64,000 nt of DNA from Methanomassiliicoccus sp. Its GTDB lineage: Archaea; Thermoplasmatota; Thermoplasmata; Methanomassiliicoccales; Methanomassiliicoccaceae. The position numbers and the translations under genes are program-made. Numbering within the stretch: position 1 is the stretch's first letter; each line of letters starts with the position of its first letter. The notes beneath the pieces were generated by a model. It made no database searches and was not told the origin of the DNA. It saw nothing but the letters and a program-made list of their open reading frames with translations. Where the stretch lies: NCBI GenBank assembly GCA_012719175.1, contig JAAYAX010000014.1, forward strand, positions 62,001-126,000. The letters are read 5' to 3'. This document shows positions 1-64,000 of the stretch, in pieces.

Positions 1-297
1 TTCGCCTGGGCTCTTATCTCCGTCTCCAACAACTACATCGTTTCCAACTGCTGCAAGCCCAACTGCCGGGCGGAGTCCAGCGGCCTGTACAGCGCCATGC
101 AGGGAGTGGCCGCGGTGGTGGGAGCGCTCATGGGAGGCTTCATCGCCCAATACCTGGGGTATCCAGTGGTGTTCGTGGCCGCATCATGCATCCTGGTGGT
201 TAGCCTGGCAGTGCTTAGCCGCATCGATGCCGACAATGGGTACTCGGATGAGAATGCTCCCAAGGCGCCTGATAAGGAGCATGGAAGCACCACCTGA
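1..297 (+). CDS. MFS transporter, C-terminal fragment (cut by window start)
   Basis: The reading frame is open from base 1 to a TGA at 295-297, giving the last 98 residues of a membrane protein. Two hydrophobic helices (about residues 33-52 and 55-75) separated by a short turn, followed by a charged tail of about 20 residues, fit the last two helices of a major facilitator superfamily transporter. The stretch just before them, ESSGLYSAMQG with a following Gly-rich helix, resembles the helix 10-11 region of these carriers. The substrate cannot be told from this fragment. The family call rests on helix pattern and composition only. Confidence 0.6.
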   Translation, partial: FAWALISVSNNYIVSNCCKPNCRAESSGLYSAMQGVAAVVGALMGGFIAQYLGYPVVFVAASCILVVSLAVLSRIDADNGYSDENAPKAPDKEHGSTT

Positions 298-392
298 TGT
301 TGAGGAACGGTCAATCGGAATGTGCGGTGCCTGAGTTCACGGTCGGAGGCAGGGGCAGGACAACACGTGTCGGTCAATGAGAGGGATCGATC

Positions 393-1871
393 TCAAATCC
401 TCTTCTTATGAGTGGCGTAGTAGCCCCCGCCCACCATGAGTCCGAAGATGGAGCCCCAGGCGAGAGTAGCGGCGGCGAGGTCCAGAGGCCTCTCCACGGG
501 GGCTTGAGGAAGGCCGATGGTAGAGACGAGGGTGATTATGCCTTCCTCCGCACCCCTGAATGTCCCTTCAAGGTAGAGGAAGCGGTCGTTAGAACCGGTA
601 GCTTGCCCTGACAACCATAGCTTGTTCGGTGCCCAATAGGTGCCTAGAAGGATTCCATCGTTAGTCTGCAATGCTACGATCTTCCCCACTCCTGTTGAGT
701 TCTGAGTGAAGAGATACAGGGTAGCCTCGGCGAGCATTGGTGGAGAGTAATAGACTTCGTCAGTGGGGAGTTCGTAGCTCCAAATGATGTCTCCCTGCGG
801 GGAGATGGCAAATGCCCTAGAGGGGATGGAATAATCCGAGGGATCGGTTACTGCGTAGGGGTCATAACCATATCCCCATCCGTTGTAACCCAAGATTGTT
901 CCATTGCTTGAGACTCCGGTAAGACCAAATGTGAAGTCGGAGACCATCTCGAAGTCGGAGAACAAGGAGGTTCTCAATAATACAGATCCGCTGGGGTCGA
1001 TGACCATTATCTCTGTGGGTAAAGAATAATCGCGCCATTCAGTGTCAGGATCCAATAGGCCGACAGGCATGTAGAGGGCACCATCAGGGCCGACCACAGA
1101 TGGGGAGCCGATGAAGACCGCCCTCTCATTGAGATAGTATTTTCCGCTCCACGCCAATGTGCCATTGGGGTTGATGCCATGCACTACCCCCCTGTACGAT
1201 GTTATGTAGATGGTAGAGTCTGAGCTCGGTCCTACATACAAGCCGTCTATCGTGCCCGTGATATCGCAGGTCCATAGGAGTTTTCCCTCATCATCTATGG
1301 ACCAAAGTTGACTCAGGCTTTGCATCGAATTATACGGATTAAAGAGCGGCACTAGCACATCCCCATCTGGATGTATCACAGGTGTCCCCATAGCAGCCTC
1401 ACTGCTTGAGATGAGGACCGATAGGTTGAGGATCCACCTGATCCCCCCCTGGGGATCGAAAGATACTAACCTGGAGTCGGTTTTATTGGAGATGTCGTAC
1501 GCTTGGAGGACAAGATAGATGTTGCCCTCCCTGTCCACCACTGGATCGGTGCTCGCACCATTGATCGGTGTTTCCCATTTCTTACCGCCGCTGGGATCTA
1601 AAGCACGTAGTGCGACGGATTTTTTCATATCGTTGTTATCGACCTCTGCCACCAAAACATATGTGGTGCCGTCGGCGGCCAGGGTCGGAGTGCCGTAGAA
1701 AAGGTCATCGCTCTTCCATTGTATCCCCGAGGAGCCGCTATCGATAGCATAGGAATGGCTTTGCCCTAACAAAGTGCTGGACTCTCCAAGCGGATTGGCC
1801 TGGACAATGCCCGGTATAAAAAGAATGAAGGCCACGAAAAGGATGGACGATAGTCCCCGTGAACCTTGCAC
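393..1871 (-). CDS. Secreted, membrane-anchored PQQ-like beta-propeller protein
   Basis: About 492 residues. The N-terminus has a signal peptide (hydrophobic residues about 8-25, ending near IVQA). The body carries repeated blades with motifs of the type LDPSGGKKW, FDPQGGIRW, IDDEGKLLW, INPNGTLAW and ISPQGDIIW, each ending in a strand with Trp; this is the PQQ/WD40-like propeller pattern. The C-terminus has one membrane helix followed by the basic tail THKKRI, so the propeller should sit outside the cell anchored in the membrane. The GTG at 1871 has GGGAG seven bases upstream; a TTG one codon earlier is the alternative. Ligand and role are unknown. It is the only gene here on this strand before the SMR pair, with a TATA-like element near 1908-1918. 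Confidence 0.75.
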   Translation of the reverse strand: MQGSRGLSSILFVAFILFIPGIVQANPLGESSTLLGQSHSYAIDSGSSGIQWKSDDLFYGTPTLAADGTTYVLVAEVDNNDMKKSVALRALDPSGGKKWETPINGASTDPVVDREGNIYLVLQAYDISNKTDSRLVSFDPQGGIRWILNLSVLISSSEAAMGTPVIHPDGDVLVPLFNPYNSMQSLSQLWSIDDEGKLLWTCDITGTIDGLYVGPSSDSTIYITSYRGVVHGINPNGTLAWSGKYYLNERAVFIGSPSVVGPDGALYMPVGLLDPDTEWRDYSLPTEIMVIDPSGSVLLRTSLFSDFEMVSDFTFGLTGVSSNGTILGYNGWGYGYDPYAVTDPSDYSIPSRAFAISPQGDIIWSYELPTDEVYYSPPMLAEATLYLFTQNSTGVGKIVALQTNDGILLGTYWAPNKLWLSGQATGSNDRFLYLEGTFRGAEEGIITLVSTIGLPQAPVERPLDLAAATLAWGSIFGLMVGGGYYATHKKRI

Positions 1872-2100
1872 CAACGTTCTCCCCTGGGCTCGGGAGTCCG
1901 GTAGTCCATTTATTAACTATCCGTCCTAATAGTCAAAAATGATATTGAGATCTGTCTGAATTTTTTGTAGGTGCCAGCACTCCGAGGAAATATTTCTCGC
2001 ACAGAGCAATTGAATATGGCCTGATGATCGCTCTACCTTATGGGAATTAAGTGATCATCGGCCGACAGCCTCAAGACCTAAGCATGCCTGAATCAGCTCA

Positions 2101-2481
2101 CTATTCTTTATTGTCCTTCCTCGTGGTGATCTGCACCCCCACCACGCCAGTGATGATCATCAGCACGAATCCAAGGCGAACGGGATCGGACGATTCCTCG
2201 AACAGTATTATTCCAGCAATGAGCGCACCTATCGCCCCGATGCCCACCCAGATGGAGTAGGCGGCCCCTATGGGCAACTGACTTTTCAGTGCCACGGATA
2301 GAAGGTACATGCTGATGAACAGGAGGACCATGGTCGCAGCGGACCAAAGAGGTTGGGTGAATCCCTCAGACATTTTCATACATATCAGCCACAGCGGCTC
2401 GAAAGCACCGGCTACGAGGAGGATGGACCAACCGTTCCTGAGCAAGGGGGGGAGGTTACTAGCCGAGACAATTCGGGACAA
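2101..2481 (-). CDS. SMR-family small multidrug/guanidinium exporter subunit B
   Basis: A 126-residue four-helix protein of the small multidrug resistance family. The essential membrane Glu of helix 1 is visible in AGAFEPLW, and the family signature around helix 3 appears as IGAAYSIWVGIGAIGA. It lies directly downstream of a second SMR gene on the same strand, with only a few bases between the stop of the first and the TTG chosen here, so translation is probably coupled. Paired SMR genes usually form heterodimers that export quaternary cations or guanidinium. The start is uncertain: TTG at 2481 is used because it follows the upstream stop, but a TTG 12 codons later would give a more typical length. 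Confidence 0.8.
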   Translation of the reverse strand: MSRIVSASNLPPLLRNGWSILLVAGAFEPLWLICMKMSEGFTQPLWSAATMVLLFISMYLLSVALKSQLPIGAAYSIWVGIGAIGALIAGIILFEESSDPVRLGFVLMIITGVVGVQITTRKDNKE

Positions 2482-2485
2482 GTCA

Positions 2486-2815
2486 TCAACCTGCCGTAAG
2501 CTGTACTCCGGCTATTCCAATGACCATGAGCAGTACGAAAAGCGACCTCATCAGGGTGATCTTCTCTTTGAAGAGGACCGCACCGGCCAACAGGGCTCCG
2601 GCGGAACCTATACCCGTCCAGACCGCATAAGCGGTCCCGACTGGCAGGCCTAGATCGATGGCCAGGGACAGGAAATACATACTGGCTAACAGGAAGACCA
2701 GCGTGGTGAAGGTCCACTTGAGGCGTCTGAAACCCTTGGACATCTTCATACCGATCACCCAGCATGGTTCCATTAGTCCTGCAAAGATGAGGGAGGCCCA
2801 GGCCAGAGAGAGCAT
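2486..2815 (-). CDS. SMR-family exporter subunit A (SugE/Gdx-like)
   Basis: A 109-residue protein of typical SMR length with four hydrophobic helices. Helix 1 holds the proton/substrate Glu in AGLMEPCWVIGMK, which resembles the SugE/Gdx pattern. The helix 3 motif LPVGTAYAVWTGIG is nearly the family consensus. Gdx-type members export guanidinium, others export lipophilic cations; the sequence leans toward Gdx, but paired systems differ in specificity, so this is inference. It is the first gene of a two-gene unit. A TATA-like stretch (TTTTATGA on the minus strand) lies just upstream. No ykkC/guanidine riboswitch was recognised in the leader. Confidence 0.85.
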   Translation of the reverse strand: MLSLAWASLIFAGLMEPCWVIGMKMSKGFRRLKWTFTTLVFLLASMYFLSLAIDLGLPVGTAYAVWTGIGSAGALLAGAVLFKEKITLMRSLFVLLMVIGIAGVQLTAG

Positions 2816-2846
2816 GCCCGCCTGATGCCCGAACCTCTCATAAAAC

Positions 2847-3128
2847 TTACCGATGGATGGTTGTTCCGCGTAGGGCGTTCGTTCCCCTTGTGACGATGCA
2901 ACCAGAGATCCAGAAGCAGAACCCAGCGGCCTCCACGGCCACCTTGAGCTCGTTATCTTTCGTCCCTATCCTCTCAAAGAAGCGACCGATGTACGCGACA
3001 TCGTTTGGTAAGCGGTCATTGCACACAGGTCGTCTGTTCGTATCCAGGATGCAAGCCTGAGTGTCCTCCTTATGTGCATCCACCCTTTGAAGTACATGGT
3101 CCTCCCGCTTTTTAATTGTTGTATCCAA
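2847..3128 (-). pseudogene. Remnant of an IS110-family transposase (N-terminal part)
   Basis: The 93 codons read like the N-terminal DEDD (RuvC-like) domain of IS110 transposases: VDAHK matches the D-x-H-K start motif, LPNDVAYIGRFFERIG matches the conserved region after it, and VAVEAAGFCFWI matches the AMEATG-x-Y-W element. The rest of the DEDD domain and the C-terminal Ser-containing Tnp2 domain are missing; downstream sequence runs straight into the SMR genes. No intact ends were identified. The element is therefore a truncated, immobile remnant. The family call comes from motif resemblance only. Confidence 0.55.
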
Positions 3129-3370
3129 CCCCCAAATCAGCGGAGGACCTCTTTGGACACGCCATCAGGTTGCCGTACCGCGCGGAGGGGATCTTAGGAT
3201 ATAATAGGGAACGTATCTTTCGTGAGACTCAGGACGCGGCCCTGAAGCTTTTGGACGTTCCAGATATGGACGTGCTCATGGACTTAACGTCCACCTTGTA
3301 CAATGAGACATCACCTCAATTGCCAGGTACGTTTTATCCAAAGACCAACGTCCGGACAACAAACAGGTGA
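3116..3370 (+). CDS. Unrecognised 84-codon ORF, possibly a gene fragment
   Basis: An open frame from a TTG codon, with no Shine-Dalgarno sequence seen. Residues about 20-70 have ordinary protein-like composition (charged and hydrophobic residues alternate, with LLDVPDMDVLMDLTS in the middle), while the end (TNVRTTNR) does not. It overlaps the 5' end of the IS110 remnant on the other strand. It could be the remains of a gene disrupted when the element inserted. No family was recognised and it may not be expressed. Confidence 0.2.
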   Translation: MLYPTPKSAEDLFGHAIRLPYRAEGILGYNRERIFRETQDAALKLLDVPDMDVLMDLTSTLYNETSPQLPGTFYPKTNVRTTNR

Positions 3371-3485
3371 CGCTCGGCGTGGCGCAGCTCGCTAAGCCGG
3401 CGAAAGAGGGAGAGGCTACCGACTCCCATATTTAGCCTATGGTTGAAAATAGAAGTTAAGAGGTTTCCGTGATCGCGCGACGGCA

Positions 3486-3881
3486 TCAGGCCGCTGGCTT
3501 CTTCCACATGATGGCCATGAGCCCGCCGACGATGCAAAGGATCGACCCAATGATATAGCCTCCACCGAAGATCAGGCCGAGGATACCAAATGTCATGATA
3601 GTGGCCCCTTCAGCCTTATGGAAGCCGGGGCGAAGCACCAGGGCCGTCGTCGAACCGCCGATGATGGCAGCGATCATGACCAGAATGATTCCTATCCAGA
3701 CGACCCAAATCCCTACCCAGATGTCCACCGCGATGGCCCATATGATCGATCTGAAGAAAATTGCGAACAATCCCTCAATGAGGATCAGCATTGCCCCGAA
3801 GGACGACAGCATGAAGGCCGTCTTTGGAATGTCCTTGTTGGTCAGATGCATTATGTCGTGCGTTTGCGCCAGGTCGTTCAT
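3486..3881 (-). CDS. Small four-helix membrane protein, unknown function
   Basis: A 131-residue protein with four predicted membrane helices (about residues 23-42, 46-74 split in two by charged turns, 95-112 and 113-127), a short polar N-terminus and a KKPAA tail. The start is well supported: GGAGGA lies eight bases before the ATG. Gly-rich helices at the C-terminus (IFGGGYIIGSILCIVGGLMAI) resemble small DUF-type archaeal membrane proteins, but no specific family was recognised. It stands alone between the IS remnant and the tRNA-Leu gene. Confidence 0.7.
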   Translation of the reverse strand: MNDLAQTHDIMHLTNKDIPKTAFMLSSFGAMLILIEGLFAIFFRSIIWAIAVDIWVGIWVVWIGIILVMIAAIIGGSTTALVLRPGFHKAEGATIMTFGILGLIFGGGYIIGSILCIVGGLMAIMWKKPAA

Positions 3882-4300
3882 GTGTCTTCCTCCTCAGGTC
3901 CATCTCCACAGATGGGGCCTCCTAACCCAGAGTGTCGGTTATCGGTATATTGATTTCCAGCAATAATGGGTGTATATGAGACCATGTGTACACCCCCCTA
4001 GTAATGCATGAGGTCTGTCGACCGTGCTCCCATGGGCGGCATGATAGGTGGGGTTCAAGCCTTGAGATCAACGAGCCAATTCTGGTAGTTGTCAAGGTCG
4101 ACTATACGTGAATCTTATCTCAATAGTATATCGATCTTAGCATTTTCATTCATAGTCAATACATCTTTTTAGAAGTGAGAGCCAGCCTCCAAAGACTATT
4201 CCTTCGTAAGCTGTCTTGATAAAATGGTAGAAGTAGTTTGTATAAATAAAATTAATATTAAAGCGACAAACAGATGAGTAATTTGATAGTTCAAAAGAAG
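3882..4300. other. Intergenic region, 419 bases
   Basis: No convincing ORF or structured RNA was seen. The left end holds the Shine-Dalgarno site and leader of the minus-strand membrane protein. The right end, about 4240-4300, is AT-rich and, read on the minus strand, gives T-rich tracts just 3' of tRNA-Leu that could end its transcription. Confidence 0.5.
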
Positions 4301-4384
4301 TGCAGGGGAAGGGATTTGAACCCCCGAACCACTAAGGATAAGACCCTGAATCTTACGCCGTTGGCCAAGCTTGGCTACCCCTGC
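4301..4384 (-). tRNA. tRNA-Leu (anticodon CAG)
   Basis: Read on the minus strand, an 84-base class II tRNA folds with a 7-bp acceptor stem GCAGGGG/CCCCTGC, a long D-arm with GCC/GGC pairing, an anticodon stem TAAGA/TCTTA with loop TTCAGGG (anticodon CAG, Leu), a long variable arm and a T-arm whose loop is TTCAAAT. The discriminator base is A and CCA is not encoded. The long variable arm fits tRNA-Leu. Confidence 0.95.
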
Positions 4385-4410
4385 TTGTAGCCCTCCTTAT
4401 AATGGCTTGG

Positions 4411-4420
4411 AATATAAATC
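4411..4420 (-). promoter_or_regulatory. TATA box for tRNA-Leu
   Basis: The minus-strand sequence GATTTATATT lies 27-36 bases upstream of the tRNA 5' end, the usual archaeal spacing. Confidence 0.6.
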
Positions 4421-4524
4421 TTATGATTCGTGACCACTCCAGAATGGTGCTCACGGAAGTCTGTTAGAGACCGGCCAGATATCTCAGGAAAAATAATGGA
4501 ACGATTATATCCCCCCTCGATATT

Positions 4525-6684
4525 GTGTCATCGGGTGAGGGATTGACGGAGCTAAGAGCCCCATACGGAAGCAACAAAGGCCCAAACGCCGACAGCACAG
4601 AAATCAATACCCTTAGTGATCCACGGTTGTTCATAAACAGGGAGCTTAGTTGGCTCGACTTCAACCGCAGGGTGCTGGAGGAGGCCGAGGACATGACCCA
4701 GCCTCTGCTGGAGAGAGCTAAGTTCTTCGCCATCTGCGGCAGCAATCTTGATGAGTTCTTCATGTCCCGTGTGCCGGGACTGATCCGCCAGTCCGCCAAG
4801 GGTGCGCTGGAGGCGCCTGCCGACGGCATGACCCCCGATGAACAGATGGATGCCATCAATGAGCGTGTTGACTATCTGCTTCAGGAGTACCGTCGGGTTT
4901 GGGAGGAGAAGCTCCTACCAGAACTGAGCGCCGCGGGGATAAGCATACTCCGCATTAGCGAGCTTTCCTCGGAGAGGAGGGCCTCCCTGCGCGCCTACTT
5001 CGAGCAGAACCTGTTCCCCATACTGACACCTCTCGCCTTCGATCTGAACCATCCGTTCCCGTTCATATCAGGCGGGGCCATCAACCTCGCGGTGGTCGTG
5101 CGCGACTCCATGGGGCACGAGAAGTTCGCCCGCGTAAAGGTCCCGGGTGGTGGCCTTCTTCCCCGGCTGGTAAAGCTTGAAGATGATGGTGAGGGCCGCA
5201 AGGAAGAGCTTCAGTACGTTTTCGTAGAGGACCTGGTGGCCTCTAACCTGGACATGCTGTTCACCGGGGTGAGGGTGGAGGCCGTGTACCCTTTCCGCGT
5301 GACCCGTGACGCGGAGTTCGAGATCGAGCTGGACGAGACCCATGACCTCCTGACGGCCATGGAGGAGGGGGTGGAATCGCGCAGGGTGGGCGACTCCTCG
5401 CGCCTGGAGGTGGACGCAAACATGCCTCCGCGTGTTGCCGAGCTGCTGGCGTCCAAGCTGGGGCTTCCCCCCAAGCTCATCTATAGATCGCCCATACCCC
5501 TGGCGCTGGTAGACCTGTGGCAGATGCTCGAGGTGCAGCGCCCGGACCTCAAGGACGCGCCCTTCCTGCCTTTCACCCCTAAGCTGCTGGCCAACGAGAA
5601 GACCATCCTCAACAATGTCGCCGAGCGCGATGTAGTGCTGTATCACCCCTATGACTCGTTCCAGCCGGTGGTCGGCCTTCTGCAGCAGGCGGCGGTGGAC
5701 CCAGACGTTATGGCCATTAAGATCACCTTCTACCGCATCGACCAGAACTCCCCGCTGGTGGAGGCGCTGATGGAGGCGCGGAGGAACGGCAAGGCCGTGG
5801 CCGCGGTCCTGGAACTCAAGGCGAAGTTCGACGAAACCAACAATATATCCTGGGCGAGGCAGCTGGAGCAGGCCGGTGTGCATGTTGTCTACGGTCCCGT
5901 GGACATCAAGATCCACGCCAAGATGTGCCTCATCGTCAAGAGGGGTCGAGGCGGGCCCATACGCATTTGCCATCTGTCCTCGGGCAACTACAACTCCAAG
6001 ACCGCCCGGACGTACGGTGACATAGGATACCTGACCGCGGACCCGGAGATAACAGCGGACGTGGCCGACCTGTTCAACGCTCTGACCGGCTACAGCCAGA
6101 GGGAGGATTACAATAAGATGCTGGTCTCGCCCAATGGGATAAGGAAGGGCATCATGGAGCGGATCGATCGGGAAATCGCCAGGCACCAGCTGCACGGCGA
6201 TGGGTACATTGCATTCAAGGTCAACGCGCTCATCGACAAGGGGATTATCCAGGCTCTGTACAGGGCGTCGATGGCAGGGGTGAAGATAGACCTCAACGTC
6301 AGGGGGCTGTGCAGCCTGCGGCCTGGTGTGCCCGGGATAAGCGATAACATCAGGGTGACCTCTATAATATCCAGGTTCCTGGAGCACTCCCGGATCTACT
6401 ACTTCAGGAACGGCGGCGACGCCGAGGTTCTCCTGGGCTCATCGGACATGATGCCGCGAAACCTGAACCGAAGGGTGGAGATATTATTCCCTGTAAGGGA
6501 GAAGCGTCTGCGAAAGGTCCTGGTGAGGTGCATTCTGGAGGCCCATCTTCGCGACAACGTTAAGGCCCGCGAGCTCCAGCCCAGTGGGGAGTGGACGAGG
6601 GTCTCGCCCCGCGAGGGTGAGAAGGTGTTCGACTCTCAGGAATGGTTGTTGGTCAATAGGGGAGCGTGGCATGGGGAAAGGTGA
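4525..6684 (+). CDS. ppk1: Polyphosphate kinase 1
   Basis: A 719-residue PPK1, which reversibly polymerises the gamma-phosphate of ATP into inorganic polyphosphate. The N-domain is visible at FINRELSWLDFNRRVLEEA (about residues 33-51). Further signatures are VVLYHPYDSFQPV, LKAKFDETNNISWARQLE, the phosphohistidine region KIHAKMCLIVKR and the final GSSDMMPRNLNRRVEILFPV. Length and order match the family. The GTG at 4525 is the first possible start and lies about 20 bases after a TATA-like ATTATAT, so the message may be leaderless; the first 30 residues are poorly conserved. It heads an operon with a CHAD-phosphoesterase-HD fusion (overlap of 14 bases) and a Ppx/GppA protein, so synthesis, binding and breakdown of polyphosphate are encoded together. 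Confidence 0.95.
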   Translation: MSSGEGLTELRAPYGSNKGPNADSTEINTLSDPRLFINRELSWLDFNRRVLEEAEDMTQPLLERAKFFAICGSNLDEFFMSRVPGLIRQSAKGALEAPADGMTPDEQMDAINERVDYLLQEYRRVWEEKLLPELSAAGISILRISELSSERRASLRAYFEQNLFPILTPLAFDLNHPFPFISGGAINLAVVVRDSMGHEKFARVKVPGGGLLPRLVKLEDDGEGRKEELQYVFVEDLVASNLDMLFTGVRVEAVYPFRVTRDAEFEIELDETHDLLTAMEEGVESRRVGDSSRLEVDANMPPRVAELLASKLGLPPKLIYRSPIPLALVDLWQMLEVQRPDLKDAPFLPFTPKLLANEKTILNNVAERDVVLYHPYDSFQPVVGLLQQAAVDPDVMAIKITFYRIDQNSPLVEALMEARRNGKAVAAVLELKAKFDETNNISWARQLEQAGVHVVYGPVDIKIHAKMCLIVKRGRGGPIRICHLSSGNYNSKTARTYGDIGYLTADPEITADVADLFNALTGYSQREDYNKMLVSPNGIRKGIMERIDREIARHQLHGDGYIAFKVNALIDKGIIQALYRASMAGVKIDLNVRGLCSLRPGVPGISDNIRVTSIISRFLEHSRIYYFRNGGDAEVLLGSSDMMPRNLNRRVEILFPVREKRLRKVLVRCILEAHLRDNVKARELQPSGEWTRVSPREGEKVFDSQEWLLVNRGAWHGER

Positions 6685-8959
6685 GGACCCCGGACTCTGC
6701 CTCCTGGGGGCCACACTATTGCTGCAGCATGTCGCTGAGATGAAGCGCCAGTCCCTCGCCGCCAAGAACATGGAGGTCGAGGGAGTGCACCAGATGCGGG
6801 TGGCCTCACGCCGGGTGCGCTCAGGGCTCCCCATCTTCAGCTCCTGCTTCAAGAAGAGCCAGTACGATCAATGGAGGAGAGATATAAAGGGGCTCACCAG
6901 GGCTCTGGGCGAAGCCCGCGATGCCGACGTCCAGATAGAGTACCTAAGCGGGTTGCTGGAAGGGAGCGATGAGCTCCTCGACAAGGGGATCTCGCTGCTG
7001 TTGGAGATGAAGCAGGCCCAGCGCATTGAACAACAGGTAAACGTGGTGGCCGCTCTCGACGAGATGGACGGTTCGGGTGTACTGCAGGACATCGAGGACC
7101 GCCTGTCTAGGATGGTGGAGCGACTGGAAGTCGTTAAGGCGAACGTTCGAGGCCGGCCCAGTTATGCTGCGGGGTCCGCCCATGTCTCTCACCGCTTGGC
7201 CGAGGTGATTAGGCTAGAGGGGTGCGTGGCGGACCCGCAGGCCAAGTCCGAACACCACCAGCTTCGCATCGCCATCAAGAGGCTACGGTACACCTTGGAG
7301 GCGTTCCGGCCCCTGTTCGATGACGAGCTGAAGAGCGAGATCCGGGCCCTTAAGGACATCCAGGACCTTCTGGGGGAGATGCACGACTGTGATGTCTGGC
7401 TTGATGGCCTTGACAATTGGTCCCAGGACCTGATGCCCCCTGGAAGCACCGACGCTGCCACCATCATGCCTGGCCTGGAAGCTATCAGGACAGATCGCTC
7501 GCAAGAGCGCGAGAGACTCTACGCCAGGTTCTCTGAGAAATGGGGAGATCTCCGTCAGCGGCGGTTCTTCGAGACCGTCCCTGAAAGGTTCCGGTCGGGC
7601 ATGTCCCAGAAGACACCGGGGATCCCCATGGTGGGGCCTCGATGTCCTGCAAAACTTGCCATCATCTCCGACGTCCATGGCAACATGGATGCCTTGAGAG
7701 CCGTCCTCGACGATGCCCGCGAGCAGGGTGTGGGATCGTTCATCAACCTCGGAGACATGGTGGGCTCGGGAGCTTACCCGGAGGAGGTGGTGAAAGCCCT
7801 CAGCGGTGACCTTTTCCTTTCCGTGGCAGGTAACTTCGATCTTAAAGTGCTCAAGCGGTCCCGTTCGTCCAAGAAGTCGCCGGCCCGTTCCGTGAAGGAG
7901 GCCATCATCGCTGCGGCGGTCAAGGACCTCTCCGAGGAGAGCCTGAACTTCATCTCCTCCCTGCCCTTGGAGCTGCGTCTGGACCTGTGCGGAAAGAGGC
8001 TGCTGCTGGTCCATGCCAGCCCGGGGGGTCCCCGGGAGATCCTGGACCCGGACGTTCCTGAAGAGCGGCTTAAGGAGCTGGCTCATATCGCCGAGGCCGA
8101 TATCGTACTGGTGGGACACTCGCATCGCGCGTTCGTGCGTCGCGTGGACGGCGTGCTTTTTGCCAACCCTGGGAGCGTGGGCCGCCCCGTCGACGGTGAC
8201 CCCCGGGCCTCATACGCGATATTGAACACCGTTGATCTCTCCGTGGACCTGAGGAGGGTGGAGTACGATGTGGAAGCGGCGGTCCAGGGCTTACGCGATA
8301 AGGGCCTTCCGGAGGAGGTGGGGGAGACCCTGCGAAGGGGCATGTCCGGTCGGGACCTGGACCGTGAACGGTGCGCCCCCGGCGGGGACAGAGCATGGTG
8401 TCTGGAGAAGATCAGGGGCATCGCGAGGGAGATCAATGTAGATCACCCCCATGCCGAGAGCGTCCTCCGCCTGGCATCTTCCCTCTTCCGACAGCTTAAA
8501 CCCCTGCACGGTCTGGGTTCCAGGGACCTGTTCCTCCTCGAGGTCGGTTGCCTGCTGCATGACGTTGGGGCCGTCGAAGGTCTGAAGGGTCATCACCGCA
8601 CCGGTTACCGGATGATCCAGGAGATGTTTCTGCCTCTGAGCCAGGAGGAGAGGCACATCGTGGCGTGCCTCGCGCGATACCATCGGAAGCGCTCACCGCG
8701 CAGCGATGATCCCGAGCTCGAACCCTTAAATGATAAGGGTCGCCACCGTCTGTTCGTTCTCGCCTCCATCCTCCGCATCGCAGACGGCCTCGACTACCTC
8801 CATGACAGCAGAGTGAAGGATGTGAAATGCACGATATTTCCTGATGAGGTTATCTTGGAGGTCCTACCGTCCGCAGGGGCCGTCGACCCAGCGGCGCTGA
8901 ACCTCAGGAAGGGCGACCTGTTCGAATCGACCTTCGGGCGGAAGGTGAGGTGGGCATGA
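6671..8959 (+). CDS. CHAD - metallophosphoesterase - HD domain fusion protein
   Basis: A 762-residue protein with three parts. Residues 1-310 form a CHAD domain (helical, basic, with HQMRVASRRVRSGLPIF and HHQLRIAIKRLRYTLEAF), a module known to bind polyphosphate. Residues about 325-530 form a calcineurin-like phosphoesterase of the YfcE type: IISDVHGNMDAL, NLGDMVGSGAYP, GNFD (His of GNHD replaced by Phe), VGHSHRAF and NPGSVGRP. Residues about 575-762 form an HD domain with LLHDVG and a second helix pair YHRKRSPRS. The ATG at 6671 gives a 14-base overlap with ppk1; its own TGA overlaps the next start as ATGA. Predicted role is binding polyphosphate and hydrolysing it or a linked nucleotide; the true substrate is unknown. 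I know of no standard name for this architecture. Confidence 0.85.
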   Translation: MGKGEDPGLCLLGATLLLQHVAEMKRQSLAAKNMEVEGVHQMRVASRRVRSGLPIFSSCFKKSQYDQWRRDIKGLTRALGEARDADVQIEYLSGLLEGSDELLDKGISLLLEMKQAQRIEQQVNVVAALDEMDGSGVLQDIEDRLSRMVERLEVVKANVRGRPSYAAGSAHVSHRLAEVIRLEGCVADPQAKSEHHQLRIAIKRLRYTLEAFRPLFDDELKSEIRALKDIQDLLGEMHDCDVWLDGLDNWSQDLMPPGSTDAATIMPGLEAIRTDRSQERERLYARFSEKWGDLRQRRFFETVPERFRSGMSQKTPGIPMVGPRCPAKLAIISDVHGNMDALRAVLDDAREQGVGSFINLGDMVGSGAYPEEVVKALSGDLFLSVAGNFDLKVLKRSRSSKKSPARSVKEAIIAAAVKDLSEESLNFISSLPLELRLDLCGKRLLLVHASPGGPREILDPDVPEERLKELAHIAEADIVLVGHSHRAFVRRVDGVLFANPGSVGRPVDGDPRASYAILNTVDLSVDLRRVEYDVEAAVQGLRDKGLPEEVGETLRRGMSGRDLDRERCAPGGDRAWCLEKIRGIAREINVDHPHAESVLRLASSLFRQLKPLHGLGSRDLFLLEVGCLLHDVGAVEGLKGHHRTGYRMIQEMFLPLSQEERHIVACLARYHRKRSPRSDDPELEPLNDKGRHRLFVLASILRIADGLDYLHDSRVKDVKCTIFPDEVILEVLPSAGAVDPAALNLRKGDLFESTFGRKVRWA

Positions 8960-10518
8960 ACGACTGGACCCCCCGCTCCGACCACGTGGTATCGTTCATA
9001 GACCTCGGCACGAACTCTGTACGTATGATGGTGGTACGCCTCAACCCCAATTGCTCATACACTTTGATAAGCCAGGAGAAGGAGGTGGTTCGTCTGGGGG
9101 AGAGCGAGTTCGGGGACAACACCCTCCGCAGGGAGGCCATGGACCGTACCGTCCTGGTATGTCAGAAGTTCGTGCAACTGTCCAAGGCATACGGCGCGGA
9201 CGAGATAATCATGATCGCCACCTCAGCTGCGCGGGAGGCCACCAACCAGAACGTATTGGTCGAGCGCATGAGAGAGGAAACAGGAGTGGAGCTGGGGGTG
9301 ATCTCAGGGATCGAGGAGGCCCGCCTCATCCACCTGGGAGTTAGCTCATGCGTGGACCTGGGGACGCGGGACGCCCTGTTCATAGATATCGGGGGCGGAA
9401 GCACTGAGGTCATCATCGGCGACCAGGAGCGCTATTCCATGCTCGACAGCCTCAGGCTGGGGGCCATCAGGACGACCTCGATGTTCATCCCTGACGGGCA
9501 CAAGGGGGCTGTGGACGAAGGCCTGTACAATAAGATGAAGCGTCATGCCCTAGCGATCATGGTCCACACGGTCAGGTCAGCGTCCATGGTCAAGTACGAC
9601 CAGGTCTGGGGGAGTTCGGGCACCATTGTGAACCTGGCGGAAATGGCCGCTCGCGCCTACGGAGGGAGGCCGAACGTGCTACGCTTCACCCATCTGAAGA
9701 AGTTGGCGGCCATGCTGCGGTCCCTGGACCTCGCCTCCCGGAGGCTGGTGCCGGGCATCAATCCCGAACGAGCGGACATAGTAATCGCAGGAGCGGCCAT
9801 ACTGGAGACGTTCATGGAGGAGCTTCACATAGAGGAGCTCAACGTCAGTGACCGCGGGGTCCTCAACGGGATGCTGGTCGACTACCTTTCTGGGATAGAG
9901 GGATACCCGCACGCCCAGCGTATGTCGGTCCGCGAGACCAGCGTTCTCCAGCTGGGGAGATCGTGTAATGTGGACGAGCAGCATGCGGAGACCGTCCAGA
10001 AGCTGGTCTTGGAGCTTTTCGACAGCGCTAGGGAGATCGGCCTGCACGCTCTGGGATCTAAGGAAAGGGAGCTCCTGAAGTATGCCGCGTACCTACATGA
10101 TGTGGGGGACTTCATCTCCTTTGACAACCACCACTCGCACTCCTACTACATAGTGAGGAACGCAGACCTGCTAGGTTTCGAGGGTCGGGAGATCGCCATC
10201 ATGGCCAACCTAGTACTGTACCATCGGAAGCGCCCGCCCCGCCGCAAGGACCCCGGAATGGTAGGCCTTGATGGACGGACCCAGGAGAACATCATAACCA
10301 TGTCCGCGTTCCTGCGGTTGGCCGAGACCCTGGACCGGAGCCACGCAGGCCTGGTGTCCAAGGTGGGGTTCACGAAGAAGGGCAAGAACGAGGTTGTCCT
10401 CGAGGTCGTCTCCGATGTCGACGCCTCTCTGGAGGTATGGGGGCTGGAGGATGACCAGAAGGCATTCCACAGGGCGTTCGACCGCAGCCTCAAGGTCAGG
10501 GTCCGAGGGGCCGCATAA
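8956..10518 (+). CDS. ppx: Exopolyphosphatase (Ppx/GppA family) with C-terminal HD domain
   Basis: A 520-residue protein. Residues about 12-310 are an ASKHA-fold Ppx/GppA phosphatase with phosphate-1 loop IDLGTNSVRMMVVRL, IATSAAREATN, SGIEEARLIHLGV and phosphate-2 loop FIDIGGGSTEVII. Residues about 325-515 are an HD-type extension with AAYLHDVGDFISFDNHHSH and YHRKRPPRRKDP, similar to that in E. coli Ppx. It should remove terminal phosphate from polyphosphate, and might also act on pppGpp. ATG 8956 is chosen because it overlaps the upstream TGA as ATGA and has GGTGAGG before it; a GTG two codons earlier is possible. It completes the ppk1 operon. Its HD part resembles that of the upstream fusion protein, suggesting a shared origin. 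Confidence 0.92.
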   Translation: MNDWTPRSDHVVSFIDLGTNSVRMMVVRLNPNCSYTLISQEKEVVRLGESEFGDNTLRREAMDRTVLVCQKFVQLSKAYGADEIIMIATSAAREATNQNVLVERMREETGVELGVISGIEEARLIHLGVSSCVDLGTRDALFIDIGGGSTEVIIGDQERYSMLDSLRLGAIRTTSMFIPDGHKGAVDEGLYNKMKRHALAIMVHTVRSASMVKYDQVWGSSGTIVNLAEMAARAYGGRPNVLRFTHLKKLAAMLRSLDLASRRLVPGINPERADIVIAGAAILETFMEELHIEELNVSDRGVLNGMLVDYLSGIEGYPHAQRMSVRETSVLQLGRSCNVDEQHAETVQKLVLELFDSAREIGLHALGSKERELLKYAAYLHDVGDFISFDNHHSHSYYIVRNADLLGFEGREIAIMANLVLYHRKRPPRRKDPGMVGLDGRTQENIITMSAFLRLAETLDRSHAGLVSKVGFTKKGKNEVVLEVVSDVDASLEVWGLEDDQKAFHRAFDRSLKVRVRGAA

Positions 10519-10551
10519 CGATTATTTCCTTGTCGGTCCATAACAACGATC

Positions 10552-11007
10552 ATGAACGCTCCGCTGAAGGAGTATAAGGACAAGCGCGACTTCTCCCGTA
10601 CCCCTGAACCAGAGTCGGGCGGGGAGTCGGACGAGCCTTTCTTCGTAGTGCATGATCATCATGCTTCCAGCCACCATTACGATCTCCGGCTCCTGCTGGA
10701 CGGGACGCTTAAGAGCTGGGCGGTCCCCAAGGGAGTGCCGGAGGAGATAAAGGTCAAGAGACTGGCAGTTCAGACCGAGGACCATCCTGTCTCCTATGGT
10801 GATTTCGAGGGCGAGATACCAGAGGGCGAGTACGGAGCGGGCAGGGTGGAGATATTCGACAAGGGCGGTTTCCAGCTCTTAGAGAGGAGGGAGGACACTA
10901 TAGTCTTCAAGCTGAACGGCAGGAGGCTTAATGGCACCTATGCTCTGGTGAGGTTCAAGGGAAAGGAGTCCTCGGCAAAGAACTGGCTGGTCATGAGGAC
11001 AAAGTGA
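10552..11007 (+). CDS. Stand-alone LigD-type DNA 3'-phosphoesterase
   Basis: A 151-residue protein matching the phosphoesterase (PE) domain of bacterial LigD, which trims 3'-phosphate and 3'-ribonucleotide ends during DNA end repair. Visible signatures are FFVVHDHHASSHHYDLRLLLDG, LKSWAVPKG, VQTEDHPVSYGDFEGEIPEGEYGAG and the end WLVMRTK. The metal-binding His and Asp residues of the HDHHASSHHYDLRL segment are present. In archaea this domain is known as a free-standing protein. It follows ppx by 33 bases and may share its transcript; no ligase or polymerase gene lies beside it, so its partner must be encoded elsewhere. Confidence 0.92.
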   Translation: MNAPLKEYKDKRDFSRTPEPESGGESDEPFFVVHDHHASSHHYDLRLLLDGTLKSWAVPKGVPEEIKVKRLAVQTEDHPVSYGDFEGEIPEGEYGAGRVEIFDKGGFQLLERREDTIVFKLNGRRLNGTYALVRFKGKESSAKNWLVMRTK

Positions 11008-11043
11008 AGAAAACTGAAAAAATGGTTTGGAAAGAAAGGGGGC

Positions 11044-11256
11044 TCACTTCTTCATTATCTTCATCCAGCCACCGCTCTCGAAGACACCCAGTCCTCTGGA
11101 CTTGAGCGTCTTCTCGAACTCATCCCAGGGGATGATCTCCAGGCGGTCGTTGGATCCCTTGGTGAACTGAATTCCGTTCGTTCCCTTTACCCTGCCGGGC
11201 TTTAGACCTTTCTTCTTAGCTATTTCCTTGGCCTTATCGACGTTAATCTGCTCCAT
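11044..11256 (-). CDS. Small basic conserved-type protein, unknown function
   Basis: About 70 residues, strongly basic at the N-terminus (DKAKEIAKKKGLKPGRVKG) and ending GGWMKIMKK. The chosen ATG at 11256 has GGAGGG twelve bases upstream; a TTG two codons earlier is spaced better (six bases) and may be the true start, adding two residues. The sequence looks like a compact alpha/beta fold with LKPGRVKGTNGIQF and RLEIIPWDEFEKTL. No family was recognised. A T-run on the minus strand at about 11015-11021 after the stop may be a terminator. It converges with the phosphoesterase gene. Confidence 0.65.
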   Translation of the reverse strand: MEQINVDKAKEIAKKKGLKPGRVKGTNGIQFTKGSNDRLEIIPWDEFEKTLKSRGLGVFESGGWMKIMKK

Positions 11257-11518
11257 GACCAATGATTTCCCTCCTAGTTCGTTGTGGGCGATGATGGCCA
11301 TACGACCCAGATAGTAATGGCTAGGACGCATATATAATATTTATCCTATAATGTTGACGAGCCAGTATCCAAAAAGGTTGGTGAAAGGGGGGCAATCAAC
11401 GCTTTTTTTGGTAGAAAGTTGAAAAAGCCTGGCCATATTATCTATAAAATTATAACCGATAATTTGGTCATCAATAGTTTTATTCCTGTTCTGTATGCTT
11501 CTGGAACGGCTTGATATC

Positions 11519-12820
11519 ATGTCCTTGTTCGGATCATCGGGAATAAGAGGGGTCATCGGTCAGGATTTCACCCCGGACCTCGCGATCAGCATCAGCGAGG
11601 CGGTCGCCAGCAACAACCATGAGATCGTGATCGGTCGGGACACGAGGACCACCGGCATGATGGTGTCCCAGGCGCTGATCGCCGGGGCCACCTCCATGGG
11701 GTCGAACGTCCACGATGCCGGAATGGTGTCCACCCCCACACTGGCCCGGGAGGCCGCGGGGTATGACTGCGGCATCATGGTCACCGCCTCCCATAATCCA
11801 TCTCAATATAATGGTGTGAAGCTGTGGAATCCGGACGGTTCGGCCTTCGACACTCTCCAGATGACCGAGGTGGAGAACAGGATAATCAACAAGGCGTTCG
11901 AGCTAAAGAGCTGGCGGCATGTGGGTACGACATATGACCTGGAGGGGGCATTGGAGCGGCACGTAGAAGCGATCTCCAAGGCCCTGGGCTCCGCATCCGC
12001 CCAGGTGGTCCTGGACTGCGGTTGTGGGGCCACCTTCGAGGTCAGTCCCCGGACTCTTAGAACTCTTGGTTGCCATCTCACCACCCTGAACTGTCAGGCC
12101 GACGGCTTCTTCCCAGGGAGGACCCCCGAACCCACCGAGGACCAGCTGCAGGACCTGAAGGAGCTGGTGCTGAAGAAGAAGGCGGATGTGGGAATCGCCC
12201 ATGATGGTGACGGGGATCGCATGGTGGCGGTGGACGACCGGGGACGGTTCATCGATGGTGACCGTCTCATCGCCCTGTTCGCCAGCTCCCTCAAGGTTAA
12301 GGGAGTGGTCGCGCCCATGGACGCCTCGATGGTCCTGGACGACCTGGTAGGCAAGGTCGTGAGGTGCAAGGTGGGGGACGTGTACGTGGCCGAAGCGCTG
12401 AAGCAGCACTCCCTGGAGTTCGGAGGGGAGCCGTCCGGCACCTACATTTTCCCCCAGGAAACGTACTGTCCAGATGGAGTGTACGCCGGCGCTCTGTTAG
12501 CAAAGATGGCCTCGGAACAGAAGCTATCCGAGGTGGTCGATGCCCTGCCCTCCTATCCCGCCAAGAGAACGTCCCACTTGTTCGAGGCCCGTGATCGGCA
12601 GGTAGTGGAGGAACGCCTGGCCTCTGCCGCATCACAACTGGATTGCGAACGCGTGCTTACGTTGGACGGCTTCCGTGCGGAGTACTCTGATGGGTGGTTC
12701 CTGGTGCGTTTGTCAGGCACGGAGCCCAAGCTGCGGGTGACCGTAGAGGCTCGGGAACGCGCGGAGCTGGAGAGGCTTTCGAACATCGCCTCGGACATGG
12801 TAGGGAGGTGCCTGAGATGA
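11519..12820 (+). CDS. glmM: Phosphoglucosamine mutase / phosphohexomutase, paralogue 1
   Basis: A 433-residue alpha-D-phosphohexomutase. Signatures in order: FGSSGIRGV near the start, the phosphoserine loop TASHNPSQYNGVKLW (about residue 93), the metal loop AHDGDGDRMVAVD, the sugar-specificity loop GGEPSGTYIF and the phosphate-binding loop RLSGTEPKLRVTVEA. It should interconvert glucosamine-6-P and glucosamine-1-P, or a related hexose phosphate. ATG 11519 is used because FGSSGIRG normally starts a few residues from the N-terminus; an upstream TTG is in frame. Its TGA overlaps the next start as ATGA, so it is coupled to the GlmU-like gene. A second paralogue lies at 39963-41315. Confidence 0.9.
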   Translation: MSLFGSSGIRGVIGQDFTPDLAISISEAVASNNHEIVIGRDTRTTGMMVSQALIAGATSMGSNVHDAGMVSTPTLAREAAGYDCGIMVTASHNPSQYNGVKLWNPDGSAFDTLQMTEVENRIINKAFELKSWRHVGTTYDLEGALERHVEAISKALGSASAQVVLDCGCGATFEVSPRTLRTLGCHLTTLNCQADGFFPGRTPEPTEDQLQDLKELVLKKKADVGIAHDGDGDRMVAVDDRGRFIDGDRLIALFASSLKVKGVVAPMDASMVLDDLVGKVVRCKVGDVYVAEALKQHSLEFGGEPSGTYIFPQETYCPDGVYAGALLAKMASEQKLSEVVDALPSYPAKRTSHLFEARDRQVVEERLASAASQLDCERVLTLDGFRAEYSDGWFLVRLSGTEPKLRVTVEARERAELERLSNIASDMVGRCLR

Positions 12821-14043
12821 AGGCCCTGGTACTGGCTGCGGGAGAGGGCACCAGGCTGCGACCTCTCACCACCAACACACCCAAACCCCTCCTGCTGGTG
12901 GCGGGCAGGCCGTTCATGTCCCATGTCCTTGAAGCCCTTTCGGCCCTCGACGTCAAGGATATCTACATCCTAGTGGGCTGGAAGGCCAACAAGATCAAGG
13001 AATACTACGGTGACGGATCCCGCCTCGGGCTTCGGATCAAATATCTGGAGCAGAGGGAGCGGATGGGCACCGCGCACGCTATCGGATGCGCTGACGGATC
13101 AATAGATGAACCGTTCGTTTGCATCAATGGTGACGTGATCGTCTTCCAGGACGACATCAAGAGCATGATTGAAAAGCATGCGTCAACAGGGGCTCATGTG
13201 ATGGGTACGGTCGCGGTGGAGCATCCCGAGCGCTTCGGTGTCATCGAGGCCAAGGACGACCGCCTGGTCCGCATCCACGAGAAGCCCAAGGTCCCCCCGA
13301 CGAAGATGATCAATGCTGGGGCTTTCGTGTTCAATCCCGACATATTCGCCGCCATCAAGGCGACCCCCAAATCTGTACGGGGCGAGTACGAGATCACCGA
13401 CACCCTGAACACCCTGGCCGAGAGTGACTGCGTTCACATCGAGGAACTGAAGCATGGGTGGATGGACGTGGGCCTTCCCTGGGACCTCCTGAGGGCGAAC
13501 GAGATCCTCATGGCCCGCATCCGGGGGCGGGTCGAGGGCACCGTCGAACCCGGCGTGGTGCTCCAGGGCGAGGTGGTAGTGGAGCAGGGAGCGCGGATCA
13601 GGAGCGGCGCCTACATTGAGGGACCCACGTACATATCCGAAGGCTGCGACATCGGTCCCAACTGCTACATTCGCGCCTCCACCTGCCTTGGTCCGGGCGT
13701 CAAGGTGGGCGCCTCGGTGGAGGTTAAGAACTCCATCATCATGTCCAAGACCCATGTGCCTCACCACAACTATGTCGGCGACAGCATACTGGGAGAGAGG
13801 TGCAATCTGGGCGCAGGTACCAAGGTGGCCAACCTGCGCTTCGACGACAAGCCCGTCAAGGTTACCTTCAAGGGGCAGCTCATCGACTCCGGCCGGAGAA
13901 AGCTGGGTGTCATCATGGGCGACGATGTCAAGACCGGCATCAATGCCATGATCGATCCAGGCACCATCGTGTTCGAGAACTCCATCATCGGGCCGGGGGC
14001 CATCGCCCGCGGGAACGTGGGTCCGGGGAGCAAAATATTGTGA
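12817..14043 (+). CDS. glmU: Bifunctional sugar-1-phosphate nucleotidyltransferase/acetyltransferase (archaeal GlmU-like)
   Basis: A 408-residue two-domain protein. Residues 1-230 are a nucleotidyltransferase with LVLAAGEGTRLRPLTTNTPKPLL, GTAHAIG, INGDVIV and HEKPKVPP. Residues about 250-405 are a left-handed beta-helix with hexapeptide repeats (IGPNCYIRASTCLGPGVKVG, ERCNLGAGTKVANLRFDD, GVIMGDDVKTGINAMIDPGTIV), as in archaeal proteins such as ST0452 that acetylate GlcN-1-P and form UDP-GlcNAc. The ATG overlaps the stop of the GlmM gene, so the two enzymes probably act in series to supply UDP-N-acetylhexosamine. This could feed N-glycan precursors and the LpxD-like acyltransferase at 61 kb, though the latter is inference. 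Confidence 0.92.
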   Translation: MKALVLAAGEGTRLRPLTTNTPKPLLLVAGRPFMSHVLEALSALDVKDIYILVGWKANKIKEYYGDGSRLGLRIKYLEQRERMGTAHAIGCADGSIDEPFVCINGDVIVFQDDIKSMIEKHASTGAHVMGTVAVEHPERFGVIEAKDDRLVRIHEKPKVPPTKMINAGAFVFNPDIFAAIKATPKSVRGEYEITDTLNTLAESDCVHIEELKHGWMDVGLPWDLLRANEILMARIRGRVEGTVEPGVVLQGEVVVEQGARIRSGAYIEGPTYISEGCDIGPNCYIRASTCLGPGVKVGASVEVKNSIIMSKTHVPHHNYVGDSILGERCNLGAGTKVANLRFDDKPVKVTFKGQLIDSGRRKLGVIMGDDVKTGINAMIDPGTIVFENSIIGPGAIARGNVGPGSKIL

Positions 14044-14048
14044 GGCGC

Positions 14049-14429
14049 CTACACTATCTCTAAGGTGATCTTCGCACCCGCGCGGTCGTAGGGCTGCCAG
14101 CTCCCCCGGTCATAAGGGAGGCAGGTGATGATGTGGGTGTTGCCGAAGTTACTGAACAGGTGCAAGTCCTCGTCCGAGGGGCGGTTGGACGGCCCGGGGT
14201 GGGAGTGGACCGTGCCCACCACGCTGAAGTCGATAGGCAGCATGTGCAGCTGCATGGACGCGGAATGCTCGTTGGAGATGCTTCCAGGGAACAATAGTAT
14301 CTCGGTTATTATGCCCTCCTCCGCCCTTAGAGCGGCCACGAACTCATTGGGGAAGGACTCTCGGGACGCCTCGTTGATCATGTCGAGGACGTCCCCCTCG
14401 ATGCCCCATATCGACCTCCTCTTGCTCAT
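14049..14429 (-). CDS. JAB/MPN (JAMM) metalloprotease-like protein
   Basis: A 126-residue single-domain JAMM protein. The motif H-S-H-x7-S-x2-D is complete in HSHPGPSNRPSDED, and an upstream Glu (EEGIITEILLFPG) can serve as the catalytic acid. Archaeal JAMM proteases remove ubiquitin-like SAMP modifiers or cleave small sulfur-carrier fusions; the substrate here is unknown. The ATG overlaps the TGA of the NAD kinase gene as ATGA, so it is the last gene of an IMPase-NADK-JAMM operon. It ends in TAG. It converges with the GlmU-like gene, five bases apart. Confidence 0.85.
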   Translation of the reverse strand: MSKRRSIWGIEGDVLDMINEASRESFPNEFVAALRAEEGIITEILLFPGSISNEHSASMQLHMLPIDFSVVGTVHSHPGPSNRPSDEDLHLFSNFGNTHIITCLPYDRGSWQPYDRAGAKITLEIV

Positions 14430-15232
14430 GGAGAGCAGACCAGCTTCTCCCGGAGGCGGTCGTAGAAGTCCCGTTCGAAGCGGACGAAGCGGCTCTTGCC
14501 CTCGGCCTGGGTGAACTCTGTCGGTTCGTCCCCCTCCAGGGGGTGCTCGTGCTGCCCGTCGATAACGCACAGACAGGGCTTGGGGCGCGACAGCTCCAGC
14601 TGGACGCGGGAGGTGCTGGGCACCACCAGGGGCCGGGTGGCGAACTTGAATGGAGCCATAGGGGCGATGACGAAGGCGTCCATGCGGGGGTCTATCACCG
14701 GGCCACCCACGGACATGGCGTAGCACGTCGAGCCTGTGGGTGTGGATACGATGATGCCGTCGGCCCTGACGTCCATGGCCAGCTGGTCGTCGACGTACAC
14801 GTGGAAATGCCTGATCTTGGCCACATGGGCGGTGTGGACCACGGACTCGTTGGTGGCATCGTACAGCTTGACCCCGGCCACCTTGGTAGCCACCTTGATT
14901 CGTTCCTCTATGAAGTAGTCCCCAGAAAGAAGGCGATCGATACCTGCGGCGAGGAAGGGTTCGGTCACCTCGGTGAGGAATCCCAGGGCGCCTGCGTTGA
15001 CCCCGAGGATAGGCGCTCTGGTCCGCTGCAGGGAGCGTAGGATCGTGCCGTCCCCACCTACGGTTATCAGGACGTCCACGTCCATGTCCTCGATGGGCAT
15101 CCCCGGTCTCCCGAACAGCCGGGCGATCCCGGACTCCAGGACCACGTCCTGTCCGTCGAGCTTGGTCATCACCTCCCTGCTCATCTTGATGGCCTCAGGT
15201 ATCTCCGCGTTCGCCGTTATACCCAGCTTCAT
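14426..15232 (-). CDS. nadK: NAD kinase
   Basis: A 268-residue NAD(+) kinase making NADP(+). Diagnostic motifs are ITVGGDGTILRSL (GGDG loop), NAGALGFLTEV, and DGIIVSTPTGSTCYAMSVGGPVIDP for NAD binding. A late segment ESRVQLELSRPKPCLCVIDGQ matches the C-terminal domain. Start and stop overlap both neighbours by ATGA, giving a tight operon with the IMPase-family gene upstream; this order is common in archaea, where NADK and IMPase are sometimes fused. Confidence 0.95.
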   Translation of the reverse strand: MKLGITANAEIPEAIKMSREVMTKLDGQDVVLESGIARLFGRPGMPIEDMDVDVLITVGGDGTILRSLQRTRAPILGVNAGALGFLTEVTEPFLAAGIDRLLSGDYFIEERIKVATKVAGVKLYDATNESVVHTAHVAKIRHFHVYVDDQLAMDVRADGIIVSTPTGSTCYAMSVGGPVIDPRMDAFVIAPMAPFKFATRPLVVPSTSRVQLELSRPKPCLCVIDGQHEHPLEGDEPTEFTQAEGKSRFVRFERDFYDRLREKLVCSP

Positions 15233-16020
15233 AACATCAGCTCCTTTACCCTAGGGTCCCCGTAGGCGAGGAAGTTGCTCCTGGCCGAGAGGTCGAAGGG
15301 CATGTCCAGACGTCTACCCTTCAGGTCGACGATGTCGCCACCCGCTTCCCTCAGTATGAGAGCGCTGGCCGCGATGTCGACCACCCGTATACCTTTCTCA
15401 TAGACCTCAGTATTGAAATAGTATGCATCGAACCGACCCTGGGCCACCAGGGCCATCTCCAATGAAGCGCACCCCATGGCCCTGACCCTCGAGGACCTCT
15501 TGACCAACTCAAAGGCCCGGGGATGAGCGAAACGACCGAGATAGAAAAGCATGGCCGGTTCCTGTGTAGGGAGGCTTCGGACATGGAGGGTAGTGCCGTT
15601 CAGCGTGGCCCCATGACCTCTCTGAGCACGGTACAGGTCCCCGTTCACCAGGTCCAGCAGGATGGCGTGCTCGATATCGTCGAGGGAATTCCTTCCGACG
15701 GCCAGGGAGACGCTGAACAGCGGGATACCGTGCACGGAGTTGTGGGTGCCATCTATAGGGTCCACGACCAGGGTGTTCACATGGCCACGGTCGACGAAGC
15801 CTGCCTCCTCGCTGAGCACATTAAGTGGAAGGTCCCGCGCGTCGACCTCACGGAGGATGACGTCCTCGGCTATCTTGTCGATGCTTACAGTGGGCGTCCC
15901 GTCCGCGCCCATATACAGTTCCCTTCCACGGTCGAAATCACGGGGGAGGGCCTGCACCTCTTCCCTGACCAGCATGGCGATCCTTTCCAGCTCGGACTGC
16001 ATCGCCTGCGGTATGCACAC
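15229..16020 (-). CDS. Inositol monophosphatase / fructose-1,6-bisphosphatase family enzyme
   Basis: A 263-residue Li-sensitive phosphatase-superfamily protein. Metal-binding motifs are present: LSEEAGFVDRG (Glu), VVDPIDGTHNSVHGIP (DPIDGT) and VVDIAASALILREAGG (Asp). Archaeal members often hydrolyse both inositol-1-P and fructose-1,6-bisphosphate, so it may serve gluconeogenesis or inositol lipid synthesis. The GTG at 16020 lies directly after GGAGG; ATG at 16002 is further away. Neither is ideal, so the N-terminus is uncertain by six residues. It is the first gene of the NADK operon. Confidence 0.9.
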   Translation of the reverse strand: MCIPQAMQSELERIAMLVREEVQALPRDFDRGRELYMGADGTPTVSIDKIAEDVILREVDARDLPLNVLSEEAGFVDRGHVNTLVVDPIDGTHNSVHGIPLFSVSLAVGRNSLDDIEHAILLDLVNGDLYRAQRGHGATLNGTTLHVRSLPTQEPAMLFYLGRFAHPRAFELVKRSSRVRAMGCASLEMALVAQGRFDAYYFNTEVYEKGIRVVDIAASALILREAGGDIVDLKGRRLDMPFDLSARSNFLAYGDPRVKELML

Positions 16021-16188
16021 CCTCCTTTAACATTATTGCGAGGTGGGACCTACGACCATCTGGAAGGTGAACGGGTGTCCTACTCCTCCGGTAACCCCGG
16101 AGTGCGAGAAAAATACTGGCCTGGTCCAGCGGAGCCCATCCGTCCAGCGCTGGAAGGTCAGGGAGTATCCGTTCGCGTTGAACAGATC

Positions 16189-16443
16189 CTACTGTCGCCC
16201 CATGGAGGGCATGTCGCCCAGATTGGAGACAAGCTCCCTGACGCTGACCGCAGAGCCGTACTCCAGAGCTAGGGACCGGGCTTCCGGTGCCGGTAGGCCA
16301 GAGCGTACCAGCTCATGATAGAAGCGCTTCTCCGCCCTACGGGCCGCCCGCTTCATGCGGAGGTAGGATACGACCACCTTGAGGCCGATGCTGGGTCCGT
16401 ACGCCACGGCGTACAGGACCGCGCTCCGGTCCTGCTGCTCCAT
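16189..16443 (-). CDS. Small protein of unknown function (pair member 2)
   Basis: An 84-residue protein starting MEQQDRSAVLYAV. A weak hydrophobic helix near residues 9-27 (VLYAVAYGPSIGLKVVVSYL) is followed by a basic stretch MKRAARRAEKR and the segment HELVRSGLPAPEARSLALEYG, then a polar tail. The pattern suggests a membrane-associated or helical DNA/protein-binding peptide. Its ATG lies two bases after the stop of the 101-residue protein upstream, so the two are translationally coupled. It ends in TAG. No family was recognised. Confidence 0.65.
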   Translation of the reverse strand: MEQQDRSAVLYAVAYGPSIGLKVVVSYLRMKRAARRAEKRFYHELVRSGLPAPEARSLALEYGSAVSVRELVSNLGDMPSMGRQ

Positions 16444-16445
16444 CT

Positions 16446-16751
16446 TCAATCCTCCTGTGACCGCTCCTTCCTCTTCCATTCGCTGTCCCCGCTCTGCGCC
16501 ACACCCTTCATGATGTTGCCCAGGGACATGTTGCTCATGTAGTCCCGGGTGAGCTGGTACGCCTGCTCGTTGGACATTCCCGATTCCTTCAGAGCCTTGA
16601 AGAAATTGGCCACGGCCTTCCCGTACTCCTCGCTCTCCTTGGCACCGTACAGTATCTTGGCCAGGCCTTCGAGGAGACCGGGTACGGTCTCGGACAGCAC
16701 CTTCATGATGTCCCGTATCTGCTCTGCATCCGGCATTTCGTTGTTCGCCAT
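16446..16751 (-). CDS. Small helical protein of unknown function (pair member 1)
   Basis: A 101-residue acidic, fully helical-looking protein. The core IRDIMKVLSETVPGLLEGLAKILYG reads like an amphipathic helix pair, followed by KAVANFFKALKESGMSNEQAYQLTRDYMSNMSLGNIM and a charged tail. GGGGTG upstream of the ATG can serve as ribosome binding site. It precedes the 84-residue gene by two bases and both are oriented with the winged-helix gene further upstream. No family was recognised; the coupled pair probably works together. Confidence 0.7.
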   Translation of the reverse strand: MANNEMPDAEQIRDIMKVLSETVPGLLEGLAKILYGAKESEEYGKAVANFFKALKESGMSNEQAYQLTRDYMSNMSLGNIMKGVAQSGDSEWKRKERSQED

Positions 16752-16831
16752 TGTCTTTCACCCCTTGTCACGTTGAGAACGCTCGTGGCCACCGACCTCG
16801 CCGTTCTCGCATCGTCCTATGAGTGTTCACT

Positions 16832-17290
16832 TCACTTATTCAATCCGAGCACTTCTGACCACTTTTCGACCACTCTCGCCGAAACCGTGAAGGTCTTGGC
16901 CTTGCTTCCCCTCTCCTCGGTCAGCAGGTCCTGCCTCACCATGTCCTCCAGGCGCTCCCTCACGATCCTCCTGCTGGACGAACCTGTTCGACTCCTCAGC
17001 TCATCGGATATCTGGGAGATGTTCAGACCCGGTCGGTCCATGAGTATGCGCATGATCTCCCGGGACATAGAGTCCTTCAGCTCCGGCAGGATCACGTCCA
17101 CTGCGATCACCCCGTGCCTCTGGTACAGGTCCAGCAGCCGGAAGTACTTCTGCACGATACCCTGGAACTGTCCCAACTGCTCCACTAACTGGGAGTAGGG
17201 TCGCGTGACCTCCCGCAGTGAGGACTCCAGGCTGGCGATGCGCTCAGTGAGCTCCTCTATCTTCCGGTCCTTGTCCTTGGCATCAGGCAC
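16832..17290 (-). CDS. Coiled coil plus winged-helix transcriptional regulator
   Basis: A 152-residue protein. Residues 1-55 form a coiled coil (KIEELTERIASLESSLREV). Residues about 72-145 are a winged helix: SREIMRILMDRPGLNISQISDELRSRTG then IVRERLEDMVRQDLLTEERG, typical of ArsR/MarR-like regulators. It lies divergent to fibrillarin and upstream of the two small unknown genes. A TATA-like TATTATTAT is present on the minus strand at about 17313-17322. Targets are unknown. Confidence 0.75.
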   Translation of the reverse strand: MPDAKDKDRKIEELTERIASLESSLREVTRPYSQLVEQLGQFQGIVQKYFRLLDLYQRHGVIAVDVILPELKDSMSREIMRILMDRPGLNISQISDELRSRTGSSSRRIVRERLEDMVRQDLLTEERGSKAKTFTVSARVVEKWSEVLGLNK

Positions 17291-17393
17291 CGTGTATGAA
17301 GCGCACCGACCGATAATAATACATAGGACTCCCTAGAGGCAGGGTCCGCACCGCATTTATTTATCGAGGGCGCGTTCCTGAAGCCTGAGGCTG

Positions 17394-18050
17394 ATGATAA
17401 GGGGTACCGATCTCGAGGGCGTCTATACCGATGGGGAAAGGCTGTACACGCGCAACTCCGCGCCGGGCAAGGCCGTGTACGGGGAGCGCCTGGTCATCTC
17501 GGAGGAGGTCCAGTACCGGGAGTGGGTGCCCACGCGCAGCAAGCTGGCCGCCTATGTGAGGTCAGGGGGCACGTTCTTCCCCTTCCGCCGGTCCACCTCG
17601 GTCCTGTACCTGGGGGCGGCCAGCGGAACCACGGCGAGCCATATCGCCGATATCGTGACCGATGGTACGGTCTACTGTGTAGAGATCTCCCCGCGCTCCT
17701 TTCGCGACCTGGTCCCGGTGTGCGAGTCCCGCCCTAACATGGTCCCGTTCCTCGCCGATGCCACCAAGCCGCAGGAGTACTCCTTCGGGATCGCGGGAGT
17801 GGAGGTCGTCTACCAGGATATCGCCCAGAGGGGGCAGGCACAGATATTCATCAAGAACTTCAAGGCGTTCTCGGCCCGATGCGGGCTGCTGGTGATAAAA
17901 TCCCGTTCCGAGGACGTGTCCCAGGACCCTCATCGCATCTACGAGGAATCGAAGAGGCAGCTCCAAAGCGCCGGGCTGAAGGTTCGGGAGGTGGTCAGGC
18001 TCGATCCTATGGAGAAGGACCATGCCATGATTGCGGTGGGTTCCCCATGA
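17394..18050 (+). CDS. flpA: Fibrillarin-like 2'-O-methyltransferase
   Basis: A 218-residue archaeal fibrillarin, the S-adenosylmethionine-dependent methylase of box C/D sRNPs that modifies rRNA and tRNA. Signatures are REWVPTRSKLAAYV, VLYLGAASGTTASHIADIV (SAM loop), VYCVEISPRSFRDL and DIAQRGQAQIFIKNF. A TATA-like ATTTATTTA sits at about 17355-17363, so the leader is very short. In most euryarchaea flpA forms an operon with nop5; here nop5 lies 19 kb away and flpA is instead coupled by ATGA to a Nudix gene. Confidence 0.95.
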   Translation: MIRGTDLEGVYTDGERLYTRNSAPGKAVYGERLVISEEVQYREWVPTRSKLAAYVRSGGTFFPFRRSTSVLYLGAASGTTASHIADIVTDGTVYCVEISPRSFRDLVPVCESRPNMVPFLADATKPQEYSFGIAGVEVVYQDIAQRGQAQIFIKNFKAFSARCGLLVIKSRSEDVSQDPHRIYEESKRQLQSAGLKVREVVRLDPMEKDHAMIAVGSP

Positions 18051-18400
18051 GGTACGTATACTGCATCGCCTTCGATGGTGACGACTTCGTCATGGTCTTC
18101 AACCCCAAGAGGAATGGCTGGGAGATGCCAGGTGGTAAGGTCGAGGCGGGAGAGAGCGACCTGGAGGCGGCGAAGAGGGAGTTCCGCGAGGAGGTAGGGC
18201 ACGAGATGGTCGAGATCTCCAGCAAGGTGGAGTCCTCCGAAGTTACGGTCTTCGCAGCGCGCATGGGCCCCGGCGTCGATGCGGGGGAGATGACATGGCG
18301 ACGGTTTCGGGACCTGCCGGAAAAGCTGTCCTTTCCCTTGGTGGAGTACCTCCCTTTGATCGCCTGGGCGAGAGAAGAGAAGCATGCTTCCGATCGCTGA
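18047..18400 (+). CDS. Nudix hydrolase
   Basis: A 117-residue protein with a complete Nudix box: G-x5-E-x7-REFREEVG within residues about 30-54, plus the WEMPGGKVE lead-in. Nudix enzymes cleave nucleoside diphosphates linked to another moiety (for example oxidised dNTPs, ADP-ribose or NDP-sugars); which one cannot be told. The ATG overlaps the TGA of flpA as ATGA, so it is co-translated with fibrillarin. Start is supported by that overlap. Confidence 0.88.
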   Translation: MRYVYCIAFDGDDFVMVFNPKRNGWEMPGGKVEAGESDLEAAKREFREEVGHEMVEISSKVESSEVTVFAARMGPGVDAGEMTWRRFRDLPEKLSFPLVEYLPLIAWAREEKHASDR

Positions 18401-18500
18401 CAGGCCAGAAAGGAGGCCGTTAAAGATTAAATACTAGGATGGGAATTGGCTCTATCCTCGCCACCCAAACACCATTCGATTCACATTTGGAGACTTCACT

Positions 18501-18956
18501 ATGGCCCGTATGCACGCCAGGAGAAGGGGCAAGTCCGGTTCCCAGCGCCCGCTGATCACCGAGAACCCTGCATGGGTGCCCCTAAACAAGGACGAGATAG
18601 AGGAAAAGATCATCGCCATGGGCAAGGACGGCATCCCCGCTGCCCGCATTGGCCTTTTGCTCCGTGACCAGCACGCCGTACCCGATGTAAAGCTGGCCAC
18701 TGGAAGGACTGTTCTGGACATCCTCAAGGAGAACGACCTGCAGCCCACGATCCCCGACGACCTGATCGCTCTGATGAGGAAGGCCATCAACCTTCAGACC
18801 CACCTTATGGAAAACAAGAAGGACGTCGCCAATAAGCGGAACCTCCAAATGGTGGAGTCCAAGATCCGCCGCATCGTGAAGTACTACAAGCGCGAGGGAA
18901 CTCTTCCCGCGGATTGGCAGTACTCTATCGCCAACGCTGAGCTATTGATTGAGTGA
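18501..18956 (+). CDS. rps15: 30S ribosomal protein uS15
   Basis: A 151-residue archaeal/eukaryal-type S15 with the start MARMHARRRGKSGSQRP and core RKAINLQTHLMENKKDVANKR. It binds 16S rRNA in the platform. A TATA-like GATTAAATACT lies at about 18425-18435. It is followed by the RecJ-like gene after six bases; uS15 beside a RecJ/GAN-type nuclease is a recurring archaeal gene order. Confidence 0.97.
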   Translation: MARMHARRRGKSGSQRPLITENPAWVPLNKDEIEEKIIAMGKDGIPAARIGLLLRDQHAVPDVKLATGRTVLDILKENDLQPTIPDDLIALMRKAINLQTHLMENKKDVANKRNLQMVESKIRRIVKYYKREGTLPADWQYSIANAELLIE

Positions 18957-18962
18957 TGGCGA

Positions 18963-20321
18963 ATGGAACCAGGCACCACGTTGCCTGATAAACTTCTTTC
19001 TCGCATTTCTATAGCCAAGTCTGAGATTTATCGCTTCCAAGAGGTCCGCATCATCTCTCATTACGATGCGGACGGCATATCCTCCGCAGGCGTGCTATGC
19101 AACGCCCTCCTCAGGGCGGGCAAGCGCTTCCACACCACCATGACCAAGTCCCTCACCAAGGACCTTATCTCGGAGATGGCAGAGGGGTGCGACCTTTTAA
19201 TCCTCAGTGACATGGGCTCCTCGCATCTGGATGCACTGGAGGGGTTGCCCTGCAAGGTGATCGTTCTCGACCATCATGCACCACCCCGGGACTCGGAGAA
19301 GGTGGTGCATGTCAACCCCCATCTAGTCGGGATCGACGGAATGACCTCCGGATCGGCTTCAGCCGTATGCATGCTCCTGGCTGTAGAGATGGACGAGCGC
19401 AACTGGGACCTCCTGGGAATCGCCTTCGCCGGCATAGCCGGGGACCGCCAGGCCATCCGGGGCCTATCAGGCCTGAACCAGTGGCTGTTCGAGGAGGGTT
19501 TAAAACGGAACGTGGTGGAGGTCCGACCAGGTTCGATGCTACCCGAGGGCGAGCTGCTGTCCGGCTTAGTGGGGTCCACCGATCCCTACGTCATCGGCGT
19601 TTCCGGCTCGCCGGAGGGTGCCAAGGTCCTCCTGGAGGAGGCTGGAATACCCGTGGGGGCGAGAGCAGAGGAGATCGAGGAGGCCCAGCGCATGAAGCTC
19701 TCTTCCTTGCTAGCATTGAAGCTCACAGCACAGGGGACACCTGTCATCACTCTTGATGAGGTGGTACACGAGCGCTATCATTTTCCCCGCTGGGACATGA
19801 GCGCGGATGCCTTCGCTGGTCTGCTCAACGCTTGCGGCCGCTCCAACAATGAGGGCGTGGGACTAGCCTTGGCCCTGGGGGACGAGGAGGCCATGAAGCA
19901 TGCTCAAGCATTGAGACAAGAGTACGTGGACGAGGTGCAGGCGTCCCTCCTGCGGGTGATCGGGAAGGGCATCACCAAAGGTGAGAACATCCAATACTTT
20001 GTGAACGAGAACCTCGGCCTATCAGGCATACTCAGCGGTGTGACCATGCAGTATTTCGGGGACCGCGACAAGCCCACGCTCGCGCTGGCGGACACAGGGA
20101 CGGAGATCAAGGTATCCTCCCGGGGAACGTTCGAGCTGCTGGACCAGGGAGTGGACCTGGCAGCGGCACTTCGGGAAAGCTCCCAGAAGGTAGGGGGAGT
20201 GGGGGGTGGGCACCGCATCGCTTCAGGCGCGACCGTGCCTCGCGGCCGGGAAAAGGAGTTCCTGGAACTCGTCGACAAGATGGTGGGGGAGCAGAAGGCC
20301 CAGAAAAAGGACGCCGCGTGA
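18963..20321 (+). CDS. recJ: DHH-family single-strand nuclease (archaeal RecJ/GAN-like, Cdc45 relative)
   Basis: A 452-residue protein with DHH motifs I-IV: HYDADGISSAG, LILSDMGSSHLDAL, VIVLDHHAPP (DHH), then ASAVCMLLA, and the DHHA1 motif GVGGGHRIASGATVP at the C-terminus. Archaeal relatives (RecJ1/GAN) work with the GINS-MCM replication helicase or in repair as ssDNA exonucleases. All catalytic acidic and His residues are present, so it is likely active. The start ATG follows the uS15 stop by six bases. It converges end to end with kae1. Confidence 0.9.
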   Translation: MEPGTTLPDKLLSRISIAKSEIYRFQEVRIISHYDADGISSAGVLCNALLRAGKRFHTTMTKSLTKDLISEMAEGCDLLILSDMGSSHLDALEGLPCKVIVLDHHAPPRDSEKVVHVNPHLVGIDGMTSGSASAVCMLLAVEMDERNWDLLGIAFAGIAGDRQAIRGLSGLNQWLFEEGLKRNVVEVRPGSMLPEGELLSGLVGSTDPYVIGVSGSPEGAKVLLEEAGIPVGARAEEIEEAQRMKLSSLLALKLTAQGTPVITLDEVVHERYHFPRWDMSADAFAGLLNACGRSNNEGVGLALALGDEEAMKHAQALRQEYVDEVQASLLRVIGKGITKGENIQYFVNENLGLSGILSGVTMQYFGDRDKPTLALADTGTEIKVSSRGTFELLDQGVDLAAALRESSQKVGGVGGGHRIASGATVPRGREKEFLELVDKMVGEQKAQKKDAA

Positions 20322-21302
20322 TCAGCGCCAGGTAACTTCCACTTCATCGGTACGGAAGCGCTGGTCCACCTTGGTGTCCTCTACATTCATGCGGACGCCT
20401 GCCTTATGCATGAGCATGCCGGTCCAGGCGATCATGGCGCCGTTGTCGATGCACAGCTTGGGCTCGGGCACGTACATCTCCCCGCCCCGGTCGTGTGCCA
20501 TCTGGGCCACCATAGCTCGGAGACGCTTGTTCTGCACCACGCCGCCCCCGAGGAGCACTTCGCTCTTCTCGATGTGCGCCATGGCTCTTTCGGTGACCTC
20601 CGACAGCATGGCGAAGCAGGTCTCCTGCACGGAGAAGCATATGTCCTCCAGCCTCTCGCCCTTGGCGCGGTGGGCCATGGCCGCGGTCATGATCCCTGAG
20701 AAGGCGAGGTCCATGCCCTTCACCGAGTACGGGAGGTCCAGCAGCTTATCGCCCTCCAAGGCCAGCTTCTCGATCTTCGGTCCCGCATAGTAACCCAGGC
20801 CCAGCTCCCGTCCCAGCTTGTCGAACATGTTCCCGATCCCGATGTCCAGGGTCTCCCCGAAGATGCGGAAGCGACCGTTGGTGAACGATATCACCTGAGT
20901 GTTGCCGCCGGAGGCGTATAATAGGACGGGATCGGTGCAATCGGTCTTGGCGACGCCCACCTCCAGGTGGGCGATGCAATGGTTCACCCCGACTATGGGG
21001 CGGTGGAGTGATATGGCCAGGGCCCGCGCGGCTGTGGCCACGGTGCGAAGGCACGGCCCCAAACCCGGACCCTGGGAGAAGCACACCACGTCCACATCAC
21101 GGAGCGAGATGTTCGCACTTCCCACGGCCTTGTGTATCAAGGTTACAGCAACATCAGAATGGTGGTTGGCCGCCTCCCGAGGGTGGATGCCACCCTTCTC
21201 AGGACGGTACATGTCGAGCTCGTTCGCCAGGATATTGGCGTTCTCGTCCACGATCCCCACCCCACAGGTGTGGGCCGTACCCTCGATCCCCAGGCAGATC
21301 AT
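20322..21302 (-). CDS. kae1: Kae1, tRNA N6-threonylcarbamoyladenosine transferase (KEOPS subunit)
   Basis: A 326-residue ASKHA protein making t6A at position 37 of ANN-decoding tRNAs. Visible are [27 protein letters not shown], metal motif [10 protein letters not shown] (H-x3-H), [10 protein letters not shown] and [11 protein letters not shown]. The ORF ends without a Bud32 kinase domain, unlike the fused Kae1-Bud32 of many euryarchaea, so Bud32 must be encoded elsewhere. It follows a glutaredoxin-like gene by 14 bases on the same strand. Confidence 0.96.
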
Positions 21303-21316
21303 ATTGGTATGTTGGT

Positions 21317-21565
21317 CTAGACCTTCTTTCCGTTCTCGGACAGCTGATTGAGGCGGGCCATTATAGCTATGGCCCCTTCGGTGACCTCATCATCGACGAC
21401 CAGTATAGGAGTGTGCTTGCCCAAGATCTCATAATATGCAGCTTCAGCGAGGCCCTCAGGAGTGGAGGTGTCCACCAGGCTGACGTCGAGAGCGGATGGA
21501 ATTCTGTCCTTGATGTAGTCGCATTTCTGACATCCAGGCTTAGTAAAGAGCAAGATCTCTGGCAT
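21317..21565 (-). CDS. Glutaredoxin/thioredoxin-like CxxC protein
   Basis: An 82-residue thioredoxin-fold protein with redox motif PGCQKCDYI near residue 11 and the cis-Pro segment GKHTPILVV. It is compact like the NrdH/glutaredoxin group or archaeal mini-thioredoxins. Predicted to be a cytosolic thiol-disulfide carrier. It precedes kae1 by 14 bases and is likely transcribed with it, though no functional link is obvious. Confidence 0.85.
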
Positions 21566-21665
21566 CTGATTCCCACCTCAATACGGGGGTGGGATTAATA
21601 CATTTTCATAAAATCGCCTGTGCCTCCTGAGGTAGTGGTTTATATTGTCATATCACGATGACCAA

Positions 21666-22031
21666 ATGGATGGGACGATGGGGACCAAATTGAGGGCTCA
21701 ATGCAAGGCCTGTGGCTTTCGGTCCGAGGACCTATACACAGGCTTCGGTTTCCAGGGCGCAGGGGATCACTATATGTGGCCAGCAATATGCCCGAAGTGC
21801 CAAAGCTTCGGCCTCAAGGACCAGCGACACCCCCCACAGACATGCCGGAGGTGTCGTTCGGTGATGGTGTTCTACGGCTCTCAGGATTTCTCGCAGAAAT
21901 ACTATCCTGACCGAACCACGGCGGAGCCCGTGGGAGAGGATGCCTCCTCCAACATCCTGACTGGCCGCCATGTTTGTCCGTCCTGCGGTAAGGTGGAGCT
22001 CACCTTCGAGGACGTAGGGTACTGGTCCTGA
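21666..22031 (+). CDS. Multi-CxxC zinc-ribbon protein, unknown function
   Basis: About 121 residues with four Cys pairs: CKACGF, CPKC, CRRC and CPSCG, suggesting two zinc ribbons. Between them lie FGFQGAGDHYMWPAI and YGSQDFSQKYYPD. A TATA-like TTTATAT at about 21639-21645 puts the transcript start near 21668, so ATG 21666 or ATG 21678 is the likely start rather than the TTG at 21645. Such proteins often contact nucleic acid or RNA polymerase; no family was identified. Confidence 0.7.
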   Translation: MDGTMGTKLRAQCKACGFRSEDLYTGFGFQGAGDHYMWPAICPKCQSFGLKDQRHPPQTCRRCRSVMVFYGSQDFSQKYYPDRTTAEPVGEDASSNILTGRHVCPSCGKVELTFEDVGYWS

Positions 22032-22285
22032 TGGAATTAGTAAGCTCTATCATCGGAGATCACCGTTGTCCTCAAGGCGTGCATCGATGTTGAAAACATC
22101 ATCATTTTTCTCCCGAAGAGGATAGGTCCGGGGTACATCCTATAAATATATCATCCTCACAATGAAAACGAGAATTAGATGAGAGCGAACAAAATTCGCT
22201 GCTCGACCATGATACCTAAGGGGGGGACGGTCGGGCAGACGTTGATTCCAGATAGCCCTAGCTATTACGGACAGAGGTGCAGCTA

Positions 22286-22516
22286 ATGATGCAAGACGTG
22301 CCGATGGCCAAAGTATTGGGCATGGGTGTGTTCGAGGTCGGTTGCGTAGCTTTAGCATGGTCCATCTATAGCCTGATACCGCGCGAGGGCATGTACGTGC
22401 TGGATGCCTCCGCCATGACCTCATTGATGGTGAACATGCTAACATTGGCAGTGGCAGCCATCCTTATTTCCACGGGTATGTTCTTTGTGGTCTACGGAGA
22501 GGACCTGTTCGATTGA
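22286..22516 (+). CDS. Small two-helix membrane protein, unknown function
   Basis: About 76 residues with two membrane helices (VLGMGVFEVGCVALAWSIYSLI and MVNMLTLAVAAILISTGMFFVVY) and an acidic end YGEDLFD. ATG 22286 is chosen because GAGGTG lies seven bases upstream; a GTG three codons before is inside that ribosome binding site. No family was recognised. It stands alone, upstream of tRNA-Val. Confidence 0.6.
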   Translation: MMQDVPMAKVLGMGVFEVGCVALAWSIYSLIPREGMYVLDASAMTSLMVNMLTLAVAAILISTGMFFVVYGEDLFD

Positions 22517-22725
22517 CGGTTCTCGATACTGGGCCATTCTGATGGTAAACTTTCGATGTACATGTTGGGTGTAGGGCGACCTCGGCTCCCTACGTTCATT
22601 TCTTATCCTACGCTCTTTTGAGGATTATCCCAATTTATTCTCAATATGAATAATAAACATATCCAGTGTGATATTAAGATCAATTTTCCCCTCTGGCCAA
22701 CAGCGAAAAAGATATAGACCAGGAC

Positions 22726-22734
22726 GATATATGG
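22726..22734 (+). promoter_or_regulatory. TATA box for tRNA-Val
   Basis: GATATATGG lies 19-27 bases upstream of the tRNA 5' end, a fitting distance for an archaeal TATA box. Confidence 0.55.
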
Positions 22735-22752
22735 ACAAATCCCGCAATATAA

Positions 22753-22825
22753 GGGCTCATGGTCTAGTGGCTATGACGTCTCCCTGACACGGAGGAGATC
22801 GCCGGTTCGAATCCGGCTGAGCCCA
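22753..22825 (+). tRNA. tRNA-Val (anticodon GAC)
   Basis: A 73-base class I tRNA: acceptor GGGCTCA/TGAGCCC, anticodon stem TCTCC/GGAGG with loop CTGACAC (anticodon GAC, Val), and T-arm GCCGG-TTCGAAT-CCGGC. Discriminator A; CCA not encoded. Confidence 0.96.
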
Positions 22826-22926
22826 CTCATTTTCACTATCAAATCTTGTCATTCCGGAGGTTCCAACTCCAGACTCACACTAACCAAGTTCATCCACCTA
22901 GTCCATGGTGGTCTGAGGGAAGCAGG

Positions 22927-23454
22927 ATGGACGAACAGATACGATATGTCGGAGATCGTGACCCTAGGTTTGTTACCGTGCGACGGGGCGGTGTATTGCA
23001 GGATACCGATCATCGGCTTCTTGCTCTTTGGGCAGCCGATTGTGCTGAGCACGTGCTACACCTATTCGAGGGGGAGAAGCCCGATGACGACCGTCCACGG
23101 CGTGCCATAGAAAGGGCGCGTGCCTGGTCGCGAGGTGAGATCACGATGTCGCAGGCCCGCTTGGCCTCCTCTGTCGCACATGCTGCGGCCAGGGAGACCT
23201 CGGGGGCCGCTCGGGAGGCGGCCCGCGCCGCTGGTCACGCCGTGGCGGTTGCTCACATGGCCGATCATGAACTCGGTGCATCCGCCTACGGGATCAGAGC
23301 CGTTCGTGCGGCAAGCCCAGAAGAAGGACGTAGTGAGGCTGGCCGCCTAGAATGTCAGTGGCAACGTGCTCAACTGCCGGGAGCGATCAGGGAGCTCGTG
23401 CTTGATGACCAGAGGCTGCGCAATAGAAAATTTTGGTCCTTATTTGAACTATAA
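22927..23454 (+). CDS. Putative immunity-family protein (Imm-5-like), likely acquired
   Basis: A 175-residue Ala- and Arg-rich helical protein. The segment DHRLLALWAADCAEHVLHLFE, then DDRPRRAIERARAWSRGEIT and the Ala/His-rich repeats around ARETSGAAREAARAAGHAVAVAHMADH match what I recall of the actinobacterial 'putative immunity protein' (Imm-5-like) group. ATG 22927 gives the conserved N-terminal length. Its composition differs from neighbours and it sits about 100 bases after tRNA-Val, a common integration site, so horizontal transfer is likely. No cognate toxin is beside it. Function is unproven even in bacteria. Confidence 0.7.
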   Translation: MDEQIRYVGDRDPRFVTVRRGGVLQDTDHRLLALWAADCAEHVLHLFEGEKPDDDRPRRAIERARAWSRGEITMSQARLASSVAHAAARETSGAAREAARAAGHAVAVAHMADHELGASAYGIRAVRAASPEEGRSEAGRLECQWQRAQLPGAIRELVLDDQRLRNRKFWSLFEL

Positions 23455-23634
23455 TGGCATGCTCCGTCTATAGTCATCATGACTCAGGGACGCTCCTCTA
23501 CCGTGACCATCATCCTCCCGATCCACGCTACTTGCGGGCGACAAAGCTGATCGAACTATGACCTCTTCCGCCCGGCGGTTCCCTCACTCCTCATCCTTCT
23601 GGAACTGTTTTGACCGTTGGACCATCGATCATGG

Positions 23635-24741
23635 TTAACGGGTCACCAGTTCATACTTCCGGCTGCCCAGGCCGATCTCCTCCCCGTAACTGAGCTGGAC
23701 GCTGGGGTCGGTGAAGGCCCTGAGGCCGCGAAACTTGTACATGCCCACCTCCATGCTGCTCTCCAGCATCGAAGCGGAAAGACCGAACTGAGCGTTCACC
23801 AGGTCATAGCTAGCCTGGTCGATGGCCACGGGGTCGGTTGACGCCAGGAAACCGATGTCCGGTACGATGGGTGCGTCGCTCCAGGGGCAGCAGTCACAAT
23901 CGGGTGTTATATTGGTCAAGAAACTGATGTAGCCAACGCGCCCCTCGTGCACCTTGGCCACGCCATAGGCGTACTCGGTCATCCTCTCCATGAAAGGGAC
24001 GATAGAAGAGGTTCAGTCGAGCTCGATGGCGTTCTCCTGACAGACGGTCATGCACTCCCCGCAGCCGATGCACCTATCCCCGGCCACCGTAGCCTTGCCT
24101 TGGCTCAGGGATATGGCTCCCTCCGGACAGACCTCCTCGCAGGAACCGCAACCGATGCAGGAGTCATGCTTCACCTCCATGCTGCAGGCGTGCTGCTCCT
24201 TCTTGCCCACGGTCGTCGCTCCGCCCATGGCCAGGTTCTTGATGGCCCCGCCGAAGCCGGCCATCTCGTGGGCCTTGAAGTGGGTCATCACGATCATGCT
24301 ATCTACGTTCACAATATCTCTGGCCAGCTTCACCGAGGAGAAATGCTTCTTACCGATCTGTACCTCCTTGACGTTATCGCTTCGCAGGCCATCGGCGATC
24401 ATCAGCGGCGCACCCGTGACCGTTAGATCGAAACCATGTTCCAGGGCCGTGATGAGGTGATCGACCGCGTTGTGGCGGCTGCCGGAGTACAGGGTGTTGG
24501 TATCGGTCAGGAAAGGCTTGGCCCCCCTGGCCTTGACACGGTCCACGATCGAACGGACCAGGACGGGGCTGATGTAGCCGTCATTGCCCTTCTCCCCGAA
24601 ATGGAGCTTGATCGCTGTCAGATCACCATCCCCTATGAACTGCCCGAACTGTGCCTGGTCGAACAAGGTCCCGACCTTATTGATCTTATTGCTCTTATCG
24701 CCCCTCGACCGCAGGTTCTGAAAGTAAACTTTGCTAGTCAT
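23635..24741 (-). pseudogene. DUF362 ferredoxin-like protein, interrupted by in-frame TGA
   Basis: Two ORFs on the minus strand (24741-24013 and 23991-23635) are in the same frame and join into one 368-codon DUF362 protein. The first part holds the DUF362 core and two 4Fe-4S motifs, CIGCGSCEEVCPEGAI and CIGCGECMTVCQENAI. The second part starts FMERMTEYAYGVAKV and continues with CDCCPWSDAPIVPDIG and ASTDPVAIDQASYDLV, all typical of the family's C-terminus. Only the TGA at 24013-24015 separates them, at the place after AIELD where homologues have Trp (TGG). This is a single-base nonsense change, a sequencing error or readthrough. The second part has no ribosome binding site of its own. A TATA-like element lies at about 24794-24806. 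Confidence 0.8.
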
Positions 24742-24793
24742 GATCTCACCTTGACCGTTGTTCTAGGATTTGACCAGCATCGCCGATGGATGA

Positions 24794-24806
24794 AATTTAT
24801 ATAAAA
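24794..24806 (-). promoter_or_regulatory. TATA box upstream of the DUF362 gene
   Basis: The minus strand reads TTTTATATAAATT here, 53-65 bases before the ATG at 24741. The promoter looks intact although the coding frame is interrupted. Confidence 0.5.
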
Positions 24807-25004
24807 CAGATGCAACGAGCAGGTAGAACATACGAAAAAAGGCAAGGTGGACCTCATCTTGTCGGGGCAGGAGGTTTCATGATCCATCCTCTACATGCTT
24901 TGCTAAGTCGGCGTGGGGGACCTCGATGACCACATTACGTTGGTTTGGATGTCGAAGATGACTTAGCCTCTATTCGCCAGCGGGCCAGGTCCTCTTGCCT
25001 TGGA

Positions 25005-25712
25005 TCACGGGTGCTTAGTCTGTAATGTCCCATCGTCGAACCCGTCGCCCAGATGGGTCCCGTCACAGAAAGGGTGTATCTTGGACCGGCCGCAGCGGCA
25101 CAACGTCACCCGGTTCCTGCGCTCATAGGTGAAACCGTCTGCGCTCTCGACAGGTATACCGCCCTTCACCCACAGGGGGCCGCTTATCCTGCGGCCGGGG
25201 TCCTGGGTCACGCTGATAATCCTTTCGAGCTGCGGTTCGATCACGGGGCCTTGCTTTTCGTATGCTACCAAACGTCCGGCCGAACACTGTCCGATTATCT
25301 CGATGGCCTTGTCCTTTTTGGAGGGATCAGAGGACCCCTGCACCAACTTCCATACTCCGCCTGACCTCTGGCAGAACTGAGCGCGTGCACATATCTCGGT
25401 CCTGTCCCTCATGTCTAGTCCAGGGCCGGAGAGAAGCTGGGACCGCTCGATATAGTTGTCGCGGGGAGCCTTCTCCTTACCCTCGAACCCAATATCAAGA
25501 TGTGTCATATCACAATATGGGGCCTTCTTTGAGCTTCCACAGCGACAGAGGGTGTAGGTCTCCTGCTCAGGAAAATTCCGGGTCTTCGACCACTCTGTGG
25601 GCATGCCATCCTCATCCCTTAACGTGGTCTCTTCGATCAAAGGTACCTTTCCCGTTACGAGATAGGGGCCGTTCTTGCATACCTTGATCCTGGCTTCATC
25701 TCTGGCGACCAT
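25005..25712 (-). CDS. CDGSH iron-sulfur domain protein with two CDGSH-type motifs
   Basis: A 235-residue protein. Two CDGSH-type 2Fe-2S sites are visible: CRCGSSKKAPYCDMTH near residue 57 (variant CDMTH) and CRCGRSKIHPFCDGTH near residue 210. Between them is a Cys-containing module (ICARAQFCQRSGGVWKLVQGS, GQCSAGRLVAYEKQG) often found in this multidomain type. Predicted to be a cytosolic redox or Fe-S transfer protein. ATG 25712 is preferred because AGGAG lies eight bases upstream; the longer frame has no such site. Confidence 0.88.
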   Translation of the reverse strand: MVARDEARIKVCKNGPYLVTGKVPLIEETTLRDEDGMPTEWSKTRNFPEQETYTLCRCGSSKKAPYCDMTHLDIGFEGKEKAPRDNYIERSQLLSGPGLDMRDRTEICARAQFCQRSGGVWKLVQGSSDPSKKDKAIEIIGQCSAGRLVAYEKQGPVIEPQLERIISVTQDPGRRISGPLWVKGGIPVESADGFTYERRNRVTLCRCGRSKIHPFCDGTHLGDGFDDGTLQTKHP

Positions 25713-25836
25713 GAACCGACTCCTAGTCGCTGTAATGAGACATCGAGCATAAGTCCTTTGCACCAAAGGGAGATGGACGTCGGGGATCTCGTTCCCTCTA
25801 ACGCCTAATGCTCGTTCATTCTCGCAGAGAACGCCC

Positions 25837-27735
25837 TCACCGGAACTTCCATACTGCCAGAAGGGCGACGGTCATGGCCACCGTGGCCGCAGTCACAGCA
25901 AGGACCATGTTCGTCTCGTCGGCCCTAATGACCTCCTTGTTCGCAGAGCCGGATATCGTGATGTTGTTATCAGTGGAGCTGCTGTTCGCCTCCGTTTCCG
26001 GGGAGAGCAGAGAGCGCCAGTTGAGCCTGGACTCCAACCTGTTCAAGACCTCCGTCCATGATGAGCGGTCGGAGGTCACATCGACAGTGCTGTTCGTTGT
26101 GGCGTTTCCAAAATGGCCATTCTGATCGATGATGAGAGGAGCGGTATCGTTGGTCACCGGATCGGTGGTGTTCTGAGAGCGCTCCTCAGTATCGTTCGAC
26201 TGCGTCCCCTCAGTGTTGTTGGAAGAGGCCTCTTCAGTGTCATTGGTCGGGACCTCCTTGGTCTCGTTCTCGATGGCCTCAGGTTCCGGCACCTCTTCAT
26301 CATCCTCCACCGGCACCACTATGGGTTCTGGCGGTTCGGTAACTATCAGCGTGAAGTTCTGATACGCCCCCCTCCCTTCCGACGCCGAGGCCGATATGCT
26401 CACGTTGTAGGAACCAGGGGCTTCGGGGACGCCAGAGACCAGGCCCGATGACGAGATGGTGAGAAAGTCGGCGTCTGTAGCGAGGGTCAGCGTCGAGGCC
26501 ACGGATGTGTTCACTTGATAGGAATAAGTGTTATTGACGGTGGCATTGGTCAATGGGTTAGAGGTGAACTCGATCTCCGGGAGCGGGTCTCTCTCGACCT
26601 CGGGGTCGGGGAGTAATCCTCCGGTGTAGGGATATCTTGGGGTTCCGGTCAAAACCATCGTGCCTATCATCTGGCCACCTGCGGTCCAGATGGTCTGCTC
26701 ACCGAAGGCCCATCGGGTCAGGGGGTACACCCCGTTGTATCCCAGCTCTCCCCAGTAGAGAGGTCTGCCGCAAGCGTCCGCCCAGGCCTCAGGGTCTTTG
26801 AAAAGATATTCGTTACTGGTACCGCTGGCGGAAGCATAGTAATGACGATGAAGGATCTCGAATCCGCAGTTGCCTGTGGCCAGCTTGAAGTCGGAGAGCC
26901 CCCAGCCGAACATCTTGCCGAGGCCCGCGATGCCCATGGTCCGGGGATGGGTGGAATAGCCGTCGGTGGCCGCGGCCACAGCCTTGGCCCAGTTGTTGAA
27001 CCCGGTCTTGCCACCGTTGGTCGACCAGTAGTTGGTATAGCAGTTGTCATGGTCGGGCTCGTTGAAAACGTCGTACATGGCGATGGCATCCTCGCCCTCC
27101 AACGCGATCATTGTGTCCCGGACATAAGCGATGTAACGAGCGTAAGCGGTGCTGGATATGTTGAACACAGAGCCGGAGCCCCCATAAGCATAGGTCGGGT
27201 ATTCCTGGGACCCGGCCATAACAAAGCACAGCCAGACGCCATGCTGCTCGGCCTGCGCACATATCAGCTTCAGCATGGAGATATACTCATCGTGATGGTT
27301 CAACCATGCCTGGTACTGGATCCTGGAGCCCCAGGCATCCCCGGCACCGAGCCTAACCATGTTGCAATCATAATACTCGGTTATCGCAAAGTACTGATGC
27401 CAGAACTGCTCGGCGGTCTCATGATAAGGTATGTAACCTTTGTTGCTGGTGTCAGGCCCGTTCAGATGGGACGTCCTGCCGGCCGCACCTGTCTCCCCTT
27501 CTATGTATGCCAGTATGGCGTTCTGCAGGGCGGTGGTCTCCACCACTCCGAAGAACTTTTGGGAGGTGACCTCACCGTCGAGTAGGATCTTGGTTCCTGA
27601 TACACCGATCCGGCCGTAGGCCGTGGTCGTTGTTTCAGCAGAAGCGGAGGGAGTGTCAACTATCATGGAGAATCCAGGTAGGACCATCGCTGCGATGATC
27701 AGCGTTACCGCTAAATGATGTTTATACCTGCTCAC
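25837..27735 (-). CDS. Secreted, membrane-anchored GH5-like glycoside hydrolase
   Basis: A 632-residue extracellular protein. A signal peptide (about residues 8-33, ending SASA) leads to a TIM-barrel-like domain (about 40-375) with YDVFNEPDHDN (acid/base Glu of the NEP motif) and YWGELGYNG (likely nucleophile Glu), as in GH5-type glycosidases. An immunoglobulin/putative-Ig module follows (about 390-470). Then comes a linker of about 100 residues rich in Asn-Thr and Asn-Asp-Thr, with many N-glycosylation sequons, and a C-terminal membrane helix ending WKFR. The GTG start has GAGGG seven bases upstream. It probably cuts or remodels polysaccharide at the cell surface; the substrate is unknown. 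Confidence 0.75.
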   Translation of the reverse strand: MSRYKHHLAVTLIIAAMVLPGFSMIVDTPSASAETTTTAYGRIGVSGTKILLDGEVTSQKFFGVVETTALQNAILAYIEGETGAAGRTSHLNGPDTSNKGYIPYHETAEQFWHQYFAITEYYDCNMVRLGAGDAWGSRIQYQAWLNHHDEYISMLKLICAQAEQHGVWLCFVMAGSQEYPTYAYGGSGSVFNISSTAYARYIAYVRDTMIALEGEDAIAMYDVFNEPDHDNCYTNYWSTNGGKTGFNNWAKAVAAATDGYSTHPRTMGIAGLGKMFGWGLSDFKLATGNCGFEILHRHYYASASGTSNEYLFKDPEAWADACGRPLYWGELGYNGVYPLTRWAFGEQTIWTAGGQMIGTMVLTGTPRYPYTGGLLPDPEVERDPLPEIEFTSNPLTNATVNNTYSYQVNTSVASTLTLATDADFLTISSSGLVSGVPEAPGSYNVSISASASEGRGAYQNFTLIVTEPPEPIVVPVEDDEEVPEPEAIENETKEVPTNDTEEASSNNTEGTQSNDTEERSQNTTDPVTNDTAPLIIDQNGHFGNATTNSTVDVTSDRSSWTEVLNRLESRLNWRSLLSPETEANSSSTDNNITISGSANKEVIRADETNMVLAVTAATVAMTVALLAVWKFR

Positions 27736-27983
27736 CTATAATCCCTCACGAAGAGTACCACGTTCACCGGGTTGGAGGGTACTTGAACATTTCTTTCCTA
27801 GTACCAAAATTAAAATCTATGAATAAATATTGTAAAATATAATAGTAAACTACATCCTCTCCTTAGAGCACTATCGTTACTCCAGGTCGTTCATATAACA
27901 ATTATTCATATTATCATATAAAATATCAATGACGTTTTCTTCTCTTCAAATCTTGATAGCATCCGGGAGCGTGTTCTCATCCC

Positions 27984-28361
27984 TCACCGCAGCTGGTCCT
28001 CGAAGCAGGCCCAAGCGTTCTCATCCTCCCATATCCTGATCATCAAGGTGCGTTCCCCAGCATCACCGAGCTCTTCCCTCACCCTCCTCCATATCTCCAC
28101 TGCCAGGTTCTCCATCGTGGGGGAGCACGAGGAGAACTCAGGGAGATCGTTGAGCACGACATCTCGATAGCGCTCCAGCACCGAACCCATGATCTCCTTG
28201 AGCACGGTGATGTCTATCAGGAAACCGCTGTCATCCACCTGGGAGCCCCGGACGATGGCCTCCACCGTGTAATCATGGTAGTGCTCCTCCCTCTCAGCAT
28301 TGGAGGATTGTGGAAGGTAGTGTCGTGACCTCATGGTCATGCTGAGCCCTGTCTCGAACAA
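27984..28361 (-). CDS. 6-pyruvoyltetrahydropterin synthase / 6-carboxytetrahydropterin synthase family protein
   Basis: A 125-residue T-fold protein. Zinc ligands fit the His in SRHYLP and the pair in EEHYHDYTVEAIVRG (HGH in the family becomes HYH). DDSGFLIDITVLKEIM and SPTMENLAVEIW match the later motifs. The catalytic Cys usually just before HGH is absent, so chemistry may differ from standard QueD. A TTG at 28361 has GGAGG seven bases upstream. It overlaps the end of the MDR oxidoreductase gene, so both are co-translated; together they may modify a pterin. Confidence 0.8.
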   Translation of the reverse strand: MFETGLSMTMRSRHYLPQSSNAEREEHYHDYTVEAIVRGSQVDDSGFLIDITVLKEIMGSVLERYRDVVLNDLPEFSSCSPTMENLAVEIWRRVREELGDAGERTLMIRIWEDENAWACFEDQLR

Positions 28362-28363
28362 GA

Positions 28364-29386
28364 TCAAGCCTCCGGATAAGTAATCAACACCTGTAGGGCT
28401 TTATGACCGCTCTCATCGAGCAGCCGATAGGCAGAGGTGGCTTCTGCGATGGGGAAGCGATGGGTGATTAGTTGAGAGGGGGACACCTGCCGGATGAGCT
28501 TCCAAGTTATCTCGGCCCTCCTCTCCTTGGACCATCTGCAGGAGAGGTCCCCGGATATCCTGCTCACCTGGCTGCTGAAGATCCGGAGCCGTTGTCGGTG
28601 AAACTCGTCTCCCAGACGGCAGCCCTGGGGAGATGTGCCGTACCAGGAACCGACGATTATCCTCCCCTCCAGGGCGGCGATGCCGATGGCAAGCTCCAGG
28701 CCCTCGGGGGTGCCGCTGAGCTCGATGACCAGGTCGACCTTCCTCATGGCAAGCCCAACATCCTCGAGGAACTGGTGTGGCCCACCAGTGGGGTCGACGC
28801 ACGCTTCTGCACCTATCCCTCGTGAGCGCTCCTGCCTCAGGCAATATCTGTCTGCGGCCACTAGGTGCCCCAGGGGCATCCTGGACAGTATGGCTGTGGT
28901 CAGTAAGCCGATGATGCCCTGCCCCAGCACCGCCACGTTCTCACCCACGATGGGGGCGGCGTCCATTGTCAAGGAGAGCGCGGTCTCCATCGCAGGGAAG
29001 AAGACGGCGTCCTCCACGTTCATCCCTGCGGGGACGGGTCGCACCTCGCCAAGAGGTAAGGTGAAGCGGCTCTCGTGAGGATGGAAACAGAACACCTCCC
29101 TCCCCACCCATGATAGGGGTACTCCCTCGCCCGTCGTCTCCACCACGCCCACGGTTGCATAACCGTATTTGTATGGATATTGCAGCCGTGATCTTATCGA
29201 TGCTATGGTCTCGTCCAGAGGTGTGCCCTCTCCCACTAGGCCCCGGTAGAACAGCATCTCCGTTCCCGCGCTGATAGCAGATATGACGCTGCGAACGGTG
29301 ACCTCGCCCGCTCCCGGTGAGGGGACCGCCTCCTGCCTCACCTCCACTCTGCGGGGGGCCGTGTGATACAAAGACCATCGCTCCAT
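28364..29386 (-). CDS. Medium-chain dehydrogenase/reductase (zinc-type alcohol dehydrogenase-like)
   Basis: About 340 residues. The GroES-like N-domain has LISAGTEM-type sequence (AISAGTEMLFYRG) in place of the catalytic zinc Cys, and the four Cys of the structural zinc lobe are missing. The Rossmann domain starts at ENVAVLGQGIIGLLTTAIL. It resembles the group of BchC-like or pterin-linked MDR enzymes that sit next to PTPS genes. ATG 29386 (MERWSLYHTAPRRVEV) matches the family's usual start; a TTG at 29437 would add 17 residues. The product overlaps the PTPS gene. Substrate unknown. Confidence 0.75.
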   Translation of the reverse strand: MERWSLYHTAPRRVEVRQEAVPSPGAGEVTVRSVISAISAGTEMLFYRGLVGEGTPLDETIASIRSRLQYPYKYGYATVGVVETTGEGVPLSWVGREVFCFHPHESRFTLPLGEVRPVPAGMNVEDAVFFPAMETALSLTMDAAPIVGENVAVLGQGIIGLLTTAILSRMPLGHLVAADRYCLRQERSRGIGAEACVDPTGGPHQFLEDVGLAMRKVDLVIELSGTPEGLELAIGIAALEGRIIVGSWYGTSPQGCRLGDEFHRQRLRIFSSQVSRISGDLSCRWSKERRAEITWKLIRQVSPSQLITHRFPIAEATSAYRLLDESGHKALQVLITYPEA

Positions 29387-29534
29387 GTTCCTCGCCCATT
29401 GTGGTATGGGCATCCTGCCATCATGATAATATCGCAACCGGGCGTACTTGAACCGCCCTCATCATATTCTCGGCCGGGGGCCCGGATTATCTATATTAGC
29501 GTCTTCGATGTTGAGCATGTTGAGGTGGAGGTAA

Positions 29535-30404
29535 ATGAGCGATCGCCATGTGACCATAGGGCTGGTACAGATGAGCATGACGCAGGACCCTGATACCAAT
29601 ATCCGGAAGGCCGGCCGTATGATAAAGGAGGCCGCACGGAGAGGCGCTGAGATCGTGTGCCTGCCCGAGCTCTTCACCACCCCATACTTCCCTCAGTACG
29701 ACACCTCGGAAGGCCGAGGCCGCGAGTTAGCCCCCCATGAGGCCATCCCTGGTCCTTCTACCACAGCGCTTTCCGAGGCGGCCGTGGAGTCCGGGGCCAT
29801 CGTGATCGGCGGCTCCATATACGAGGAGGAGGGCGATAGGCTCTTCAACACCGCTCCTGTGCTGGACGGGAACGGGCACCTGCTGGGCAAGTATCGCAAG
29901 ACCCATATACCCCACGATGAGAACTTCTTCGAGCAGAGCTTCTTCGATCCCGGCGACACCGGCTTCCAGGTGTTTGGCACCTCCCGCGGCCGCATCGGGG
30001 TTCTCATCTGTTACGACCAGTGGTACCCAGAGGCCGCGCGCTCCGTGGCCCTCATAGGCGCGGACATGGTGTTCTACCCCACAGCCATCGGGACGGTCAG
30101 AGGAATAGAGCAGTGGGAGGGTGATTGGCAGGAAGCCTGGGAGAACGTGATGCGTGGCCATGCCATCGCCAACGGAATGGTGGTGGCGGCCTGCAACCGG
30201 GTGGGTAACGAGGGGGGCATGGACTTCTGGGGAGGGAGCTTCGTCATCGACGCTTTCGGCAAGACCCTCTCCCGGGGCTCCTCCGAGGAGGAGATCGTGC
30301 TCGCCACCGTCGACCTGGAGCATGGTGAGAACGTCCGCCAGGGTTGGAGGTTCTTCCCCAACCGCCGCCCCGAATGCTATGCCAAGCTCACTGAGCCCTT
30401 GTAG
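29535..30404 (+). CDS. aguB: N-carbamoylputrescine amidase
   Basis: A 289-residue nitrilase-superfamily enzyme converting N-carbamoylputrescine to putrescine. The catalytic triad is visible: Glu in CLPELFTTPYFPQ, Lys in KYRKTHIPHDENF and Cys in GVLICYDQWYPEAAR. The QSFFDPGDTGFQVF and WRFFPNRRPE segments are typical for AguB. GGAGG lies just before the ATG. It is followed after 25 bases by agmatine deiminase, so the pair turns agmatine into putrescine. It ends in TAG. Confidence 0.95.
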   Translation: MSDRHVTIGLVQMSMTQDPDTNIRKAGRMIKEAARRGAEIVCLPELFTTPYFPQYDTSEGRGRELAPHEAIPGPSTTALSEAAVESGAIVIGGSIYEEEGDRLFNTAPVLDGNGHLLGKYRKTHIPHDENFFEQSFFDPGDTGFQVFGTSRGRIGVLICYDQWYPEAARSVALIGADMVFYPTAIGTVRGIEQWEGDWQEAWENVMRGHAIANGMVVAACNRVGNEGGMDFWGGSFVIDAFGKTLSRGSSEEEIVLATVDLEHGENVRQGWRFFPNRRPECYAKLTEPL

Positions 30405-30429
30405 AAGGAGTGAACGAGGAGGATTCATC

Positions 30430-31512
30430 ATGGAAAAGACGACCCCTAGGAACCTGGACTATTATATGCCACCTGAATGGGCCAGGCACGAGGCCACCTG
30501 GCTCTCCTGGCCGAAGAATCCCCTGACCTTCCCCGGCGATGTGCTGGAAGGGGTCGAGGACACCTTTGTCCAGATGATCGCCGCCCTCAGCCCGGGGGAG
30601 AAGGTGAAGCTCCTCGTGAATGATGGGGCGATGGAGGAGCGCGCCCGCAAGAAATTGAGAGGAGGGGACGTCAACATGGAGAACGTGCTTTTCCTGCGCA
30701 TCCCCAGCGCCGATGTGTGGATACGCGACTACGGACCCACCTTCCTCCTTAACCAGAAACGCCCATGGAAGGCCGGGGTGAAGTGGCGGTTCAACGCCTG
30801 GGGCGGCAAGTACGATGATCTCATGTACGACGACCGGACGGGAGAGGACATCGTCCAAAACGCCCGGGTGAAGGTGTTCCGTCCCGGGATCGTCATGGAG
30901 GGCGGGTCCATTGATGTGAACGGACGGGGAGTGGTGCTCACCACCGAGCAGTGCCTGCTCAACCCCAACCGCAACCCGCACCTCTCCAAGGAGGACATAG
31001 AAACCTACCTGGAGCAGTACCTCAACATCAATGAGGTGGTGTGGCTGAGGTCGGGGATCGAGGGCGACGATACTGACGGGCATGTTGATGACTTCGCACG
31101 ATTCGTGAGCCCGGATACAGTGGTGTGCGCCCATTCCGAGACCGGGGGCGGGCACAACCCCCAGGTGCTGCAGGCCAACCTGGACATCCTCACCTCGTAC
31201 CGTGACCAATACGGCCGTCCCCTTGAGGTGCTGACGCTACCCATGCCCGAGCCCATACCCCTTCCTGAGGAGGAGAGGGTGCTGCCTGCCAGCTATGCCA
31301 ACTTCTACATCGGCAACGACGTTGTGCTCGTACCGGTGTTCGATGACTCTCATGACCAGGAGGCGGTCAGACTTCTAGAGAGGTGCTTCCCCGGGCGCAA
31401 GACAGTGCCCATACTGGCCCGCGACCTGGTGTACGGCTATGGCGGGTTCCACTGCGCCACCCAACAGGAACCGGCTGTGGATACGAAGCTCTTCGAGGGA
31501 CTGCAAAAATGA
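30430..31512 (+). CDS. aguA: Agmatine deiminase
   Basis: A 360-residue guanidine-modifying enzyme hydrolysing agmatine to N-carbamoylputrescine and ammonia. Characteristic are MPPEWARHEATWLSWP, DVWIRDYGPTFL, FNAWGGKYD, EGGSIDVNGRG, DGHVDDFARFV and the C-terminal catalytic Cys in YGGFHCATQQEP. Start MEKTTPRN at 30430 follows GGAGGA. With aguB upstream it gives a complete agmatine-to-putrescine route; arginine decarboxylase is not in the window. Confidence 0.96.
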   Translation: MEKTTPRNLDYYMPPEWARHEATWLSWPKNPLTFPGDVLEGVEDTFVQMIAALSPGEKVKLLVNDGAMEERARKKLRGGDVNMENVLFLRIPSADVWIRDYGPTFLLNQKRPWKAGVKWRFNAWGGKYDDLMYDDRTGEDIVQNARVKVFRPGIVMEGGSIDVNGRGVVLTTEQCLLNPNRNPHLSKEDIETYLEQYLNINEVVWLRSGIEGDDTDGHVDDFARFVSPDTVVCAHSETGGGHNPQVLQANLDILTSYRDQYGRPLEVLTLPMPEPIPLPEEERVLPASYANFYIGNDVVLVPVFDDSHDQEAVRLLERCFPGRKTVPILARDLVYGYGGFHCATQQEPAVDTKLFEGLQK

Positions 31513-31597
31513 TCGAAAAGGTTCATTTGAGCGGCCCTTTCAGAACGTCCTTGTAGGATGCAGGAGGCAAGGGTGGATCTTTTCCGTGATGCTGATA

Positions 31598-32245
31598 CTA
31601 AGCCCTGCCTCTTTCGGCTTTGGCATGCAGGACCAGTTCCCTGATCGACCTCGCCGCCGCTTCTACGTCCTCTGCCCCCAGGACCGCGGATATCACCGCT
31701 ACCCCGTCCGCCCCGGCCGCCACCACATCCTTGACGTTAGCGCTGTTCACGCCTCCGATGGCGATCACAGGGATTCCCACGGCCGCTCTGATCTCGCTGA
31801 GCACCTCCAAGCCATGACCGGGTCCAGCATCGTCCTTGGTGGGCGTGGAGAAGACCGGGCTGAGGGCGATGTAATCGGCACCGTCCCGCTCCGCCGCCAC
31901 GGCCTCCTCCACTGAACCCACCGATGCTCCCACGATGAAGGATGGAAGGGTGAGGGAGCGGGCAGCGGCGACAGGGAGGTCAGACTGACCCAGGTGGACC
32001 CCGTCCGCCCCGGCCGCCAGAGCTATGTCCAGCCTGTCGTTGATGATGAACGTGGCCCGGGAAGCGCGGACCCGAGCGCCCATGTCTAGGGCCAAACCGT
32101 ACAGGTCGCGTCCCGACAAGGACTTGTCACGCAGCTGAATGACATCTGCTCCTCCGGCCAGGGCGGCCTTGACCATGGACATATGATCACGGCCCCGGGA
32201 TGCCTGGCTATCGGTGACTATGTACAGGTCCATCCTGGCCGTCAA
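31598..32245 (-). CDS. thiE: Thiamine-phosphate synthase
   Basis: A 215-residue TIM-barrel enzyme joining HMP-PP and HET-P to thiamine phosphate. Visible are [58 protein letters not shown] and [28 protein letters not shown]. The TTG at 32245 is preferred over ATG 32233 because GGTGAGG lies about six bases before it. It overlaps the stop of thiM, forming a two-gene thiazole salvage unit. Confidence 0.95.
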
Positions 32246-33042
32246 GGTTCCCTCACCTTCGCATCTGTCTCCAGATCTTTGGGTATCAAGGACGAGACCT
32301 CATCGAGCATGGCGATCTTGAAGGAATATGGTGACAAGGCCTTTAACGCGGCGCGTTCCCCAGCGATGCCGAAAGCAGCCAGGGCGGCGGCGGAGGACCG
32401 CACGTGGTCCTTGAAGGCTGCGGCGAACGCTCCCACCAGGGAGGAGGCCATGCAGCCGGTTCCAGAGATCCTCCCCATCATCTCATGGCCGTTGTTCACC
32501 AGGAGGGTGTCCTGCCCATCGGTGATGATGTCGGTGGGCCCGCTCATGACCACCACCGCTCCGGTACCTCTGGCCAGCGATCTGCAGGCATAGATGGGGT
32601 CCCCGGTCAGGCCATTGGAGTCCACCCCCCTGACGCTCCCTCCCACGCCTGCGAGGGTTCCGATCTCCCCTGCATTTCCCTTTATGATGTCGATGTGGAG
32701 GTCTCTCAGCAGGTTCTGGGCGGTTTCCGTGCGGTACCTTGTCGCCCCTGCCCCCACCGGGTCCAGGACGACGGGGATCTTCAGTTCGTTGGCCCGGCGA
32801 CCGGCGAGGAGCATGGACCCAACCTGTTCCCTCCGGAGGGTGCCTATGTTCAGGACCAGCGCTCCAGCCATGGAGACCATCTCCGCGACCTCCTCTGGTG
32901 CCTCTGCCATCACCGGGGCCGCTCCAATAAAGAGGGTGATATTGGCACAGTCGTTTACCGTGACATAGTTGGTGATGTGATGGACCAGTGGCCTCTTCTC
33001 CTTCAAACTGACCAGGGCTCCTGATAGGGTTGTCATATCCAT
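32242..33042 (-). CDS. thiM: Hydroxyethylthiazole kinase
   Basis: A 266-residue ribokinase-fold enzyme phosphorylating hydroxyethylthiazole. Motifs: [56 protein letters not shown] and [15 protein letters not shown] with the catalytic Cys. ATG 33042 has GGTGG eight bases upstream. It is the promoter-proximal gene of a thiM-thiE pair used for thiazole salvage. A TATA box (minus-strand CTTATATATC) lies about 75 bases upstream; the leader was checked for a TPP riboswitch and none was seen. Confidence 0.95.
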
Positions 33043-33115
33043 GATCGTTCCACCAGTATCGGGGACCGACACCGTTCGCGGCCGGCCCACGACCAGAGTC
33101 GAAGTAGGATGGAAC

Positions 33116-33125
33116 GATATATAAG
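33116..33125 (-). promoter_or_regulatory. TATA box for thiM-thiE
   Basis: Minus-strand CTTATATATC about 75 bases upstream of thiM, implying a leader of roughly 50 bases. Confidence 0.5.
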
Positions 33126-33216
33126 GGATATGCGGACGCGGCCTCGGCGACATCGTCCAACAGGAGCGCACAGGTTAATCTTCTCCATGTGATTACTATC
33201 CCCGGGTACCACCGCC

Positions 33217-33471
33217 ATGGACAAGAGGACAGTGCTGCGTGGAGGGATTACCAGGGGGGAGTTCGACAGCATGAGGGACGACCTTAGACAGCTGTTCAGC
33301 GACCATCCCCGGGCCGAGATCACCATCCTGCTGCTCGACGAGGAGGGACACCGTATAGAGGACCTCACAAGCGCCCGCCGTTACGGCCTTGTCATCTATG
33401 AGGACGACATCCTCATCCACGAGGAGCTGGGGGATGTGTTCGAGGGCGTGCTCCGCCGATCTGGACAATGA
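33217..33471 (+). CDS. Small conserved-looking acidic protein, unknown function
   Basis: An 84-residue protein with an alpha-beta pattern: FDSMRDDLRQLFSDHPRAEITILLLDEEGHRIEDL then YGLVIYEDDILIHEELGDVFEGVL. Strands and helices alternate and the composition is that of a real small protein. The ATG has no clear Shine-Dalgarno sequence, so it may be near-leaderless. It lies divergent from thiM and about 180 bases before a radical SAM gene. No family was recognised. Confidence 0.55.
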   Translation: MDKRTVLRGGITRGEFDSMRDDLRQLFSDHPRAEITILLLDEEGHRIEDLTSARRYGLVIYEDDILIHEELGDVFEGVLRRSGQ

Positions 33472-33660
33472 GCATGCTCACAGCATAGGCTGACATCCAT
33501 CCGTTCCTGGTCGTACCTTGTGGTCGATCAAGCAGGGTTGCTTCGACGAGCTTATGAGACCATCCTCCAGCTGAGTGGGGAACCATCGAACCTTATCTAA
33601 TGTTCACGCATAGGGTATTAAGAGCTTGACCGTCATGGGCGAAAAAACGCTGTGATCGGG

Positions 33661-34731
33661 ATGAAAGAGAGCACCTCCGGGTTGGACGCCATGTTCGCTG
33701 GCAATTTTCCGATGGCCAGACTACAGGCCTCTTATTTTGAGCAGGCATCTGCCTTCCGGCTGCAGATAGAGGTGACCTCCGCCTGTTCCGCTGATTGCTC
33801 GTACTGCTATGCCAAGAGGTCTTCCAAAGGAGAGCCTCTGACCGTCAGGGAGCTGAAAGAGCTGCTGCGAAGAGCTGCCTCCCTGGGCATCAAGCAGGTA
33901 GACTGGATGGGGGGGGACCCCTTGGAACACCCTGACTGGATCCAGCTCCTCCAGGCCGCGCGCTACAACGGGATGACCAACAACCTGTGGACGAGCGGCT
34001 CACGCCTCAACGATGTGGGCACGGCCAAGTGGGTGGTGGACCTCACCGAGGGCGGGTACGTCATGGTCCACCTTGACTCCCTCGATCCCGAGGTCTTGAG
34101 GTCGATCCGCTCCACATATAATCCTGCGATGATGAGTGACGCTTTACGAGGAGTGGAGCTGCTGCAGGACATCGGGAAGCCACCCTCGGAGATAGGGAAC
34201 CTCCTCATGCTCACATCATTGCAGGGGCTTGAGGACATCAAGGAGACCATGACCGTCCTATACGAGGATTACGGGATGAGGACCTGCCTCATGTCCCTGA
34301 AGCCCGTAGACGGGTCAGGCGAGATGAGTTCTCTCATCCCCTCTCCGGACACGGTCAGCGCCGCCTATCGCTTCCGAGACTCGCTCTTCCTTCCTGGACG
34401 CACCATGGGGTGTCAGGACTTCCCCCGGGAGTACTGCGGCACCACGGTGTTCATCTCCCTGGACGGTGTGGTCTCCTCCTGCTACTCCCTGCGTCGTGAA
34501 CTGGGATCCGTCCGGGAGCGGGACCTGGGTGACATCATCCTGGAAGAATCCTCCTCCCTCTTTTTCGATGAGTTCCGCAAGAGTACGGGACAGATGGTGT
34601 GCCGGTCCTGCGACAAGAGGGTCTGCTGGGGATGCAGGGCCAATGCCTTTTATTTCGGTGAAGGGTCAGATTCCCGGGATCCATTGTGCAACGGCGATCC
34701 TAATCCGATCGGGATGGACCTGCCGCATTAG
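33661..34731 (+). CDS. Radical SAM/SPASM-type protein
   Basis: About 356 residues. The radical SAM 4Fe-4S motif is CSADCSYC (C-x3-C-x2-C) near residue 43, followed by VDWMGGDPLEHPDW (GGEP-like). The C-terminus has a Cys-rich SPASM-like region: CQDFPREYCG, VSSCYSL, CRSCDKRVCWGCRA and DPLCNGD, expected to hold auxiliary clusters. Such enzymes modify peptides or proteins, or mature cofactors; the substrate cannot be told. ATG 33661 is chosen; a GTG three codons earlier is possible and neither has a clear ribosome binding site. It ends in TAG and converges with the MsvR-like gene. Confidence 0.85.
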   Translation: MKESTSGLDAMFAGNFPMARLQASYFEQASAFRLQIEVTSACSADCSYCYAKRSSKGEPLTVRELKELLRRAASLGIKQVDWMGGDPLEHPDWIQLLQAARYNGMTNNLWTSGSRLNDVGTAKWVVDLTEGGYVMVHLDSLDPEVLRSIRSTYNPAMMSDALRGVELLQDIGKPPSEIGNLLMLTSLQGLEDIKETMTVLYEDYGMRTCLMSLKPVDGSGEMSSLIPSPDTVSAAYRFRDSLFLPGRTMGCQDFPREYCGTTVFISLDGVVSSCYSLRRELGSVRERDLGDIILEESSSLFFDEFRKSTGQMVCRSCDKRVCWGCRANAFYFGEGSDSRDPLCNGDPNPIGMDLPH

Positions 34732-35477
34732 TCGTAGAGGGTAGGTTCAAGGACGAACTTGCAATAGTTGCTCTTAATCCCGAAGCACTCAGACTGGGTC
34801 ACCCTTAGGGGTACGCCCGTACGGCTGTCGAACACCGCTTCCAGTATGCCCTCGTTCAATATGCACAGGGTCTTTCCCACGTCCGGTACATCGGACATGT
34901 CGTAGTCGTCCTTGACTATGAGGGTCAGCGGCACCAAGGAGTACACGTTCAGCTCTCCCAGGTCATGCTGGGAGAAGAATTCCTTCACTTCGTCAATTAG
35001 GCCCTTGACATCGTTAGACCTCATGTGCCTGGACATCGCCGTTCCGATCTGCCGGCCTATATCCTTGAGAACCGGGTCCATGTTGAGGCCGATGGCCTCG
35101 ACCCCGATGACCAGCGCCCTCAGCTCCCCCTTCAGGAACTTTGCCGGTGAACCGATGCTCTTGTCGATGATGCTGCCGATGGCCTTCGTGAGGTCCTCTC
35201 GGGGGACCACCGAACTGCCCACGGGCTTGGACACCAGGTAGAATATCTTCCGTCGGTTGTCGGTGGGATCGTCCCTCGATGCCACCAGTCCCTCCTTCAC
35301 CATCTTGTCCAGGTGCACTGACAGCGTGGACTGGGCCTTTCCAGTGAGCTGGGCGATCTCTGACAAGCTTAGGTCCCGCCTCTGGAGCTCACTGAGGATC
35401 TTCTGACGAACCGGGTTGGAGATCTGCTTCAGCCCGGAGCTGGTAGAATACACATCTAGGGCGGAGCTTTTCTTCAT
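34728..35477 (-). CDS. msvR: MsvR-like redox regulator (ArsR HTH + V4R domain)
   Basis: A 249-residue regulator. Residues about 15-75 are an ArsR winged helix (SNPVRQKILSELQRRDLSLSEIAQLTGKAQSTLSVHLDKMVKEG). Residues about 110-245 fit a V4R domain with Cys at LCILNEG, ECFGI and NYCKF that could form redox disulfides. This layout is that of MsvR, a methanogen regulator that controls its own and oxidative-stress genes. The ATG lies about 30 bases after a TATA-like TTAATACG (35505-35514), so the message is probably leaderless. A perfect palindrome lies just upstream, between this gene and mtnA. Confidence 0.75.
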   Translation of the reverse strand: MKKSSALDVYSTSSGLKQISNPVRQKILSELQRRDLSLSEIAQLTGKAQSTLSVHLDKMVKEGLVASRDDPTDNRRKIFYLVSKPVGSSVVPREDLTKAIGSIIDKSIGSPAKFLKGELRALVIGVEAIGLNMDPVLKDIGRQIGTAMSRHMRSNDVKGLIDEVKEFFSQHDLGELNVYSLVPLTLIVKDDYDMSDVPDVGKTLCILNEGILEAVFDSRTGVPLRVTQSECFGIKSNYCKFVLEPTLYD

Positions 35478-35530
35478 ATGGTCAATGGACTAAATTGCTC
35501 CGTGCGTATTAAGTCTTAGCTAACGTTCGG

Positions 35531-35544
35531 TTAACGGCCGTTAA
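35531..35544. promoter_or_regulatory. Palindromic operator candidate between msvR-like gene and mtnA
   Basis: TTAACGGCCGTTAA is a perfect 14-bp palindrome. It lies between the TATA-like element of the minus-strand regulator gene (about 35505-35514) and that of mtnA on the plus strand (about 35550-35562). A related half-site GCTAACG occurs 12 bases to the left. Position and symmetry suit a binding site for the regulator. Confidence 0.5.
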
Positions 35545-35590
35545 GCCAATGGTTTAGTATAGCGGATTGGAATGACTTCTGGGTCTGAAT

Positions 35591-36613
35591 ATGAGAGTGG
35601 TGAACGGCGAGCAGAGCACGGAGACCAGAGCGGTATGGTTCGACGACGGCAGGGTCCGGATGATAGACCAACGTCTCATACCCCAGCGATTCCAGGTCCT
35701 AGATCTCCTGGACCATACGGAGGTGGCCGAGGCCATCAGGAACATGACGGTAAGGGGGGCTCCGTCCATAGGGGCTGCGGCGGCCTACGGCATGGCCCTG
35801 GCGGCGCGCAATGGAGTGAACCTCGATATGGCCGCGGCGGAGCTCAAGGGAACGCGGCCCACGGCCTTCGACCTCTTCTATGCGGTGGACCACATGATGA
35901 CCATGCTGGAGCGGGGCGACGATCCTGTCCAGGCGGCCGATGGCTACGCCGATCAGGTGGTGGAGAGGTGCCGCCGCATCGGGAACCACGGGGCCGAGCT
36001 CATCGAGGACGAGAACAACATCATGACCCACTGCAACGCAGGTGCCCTGGCTACAGTGGACATAGGGACCGCCCTCGCCCCTATACGAACGGCCTGGCAC
36101 AGGGGACGGCGCATATATGTCTACGTTTCCGAGACCCGACCTCGCCTTCAGGGGATGAAGCTCACCGCCTGGGAGCTGTACAACGAGGGGATCCCTCACT
36201 CCATCATCGTTGACGGGGCGGCCGGTCATTTCCTTAGAAAAGATGTGAACCTGGTGATCGTGGGCGCGGACCGCATAGCCGCCAATGGGGACTTCGCCAA
36301 CAAGATAGGCACATTCGACAAGGCGGTCCTGTGCCGCGAGCTGGCCGTCCCATTCTATGTGGCCGCGCCCGTCTCCAGCTTCGACTTCTCCATCGCCACC
36401 GGCAACGAGATAGTCATCGAGGACCGCTCCGAGGACGAGGTCACCCACGTGGGCAGGGAGCGGCTCGCTCCGGAGGGATCGCCCGCTCTCAACCCCTCCT
36501 TCGACATGACCCCCGCGAAGTACGTTACCGGCTTCATCACCGAGGTGGGGATACTGCGTCCTTCAGAAATAGAGCGGGTACGCAAGGCCCAGGTCACTGG
36601 GGATGAGATCTGA
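35591..36613 (+). CDS. mtnA: S-methyl-5-thioribose-1-phosphate isomerase-like protein
   Basis: A 340-residue aldose-1-phosphate isomerase of the eIF2B-like family. Signatures are TVRGAPSIGAAAAYG, ILTHCNAG-type NIMTHCNAGALAT with the catalytic Cys, and GADRIAANGDFANKIGT with the catalytic Asp. It isomerises methylthioribose-1-P and probably 5-deoxyribose-1-P. TATA-like TTTAGTAT lies about 30 bases upstream, giving a near-leaderless message. The TGA overlaps the next ATG (TGATG) of a class II aldolase, which points to a salvage shunt for methylthioadenosine or 5'-deoxyadenosine. Confidence 0.9.
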   Translation: MRVVNGEQSTETRAVWFDDGRVRMIDQRLIPQRFQVLDLLDHTEVAEAIRNMTVRGAPSIGAAAAYGMALAARNGVNLDMAAAELKGTRPTAFDLFYAVDHMMTMLERGDDPVQAADGYADQVVERCRRIGNHGAELIEDENNIMTHCNAGALATVDIGTALAPIRTAWHRGRRIYVYVSETRPRLQGMKLTAWELYNEGIPHSIIVDGAAGHFLRKDVNLVIVGADRIAANGDFANKIGTFDKAVLCRELAVPFYVAAPVSSFDFSIATGNEIVIEDRSEDEVTHVGRERLAPEGSPALNPSFDMTPAKYVTGFITEVGILRPSEIERVRKAQVTGDEI

Positions 36614-37236
36614 TGGACGAGGGCAGGGGCAGGAAGGACCTCGCGGATATAGCGCGTTTATCCTATGAACGACGCCTCACCTTCGGATCGGGGGGCAACC
36701 TCAGCCTCCGCTTGGACGAGAGCACCATCCTGATAACGCCATCGGGGACCATTAAGGGTCTCCTCTTCCCGGAACAGATTATCAAAGTGGACCTGGGAAC
36801 GGGCAAGGCCGAGCGCGGAAGGCCGTCCATGGAGACCCCTTTTCATACTGGCCTATACCGTGCCCGTCCGGACGTAGGGGCGGTGGTGCACCTGCACCCC
36901 CCCTCCTGCACCACGATGGCGTTGCTGGGCCGTGAGCTGCGGCCGGCCATAACACCAGAGGGGGTCCTCGTTCTGGGGCAGAAGGTGCCCATGATCGGCT
37001 ACGCCACTCCGGGATCGTCGGAGCTGGCGGAAAACATCGTCAACGGCCTGACGAAGGATAACGCTGCGCTGCTGAAAAGCCATGGGGCGCTGGCAGTTGG
37101 TAAGGACATCATGGAGGCCTTCGCCCGCATGGAGACGATGGAGTACATCGCCTTCCTTCAGCTAAGGTGCGAAGAGCTGGGAGAACTTCCTGACCTTCCC
37201 CCCGAGGAAGTGGCCAGGATGACATCCAAAGATTGA
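36613..37236 (+). CDS. Class II aldolase (fuculose-1-phosphate aldolase-like)
   Basis: A 207-residue zinc aldolase with FGSGGNLSLRLDE, ILITPSGTIKGLL, ETPFHTGLYRARPDVGAVVHLHPPSC (Glu and HLH zinc ligands) and LLKSHGALAVGKD. Such enzymes split methylthioribulose-1-P or deoxyribulose-1-P into DHAP and an aldehyde. Pairing with MtnA mirrors the pathway shown in Methanocaldococcus and the bacterial DHAP shunt, so it is likely the second step here. It is translationally coupled to mtnA and followed by nop5 after 27 bases. Confidence 0.88.
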   Translation: MDEGRGRKDLADIARLSYERRLTFGSGGNLSLRLDESTILITPSGTIKGLLFPEQIIKVDLGTGKAERGRPSMETPFHTGLYRARPDVGAVVHLHPPSCTTMALLGRELRPAITPEGVLVLGQKVPMIGYATPGSSELAENIVNGLTKDNAALLKSHGALAVGKDIMEAFARMETMEYIAFLQLRCEELGELPDLPPEEVARMTSKD

Positions 37237-37263
37237 TGAGCCAGTAAGGAGTGGGGTGGCGCG

Positions 37264-38397
37264 ATGATCCTGGTCACGAAGTGGTTCGGCGTGTTCGTGG
37301 TGGACAAGGAGAAGCAACAGGTCGTCCGCTCCCTCCTGTTCGAAAAGGAACCCAAGGCCATTGCCGCCAAACTGGCGCTCGTGCAGAAGGGCGAGGTGCT
37401 TCCGGAGGAGAGGAAGCTCGCCCAGAAGAGGATGCGTGTGGCCGAGCCCCGCCTGTCTGCCCTGGGGAAGCCAGAGGTGGTGGACACGGCGTTCATCAAG
37501 CCAGTGGACTACGGCTTCTCACCTCAGCTGATGCAGAAGGTGATGGTGGAGCTCGGAAAGATAAGGACCAGGGAACCACTGCCGGCAGACCGCTTCATAG
37601 TCCAGGCCGTGCGTGCCTTGGACGATACCATCGAGATGATCAACCTCATGAGCGAGAGGCTGCATGAGTGGTATGGTCTACACTTCCCGGAGCTGGCCGA
37701 CTATGCCAGGGAGGAGAGGTACGCTAAGCTGATCTCCGAGAAGGGGGTCCGCGATTCCATACTCGACGCGCTCGATCTCCAGCTGGAGTCGGTGGGATCG
37801 GAGCTGGAGGACAAGGACCTGGATGTTGTCCGGAGGTTCGCCTCCACCCTGTTGTATCTGTACGAGGAGAAGGAGCACCTGGAAGCATACATCGCGGAAC
37901 GTATGCAGGAGGCCGCTCCCAACCTCACATCGGTGGTGGGGGCAAGCTTGGGCGCCCGGCTCATCTCCATCGCCGGGGGGCTTAAGAGGCTATCACAGAT
38001 GCCCGCAGGCACCGTGCAGCTGCTGGGTGCGGAGAAGGCCCTGTTCGCTCACCTCCGACAAGGAAAGAGGCCACCCAAGCATGGGGTCATATTCCAGCAC
38101 CCTACGGTGCACCGGGCCCCTTACTGGCAGCGCGGTAAGATCTCCCGCACCATGGGCGGGAAACTGGCCATCGCCTCCAGGGTGGACTACTACAAGGGCG
38201 GCTTCGTGGGGGACCAGCTCAACGCGGACATCGCTCGACGGGTGGAGGAGATAATCAGGAAGTACCCCGAGCCGCCTCCGAAGGAGCGCCGTGCCCCCCG
38301 ACAGGAAGCTCCTCCCCGCCGCGGTCCCCGGCCCCCACAGAGAGGTGGGCAGAAAGGCTCGGGAAACCGTCCGCAGTGGAGCGGTAAGAAAAGGTAA
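37264..38397 (+). CDS. nop5: Nop5 (Nop56/58) core protein of box C/D sRNP
   Basis: A 377-residue scaffold of the RNA 2'-O-methylation complex, bridging L7Ae and fibrillarin. The Nop domain is clear: SVVGASLGARLISIAGGLKRLSQMPAGTVQLLGAEKALF (about residues 222-260), KHGVIFQHPTVHRAPYWQRGKISR and the final GGKLAIASRVDYY. A coiled coil lies before it and the C-terminus is a basic, Pro- and Arg-rich tail with many RG/KR pairs. Unlike many euryarchaea it is not beside flpA, which is 19 kb away. Confidence 0.95.
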   Translation: MILVTKWFGVFVVDKEKQQVVRSLLFEKEPKAIAAKLALVQKGEVLPEERKLAQKRMRVAEPRLSALGKPEVVDTAFIKPVDYGFSPQLMQKVMVELGKIRTREPLPADRFIVQAVRALDDTIEMINLMSERLHEWYGLHFPELADYAREERYAKLISEKGVRDSILDALDLQLESVGSELEDKDLDVVRRFASTLLYLYEEKEHLEAYIAERMQEAAPNLTSVVGASLGARLISIAGGLKRLSQMPAGTVQLLGAEKALFAHLRQGKRPPKHGVIFQHPTVHRAPYWQRGKISRTMGGKLAIASRVDYYKGGFVGDQLNADIARRVEEIIRKYPEPPPKERRAPRQEAPPRRGPRPPQRGGQKGSGNRPQWSGKKR

Positions 38398-38489
38398 TGC
38401 TTTCCATCGGCGGTGAACCCCTCTCCGAGCGCAACGAGCTTTACGTCAGGGGAGCTGGAACGTACTTTATGGCTCCATCGCCCATAAGC

Positions 38490-38502
38490 AAAATATATAA
38501 GC
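38490..38502 (+). promoter_or_regulatory. TATA box for aIF5A
   Basis: AAAATATATAAGC lies about 30-42 bases before the aIF5A start codon. No Shine-Dalgarno sequence is seen, so translation is probably from a short leader. Confidence 0.6.
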
Positions 38503-38531
38503 AGGGGGGGATTTCCCTCATATGATATATT

Positions 38532-38915
38532 ATGTGGACTCAGGCTGAGGTAAGGGAGCTCAAGGTCGGCCGCTATATGCTCATCGACGATGAACCCTGC
38601 AAGATATTATCCATTGACACTTCCAAGCCCGGTAAGCACGGCGAGGCCAAGAGCCGGATCGATGCTGTCGGCCTTTACGATGGGAAGAAGCGCAGCGTGG
38701 TGCATCCGGTCAAGCATAAGGTCCAGGTCCCTATGATCGATAAGAGGAAGGGGCAGATTTTGCACATATCCGGCGATGAGGCCCAGATGATGGATCTGGA
38801 GACCTTCGAGCAGTTCTCGCTGCCCATCGATGAGGAGCTGCGGGGCCAGATCAACGCCGGGGACGAGGTCCTATATATGGTGGCAATGGGCAAGCGAAAG
38901 ATCACCAAGGTCTGA
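38532..38915 (+). CDS. aif5A: Translation initiation factor aIF5A
   Basis: A 127-residue factor helping the ribosome past difficult peptide bonds. The hypusine loop is present as [12 protein letters not shown] near residues 35-46, with the modified Lys in PGKHG, followed by the OB-fold C-domain ending MGKRKITKV. It is followed after 12 bases by an agmatinase-family gene. In some archaea agmatine is the source of the aminobutyl group of hypusine, so this linkage is meaningful. Confidence 0.96.
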
Positions 38916-38927
38916 GAAGGTAACCTC

Positions 38928-39821
38928 ATGCCCGCTACGGGTGTTAGCTTCCTGGGGGCTGATGCCTCCTATCCGGAAGCGAAGTTCGTGGTGGTCGGGA
39001 TCCCCTTCGATCTCACCACCTCCTTCCGCCCAGGGGCACGAGCCGCTCCCAACGCGGTCCGGGAGGCTTCATATCATTTTGAGCAGTTCATGCTCGAGCA
39101 CGGCCTCGACCTGAGCGAGGTCAAGGTCCATGACCTCGGCAACCTCCGGGACTTCATGTCAGTGGAGGACATGATGGATGAGACCAAGGAGGTGGCCAAG
39201 GGCATCGTCGGTGATGGTAAGTTCCCTATCCTGCTCGGCGGGGAGCATACCATAACCATCCCGGCCATCGAGGCCTTCGATGACATCGGCATCATCTTCA
39301 TCAACGCTCATCTGAACTACAAGAATGCCCGAATGGGGCAGCGCTCCTGTCATGACACCGTTGCCAAGAGGGCAGCGGAGCATGTGGGCAAGGACAACAT
39401 CCTGGTCTTCGGCGTGCGTTCCATCTCTCATGAGGAGCATGTCAGCGGCAACCTGCCGGAGTACATCGATGCCTACACCATCGCCACGGAAGGGGTGGAG
39501 AAGGCGTTCAAGCGCGCCCTCAACATCATCAAGAAGGACAAGATCTACCTTAGCCTGGACATGGATGGACTGGACCCCGCCTTCGCCCCTGCTACGGGGA
39601 TGCCCGAGCCCTTTGGCTTGACGTCTTTGGACGTCAAGAAGTGCATCAACATGCTGGGCCCACGTTTAGTGGGGATGGATGTGGTAGAGATATCCCCTCC
39701 CTATGACAAGGGCAACACAGCCGCCCTCGGCGCCAGAATGGTGCAGGAGGCCATCGCAGTGGCATGGAAGTATCAGAAGGTCGAGGAGCGGACCGGAACA
39801 CGACCGTTCTGGCGGCGCTAG
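38928..39821 (+). CDS. Agmatinase/ureohydrolase homologue with altered metal site
   Basis: A 297-residue ureohydrolase-fold protein. GGEHTITIPAIE keeps the first His, and LSLDMDGLDPAFAPATGMPEPFGL keeps the third motif with both Asp. The middle DAHxD motif reads FINAHLNYKN: both metal-binding Asp residues are Asn (codons AAC at about 39303 and 39315), though the His is kept. Known agmatinases and arginases use all these ligands, so activity is likely changed or lost. Its position just after aIF5A suggests a role in deoxyhypusine formation or its control. It ends in TAG. Confidence 0.85.
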   Translation: MPATGVSFLGADASYPEAKFVVVGIPFDLTTSFRPGARAAPNAVREASYHFEQFMLEHGLDLSEVKVHDLGNLRDFMSVEDMMDETKEVAKGIVGDGKFPILLGGEHTITIPAIEAFDDIGIIFINAHLNYKNARMGQRSCHDTVAKRAAEHVGKDNILVFGVRSISHEEHVSGNLPEYIDAYTIATEGVEKAFKRALNIIKKDKIYLSLDMDGLDPAFAPATGMPEPFGLTSLDVKKCINMLGPRLVGMDVVEISPPYDKGNTAALGARMVQEAIAVAWKYQKVEERTGTRPFWRR

Positions 39822-39962
39822 CCATTGGTCCTGGCGTTTGTCTCCTAATCATCGATCCATTCTAGTTCTTGAAGGCCAGTGGTGTTCCAAAGGGCCCCAT
39901 CACATGGTGGCGGGAGCATGTCTCCGCCATTAGCGTCCAATTAAAGGAAAATGTAAAGGGGT

Positions 39963-41315
39963 TCAACGTGCCAGGAGGTCTACCAGCACCTTCTCGCATT
40001 CCTCGGAGCGCCTTTTGGCATCCTCGCCGGTCCTGGCCTCGGAGTAGATGCGGAACAGGGGCTCGGTGCCTGACGGCCGCACCAGCGTCCAGCCGTCATC
40101 ATAGCATATCTTAACCCCGTCAGTGGTGTCCACCCGCTGAGAGCTGTAGTGCTCCACCAGGGCAGCCAGCACGCTTTCCTTGCATTCGTCCGAGCATATC
40201 AGTTTGCGCTTGTCCTGGCTGTACGTGGGGATGCTGTCGACGAGCTTGGACAGCGGGCCGCTGCGTGTGACGATCTCCAGCATCTTGGCCACGGTCATGG
40301 CGCCATCGCGGCAGTACTGATGCTTGGGGAAGATAAGGCCACCGTTCTCCTCCCCGCCGAAGAGCGCTCTCACCTCTATCATCTTCCTGGCCACGACCGG
40401 CGATCCCACGCGGGTGTAGATGATATCTCCTCCCGCCCTTCTGACGACGTCCTCCACGGCCATCGATGACGATACCGGGGTCACCACGGTGCCCCCTCCG
40501 TTCTCCCGGACCATGGCCTCCGCGGTTATGGCCAGGGACTTGTCGCCATAGAGGTAGCGTCCCTTGTCGTCGACAAAGATCGTGCGGTCCGCATCCCCAT
40601 CATGGGCTATGCCCATGTCCGCCCCTGTGTCCTTGACCATTGCTATGAGGTCACGGAGGTGGGACTCCACTGGTTCCGAGGGGTGGCCCGGGAATGTACC
40701 CTGAGGATTGCAATTAATGGTTATGGCGCGGACGTTCAGATCGTCCAGGAGCATGGGCGTGGACACCACACCCGCGCCGTTGGCGCAGTCCAGGACTACC
40801 GTCAATCCCGCGCCCCGGATGGCATCGGCATCCACCAGCTTCTTGACGGAATCCAGGTAATCATGGACCGCGCCCGACGCCTGGCGCATCTGGCCTACGG
40901 CGTTCCAGGGCATACTGCGGAACGTCCTGGTGAAATACAGCCTCTCTATCTCCTCCTCTTTGGAGCGAGGCATCTCTGTCCCGTCAGAGTCTATGCACTT
41001 TATGCCATTGAACTCGGGAGGGTTGTGGGATGCGGTGATCATTATGCCACCGGCCAGCCCGTTGTTCTTGACGTAGTGCTGCACCACTGGGGTGGGCACC
41101 AGGCCCAGGTCCAATGCTTGGGCTCCGGCGCACATCAGTCCCGAGGCCACCGCGCTCTTGATCATGGCGGCGGATGTCCGGGAATCGTTGCCGATGGCCA
41201 CGCGGCCGCCCATGAAGGTGCCGATCGCCTTACCCAGGTCCATGGCCAGCTGGACGTTCATGTCCTTATTGATCACACCTCTGACACCATTGGTTCCGAA
41301 CAGCCTGCCTGCCAT
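39963..41315 (-). CDS. glmM: Phosphoglucosamine mutase / phosphomannomutase, paralogue 2
   Basis: A 450-residue alpha-D-phosphohexomutase. Signatures: FGTNGVRGV near the N-terminus, phosphoserine loop TASHNPPEFNGIK (about residue 94), metal loop AHDGDADRTIFVD, GGEENGGLIF (sugar loop GEENGG) and RPSGTEPLFRIYSEA. The sugar loop EENGG rather than EPSGT of paralogue 1 suggests the two differ in sugar specificity. It is transcribed after the DUF47 gene. Confidence 0.9.
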   Translation of the reverse strand: MAGRLFGTNGVRGVINKDMNVQLAMDLGKAIGTFMGGRVAIGNDSRTSAAMIKSAVASGLMCAGAQALDLGLVPTPVVQHYVKNNGLAGGIMITASHNPPEFNGIKCIDSDGTEMPRSKEEEIERLYFTRTFRSMPWNAVGQMRQASGAVHDYLDSVKKLVDADAIRGAGLTVVLDCANGAGVVSTPMLLDDLNVRAITINCNPQGTFPGHPSEPVESHLRDLIAMVKDTGADMGIAHDGDADRTIFVDDKGRYLYGDKSLAITAEAMVRENGGGTVVTPVSSSMAVEDVVRRAGGDIIYTRVGSPVVARKMIEVRALFGGEENGGLIFPKHQYCRDGAMTVAKMLEIVTRSGPLSKLVDSIPTYSQDKRKLICSDECKESVLAALVEHYSSQRVDTTDGVKICYDDGWTLVRPSGTEPLFRIYSEARTGEDAKRRSEECEKVLVDLLAR

Positions 41316-41321
41316 GTCAAA

Positions 41322-42008
41322 TCACCGAACTTTGTGGGCCTCGGAAGTGAGGAGGATGTGTATAATATCAGCGACGTCCTTGCAGGAGTCAGAAGCGTTC
41401 TCTATCCCGTGCAGCATGTCCCGAAGCAGGAACACCGCCCGGGGGTCGATGTTGGAGAACAATATCTCCTTCTTGGTGACAAAGTACAGCTCGTCCAGAA
41501 CATGCTCCAGCCTCTCCACCTCCCGGGAGTGCTTGTCGGCCAGCTCCTCGTTGATGCCCAGCTGCTCGATGCTGGCCCGGAGCTCCTTGGCAGCCCTCTC
41601 CAGCTCTATCGTCATCTCGTGATAATGCGTCCATAGGCTGACCGGCACCTGGACCTTAGCTTCTAGTATGAGCTGCAGGTTCATGCCCGACTCCTTTGAC
41701 CAGTCAGCGACGAAGTCCATGCGGCGAATCAGGCGCAGGAGGTCCTCGCGCTCCTTGGGCTCCATGTCCCCCTTGCTAAGCTCCATGCTGACCCTTTCCT
41801 CGATGGTGTCCGCTTCCTTTTCCGAGAGGAGCATACGGTTCAGAGCCTCGACGGCCTTCTCAGTGTCTGAGTTGCATAGAGCGGCCACTGCCTTATTGAG
41901 CTCGGCGGTGGCGTCGCCGACCGCGCGTACATGGTCCTTCAGACCTCTGATCACCAACGACTCCCGGCGCTTTCCGAACCATTCCATCAAAGATTTGCGT
42001 TCATTCAA
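41322..42008 (-). CDS. DUF47 / PhoU-like protein
   Basis: A 228-residue all-helical protein of the DUF47 (TIGR00153) type, related to PhoU. Two repeated helical halves are seen, with LLSEKEADTIEERV and EVERLEHVLDELYF. DUF47 proteins usually sit beside phosphate transporters and may regulate them. The TTG at 42008 has GGAGG about nine bases upstream and overlaps the stop of the ABC ATPase gene; ATG 41987 (MEWFGKRRE) is the common start of homologues and is an alternative. It closes an ABC transporter operon. Confidence 0.8.
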   Translation of the reverse strand: MNERKSLMEWFGKRRESLVIRGLKDHVRAVGDATAELNKAVAALCNSDTEKAVEALNRMLLSEKEADTIEERVSMELSKGDMEPKEREDLLRLIRRMDFVADWSKESGMNLQLILEAKVQVPVSLWTHYHEMTIELERAAKELRASIEQLGINEELADKHSREVERLEHVLDELYFVTKKEILFSNIDPRAVFLLRDMLHGIENASDSCKDVADIIHILLTSEAHKVR

Positions 42009-43086
42009 GCTTAATCGCCTCCTCCACGCCCTCAGGTGGCCTGGGGTAAAGGATTCCCGACCTCTTGCTCCAGATCAGGTTCACACGATCACCGACGCTG
42101 TAGACCCGGTCCTCCGAGGTGCTTACGTCGAACAGCATCGTGTCCTCGCTGTCGCTTTCCACGGTAATTCGAATATAAGTTCCCATGTAAGTAATTTTAA
42201 CAATTGCGGAATTAAGGCCTTCGTTCGCGGGATGGACCCTCTCTGGCCTTATGGAAAGGACCACGGCGTCCCCCCTTCGGAACTTGGAAGGTTTTGCCTC
42301 CACCACCGTTCCATCGCGCAGCTCCACCAGGGAGCGGTCGGGTAGAACCTCCTTTACCACCCCCTCCAGCAAGTTGGTCTCCCCGATAAAGTTAGCGGTG
42401 AACAGGTTCTGAGGATAGAGGTACAGCGCCTCTGGGGTGTTCGATTCGACGATGCGGCCGTTCCTCATGAGCACTATGCGGTCGGAAACGGTCATGGCCT
42501 CCTCCTGATCGTGGGTGACGTGGATGACGGTAAGGCCGAGGGCCTTGGTGATCCGTCTCAGCTCGTACCTCAGGTCCATGCGGACTCGGGCATCCAGCGC
42601 CGACAGGGGTTCGTCCAGGAGCAACAGCTTGGCACCGGATGCCAGTGCCCGGGCCAGGGAGACCTTCTGCTGTTCTCCACCGGACAGCTCATCGGGGAAC
42701 ATGCCCATGCGGTCCAGCAGCTTCACCATCTCCAGATAGCGCTGGGGCACGGCCTTCACCTCTTCCTCGGACATATTCTTGACCAGTGGTCCATAGGAAA
42801 CATTGCCCAGGGCGGTGAGATGGGGAAACAGGGCGATGTTCTGGAACACATAGCCTATGTCCCTCTCCTCTATAGGAACGCCCGTCATATCCTTCCCGGC
42901 GATTAGCACCTTCCCCTCGCTCGGCTCTATCAGGCCAGCGATCATCCGGATCAAGGTGGTCTTCCCGCAACCAGATGGCCCTAGGATCGTCACATACTCT
43001 CCGTCAGCGACCTTGAGGTTGATCTCACTGGAAGCGACGACCTTGCCGAACCTCTTGGCAATATTGATCAGCTCCACCTCAGGCAT
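42001..43086 (-). CDS. ABC transporter ATP-binding protein with TOBE domain (second)
   Basis: A 361-residue ATPase of the PotA/FbpC group. Motifs: Walker A GPSGCGKTT, Q-loop YVFQNIALFPHL, signature LSGGEQQKVSLARAL, Walker B LLLLDEPLSALD and H-loop HVTHDQEEA. The C-terminal TOBE domain starts near residue 275. It overlaps the preceding ATPase gene as TGATG. Two distinct ATPases presumably form a heterodimer under the fused permease. Substrate not determined. Confidence 0.92.
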   Translation of the reverse strand: MPEVELINIAKRFGKVVASSEINLKVADGEYVTILGPSGCGKTTLIRMIAGLIEPSEGKVLIAGKDMTGVPIEERDIGYVFQNIALFPHLTALGNVSYGPLVKNMSEEEVKAVPQRYLEMVKLLDRMGMFPDELSGGEQQKVSLARALASGAKLLLLDEPLSALDARVRMDLRYELRRITKALGLTVIHVTHDQEEAMTVSDRIVLMRNGRIVESNTPEALYLYPQNLFTANFIGETNLLEGVVKEVLPDRSLVELRDGTVVEAKPSKFRRGDAVVLSIRPERVHPANEGLNSAIVKITYMGTYIRITVESDSEDTMLFDVSTSEDRVYSVGDRVNLIWSKRSGILYPRPPEGVEEAIKLE

Positions 43087-44183
43087 CAGTCCACCCTCAG
43101 TTCCTCTTCCAGGCCTCCCTCAGGATAGGGGAAGACCGAGGCCTTGGGTATGTCCCAGCTCAGGCCCACCTCGTCACCTACCGCCACCTGGTCCCTGCGG
43201 CTGGCCGGAAGTTTTACGGAGTACCGCCCCAGATCGCCGACGTTGACGTCCAGGTGGACCACCCTCCCCTCGAAGAGGGTCCTTTCGACGGTCCCCATCA
43301 CGAACGCATCGCTCCTCTTCACCACCCTGGTGTTACCGACCTTGATCGCGACCACGGCCTTGGAGTCCACTGGGATATCCGAGGAGCGGGCGAACACCAC
43401 ATGACCCTTGTCGTCCTCCACCGTGGTCATGCGGCCGTCACGCGAGCACAGGATGTTCCCGACGAAGAAGTTCGACTGTCCCACGAAATTGGCCACGAAG
43501 GGAGATAGGGGATGATCGAACACTTCCCGGGGGGTGCCGATCTGCACGATGTGCCCGTTACGGATGACCGCGATACGATCGGCCATGACCAGGGCCTCCT
43601 CCTGATCGTGGGTGACGTGGATGACGGTAAGGCCAAGGGCCTTGGCCATGGATCGCAGCTCGTGGCGCAGATCGATCCGGAGACGGGCATCCAAGGCCCT
43701 CAGTGGCTCGTCGAGCAGCAGGACGTCAGGATTGGTGGCCAGTGCCCGTGCCAGGGCGTTGCGCTGCTGCATACCGCCCGACAGCTCCCGAGGGTACGAG
43801 TCTGCCCTCTTGGTGAGTCTCACGAGGTCCAGAAGTTCGACCAGTGTCTTCTTGCTATCGAGCTCGGGGACCTTGCGGATGGATGGTCCGAACAGGATGT
43901 TATCGGCCACCGTCATGGTGGGGAACAGAGAGTATCGCTGGGACAGCAGAACGGCGTTTCGCTCCTCCGGTTCCAGCTCAGTAACGTCCCTGACGTCCAG
44001 GAACACCTGGCCGGAATCGGGCTGGGTGAGGCCGGCTATTATCCTAAGGGCAGTGGTCTTGCCCGCTCCTGTTGGTCCCAGCAGACAGAGGTACTCACCG
44101 TTCTCAACCTCCAGTTCCAGATCGTCGGCGGCGATCACCTCGCCATAGGTTTTCCTGATATCCCGGAGGGTGATGCTGGGCAT
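43086..44183 (-). CDS. ABC transporter ATP-binding protein with TOBE domain (first)
   Basis: A 365-residue ATPase. Motifs: GPTGAGKTT, LLSQRYSLFPTM (Q-loop), LSGGMQQRNALARAL, VLLLDEPLRALD and HVTHDQEEA, then a TOBE domain (about 280-355). It resembles thiamine, iron, molybdate or polyamine importers' ATPases. Start overlaps the permease stop. It is about as similar to its neighbour as two paralogues from an old duplication. Confidence 0.92.
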   Translation of the reverse strand: MPSITLRDIRKTYGEVIAADDLELEVENGEYLCLLGPTGAGKTTALRIIAGLTQPDSGQVFLDVRDVTELEPEERNAVLLSQRYSLFPTMTVADNILFGPSIRKVPELDSKKTLVELLDLVRLTKRADSYPRELSGGMQQRNALARALATNPDVLLLDEPLRALDARLRIDLRHELRSMAKALGLTVIHVTHDQEEALVMADRIAVIRNGHIVQIGTPREVFDHPLSPFVANFVGQSNFFVGNILCSRDGRMTTVEDDKGHVVFARSSDIPVDSKAVVAIKVGNTRVVKRSDAFVMGTVERTLFEGRVVHLDVNVGDLGRYSVKLPASRRDQVAVGDEVGLSWDIPKASVFPYPEGGLEEELRVD

Positions 44184-45844
44184 CAGATCGCCTCCTTCCT
44201 CTTCTTTGTCAGGTAGCGCAGGACGAGCATGAATACGTAGGAAACGATGATGAGTATGATGCAGGCAAGAGCAGCCTGATACAGCGCATCGGCCTTGACC
44301 AGGCTCACAATGTATACCGGCGCCGTGAGGGCGTTGCTGCCCAGTACCGCCTGGGTGGCCCCGGTCTCTCCGAGACTGCGGGTGAAGGCCATTATGGCGC
44401 CCGCCAGGATGGAGCTCTTGATGAGGGGGTAAAGGACACGGCGGAAGCTCTGGATCGGCTTGGCACCCAGAGTCCGGGCGGTCTCCTCGTAGGATGGGTC
44501 TATCTCTTCCACCGCACCGGCCACATTCCTGACCACCAGCGGGTATGTGAATGCCACATGCGCCAGGATAAGTACGATTATGTTGGCACCCCCCGTTACG
44601 CCGGTAGAGCCCCAGAAGAGGAACAGGGAGTATCCCAGGGCGGCGGTGGGAACGATAAGGGGGACGTTGACCAGCACGTCCAAGACGTTCGATGATGCCC
44701 TGTCCCTATGTTTTGTTATGTACAGGGCAAAGGGTATCCCCAAGGCTATGTCGATGATCGTGACCACCCCGGCGACCAGGAAGGAATAGCCCAGCGCAAA
44801 TAAGAAGGTCCTCAGGTCCAAAGATGCGGGGTCCGAGAACAGTACATATGTGAAGATGAAGAAAGAAGGTATCAGGACGATGATGGCCAGGAATGCCAAC
44901 GCCCCGCCGTCCTTCATCTTGGGGAATATGCCCCGACTTAGCATCTTCTCCTGCATCGGCCATACCTTCCGTAAGGGAAGGTGGAACTTCATTATGACCA
45001 GCTTCAGGATTATCAGGAGGATGAGCGCCAAAGCTATCAGCAGTATGCTGACGAATGCCAGGGACGGAGCGTAGGTGGGGTCGTTCTCCGCCAGGGACCT
45101 CCATTCACCGATCAGCGTGGACCCTGTGAAGAAATTTGCAGCCTCTCCGATTCCCAGGTTGGCCATGGTACTGAGCGCGATCATGGTGCCGCCGGTCTCG
45201 CTCATGCTACGGGAGAAGCAGAGGATCACGCCAGTGGCCAGACCGGCGCGGAACAGCGGCAGGGTGATGGTCCGGGCCGCGGTGAGGCGGCTGGCCCCCA
45301 GGGTCCTCCCTGCAACCTCATAGGTATCGTCTATCTCCTCCAGGATGGCCGCCAGGGAGCGGACCATGTAGGGATAGGAGAAAACGATGTGCAGAAGGAT
45401 GATAAGAAGGAAGGGCGAGGATATGACGGAAAGGGAGAACGGGACCGGGTCGGGGCTCATCACCCAGAACACCGCGGCAGAGAACCCCAGAGCTGCCGTG
45501 GGTACCGCCAAGGGCATATCTATCAACGTATCCAGGAACTCCTTTCCCCGGAACTCCTTGCGGACCAATATCCAGGCGACGGGGAGACCCGCCAAGAAAT
45601 CTATGACGGTCACGATGGCAGCGATCTCGAAGGATATAACCACCGAGTCCACTATTGTCGACAGGGTCTGGGGGTTGCTCAGGACCGTGGTCTCAATGGC
45701 GGACCAATCAGTGAAAGCATAGGTAACGACATAGAGAGTTGGGAGGACAACGAAGAACAGGAAAAAAGCGATGATGAAAACGGTCCAGCCTTTCCTGAAC
45801 CCTTTTCTGCTGATGAAATCAACGACCCAGTCCATTCGCTTCAT
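44183..45844 (-). CDS. Fused two-domain ABC permease (FbpB/ThiP-type)
   Basis: A 553-residue permease holding two BPD_transp_1 domains in one chain, each with six helices. Each half has an EAA loop: EEIDDTYEVAGRTLGASRLTAARTITLPL near residue 165 and EEIDPSYEETARTLGAKPIQSFRRVLYPL near residue 450, for docking the ATPases. Fused permeases of this kind import ferric iron, thiamine or organophosphonates in bacteria. No periplasmic binding protein lies in the window, and the substrate stays open; the DUF47 gene downstream hints at a phosphorus compound, which is speculation. Confidence 0.9.
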   Translation of the reverse strand: MKRMDWVVDFISRKGFRKGWTVFIIAFFLFFVVLPTLYVVTYAFTDWSAIETTVLSNPQTLSTIVDSVVISFEIAAIVTVIDFLAGLPVAWILVRKEFRGKEFLDTLIDMPLAVPTAALGFSAAVFWVMSPDPVPFSLSVISSPFLLIILLHIVFSYPYMVRSLAAILEEIDDTYEVAGRTLGASRLTAARTITLPLFRAGLATGVILCFSRSMSETGGTMIALSTMANLGIGEAANFFTGSTLIGEWRSLAENDPTYAPSLAFVSILLIALALILLIILKLVIMKFHLPLRKVWPMQEKMLSRGIFPKMKDGGALAFLAIIVLIPSFFIFTYVLFSDPASLDLRTFLFALGYSFLVAGVVTIIDIALGIPFALYITKHRDRASSNVLDVLVNVPLIVPTAALGYSLFLFWGSTGVTGGANIIVLILAHVAFTYPLVVRNVAGAVEEIDPSYEETARTLGAKPIQSFRRVLYPLIKSSILAGAIMAFTRSLGETGATQAVLGSNALTAPVYIVSLVKADALYQAALACIILIIVSYVFMLVLRYLTKKRKEAI

Positions 45845-45920
45845 TTCATAGCCCTTGGTCCGTCGTTCGGTAAATCCTGAGGCGATATATATCTATTGAA
45901 AGGTGCCCCGGCATCTGGAT

Positions 45921-46886
45921 TCATTGCCTTGCCAGTATCTCATTGACGACCGTCCGACCTTTCTCTACAACGCTGTCGGGGCCAATGATGCTTCCGCGGA
46001 CTCGGGCGCCCTCTTCGATGAGCGCTCCCCTCAGGAGCATGCTCTCCGCGACCTCCGCCCCCTTGGACACTAGGACGTCATCCTCCATGTATACATGGGG
46101 ACCTATACGGCATCCCCGAATGTGCGCCCTCTGCAGCATATTGGATCCACATATCGTGGCATCCTCATTGATGAGGTCCGGGGCCACCTTGCCCCCGCCC
46201 AGATCCAGAAGGACCTTCTGGGCCTTCAGTAAGTTCTCCCTGGTCCCGCCGTCGACCCAGTATCCCGAGAACCCATACCCGTAGAGCCCGCGGTCCAGCA
46301 CATTGGGGAAGACCTGGCGTTCCAGGGATACGACGCCGTTGGGGATGTGGTCAAGGATCTCCCTCTCGAAGATGTACACGCCGGCATTTATGGAGTTGGA
46401 TATGGCCTTATCCCTCTCGGGCTTCTCCTGGAAATCGTTTATACGCCCTCGGGCGTCGGTCGCCACCACGCCAAAGGCGGAGGGGTCCTCCACATCCCAC
46501 AGGGACATGGTGCCGATGCCATCATGCGAGCGATGGTACCTCAGCATATCATTGAGGTCGATAGAGCATATGACGTCGCCATTGAAGGCGATGAAGGTAT
46601 CGTCCAGATATCGGGACACGTTCTTGACCGCACCCCCGGTGCCCAACGGAGTGTCCTCATTGACAAGGATGACCTTGCGGCCGACATCATGAGCGCGGAA
46701 GTATTCCTCCAGGGCGTCCTTCATATACGAGACCGCCAGGATAACGGTGTCCACCTCTGCCGGCAGGGGGTCTATGATGTGAGATATCAGAGGCTTGCCC
46801 AGAAGGGGCACAAGCGGCTTGGGCATCCTGAGGGTCAGGGGCCTGAGACGGGTCCCCAGCCCTCCGGCCAGTATCAGTGCTTTCAT
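45921..46886 (-). CDS. Sugar-1-phosphate nucleotidyltransferase with beta-helix tail
   Basis: A 321-residue protein. Residues 1-225 are a nucleotidyltransferase: LILAGGLGTRLRPLTLRMPKPLVPL, GTGGAVKNV, FNGDVICS and FQEKPERDK. Residues about 235-315 are hexapeptide repeats (ATICGSNMLQRAHIRGCRIGPHVYM). It resembles mannose-1-phosphate guanylyltransferase and glucose-1-phosphate thymidylyl/uridylyltransferases; which sugar cannot be decided. It is likely to feed surface-glycan synthesis. Confidence 0.88.
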   Translation of the reverse strand: MKALILAGGLGTRLRPLTLRMPKPLVPLLGKPLISHIIDPLPAEVDTVILAVSYMKDALEEYFRAHDVGRKVILVNEDTPLGTGGAVKNVSRYLDDTFIAFNGDVICSIDLNDMLRYHRSHDGIGTMSLWDVEDPSAFGVVATDARGRINDFQEKPERDKAISNSINAGVYIFEREILDHIPNGVVSLERQVFPNVLDRGLYGYGFSGYWVDGGTRENLLKAQKVLLDLGGGKVAPDLINEDATICGSNMLQRAHIRGCRIGPHVYMEDDVLVSKGAEVAESMLLRGALIEEGARVRGSIIGPDSVVEKGRTVVNEILARQ

Positions 46887-46913
46887 CGGTCGCGCCTGGT
46901 GTGATATATCGGC

Positions 46914-47129
46914 TTATACCGGAGATATGCTTACCACATTATTACCGCGTAAAACTACGACCCCCAATCGCCTGGTCTGTTCAGAGGTCCGCTCCTCGGT
47001 ATCCTCCAGGACCATGTTCATGTAGTCATCATAGCCGACCAGTTTTCCCTCAAGGATCCTGGTGTCCTTGAGCAGGAGGGAGATCCGGTGGTCCATTGAC
47101 TTCTCGAGAAGAGCGAGTGGCATTACCAT
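46914..47129 (-). CDS. Archaeal LSm (Sm-like) RNA-binding protein
   Basis: A 71-residue protein with both Sm motifs: ILEGKLVGYDDYMNMVLED (Sm1, with G and MN residues for RNA contact) and GVVVLRGNNVVSISPV (Sm2, RGNNV). It should form a heptameric ring binding U-rich RNA. ATG 47129 precedes a second ATG two codons later; the leader is short, without a clear Shine-Dalgarno sequence. It sits just upstream of the nucleotidyltransferase gene. Confidence 0.95.
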   Translation of the reverse strand: MVMPLALLEKSMDHRISLLLKDTRILEGKLVGYDDYMNMVLEDTEERTSEQTRRLGVVVLRGNNVVSISPV

Positions 47130-47272
47130 AAATAATCACTTACTGTGGCATTGTGGGGACCGAATTTAAGCTTTCCGTCCTTACGGTCGAGCCGAGCAGA
47201 GAAAAAAGTCGATCTCCTCGAAGGATCCCGTAACCCGGCAGCAATGGAATAGCCTTAAATCCAAGCTTTTTC

Positions 47273-49087
47273 ATGGCAAATCCTAAAATGGACGCAGAAA
47301 CCCGTTTGATCCTCGATATCGCCCTTCTCCTAAGCGCGACGGGGCTTCTCTCTCTCGTTCTTGGAAGACTGCGTCTACCGGCGATCATAGGTTATCTGGC
47401 AGGTGGACTGGTGCTAGGCTCCAGCATCATCCCTGGTTTCCAGATGGAGGAGGCGACCCTGGAGGTGTTCTCCACCATAGGCATCATCCTCCTGATGTTC
47501 TTCATCGGCATCGAGCTGAACCTCAAGGGTCTCCGGAAGACAGGACCTGCGGCGTTCCTCATCGTCTCCATTGAGATGACAATGATGGTCATCATCGGCT
47601 ACTACCTCGGACGTTTGATCGGCCTCGATGACGTTCAGTCCATATTCATCGGGGCTATCATTTCAGGTGCCAGCACCGCCGCGGTCCTAATGGTGGCCAA
47701 GGAGAACTTGCATATGAGAGGGGACCTGTCCATCATGGTCATGTCCCTGATGGTATTCGAGGACATCGCCCAGATCATCATCCTTACCCTCGCCTCGCCC
47801 CTGGCCGCAGGAACGGGTAGCTCCGATAATGTGTACTGGGTGGTCCTGGAGATCGTGGCCTTCATGGGCCTCACCATACTCATCGGCCTGGCGGTCATGC
47901 CCCGGGCCATGGATTGGCTACGCCGCAACTATAACAAAGAGACAATTCTCATCATCTCCCTGGCATTCTGCTTCGCCCTGGCCTTCATCTCCGGTTACGT
48001 CGGCCTCTCAATAGCGATTGGAGCGTTCCTGGCGGGGATCATCATATCCGAGTCCTCTTGCAACAATATCGTCCGCCGCCGCATCGAGCCCATGAAGGAG
48101 GTCTTCATAGCGATCTTCTTCTTCGCCATCGGAATGAGGATCGACATCGGGATGATCCTCGACAACATCCTCCTCTGCTTTATCATCGCTTTCGTGTTCA
48201 TAATCGGTAAACTGTCGAGCATATTCTTCGCCAGCTACCTCACGACCATGGGCCTGCGTTCCAGCTTCTACCTAGCGTCCAGCCTGGTGGTGATGGGTGA
48301 GTTCGGCTTCATAATCGCCACCCTGGGTTTGAACGGGGGGATCCTGGACCTCTCCATGTACTCCACGGTCATCGGTGCTGCTCTGATCACCATGGTGGTA
48401 CTCCCTCTTCTCTCCCGTTCAGGACCGAGGATCTTCGACTTTGGCTCAAGGAACGCGCCATCTTTCGTTCGCAACGTCGTACAGAGGATGGAGAGGGTTC
48501 GCGGTGAGGTACGAAGAAAGATGGCCATTTCCCCCGAGCTACGCCTGGAGGTCCGCGGCCAGCTCCTGATGGTGTTCGTCGATATGGTCCTCATCATAAC
48601 CATAATCCTGGTCCTGAACCTGCTCGATCCCATCAGAGAGGCGTTGACACCGCTGGCCGGTGATTTGCACATACTTCCATCGCTCCTGCTGTTCGTCACC
48701 AGCATCGTGCTCATCTCACCGGTGGTGGTCAATGTCATCACCCGCCTCCGCCTCATCGCCTTAATAATAATGATGAACGTCTCTGAAGGAGGGAGGCAGA
48801 CAGTGGCCGGCAGGATGCGCATATACCGTTTGTTCAGGAACGTGGGGGGTTTCATTGTGATAATGGTCCTGATGCTGTTGATACTGCCTCTTCTGCCTCA
48901 GGTGTCCACCTTCGATGAAACCGCCCTGCTTGCCTTGACAGTGATCATCGTTTTGCTGTCTGTGTTGTCCTGGGGAGTCCTCCGGCCGGCCTTCGGCAAG
49001 ATCTCACAGGGGGTGGTCGCACGCATTGTTCTCATGGACGAGGTGACGGACGAGCAGCCAGGGGAAATTATCGTCTGCGATGAATGA
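47273..49087 (+). CDS. CPA2-family cation/proton antiporter (KefB-like) with extra C-terminal helices
   Basis: A 604-residue membrane protein. The N-terminal Na_H_Exchanger domain has about 12 helices with LRLPAIIGYLAGGLVLG, FFIGIELNLKGL, SGASTAAVLM and GAFLAGIIISESS. Instead of the usual TrkA-N/RCK domain, the C-terminus has four further helices (about residues 430-585) after a basic linker. It should exchange Na(+) or K(+) for protons. ATG 47273 or ATG 47288 may start; no ribosome binding site was seen and a TATA-like CTTAAATCC lies close, so the message may be leaderless. Confidence 0.85.
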   Translation: MANPKMDAETRLILDIALLLSATGLLSLVLGRLRLPAIIGYLAGGLVLGSSIIPGFQMEEATLEVFSTIGIILLMFFIGIELNLKGLRKTGPAAFLIVSIEMTMMVIIGYYLGRLIGLDDVQSIFIGAIISGASTAAVLMVAKENLHMRGDLSIMVMSLMVFEDIAQIIILTLASPLAAGTGSSDNVYWVVLEIVAFMGLTILIGLAVMPRAMDWLRRNYNKETILIISLAFCFALAFISGYVGLSIAIGAFLAGIIISESSCNNIVRRRIEPMKEVFIAIFFFAIGMRIDIGMILDNILLCFIIAFVFIIGKLSSIFFASYLTTMGLRSSFYLASSLVVMGEFGFIIATLGLNGGILDLSMYSTVIGAALITMVVLPLLSRSGPRIFDFGSRNAPSFVRNVVQRMERVRGEVRRKMAISPELRLEVRGQLLMVFVDMVLIITIILVLNLLDPIREALTPLAGDLHILPSLLLFVTSIVLISPVVVNVITRLRLIALIIMMNVSEGGRQTVAGRMRIYRLFRNVGGFIVIMVLMLLILPLLPQVSTFDETALLALTVIIVLLSVLSWGVLRPAFGKISQGVVARIVLMDEVTDEQPGEIIVCDE

Positions 49088-49414
49088 GCGCCCTCGCCCC
49101 GAAGGCCAGATGGTCAAGGATAAATGGGTAGCCTCCTCCAAAAACATGAGGCTCTGGCGACCATTGGTTAGGTCAGAAGAAATGGGGAGCTGCCACACCG
49201 GACGATTTACCTCAGGAAGGGGCTAGCTCAAGAGGCGATGACCGATATCAGCGAGCGGCATATACGATATCAGGGCAGCCCTATTGCACATTCTCTCATT
49301 TTTGTGTTGAACGAGACCTCGCCAGACAATTAGTCTGATTTAAATACTAAAAGCCCGTAGGGAGGTCTGTATCTGAGATCTCTAGGGATTCTCTGACACA
49401 AAGCAGGTATAGTA
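49088..49414. other. Intergenic region, 327 bases
   Basis: No ORF of note. The right end has a TATA-like TTTAAATAC at about 49338-49346, giving the CxxC mini-protein a leader of about 45-50 bases. The remainder holds nothing I could recognise. Confidence 0.5.
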
Positions 49415-49585
49415 ATGTACGGAAACAAGAGACAGGGCGGCTACAGCCGCGAACCCCGCGAAATGCATGACGTAAAGTGCTCCGATTGTGGAGCTCAGAC
49501 CCAGGTACCATTCAAGCCGACGGAAGGCAGGCCTGTGTACTGCAGGGACTGCTTCCAGAAGCACAAACCCAAGGACAGGTTCTAA
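49415..49585 (+). CDS. CxxC-x17-CxxC mini zinc-ribbon protein
   Basis: A 56-residue protein starting MYGNKRQGGYSR. It holds CSDC and CRDC separated by exactly 17 residues, the pattern of the CxxC-x17-CxxC family (TIGR04272), with the typical QTQVPFKPTEGRPVYCRDCFQKH context. The N-terminus is Gly/Arg-rich and the C-terminus basic (KHKPKDRF), so nucleic-acid binding is plausible. It is too short for most gene finders. Followed by a T-run (49601-49606) that may end transcription. Confidence 0.85.
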   Translation: MYGNKRQGGYSREPREMHDVKCSDCGAQTQVPFKPTEGRPVYCRDCFQKHKPKDRF

Positions 49586-49597
49586 ACCTGCCCCTCA

Positions 49598-49607
49598 TTA
49601 TTTTTTC
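49598..49607 (+). terminator. T-rich terminator after the CxxC mini-protein
   Basis: ATTATTTTTT begins 13 bases after the stop codon; archaeal RNA polymerase terminates at such T-tracts. Confidence 0.4.
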
Positions 49608-49778
49608 TACTTATTCAGAACCTGACAGGCGCTGTTAAACCTCACTTCTTGAACGCCGGTCTCGATCGTTTCGATCGTTATGACCTGGATACAATGACAG
49701 ATCCTTGTGCGGCCCAAGCATGTTGAGAGAAGACCTGGACACCTCCACCTGGTTGAACTGATCAGCTCTTGTTTCACA

Positions 49779-50285
49779 TTATGGCCCTTTGGCCCGGTTC
49801 TCCATCCACTTTTTGACCGCCGTCTTGCTGGTCCCATCGATGCCGAAATACTCGCAGAACCTCTTGGTGGTCGTCAGCAGTAGCGTCTGCCCCTTCTTCT
49901 TGGCGGTCACCAGGCCTAGCTGGTGAAGCTCTCTGACATCATCGTAGACCCTGGCACCCAGGGACCGCGCTAGATCGCTCTGCAATATGGGCTGATGGTA
50001 TGCGATCATGGCCGCAGTGCGCAGGACGTCGTCGGGCACCTCTTTGGGCGCAAACTGGCGACCGAAGGGGCGGTATTGCTCCCTCACGATGAAGGAGTAG
50101 CCCATGCCGGTCTTGGACAGCTCGATGGCCGAACCCCGACCGTCGTACTCCTCCTGCAGCTTCCTGATGGCCTTGCGGATGACGCTCCCGCCCAGCTGCG
50201 TCTGAATCTCCATCTCCGATATCTTTACCGGTTGGGAGGAGGAGAAAAGCACCGCCTCTATTATGCGGACGGGGTCCAGGTCCAC
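49779..50285 (-). CDS. scpB: Segregation and condensation protein B
   Basis: A 168-residue double winged-helix kleisin partner. N-terminal ARIIEAVLFSSSQPVKISEM and VLRTAAMIAYHQPILQSDLARSLG with the following wing GLVTAKKKGQTLLLTTTKRFCEYFG are typical. The GTG follows the scpA stop by one base. With scpA and smc it forms an archaeal SMC-ScpAB condensin operon. Confidence 0.93.
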   Translation of the reverse strand: MDLDPVRIIEAVLFSSSQPVKISEMEIQTQLGGSVIRKAIRKLQEEYDGRGSAIELSKTGMGYSFIVREQYRPFGRQFAPKEVPDDVLRTAAMIAYHQPILQSDLARSLGARVYDDVRELHQLGLVTAKKKGQTLLLTTTKRFCEYFGIDGTSKTAVKKWMENRAKGP

Positions 50286-50286
50286 T

Positions 50287-51189
50287 TCACCTCACCACCT
50301 CAGTGCTCGCCTGGAAGGCGCGGGGTGAAGGGGCGTCCGTCGCATCCTCCAGAGTACCGATGTCCCAGTCCATCTTGACCTCCAGGGAGATGGGTCCGAA
50401 GGGAAGGTCATCCTGCCAGACCGATATCTTGCCCGAGCGGGCGAGGAACAGCAGGGACATGAAGACCGTGATCATATCGTCCTTCCCCCCCTCCCAGATG
50501 TCGGTGATGTCCACCGCTCCGGTGCCGCATCTGCATATGCGCTGCCACACCATCTCTACGTCCCTCTCCATGTCATCGTTATGGGCCTTGGAGTCGAAGG
50601 CGGCGTCCAGCTTGGCACGGTTGGCCTCCCTCAGCTTTTCCCGGAGCTTGTTGCGCTCCTCCTCCCTTTGCGCCTCCTCGAACGCATCAAGAAGCTCGAC
50701 AAGCGTCACCGGCCGGCTCCCCCGGTGCCTAACCACTTCATTGAGCTCCACCTCTTCGGGCATGCACAGGATTGCACGCGGTTCATCGAACGAGAACATG
50801 TCCATCAGGTCCATCTCCTCATATTCGTCCTTCCGCGTCTCAGAGTTGGAGAGCACCTGCTCGCTCTGCATCCTTAGGATGGACCACGCCATCAGCATGA
50901 GCTTGCCTGCGATCACGAAATTGACCTCCTCGTCCCGGACCTTCTCCGCGTACAGCTCTGAAAAGCGGATGAGATCGACATCCCAGGGATCGAGGTCATT
51001 GGACAGGACCAGCTCGAACACCGTCTCGATGGAGCGGTCAAGGGGGTCCCGCTGCAGGACCTGAGATCCGGTCTCGCGCAACACCGTAAGATAACGATCG
51101 ATCTTCTCCGCACCGGCCTCCTCATCGATCATGGCCTTGTGGAACAAGAGGTGCTCCAGCACCCCCTCTGCAGCTTGGTTGGCAATCAT
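50287..51189 (-). CDS. scpA: Segregation and condensation protein A (kleisin)
   Basis: A 300-residue kleisin. LVLSNDLDPWDVDLIRFSELYAEKV matches the N-terminal SMC-neck binding region and AGKLMLMAWSILRMQSEQVL the next helix. The C-terminal winged helix includes DMITVFMSLLFLARSGKISVWQDDLPFGPISL. It bridges the SMC heads. Its ATG overlaps the SMC stop (TTATGATT). Confidence 0.95.
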   Translation of the reverse strand: MIANQAAEGVLEHLLFHKAMIDEEAGAEKIDRYLTVLRETGSQVLQRDPLDRSIETVFELVLSNDLDPWDVDLIRFSELYAEKVRDEEVNFVIAGKLMLMAWSILRMQSEQVLSNSETRKDEYEEMDLMDMFSFDEPRAILCMPEEVELNEVVRHRGSRPVTLVELLDAFEEAQREEERNKLREKLREANRAKLDAAFDSKAHNDDMERDVEMVWQRICRCGTGAVDITDIWEGGKDDMITVFMSLLFLARSGKISVWQDDLPFGPISLEVKMDWDIGTLEDATDAPSPRAFQASTEVVR

Positions 51190-54100
51190 AAGGTCCCCTC
51201 CTCCATCTTTTCATCTGGTATCCTGAGCTCGGGCTGGAATTCCCTCACATCGGTGACGTTGGGCCGCATGAGAACATGCGATATCCCTCCCTCCTGCTTG
51301 GTTACTCCGATAATGTGGTCTGCTTTGGTGAGAGTGATCTTGCGCAAGGATATCTGAACGAACTGTGCGGTCTTGGATGATTTCTGAACCCGCCTGGCCA
51401 CCATGTCCGCGTTGATGCCGTCCAGGAACATATCGACCTCATCGAGAAGGTAGAACGGCGATGGCTGGTACTCCTGGATGGCGAATATGAACGCCAGCGC
51501 GGTGAGCGATTTCTCACCTCCGCTGAGCGCCTCCAGCCTCAGGACCTTTCCCTGCTTGGGCTTGGCCCTTATGGCCATCCCTCCCTGGAAGGGCTCCTCC
51601 TTGTTCTCCATGATGAGCTCCGCCTCACCGCCCTGCGAGAGCTCAGCATAAGCCTTCCTGAAATTGAAGTTCACAGCCTCGAAGACCTTGTTCAGCGAGG
51701 TCTTCTTCTTGGTGTTCAGCTCGTTCTCCAGGCGGAGCAGGTCCTTCCTCTGGGCCTCAAGCCTTGCGGACTCGCCGGACAGCTCATCGAACCTCCTCTT
51801 CCGTTCCTCGTAATCGTCGACCGCCTTGAGGTTGACCGGGCCCATGGTGTTGATGGCATTATCGCACTGGCGGATAGTGTCCCGCAGGACCTCCATGGAG
51901 GGTATGGGAAGAACGACCTCCACGTTGAGCTGCTTGAGCTCCTCCTCCAGCTCCTTCATCCTCGCCTGTCCCTGGGCGATGCGGGTGTTGAGCCCGACGA
52001 TTATCTCCCCTTTGGTCTCGACCGCCCCCGAGAGGTTGTCGCGCTCCCCCTCAAGGGATGTCTTCTCACGGAAGATGCTCTCCTTCTTCTGTCTCAGCCC
52101 GTTCATCTCCTCACCCATGGAGTCCTCGATCTTCCTAAGGGCCACCAGCTCCGTCCGGGAGCGGGCCGCCAGAGCTACCGCCTCCTCCCTGTCCTGCTTG
52201 AGTTTGGACAGCTTCTCCTCGGTCTGCCTCTGTGCCGCCACCAACTCTTCTACACGCTTCTGGGTGAGCTTGATCCGCGCATCCAAGGTGTCCCTCTCCG
52301 AGCGCAGTTCAGAGGTGCTCCCGGTCAGGTCGGCCACCTCGGCCTGCAATGCTTTGAGCTTGAGGGACATCTCCTTGGGGGCAAGCTTCTCCATCCTCGC
52401 CCGGGCCTCATCACGCCCGGTGCGACGGGTAATGATCTCCTCCTCTCCTTCCCTCATACTTTCCGTGAGCTGCTTTACCGCCGCAGCGGTCTGGGCCATC
52501 TCCACCTGTTTCTTCTCCCGCTCGGAGCGTAGGATGGCCAGCTTCGAGCGTATCTCTTCTCTCTGGCCCTCCAGGGCCTTCAGGGTCACCGACGAAGCGC
52601 CTCCCGCCCCCGTGATCTCCCTGATCCTTCCCTCCAGCGCAAGCATGTCTGCCCGCAACTGGCGCAGCTCCTCGTGCGATCGGTTGGAAGCTTCAATGGC
52701 GGCATCCAGTTTTGCGGATACCTCCTCCAGACGTCCTTTGGAAGCCGCTCCGAACTTCAGCTGGGACTGCTCCACGTTCCCCCCGACCATGGCCCCCGAT
52801 GCCTCCAAGAGCTCTCCCCCAGAGGTGACCAGGCGCACTCCGCCCATCAGGCGACGCGCCCTATCCAGCGTGTCCACGACCACTGTGTCGCCGAGCACAT
52901 ACCAGAACGCGGCACGGTACTTCTCATCGAACTTGACCAGATCGATGGCGAACCCCACAGCCTCCTTGGCGGCCATGATGGCCTTTCCCCTTGGCCGGCC
53001 GTCAAGCATCTTTGTGAGCGGAAGGAACGTAGCCCTGCCGAAACCGTATCTCTTTAGGTGCTGGATGCACTGTGAGGCCACCTCGTCGTCATCGACCACG
53101 ATGGCCTGCATGCGGTTTCCGGCCGCCACGTTGAGGGCGGTCTGGTACTGGGGATCTACCTCCGCGAGCTCCGCGATGGTTCCGTGGATCCCCCGGATGG
53201 TCCTGCTATCTCTGGCCTCGATTATCCCGCGCACCGCCCGATTATACCCCCGGGCTATCTCCCCTGCGGCCTCCTCCTCAGCCTTCAGTCGGGAGAGTTC
53301 GCGATGAAGGGCCTTTATGGCCTGCTCCAGCTCGTCGGACTCGCGTGATATCCGGGACTCGGCGTTCCTCTTCTGCAGATACTCCTCTTGCAGGCCCTTG
53401 AGCTCCTTCCCCGATCCCCGGTCCTGGTCCTTGATCTCCCTGATCCTCCACTCCAGGTCCGTTACCCCGAACTCCTGGGCCTTGATGTCCTCATCCACGG
53501 CAGAGAGGTCGGCCTCCATTCGTTGGACCCGCCCCTCCAGGCGCTCCCTCTCCATTCCCTGGCGGTTCAGCACCCCCTCACGGTCGCGAACGTCCTTCTC
53601 CTTGCTGGCAATGTCCTTCTCCAGTTCTGCCAGCTCGGTGTCGCATGCACTTATCTGACCCTGTACATCAGCAAGGGCCTCCTTGCACTTGACGAGGTCA
53701 GCGACCTTCCTCCCCAGAAGTTTGGCCTTCTCATCATACTGGGAGATCATCGACCGCACCTCAGAGGATGTTGTATCATTGTCCTCCTTAAGTGCCACCT
53801 GCTGCTCCTTCAGGTCCACCATGGTCGCGTCAGCGTTGGCAACGCGATCGTCCGACCGCGCCACCAAGATCCTTATGGCATCGATCTTCTCCTTGAGATC
53901 GCGGAACTCCTTACCGCCCTTGGCGTCCAGTTCCTTGTCCACTGCCACCATGGACTCATCCAGCTGCTTCACTCTCTCTGCGATCTGGACCTTGCGGTCC
54001 CGCAGCTTGCGTATCTCGGCCTCGATGTTGCCAATCTGCCGCTGCGTGCTGGAGATGTCCGCTTCCGCTGCCTCCCGCTGCCGGTGCGCCAGCTGGGCCT

Positions 54101-54791
54101 TGGAGCGTACAAGGGTCTCCTTGGTTCGCAGATAGGTCATCGCCACCTCCCTCTCCTGCTCTAGCTGGTCTATCTGCCGCTGAAGCTCGGAGAGTATGAT
54201 GGATATGCGGTCTATGTTGGCGTCGGTCTCGTCCCTCTCCCGCTGGGCCTTGAGGATCTCCTCATCGAACTTGGATATCCCAGATATGTCCTCGAGGACG
54301 CGCCTTCTCTCGAGGTTGGACATCGTTACCATCCTGGTTACGTCCCCCTGCTGCACGAAGTTGTATCCGTCCGCGCTGATGCGGGCGTTGGACAGGAGCA
54401 TATCGAACTCGGACAGGGATGACTTTCTGTCATTAACGTAGAAATATGAGCTGTATCCGTCCCCCTCAGAGGAGAGCTTGATAAGGCGAGTGAGGCGGAC
54501 AAGGTCATCATCGATGGGGATCATGCGGTCCTTGTTGTCGAACACCAGCGAGACCTTGCAATAGTTGGCCGGCTGCTTATTGTTCCCTCCATTGAATATG
54601 AGGTCAGTAAGCCTTCCAGCGCGAATAGCACGGGAGCTCTTGGGACCGAGCACGAATAGAATAGCGTCAGAGATGTTGGATTTGCCAGAACCGTTGGGAC
54701 CTGTGACCGCAGTATAGCCTTCCAGCAGGGGCACTGAAAGCTTCTTACCGAAAGACTTGAAGTTCTCTAGCTCAATCTGTTTAAGGTACAT
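51186..54791 (-). CDS. smc: Chromosome condensation ATPase SMC
   Basis: A 1201-residue SMC. Head: Walker A TGPNGSGKSNISDAI (about 29-43) and, near the C-terminus, signature LSGGEKSLTALAF, Walker B YLLDEVDMFLDGIN and the D-loop. Two long coiled coils (about 165-500 and 690-1030) flank a hinge around residues 510-680 (TIRGIHGTIAELAEV and GRATFLPL). It extrudes DNA loops with ScpA and ScpB. TATA-like TTATTATATATGG lies about 110-125 bases upstream. Confidence 0.97.
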   Translation of the reverse strand: MYLKQIELENFKSFGKKLSVPLLEGYTAVTGPNGSGKSNISDAILFVLGPKSSRAIRAGRLTDLIFNGGNNKQPANYCKVSLVFDNKDRMIPIDDDLVRLTRLIKLSSEGDGYSSYFYVNDRKSSLSEFDMLLSNARISADGYNFVQQGDVTRMVTMSNLERRRVLEDISGISKFDEEILKAQRERDETDANIDRISIILSELQRQIDQLEQEREVAMTYLRTKETLVRSKAQLAHRQREAAEADISSTQRQIGNIEAEIRKLRDRKVQIAERVKQLDESMVAVDKELDAKGGKEFRDLKEKIDAIRILVARSDDRVANADATMVDLKEQQVALKEDNDTTSSEVRSMISQYDEKAKLLGRKVADLVKCKEALADVQGQISACDTELAELEKDIASKEKDVRDREGVLNRQGMERERLEGRVQRMEADLSAVDEDIKAQEFGVTDLEWRIREIKDQDRGSGKELKGLQEEYLQKRNAESRISRESDELEQAIKALHRELSRLKAEEEAAGEIARGYNRAVRGIIEARDSRTIRGIHGTIAELAEVDPQYQTALNVAAGNRMQAIVVDDDEVASQCIQHLKRYGFGRATFLPLTKMLDGRPRGKAIMAAKEAVGFAIDLVKFDEKYRAAFWYVLGDTVVVDTLDRARRLMGGVRLVTSGGELLEASGAMVGGNVEQSQLKFGAASKGRLEEVSAKLDAAIEASNRSHEELRQLRADMLALEGRIREITGAGGASSVTLKALEGQREEIRSKLAILRSEREKKQVEMAQTAAAVKQLTESMREGEEEIITRRTGRDEARARMEKLAPKEMSLKLKALQAEVADLTGSTSELRSERDTLDARIKLTQKRVEELVAAQRQTEEKLSKLKQDREEAVALAARSRTELVALRKIEDSMGEEMNGLRQKKESIFREKTSLEGERDNLSGAVETKGEIIVGLNTRIAQGQARMKELEEELKQLNVEVVLPIPSMEVLRDTIRQCDNAINTMGPVNLKAVDDYEERKRRFDELSGESARLEAQRKDLLRLENELNTKKKTSLNKVFEAVNFNFRKAYAELSQGGEAELIMENKEEPFQGGMAIRAKPKQGKVLRLEALSGGEKSLTALAFIFAIQEYQPSPFYLLDEVDMFLDGINADMVARRVQKSSKTAQFVQISLRKITLTKADHIIGVTKQEGGISHVLMRPNVTDVREFQPELRIPDEKMEEGTL

Positions 54792-55217
54792 CTGGCCTTC
54801 AACCCCCGCATACGGAGGCGGAAGAAGGAGCCAATCCTGGCATGGTCCCTACTCGCGCATCCCATCGAACCGGTCCGACGATTGTCGGACAATAGAAAAC
54901 AAATGGGAATCGTCCATATATAATAATTGTTGCCACGTTATTAAAAATGGGCCTCTGGGTGATCCTTTTCGTTGTTTTCATTTTCCGCCATGACGTGTGA
55001 TCAGAGGACCGGCCTGCATATAGCCAGCACGTTCAACAAGGGATGGTCTTGGCATACTTAACACTTCGTCGGACATAGCCCTTTCTATCGGTGGTCCGAA
55101 AGTGCTTTTTCTTCTTCAAGAAGGCTTAATGTGCCTACATTTCCCATGGGGGATGGTCCTGGACAGTGAGGATATGATAGCAAACGATATGACCTAGCCC
55201 ACTTCTGTCCACGGACG
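54792..55217. other. Intergenic region, 426 bases, between smc and PIG-L genes
   Basis: Divergent promoter region. The smc TATA-like element is at about 54913-54927 (minus-strand ATTATTATATAT). No ORF with protein-like composition and no recognised RNA gene was seen in the rest. Confidence 0.5.
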
Positions 55218-55850
55218 ATGTCCAAGATACTCCTGTTATCCCCTCATACCGATGATGTTGAGCTCGGCTGCGGAGGTAGCGTGGCCAAGTTCATAGAGCA
55301 GGGGCATGAGGTGTTGTGGATCGCGTTCTCGGTCGCTGAGGACTCCCTTCCCGCTGATCTGCCCAAGGATACTCTGGCCAGGGAGTTCGAGAAGGTCATC
55401 GACCGTTATGGACTGAAGCCAAATGACAGGGAGATACTGGGGTTCCGGGTCCGGCACATGAGCGAGTATCGGCAGGATGTGCTCGACCACCTCGTGAAGG
55501 TGCGCTCAGAATACGAACCTGACATCGTCATCGGGCCCTCCCTGCACGATTACCATCAGGACCATCAGGTCGTCGCCAACGAGATGATAAGGGCCTTCAA
55601 GACCACCTCCAGCATAATCTCCTATGAGCTACCGTGGAACAACGTCAGGTTCGACAGCCAGCTCTTCATCTCCCTCGATGAAGGCCATCTGCAGAAAAAA
55701 TGGGAGGCCCTCCAGGAATACAGATCGCAGATGCTGCGTTCCCGTGGGTACTTCGACAGGGAGTTCATCTTTGGCACGGCCCGCATGCACGGGGTCCAAT
55801 GCGGCGAGAAGTATGCCGAGGCCTTCGAGGTCATTCGCTGGAGATTATGA
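55218..55850 (+). CDS. PIG-L family zinc deacetylase (LmbE-like)
   Basis: A 210-residue protein of the PIG-L/LmbE group, which removes acetyl groups from N-acetylglucosamine-type sugars. Metal-binding signature PHTDDVELGCGG (H-x-D-D) is at residues 9-20 and the second motif HDYHQDH near residue 115. The start is ATG 55218 without clear ribosome binding site. It is next to the acyl/glycan array and could deacetylate an amino sugar so that the LpxD-like enzyme can acylate it; this is inference. Confidence 0.88.
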   Translation: MSKILLLSPHTDDVELGCGGSVAKFIEQGHEVLWIAFSVAEDSLPADLPKDTLAREFEKVIDRYGLKPNDREILGFRVRHMSEYRQDVLDHLVKVRSEYEPDIVIGPSLHDYHQDHQVVANEMIRAFKTTSSIISYELPWNNVRFDSQLFISLDEGHLQKKWEALQEYRSQMLRSRGYFDREFIFGTARMHGVQCGEKYAEAFEVIRWRL

Positions 55851-55876
55851 TCATCCAGAAACCGTGAGACAACCGC

Positions 55877-56617
55877 CTACATGATCTGGCCGCCATCAAC
55901 GCCATACACCTGACCATTGATGAAGGAGGACCTATCGGACATCAAGAAGAGGGCCACCGAGGCCACCTCATCGGCCGTGCCAGCACGTTTCAGGGGAGTG
56001 TCGACAATGAGCTTCTGACGCACCTCTTCCTTAAGGCCCCGCGTCATGTCCGTGTCGATGAAACCCGGGGCGATGGCGTTGACACAAACGCCTGATTCGC
56101 CCAGCTCCTTGGCCGCGGAGAGGGTCATTCCGATAACGAAGGCCTTGCTGGCCGAATAGGCTGCCTGGCCCCTGTTCCCTCTCCTGCCCACTATGGACGC
56201 CAGGTTGATGATGCGGCCTGACCTCTGCTTCATCATTATCTTGGCGGCCGCACGGAGGCACAAGAAGGAGCCCCGGCAATTGACCGCTATGATGCGATCC
56301 AGTTCCTCGGTGGATGTCATAAGAAGCAGATTGTTGCCCACGATACCCGCGTTATTGACGAGCACGTCCAGTCGACCGAACCTCTCGCGCAAGAATCGGA
56401 ACAGGGCTTGTACTTCAGCCTCTACGGAAACGTCGGCCTTGAAGGTCTCAGCCTTCAGTCCCCGCGACCGCAGCTCCTCGGCCAGACCTTGAGCCTCAGT
56501 TTCGCTGTGGTTGTAGTTGATAACCACGGCCGCTCCCTCCTCCGCCGCTGCACGGGCGATCGCACTCCCTATCCCCCGGCTAGCTCCAGTTACCAGCACG
56601 ACCTTGTCATTCATCAT
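55877..56617 (-). CDS. Short-chain dehydrogenase/reductase (FabG-like)
   Basis: A 246-residue SDR. Cofactor loop VTGASRGIGSAIARA, NNAGIVGNN, active-site Ser in NLASIVG and Tyr/Lys in YSASKAFVIG are all present, and the end is the FabG-type VYGVDGGQIM. FabG enzymes reduce 3-oxoacyl-ACP; with an ACP gene in this array that is a reasonable guess, but sugar or aldehyde reduction is possible. GGAGG lies ten bases before the ATG pair. It overlaps the LuxC-like gene's stop. Confidence 0.85.
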   Translation of the reverse strand: MMNDKVVLVTGASRGIGSAIARAAAEEGAAVVINYNHSETEAQGLAEELRSRGLKAETFKADVSVEAEVQALFRFLRERFGRLDVLVNNAGIVGNNLLLMTSTEELDRIIAVNCRGSFLCLRAAAKIMMKQRSGRIINLASIVGRRGNRGQAAYSASKAFVIGMTLSAAKELGESGVCVNAIAPGFIDTDMTRGLKEEVRQKLIVDTPLKRAGTADEVASVALFLMSDRSSFINGQVYGVDGGQIM

Positions 56618-57911
56618 CTTCAGATCTCCTCCTGATGGTGATCCATCGGACCATTCTGTTCAGCGGCATGAGGCCATCCCAGGGGAGGGTGAAATCGTGC
56701 ATCTCCCCGGGCATCACGAAGCGGTCCACCCCCGCTGCCGATGCCCTGTCCGCGAACGCCCTCGCCCTATCCCGGTCATGGATGCACAGGGCGATGGTCT
56801 GGACCTTCCTAGTTATGTGTGCGATCACATCGTTGAGATCGCTCACCTCGCGCACGAACACGCACCTGCCCTGCACCGGCTCTGGCAGGCCCTCCTCCTG
56901 GTCAAGCAGTATGGTCCATCCCAGGTCCCGGGGCATGATGACGTCACGGTCCTCGGACAGCAGGTAGGTACCGCGGGCACTGATGACCTCCAGGCACTGC
57001 CTCTCCGCCATCTGGGTGTGTCTAAGCTTTACAGGCAGGGCCTCGAAGCCTGTGGCCAGTTCCTCCGCGAGCCTACGGGCGGAGACCGCACCCCGTTCCA
57101 ATATGATCACCTGGGGTGAGGAGCAGGCGGTCTGATCGAAGAGGACCGCGTCCTGCGCCAACTTCTTCAGCGCCTCCTCCGAACTATCCCCTGCCAGGAA
57201 TGCCTGGTCGAAGACCGCCATAGAGTACTTCGGCCCGAATATGATAGTGTCGCACGTCTCCTTCTGCGGCAGGGCAGCGACCGCGCGGACCGCTTCCCCG
57301 CTCCCCCAAGCAACCTTGACGTCCGCGGCCAGGGACAGCATTGTGTTGTCCGCGGCGCTGCTGGAATCAAAGGAGAGCATGCACACCGAACGAACTAAGG
57401 TCGCTCCCATGACCCTCCGGCCCTGTACCTCGATATCTATGCTCTTCAGTTTCTCCAGAACGGCGGTGAGGACCGGTCGATTGATGTCTGACACTTTGAG
57501 TATCGAGGAATTCTTGGAGAGCACGGCCAGCATGAGGGAGAAGAATGACATCACGGGGACGTTGTTGGGAAGCCAGTGGCATGAGGTCCCCCTAGGCTGG
57601 CACCTCATCTCCGTTCCTGGCAGAACACCGATGAACCGGTCGACCCGGTGCCGGTCCCCGTAGTTGAGCTCGCACAACCTCTCCAGGTTATCCGCTCTCA
57701 GCCATAGGCTGATGTATGTGGCCCCGCCCATGCGGCTGAGTTCCGGGTCCTTGATGAGCTGCTTACCCAGGTGAGCGAGCAGGGCGATGATGTCGTCCAT
57801 GGAGAGCGCGCGAAGCTCCTCCCTCCTGCGATCCAGAAGGGCCACCACCGGGCCCAGGTCCGAGATCTCATGGTCCACAGCCTCGCCGTCCAGAAGGAAG
57901 CACTTGGCCAA
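56607..57911 (-). CDS. LuxC-like acyl reductase
   Basis: About 434 residues, resembling LuxC, the fatty acid reductase that converts an acyl thioester to aldehyde. The catalytic Cys lies in VLFDQTACSSPQVI (DQxACSSPQ), and HWLPNNVPVMSFFSLMLAVLSKNSS is a nucleotide-binding region. TTG 57911 is chosen since it follows AGGGAG and just overlaps the LuxE stop at 57916-57918; a longer frame runs upstream through LuxE but lacks protein-like sequence. It should act with the LuxE-like protein next to it. Substrate probably ACP- or CoA-bound acyl. Confidence 0.8.
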   Translation of the reverse strand: MAKCFLLDGEAVDHEISDLGPVVALLDRRREELRALSMDDIIALLAHLGKQLIKDPELSRMGGATYISLWLRADNLERLCELNYGDRHRVDRFIGVLPGTEMRCQPRGTSCHWLPNNVPVMSFFSLMLAVLSKNSSILKVSDINRPVLTAVLEKLKSIDIEVQGRRVMGATLVRSVCMLSFDSSSAADNTMLSLAADVKVAWGSGEAVRAVAALPQKETCDTIIFGPKYSMAVFDQAFLAGDSSEEALKKLAQDAVLFDQTACSSPQVIILERGAVSARRLAEELATGFEALPVKLRHTQMAERQCLEVISARGTYLLSEDRDVIMPRDLGWTILLDQEEGLPEPVQGRCVFVREVSDLNDVIAHITRKVQTIALCIHDRDRARAFADRASAAGVDRFVMPGEMHDFTLPWDGLMPLNRMVRWITIRRRSEDDE

Positions 57912-57915
57912 CCTC

Positions 57916-59016
57916 TCACCGCTCCCTGAAGGTATCCCCGCAGCCTCGTGCTTCGGCCTGTTCCGCCCTACCTTCCACCACGAAGTACCGTCCCTTCCGT
58001 CCGCAGGGGCAGTCATCGATGCCCAGCAGCCGGCCGACGTCCTCCGTGAGCACGGCCTGACTGTAGTAGCTGTCGCCCAGAACGCTCATCACCTCGATCA
58101 GACCCCGCTCCCCCACACGGCATTCCTCCATCGTCCGGACATCACGCATGATGACATGGCCGAAGACCGGCACGTGCTTGTGGCCAATCTCGCAATCTAC
58201 GAAGATGACCCCGGTCTGCTCTGCCATTCCGTAGAAGTCCCTTACTTCGGTCGGGGGGCAGCCGAGAAGCCCGGCCAGCCTCTGGGAGAACACCTCCCTG
58301 CTGATCTTCTGGTCCTTCAGCTTCTTCCACCCCCCTCCATGGAACACCACTGCCCGAGGAAGTTCCAGCTGGTGCTGCCGCTCCTCCATTTCCTTGCAGA
58401 ACACCGACCATATGATGAAGGTGAAACCGAAGACGTACACCTCCTGGGTCTCGGCCAGGCGCCGCGCCTTTTCCAGTGCCTGCTCGTCCAGGACCAGCCT
58501 GCCCTCCTCCTCCCTAAGAAGATAAACGATGTCCTTGGCAAATATCGACAGACCCCGGACCCCTGCCCCCCTAGCGGTGAGCTCGCGGGTGGGGCTGTTC
58601 ACCCCCGGGTGGTCTATTACCAGCATCACTCTTCTCTTGTCCCCAAGATACGCGCCCAGGATTCTCCTAAGCGCCTTGGTCTGGTTGGAAGCGGTGATCT
58701 TGTTCAGGGGTACCACGCTAGCATGCTGGGAGGTGGTTCCACTAGAACGGAGCACCCTGGTCACCTCCGACCTGTCCACTGTGGATAGGTCGAAGCTCTT
58801 GAACATGCGGACAGGGACCGCAGGTACCTCTTCCAGCCCCATCATCCCCTCTGGCTCTAGGCCCAGCTTGGTGTACATCGAGCGGATATGTGGGTTGGAG
58901 CACGCCTTCCGGGCCCCTTGCCGTATCAGAGGCAGAAGCAGTTCCTCCCTCTCCTGCTCATCCAGGGAGTAGGGGGGCATCGTCAGGAGCTCTTCCAGTC
59001 CCACCTCATCGGACAT
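57916..59016 (-). CDS. LuxE-like acyl-protein synthetase
   Basis: About 366 residues, related to LuxE, which uses ATP to activate an acyl group and pass it to LuxC. Visible are VRMFKSFDL, RSSGTTSQHASVV (P-loop-like motif), YVFGFTFIIWSVF, HGGGWKKLKDQKIS, and DFYGMAEQTGVIFVDC. The ATG at 59016 has GGAGG nine bases upstream and overlaps the ligase gene stop by 11 bases. Next gene is the LuxC-like reductase, as in bacterial lux or O-antigen clusters. Confidence 0.82.
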   Translation of the reverse strand: MSDEVGLEELLTMPPYSLDEQEREELLLPLIRQGARKACSNPHIRSMYTKLGLEPEGMMGLEEVPAVPVRMFKSFDLSTVDRSEVTRVLRSSGTTSQHASVVPLNKITASNQTKALRRILGAYLGDKRRVMLVIDHPGVNSPTRELTARGAGVRGLSIFAKDIVYLLREEEGRLVLDEQALEKARRLAETQEVYVFGFTFIIWSVFCKEMEERQHQLELPRAVVFHGGGWKKLKDQKISREVFSQRLAGLLGCPPTEVRDFYGMAEQTGVIFVDCEIGHKHVPVFGHVIMRDVRTMEECRVGERGLIEVMSVLGDSYYSQAVLTEDVGRLLGIDDCPCGRKGRYFVVEGRAEQAEARGCGDTFRER

Positions 59017-60484
59017 CTCGCTCACCCTCCACCAGCATCTGCCTCAGCCTCACCTTGTCGATCTTGTTGGAGGAGTTCAGGGGCATCTCTTCGAGAAATA
59101 CCACATAGCTTGGGTTCTTGTAGGAAGGGAGCGACCTCCGGCATTCCCTTTGGATCGTCGTTCTCACCGCCTCCTCCTCAGACCCGTCCCTGCAGCGCAC
59201 CACCGCCACAATGGCCTCGCCCAGTATCTCGTCGGGCGTGCTGACCACGGCCACCGTGTCCACGCCCTCCATGGATGCGATGAGGTTCTCTATCTCGTAG
59301 GGTGATACGCGGTAGCCTGCGCACTTGATTATGTCCTTAGAACGCCCCACGACGTAGATGTAGCCGTCCTCGTCCACGGTCGCCAGGTCTCCGGTGTGGT
59401 ATCTCCCGTCCTTCAGCACCGCCACTGTCCCCTCATCGTCCCCATAATACCCCTTCATTATGTTATCGCCGGCGGCTACGATCTCTCCGGTCTCCCCCGG
59501 CATCACCGGCCGACCGTCCTCCCCCAGGACCTCCAGATGCACCCCGGGGATCCCTTTCCCGATGGATGCCATCCTCGCCCGGATCATCTCCGGGGGGAGA
59601 TAGGACATCCTGGCAGTGGCCTCGGTGGCTCCATACATGACGAAGAACCTGACCTCGGGAAGAGAGTCGACGATCATCTGGATGTACCTCGGCTCCAGCT
59701 TACCACCGGCCTGTGTCATGTAACGCAGGCTGGAGAACCTGCGCTGCAGCAGGTCGGAGCGGTTTATAAGGATCTGATAGGTGCTGGGAACACCTGCGAG
59801 GCCAGTGCACTGATACTTCTCGATCTCATCCAGTATCGCTCCCAGGAAGATGCTGTTGCTGATGGTTAGGCTCCCCCCGACCCGCAGGTGAGTATGGAGA
59901 AGGGATGCTCCATAGCAGTAGTAGAACGGCAGGACCACCATCATGCGGTCCCGCGAGGTCAGCTCTAGGTATTGGATGATGGAGGTGGTGTTGGCTATTA
60001 GATTGCCGTGGGTGATCATCACCCCCTTCTTGGTGCCGGTGCTCCCGGAGGTGAAGACCACTGTCGCCAGATCATCACTTCTAACGTGGGGACGGAGGTC
60101 CTCCACGTCTTCCTCGGGCAGATCGGCCTCGGTTAGGGTAGGGATACCGGAAACGGCCTTGGTGGAAAGACGCTGCTGCATGAACGCACCCACCGGACGG
60201 CAGGATGACATCAGGGCGGCCAGCTCCTCCTTGCCGACCCTGGTCTCCACTAGCAGAGGTATGTTCCCGCTCCTCATCAAGGAAAGGTATGAGACCACGA
60301 AGAAAACGCTGTTGTCCGCCAGTAGGAGGAACTCCTTTCCAGAGCCGTAGCGCCAGGATATCCATTTGGACGTCCTTTCAACGCGCTCGTACAGCTCGCG
60401 GTAGCTCAATCTCTCCTTCGCTCCAGTGATGAAGCATCCCTCGCTCTCTCGAGAGCTGGCGAACAGGAACTCGACGAAGTTCAT
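59006..60484 (-). CDS. AMP-dependent acyl ligase (acyl-CoA/acyl-ACP synthetase family)
   Basis: A 492-residue ANL-superfamily adenylating enzyme. P-loop VFTSGSTGTKKGVMITHGN, A5 region MYGATEATARMSYL, A7-A8 YHTGDLATVDEDGYIYVVGRSKDIIKCAGYRVSP and the C-terminal catalytic Lys in NSSNKIDKVRLRQML are all present. It should activate a carboxylic acid for transfer to the ACP encoded just upstream. It starts at ATG 60484, 11 bases after the ACP stop. Confidence 0.92.
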   Translation of the reverse strand: MNFVEFLFASSRESEGCFITGAKERLSYRELYERVERTSKWISWRYGSGKEFLLLADNSVFFVVSYLSLMRSGNIPLLVETRVGKEELAALMSSCRPVGAFMQQRLSTKAVSGIPTLTEADLPEEDVEDLRPHVRSDDLATVVFTSGSTGTKKGVMITHGNLIANTTSIIQYLELTSRDRMMVVLPFYYCYGASLLHTHLRVGGSLTISNSIFLGAILDEIEKYQCTGLAGVPSTYQILINRSDLLQRRFSSLRYMTQAGGKLEPRYIQMIVDSLPEVRFFVMYGATEATARMSYLPPEMIRARMASIGKGIPGVHLEVLGEDGRPVMPGETGEIVAAGDNIMKGYYGDDEGTVAVLKDGRYHTGDLATVDEDGYIYVVGRSKDIIKCAGYRVSPYEIENLIASMEGVDTVAVVSTPDEILGEAIVAVVRCRDGSEEEAVRTTIQRECRRSLPSYKNPSYVVFLEEMPLNSSNKIDKVRLRQMLVEGERDVR

Positions 60485-60495
60485 CTGCTCTCACA

Positions 60496-60744
60496 TCAGG
60501 AAGGTGATACTATGTACCTGCCGACGATGGCCTTTGCTTTTCCGAAGTTCTCCATGCCTATGATGTCATCGACCTCCAGCTCGATGGAGAAGGCCTCCTC
60601 GATGCGGGAGACTATCTTGAGATGGGTCAACGAGTCCCACGCCTCCAGTTCGTTGTACGCGGTCGAGTCGACCAGTTCCTCTTCAGAAATGCTAAGCTCC
60701 TCGCGGAAGATCGCTCTCAAAGTCTTGATTTGGTCTTCGTTCAT
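60496..60744 (-). CDS. Acyl carrier protein
   Basis: About 82 residues, acidic, four-helix ACP. The phosphopantetheine Ser is in EAWDSLTHLKIVSRIEEAF. The start is ATG 60744: GAGGG lies nine bases upstream, whereas the first ATGs of the frame touch it. Its first 53 bases lie inside the 3' end of the acpS gene, so the two are closely coupled. ACPs are uncommon in archaea, which do not use type II fatty acid synthesis, so it must serve the local acyl pathway. Confidence 0.92.
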   Translation of the reverse strand: MNEDQIKTLRAIFREELSISEEELVDSTAYNELEAWDSLTHLKIVSRIEEAFSIELEVDDIIGMENFGKAKAIVGRYIVSPS

Positions 60745-61114
60745 CGGCATCATCCCTCTGGACCATCATGGCGAACGCGATGGCCTGCTCCTGGCCGTGG
60801 GAGATACTTAATAATATTTGGAAATTGCCAGCATGCTCACTGGAAATGAGAGCACGGGGCGCTCCCTGGTCATCACCTCTTACATCGATGTCCCGGAAAA
60901 AAATATTGCACCCCGGTCTTGCCGACCTCACTGCCTTGATTATCGCCTCCTTCGCGGCAAAGCGGCCCGCCAGTGCAGGGGCGGGTTCCTTTCGCCGGAA
61001 GATCTCCGCGGCCTCCTCATCGCTCAGGAAGTAAGACACCACTTCACTGTCCGGTCGCAGCCCCCGGAACCTGGAAACCTCCACGATATCCACCCCGATC
61101 CCCAGGACGTTCAC
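60692..61114 (-). CDS. acpS: Holo-[acyl-carrier-protein] synthase (AcpS-type)
   Basis: A 140-residue 4'-phosphopantetheinyl transferase. GIGVDIVEVSRF at the start and PALAGRFAAKEAIIKAV near residue 48 are the two diagnostic motifs. SISHGQEQAIAFAM is the third. The GTG start has GGAGG nine bases upstream. It should charge the ACP whose gene overlaps its 3' end. The last about 20 residues (ERRPNQDFESDLPRGA) extend beyond the family core and arise from the overlap. Confidence 0.93.
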   Translation of the reverse strand: MNVLGIGVDIVEVSRFRGLRPDSEVVSYFLSDEEAAEIFRRKEPAPALAGRFAAKEAIIKAVRSARPGCNIFFRDIDVRGDDQGAPRALISSEHAGNFQILLSISHGQEQAIAFAMMVQRDDADERRPNQDFESDLPRGA

Positions 61115-61164
61115 GGTACCCTGCCTCCATCTAACACACGGTCGTGCATTCCCTCCTCCCAGGC

Positions 61165-62076
61165 CTACAGCTTCCTGATGGTGGGGCGGGCGGGATTGCC
61201 GGCCACGAACGTCCCGGCCTCCACGTCCCGGACCACCACCGAGCCCAGTGCCACCTTGGCGTCGTCCCCGATGCTAACGCCGGTGTTGATGGTGCATGAT
61301 GGAGCCAGCCAGCAACGGTCCCCTATCTTAACGCTGCCCGCGATCTGGGTATGGGCGATTATCAGGCAGTCCTCCCCCACCTGCACGTTATGGGCGATGT
61401 GCACCAGGTTATCGATCTTGGTCCCGCGACCGATGGCGGTATCGACCAGGGCGCCCCGGGCGATGCAGGTGTTGCTGCCTATCTCCACATCATCCCCTAT
61501 GGTCACCCCTCCGATCTGAGGGAACTTCTCCACCCTCCCCTCGGGACCACGATTATAGCCGAAACCGTCGGTCCCTATGACCGCACCGGCGTGGACGGTG
61601 ACGCCACGCCCGATCCGGACATGGTCGTAGACGGTCACTGACCCCAGCAGTTGGCTTCCTTCACCTATGATCACGTCGTTACCGATGGTGCAGAAGGGGC
61701 CAACGTAAGCGTCGAGGGATATGCTGGTGTTGTCACCGATCACAGCGGTCCTGTGCACCCCTGCAGGTCTCTTCTTGACGAAGTACCTCTGCAGGACGCG
61801 GGAGAATGCCAGCCGGGGATCATCGACCAGTATCAGGGTTCTGTCCTCCCGGTGCCGCCACACATCCTCATGCTCCTTCAGTGTTATGACGATGCCAGCC
61901 TTGGTCTGACAGAGCAGCGATCTTCCCCTGTCCCCTTGCTTATTGCAGAACGTTATGGAGAGATGGTCTGCGGCATCGATAGGGAGCGCTCTCTCCACGA
62001 CCGGTTCCCTACCTCCCACGACCTTGTGCTCACATCCGAGCGCATCCAGAATTTCCTTAAGTGCGAGTTGGGGCAT
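61165..62076 (-). CDS. LpxD-like N-acyltransferase (left-handed beta-helix)
   Basis: About 303 residues. An N-terminal uridine-binding-like domain (residues 1-95) leads into about ten hexapeptide repeats. The segments [50 protein letters not shown] and [11 protein letters not shown] match LpxD (UDP-3-O-acylglucosamine N-acyltransferase), including the catalytic His in the IAHNV motif. LpxD uses acyl-ACP as donor, and an ACP with its AcpS lies just downstream. Lipid A is not made by archaea, so it probably acylates another amino-sugar nucleotide. ATG 62076 is chosen by homology; a GTG at 62106 is possible. Confidence 0.85.
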
Positions 62077-62151
62077 GATATCAGGCCTTCGGGGCTCGGC
62101 ATCCACGGACCTAGCTCACTGGATGAGGCCCAGGATAAGAACTCCCCTCGT

Positions 62152-62163
62152 TTCATAAAGTCT
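62152..62163 (-). promoter_or_regulatory. Possible internal promoter before the LpxD-like gene
   Basis: The minus strand reads CTTTATGAAACG in the 117-base gap between the glycosyltransferase and LpxD-like genes, a weak TATA-like element about 75-85 bases before the chosen start. Confidence 0.3.
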
Positions 62164-62193
62164 TCGCCGCGAGTGCTGGAGATCGGGGCCGTC

Positions 62194-63327
62194 CTAGGGA
62201 GCCGAACGCCGCTGGGATGACAGTAATCGTTCGTAAGCCCGCAGCAGCCTCTGGCCCATGACTCCCCAGTTGTACTCCCTCTCCGCGGCCGCGCGGCCCT
62301 TGCGTCCCATGTCCATCCTCGCGTTATGATCCCTCAGTACCTCTATGGCCGCCCTGAAGTTGTCCTCGCTCCAGTCGAAGGTCATGCCGCATCCGTTGGC
62401 CTCCACGATGTCCCCGGTGAGGGTCCCTCGGGATGCCAGAACGGGGAGGCCGAACGCCATCCCCTCCCCCATCTTGTTGGCAATACCAGTGCGGTAGTTC
62501 TCATTGGCAGGATCGGCCAGTATCAGCACCACGTCGGCCTTCGTGTACTCCTCGAGAAGTTCAGTGAACGGAAGGTACCCCAGGTATTCCACGTTCGGGA
62601 ACATCTCAGAAGCTCTCTCCACTGCACCCTTCAGGCGACCGGAGCCGGCGATCCTGAGGATGCAACCAGGTATCTTGGAGGCGGCGTCCATGCTCTCCTC
62701 AAGGTAGCGCATGGGTTCGAAGGTGACGGGGTTGAAGAGCACGATGGGGCCTTGATCCTCATGTACCCTCATCTTCGAGAGAGGAGGTAGCTCGATGACG
62801 TTCATGACCACCAGGACATCCTCCTGAGAGTGCTTCCGGAGCCCCTCCGCCATGACCTCGTTTATGGTGACCACCAGGTCGGCCTTGGGGACCAGCATGT
62901 CCTCGAACCTCTGCACCGCCCGGGAGACCGTTCTTGGCACGTCGAGGGCTATCATCTCCGCATAACGCTCATGGGCATCGAACACCAGGGGAACTCTTCT
63001 GAGGCGGGAGATCAGCAGGCCGATAGGCAAGGTATCCAGGTCGTGGGCGTGTATCACATCAGGCTTGCTACGCCTCGCCTCCCCGAGAGCACGCAGCAAG
63101 AATAAGGGATAGTTCAGGGCCAGGGCGATCTGCCCTCCTACCTTTCGAGTGCGGAGCCGATGGACATGGACCCCTTCCATGTCCTCCCGGAGGGGGCGGG
63201 CCCAGGTGCGGTCCCATGCTGCCACCACCATGTCATAACCGCCCTGAAGAAGGGCCCTGGCCTCCTTGTGGACCCGGGGATCGGGCCGGTACTCATTGGT
63301 GACCAGCATTAGCACGGAGCGGCCCAT
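62194..63327 (-). CDS. Glycosyltransferase family 4
   Basis: About 377 residues with GT-B fold. N-domain has TNEYRPDPRVHKEARALLQGGYDMVVAAWDR and HAHDLDTLPIGLL. C-domain has RIAGSGRLKGAVE, VEYLGYLPFTELLEEYTKADVVL and GIANKMGEGMAFGLPVLAS (donor site with Glu). It should transfer a sugar from a nucleotide donor onto a glycan or lipid acceptor on the cytosolic face. GGAGGG lies four bases before ATG 63327; a TTG five codons earlier overlaps the Gfo/Idh stop. Confidence 0.92.
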   Translation of the reverse strand: MGRSVLMLVTNEYRPDPRVHKEARALLQGGYDMVVAAWDRTWARPLREDMEGVHVHRLRTRKVGGQIALALNYPLFLLRALGEARRSKPDVIHAHDLDTLPIGLLISRLRRVPLVFDAHERYAEMIALDVPRTVSRAVQRFEDMLVPKADLVVTINEVMAEGLRKHSQEDVLVVMNVIELPPLSKMRVHEDQGPIVLFNPVTFEPMRYLEESMDAASKIPGCILRIAGSGRLKGAVERASEMFPNVEYLGYLPFTELLEEYTKADVVLILADPANENYRTGIANKMGEGMAFGLPVLASRGTLTGDIVEANGCGMTFDWSEDNFRAAIEVLRDHNARMDMGRKGRAAAEREYNWGVMGQRLLRAYERLLSSQRRSAP

Positions 63328-63338
63328 TTTCCCTCCGC

Positions 63339-64000
63339 TCAAACGTTCGTGGCGACTGTCCTGCCCTCACGTAGGGCTTCCAGACTCTTCTCCAGCATCA
63401 CCACGGTCTTCACCCCGATCACTCCGGAGTTTCTCGTCTCCGCGAAGGGGTCCCCAATCGACTGCAGGAAGTGCACCAGCTCCGTCCGGATGGTATTGTT
63501 TCGCTCGATGCCCAGCTTGTACGTGTACCCGCTCTCGTAGATGGTGACGTCCTGGGCCACGGCATCGATGAGGGCGGAGCGGTTCTCCCCGATTATCTCT
63601 ATCTGCCGGACCTTGCGTGGAGCGAGCCAGTTGAGGGTGGCGTGAGCGATAACCCCCGAAGGCATCTCACATGATATGTACGCCGCTTCCTCCAGCCCCT
63701 TTCGTCGATAGGGTCTTCCAGTGCAGGTTATCTTCTCTGGCCAGTCATCGAAGATGAAGTTGACCATGTCAAAGAAGTGGGGCGCGAGGTCAACTATCAC
63801 ATCCCGGTCCGCGAAGGGCTGCTCCAGGTTCATCCATACAAAGTTCATGAGGTATGGCCTTCCGAAAAACTTCTGGGATATCAGTCTCCGCATCTCCAGC
63901 AAGGCGTTGTTGAAGCGGTAGATATGGCCGACCGACAGGGTCAAGTTAGATTCGCTGGCAAGGTCCACAAGTGCCTGTCCCTCCTGGGACGATAGGGTGA
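63339..64000 (-). CDS. Gfo/Idh/MocA-family oxidoreductase, partial (5' end beyond window)
   Basis: The frame stays open to base 64000, so the N-terminal Rossmann domain is missing. The 220 visible residues hold VGHIYRFNNALLEMRRLI, the catalytic-His helix VIVDLAPHFFDMVNFIF (DxxxHxxD), SGVIAHATLNW and the C-terminal EKSLEALREGRTV. Such NAD(P)-dependent enzymes oxidise or dehydrate sugar nucleotides, for example to 3-keto-sugars that are then aminated. It is the first visible gene of the acyl/glycan array. Confidence 0.88.
   Translation of the reverse strand, partial: TLSSQEGQALVDLASESNLTLSVGHIYRFNNALLEMRRLISQKFFGRPYLMNFVWMNLEQPFADRDVIVDLAPHFFDMVNFIFDDWPEKITCTGRPYRRKGLEEAAYISCEMPSGVIAHATLNWLAPRKVRQIEIIGENRSALIDAVAQDVTIYESGYTYKLGIERNNTIRTELVHFLQSIGDPFAETRNSGVIGVKTVVMLEKSLEALREGRTVATNV

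Follow-up and report, generated by a model that had tools for sequence, protein, structure and literature searches.

A ligand-altered agmatinase orthologue beside aIF5A in Methanomassiliicoccus: a conserved, putatively non-canonical ureohydrolase associated with an alternative agmatine route

Results

The locus and its metal site

The window, a 64,000-nucleotide stretch of contig JAAYAX010000014.1 from Methanomassiliicoccus sp., carries a gene for an agmatinase orthologue flanked by the genes for aIF5A and a phosphomutase-like protein (Table 1). According to the ORF calls, 12 bases separate the aIF5A stop from the start of the agmatinase orthologue, and aIF5A also adjoins agmatinase in the related genomes that retain the gene. 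Two further genes of the window were assigned to aguB and aguA on the basis of the best NCBIfam match, the PF04371 score and their adjacency. At window positions 35591-37236, mtnA (S-methyl-5-thioribose-1-phosphate isomerase) and an adjoining class II aldolase gene suggest methylthioadenosine salvage, though spermidine synthase (PF01564) scored over its cut-off in four genomes only and was not found in the genome of the window.

Table 1. Genes and active-site motifs at the agmatinase locus, in window coordinates.
Feature	Position	Strand	Basis and remarks
aguB, N-carbamoylputrescine amidase	29535..30404	+	Best match TIGR03381, 271 bits, below curated cut-off
aguA, agmatine deiminase	30430..31512	+	PF04371 over cut-off; NF010070 and TIGR03380 best, below cut-offs
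aIF5A	38532..38915	+	NF003076/TIGR00037; immediately upstream of agmatinase orthologue
Agmatinase orthologue, D126N and D130N	38928..39821	+	TIGR01230/PF00491; 297 aa, ATG start
GGEHT, residues 104-108	39237..39251	+	H107, MnA ligand, intact; sequence and orthologue alignment
NAHLN, residues 126-130	39303..39317	+	Codons AAC GCT CAT CTG AAC; sequence
SCHDT, residues 140-144	39345..39359	+	Catalytic His H142 kept; sequence and alignment
SLDMDGLDP, residues 209-217	39552..39578	+	Metal ligands D211 and D213 intact; sequence and alignment
Phosphomutase-like gene	39963..41315	-	Downstream of agmatinase orthologue

The encoded protein belongs to the agmatinase family by its scores (TIGR01230, 204 bits against a cut-off of 174; PF00491, 238 bits), and a profile search found it to be the single PF00491 protein of the source genome (2.42 Mb, 99.6% complete). 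The original prediction that the DAHxD motif here reads NAHLN, with AAC for both Asn codons and with GGEHT and SxDxDxxDP intact, was confirmed in this reading frame; in the alignment the same position is DAHLD in intact relatives and DAHLN in sister species.

In the E. coli agmatinase, MnA is liganded by H126, D149, D153 and D230, and MnB by D149, H151, D230 and D232, D149 bridging both metals and D153 serving as an MnA ligand, while H163 acts as the proton shuttle and E274 as the guanidinium ligand (PMC8125230). The set matched by motif in the window protein comprises H107, N126, H128, N130, D211, D213, H142 and E254, the last within a VEISP motif, with the lost D126 and D130 corresponding to E. 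coli D149 and D153; direct alignment was made only to 3pzl, the agmatine ureohydrolase of Thermoplasma volcanium, and the correspondence of ligands agrees. Of the six positions that bind metal (H, D, H, D, D, D), two are thus Asn, and the catalytic His and the guanidinium-binding Glu are kept as H142 and E254. A structure model of the protein (pLDDT 86) predicts an intact fold and has 3pzl as its best PDB match (TM 0.86). The low model confidence at residues 211-230 is not peculiar to this protein, since the model of the intact orthologue of genome G009 has the same.

Distribution and stepwise loss of the ligands

Among 147 genomes of Methanomassiliicoccales searched, 125 contained an agmatinase orthologue, and these sequences were aligned. 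D130 is replaced by Asn in seven of the 125, exactly the seven genomes of the window's genus (g1), and D126 in three only, with DAHLN found in four sister species of the genus. Two metagenome-assembled genomes, Methanomassiliicoccus sp. QR_Bin.16 (G003) and Methanomassiliicoccales PtaU1.Bin030 (G004), the nearest named records, carry NAHLN in proteins 98% identical to that of the window. The comparison with close relatives proposed earlier therefore found NAHLN kept in two further assemblies, and relatives that do not all have DAHxD; a read error was rejected, as the motif is common to three separate assemblies. The loss of two Asp residues is real and conserved, but it is genus-wide for D130N only, D126N being restricted to the NAHLN clade.

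A third substitution, H107 to Arg (GGEH to GGER), occurs in all nine orthologues of g6, another genus in a different family (L023-L026, L029, L040-L042 and L104), with all Asp ligands intact. No ligand substitution other than D126N, D130N and H107R was found among the 125 orthologues: H128, H142, D211 and D213 are invariant, and 109 sequences have no substitution, one incomplete sequence lacking the H107 region. In a tree of 47 orthologues, g1, the NAHLN clade and g6 are each monophyletic with strong support, and g1 and g6 sit at two separate places. Because the four sister species carry DAHLN, the data are most simply explained by D130N arising first in g1 and D126N afterwards, with g6 as a separate event. 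The initial loss in each altered lineage fell on a ligand of MnA alone, at a different residue in the two cases, the MnB ligands then still being kept; in E. coli agmatinase MnA is the weakly bound metal and MnB occupies the high-affinity site (PMC8125230).

The surroundings of the active site also differ. Residue 143 is Asp in all seven g1 genomes, whereas relatives from other genera invariably have Ala or Ser. R132 and S141, which hardly change elsewhere, are variable in g1 and in g6 alike. One member of the genus, G005, has a second, divergent PF00491 protein (L158:3010-3912, minus strand, 79.6 bits), with GGDC for GGDH and DGHGD for DAHxD, which is absent in the other members. An apparent C-terminal frameshift in the G005 agmatinase orthologue was traced to an assembly gap of two N and involves no mutation.

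Selection on the altered gene

Codon-model estimates of omega were 0.070 for g1 and 0.060 for g6, with 0.034-0.055 in four intact groups. Between NAHLN genomes, dN/dS was 0.027 for G000 against G003 or G004 and 0.000 for G003 against G004 (250 codons), the full genes of the latter pair showing 23 base differences and zero amino-acid changes. These low ratios indicate that the agmatinase orthologue is kept for a function and is not decaying. Loss of a conserved metal motif with selection retained, a combination to which a pseudoenzyme would add loss of activity, is what was found here.

The aguA/aguB route and agmatinase loss

PF04371 was detected in 34 of the 147 genomes, every one of them from family f1 or f3, and a strong aguB-like match (>150 bits, mostly adjoining aguA) was confined to the same two families. 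Among the good-quality genomes (completeness of 90% or more, contamination of 5% or less), 25 carried aguA, of which 10 were without ureohydrolase, 11 had a ligand-substituted form and four an intact one; all 49 genomes without aguA had the gene, with no ligand substitution (Fisher p about 8e-15 for aguA against agmatinase state, phylogeny ignored). By parsimony, the change from intact to not intact took place in an estimated six independent events, four losses and two ligand changes, all in f1 and f3, the count coming from an aIF5A and phosphomutase tree of 35 genomes with several unresolved forks. aguAB may have been gained just once in the order. The earlier suggestion that aguA/aguB released agmatinase from its catalytic duty fits this order-wide pattern of loss and substitution.

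At the agmatinase-less loci of the window's family, aIF5A directly faces the phosphomutase-like gene. Apparent agmatinase remnants at deleted loci were really the G005 read-through tail, beyond the agmatinase gene. Deoxyhypusine synthase (DHS) was present in all 61 close genomes, aIF5A in 59 and arginine decarboxylase in 58. In 12 genomes of the order, 10 of them of good quality and all 12 with aguA, aIF5A and DHS occur without any PF00491 protein. Most genomes outside f2 (f1, f3-f6) have two DHS-family proteins and most f2 genomes one; the additional protein is possibly a synthase of the homospermidine or caldomycin type (compare PMC10981699).

Discussion

Our analysis suggests that in this lineage the aguA/aguB pair took over putrescine formation and that the window protein is a constrained, non-canonical ureohydrolase, most likely non-catalytic or near-inactive, a reading that we hold with somewhat more confidence than doubt. 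On this reading it would be a pseudoenzyme, with weak catalysis by a single metal as the upper limit of its activity. The aguA/aguB route would convert agmatine to N-carbamoylputrescine and then to putrescine, and since this route is present agmatinase could have become dispensable for putrescine supply. Some relatives would then have deleted agmatinase, whereas g1 would have kept it and lost the MnA site through D130N, the bridging ligand going next in the NAHLN clade (D126N), with R132, S141, A143D and the GTGTPE loop changing around the active site. Loss of MnA and of the canonical activity is thus the probable outcome in the window protein. The predicted fold and the strong purifying selection would argue for a function independent of canonical binuclear agmatine hydrolysis, and a new role might use the retained guanidinium pocket (E254, H142, D211 and D213) in the context of aIF5A, with which the gene is presumably co-expressed. 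As to what that role may be, we offer only tentatively an agmatine or guanidine sensor, or a partner of aIF5A or DHS, that would have evolved without duplication after the aguAB takeover, in parallel with a second genus that arrived there through another MnA ligand.

The main rival to a non-catalytic role is that the protein is still a hydrolase, working with a single metal at the MnB site (H128, D211, D213 and a neutral N126), with D143 perhaps replacing the D130 carboxylate, and weakly active on agmatine or another guanidino compound. We consider this possible but rather improbable. In its favour, both altered lineages first lost an MnA-only ligand while the MnB ligands stayed, A143D is found in every member of the genus and nowhere else, and H142 and E254 are kept; moreover, the E. 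coli enzyme does not work without a minimum of one Mn, bound at the high-affinity site (PMC8125230). Loss of the bridging D126 in the NAHLN clade would, however, also weaken MnB, and the activity would be redundant given aguAB. Since the bridging ligand is gone as well, a non-catalytic or near-inactive role is favoured for the NAHLN clade, while the DAHLN sister species may be weak enzymes. Against our preferred reading, the window protein may itself still be a weak agmatinase, because the E. coli D153N variant keeps about 5% activity and the EDTA-treated enzyme with MnB alone keeps almost half of its activity (PMC8125230). All other catalytic residues are intact, although a protein that only binds could dispense with them, and the protein still passes the TIGR01230 agmatinase cut-off.

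The relation to aIF5A bears on a second alternative. The tie between archaeal agmatinase and deoxyhypusine invoked in the original prediction is indeed published, but as a proposed model: agmatinase would either make putrescine or trim agmatine once this has been attached to aIF5A, and trimming on aIF5A was favoured for Haloferax, where HVO_2299 is essential (PMC5178350). The window protein could accordingly be seen as hydrolysing agmatine that aIF5A already carries (model d of Prunetti et al.), its active site having been remodelled to accept a protein. Although adjacency to aIF5A in related genomes keeping the gene and the Haloferax precedent speak for it, we regard this as very unlikely, as the metal ligands are lost and the 12 genomes with aIF5A and DHS but no PF00491 protein indicate that the step is not obligatory in the order. 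Because such species exist, we would argue that agmatinase is not needed on aIF5A itself in Methanomassiliicoccales, and the pattern fits a role in putrescine supply. A subunit that binds no metal and pairs with an active ureohydrolase, comparable to MetCb or MefH-beta, has precedents for ligand loss (PMC11271267, PMC11399263), yet it is largely refuted by the single-copy result, with no second PF00491 gene in the genus save the divergent G005 paralogue, and seems highly improbable. An early pseudogene or a sequencing error, to which the changed sites of the active-site loops and the outright loss of the gene in related genera might point, is just as hard to credit, being refuted by the intact reading frame, omega values of 0.00-0.07 and residues common to three separate assemblies.

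A single order here offers a graded natural series, from intact through one ligand lost and two lost to deleted, tied to a replacement pathway. The agmatinase-less species touch on the question of whether free putrescine is used for deoxyhypusine synthesis or agmatine is trimmed on aIF5A, and point to free-putrescine supply, at least in this order. The naming of these ligand-altered proteins as agmatinase by automatic annotation is also a warning.

By title and abstract, no such case was found among the papers listed on agmatinase in Methanomassiliicoccales or on agmatinase with hypusine in archaea. Among known systems, the Trypanosoma brucei arginase-like protein (Hai et al. 2015) has reportedly lost more ligands than the window protein, which keeps four of six and whose loss, unlike that of the trypanosomal protein, tracks a replacement pathway. 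Both retain the ureohydrolase fold after metal-ligand loss, and later papers that cite the T. brucei protein describe the classical activity as absent (PMC5602898, PMC11271267), arginine not being converted to ornithine (PMC5602898). The MetCb and MefH-beta subunits of metformin hydrolase likewise have a degenerate metal site kept by selection, but three to five of their six ligands are changed (PMC11271267), a range outside which the two changes of the window protein fall; they are thought to derive from duplication and are paired with an active adjacent subunit, whereas the window's genome, with one PF00491 match, yielded no adjacent active paralogue. The closest relation is to the archaeal aIF5A-linked agmatinase (HVO_2299 type; 3pzl), of which, as judged from sequence, the window gene is a vertical orthologue, the orthology being direct within the order. 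Fold, gene neighbour, catalytic His and guanidinium-binding Glu are held in common with that enzyme, from which the window protein departs in two of the six metal ligands, in R132 and S141, and in the GTGTPE loop.
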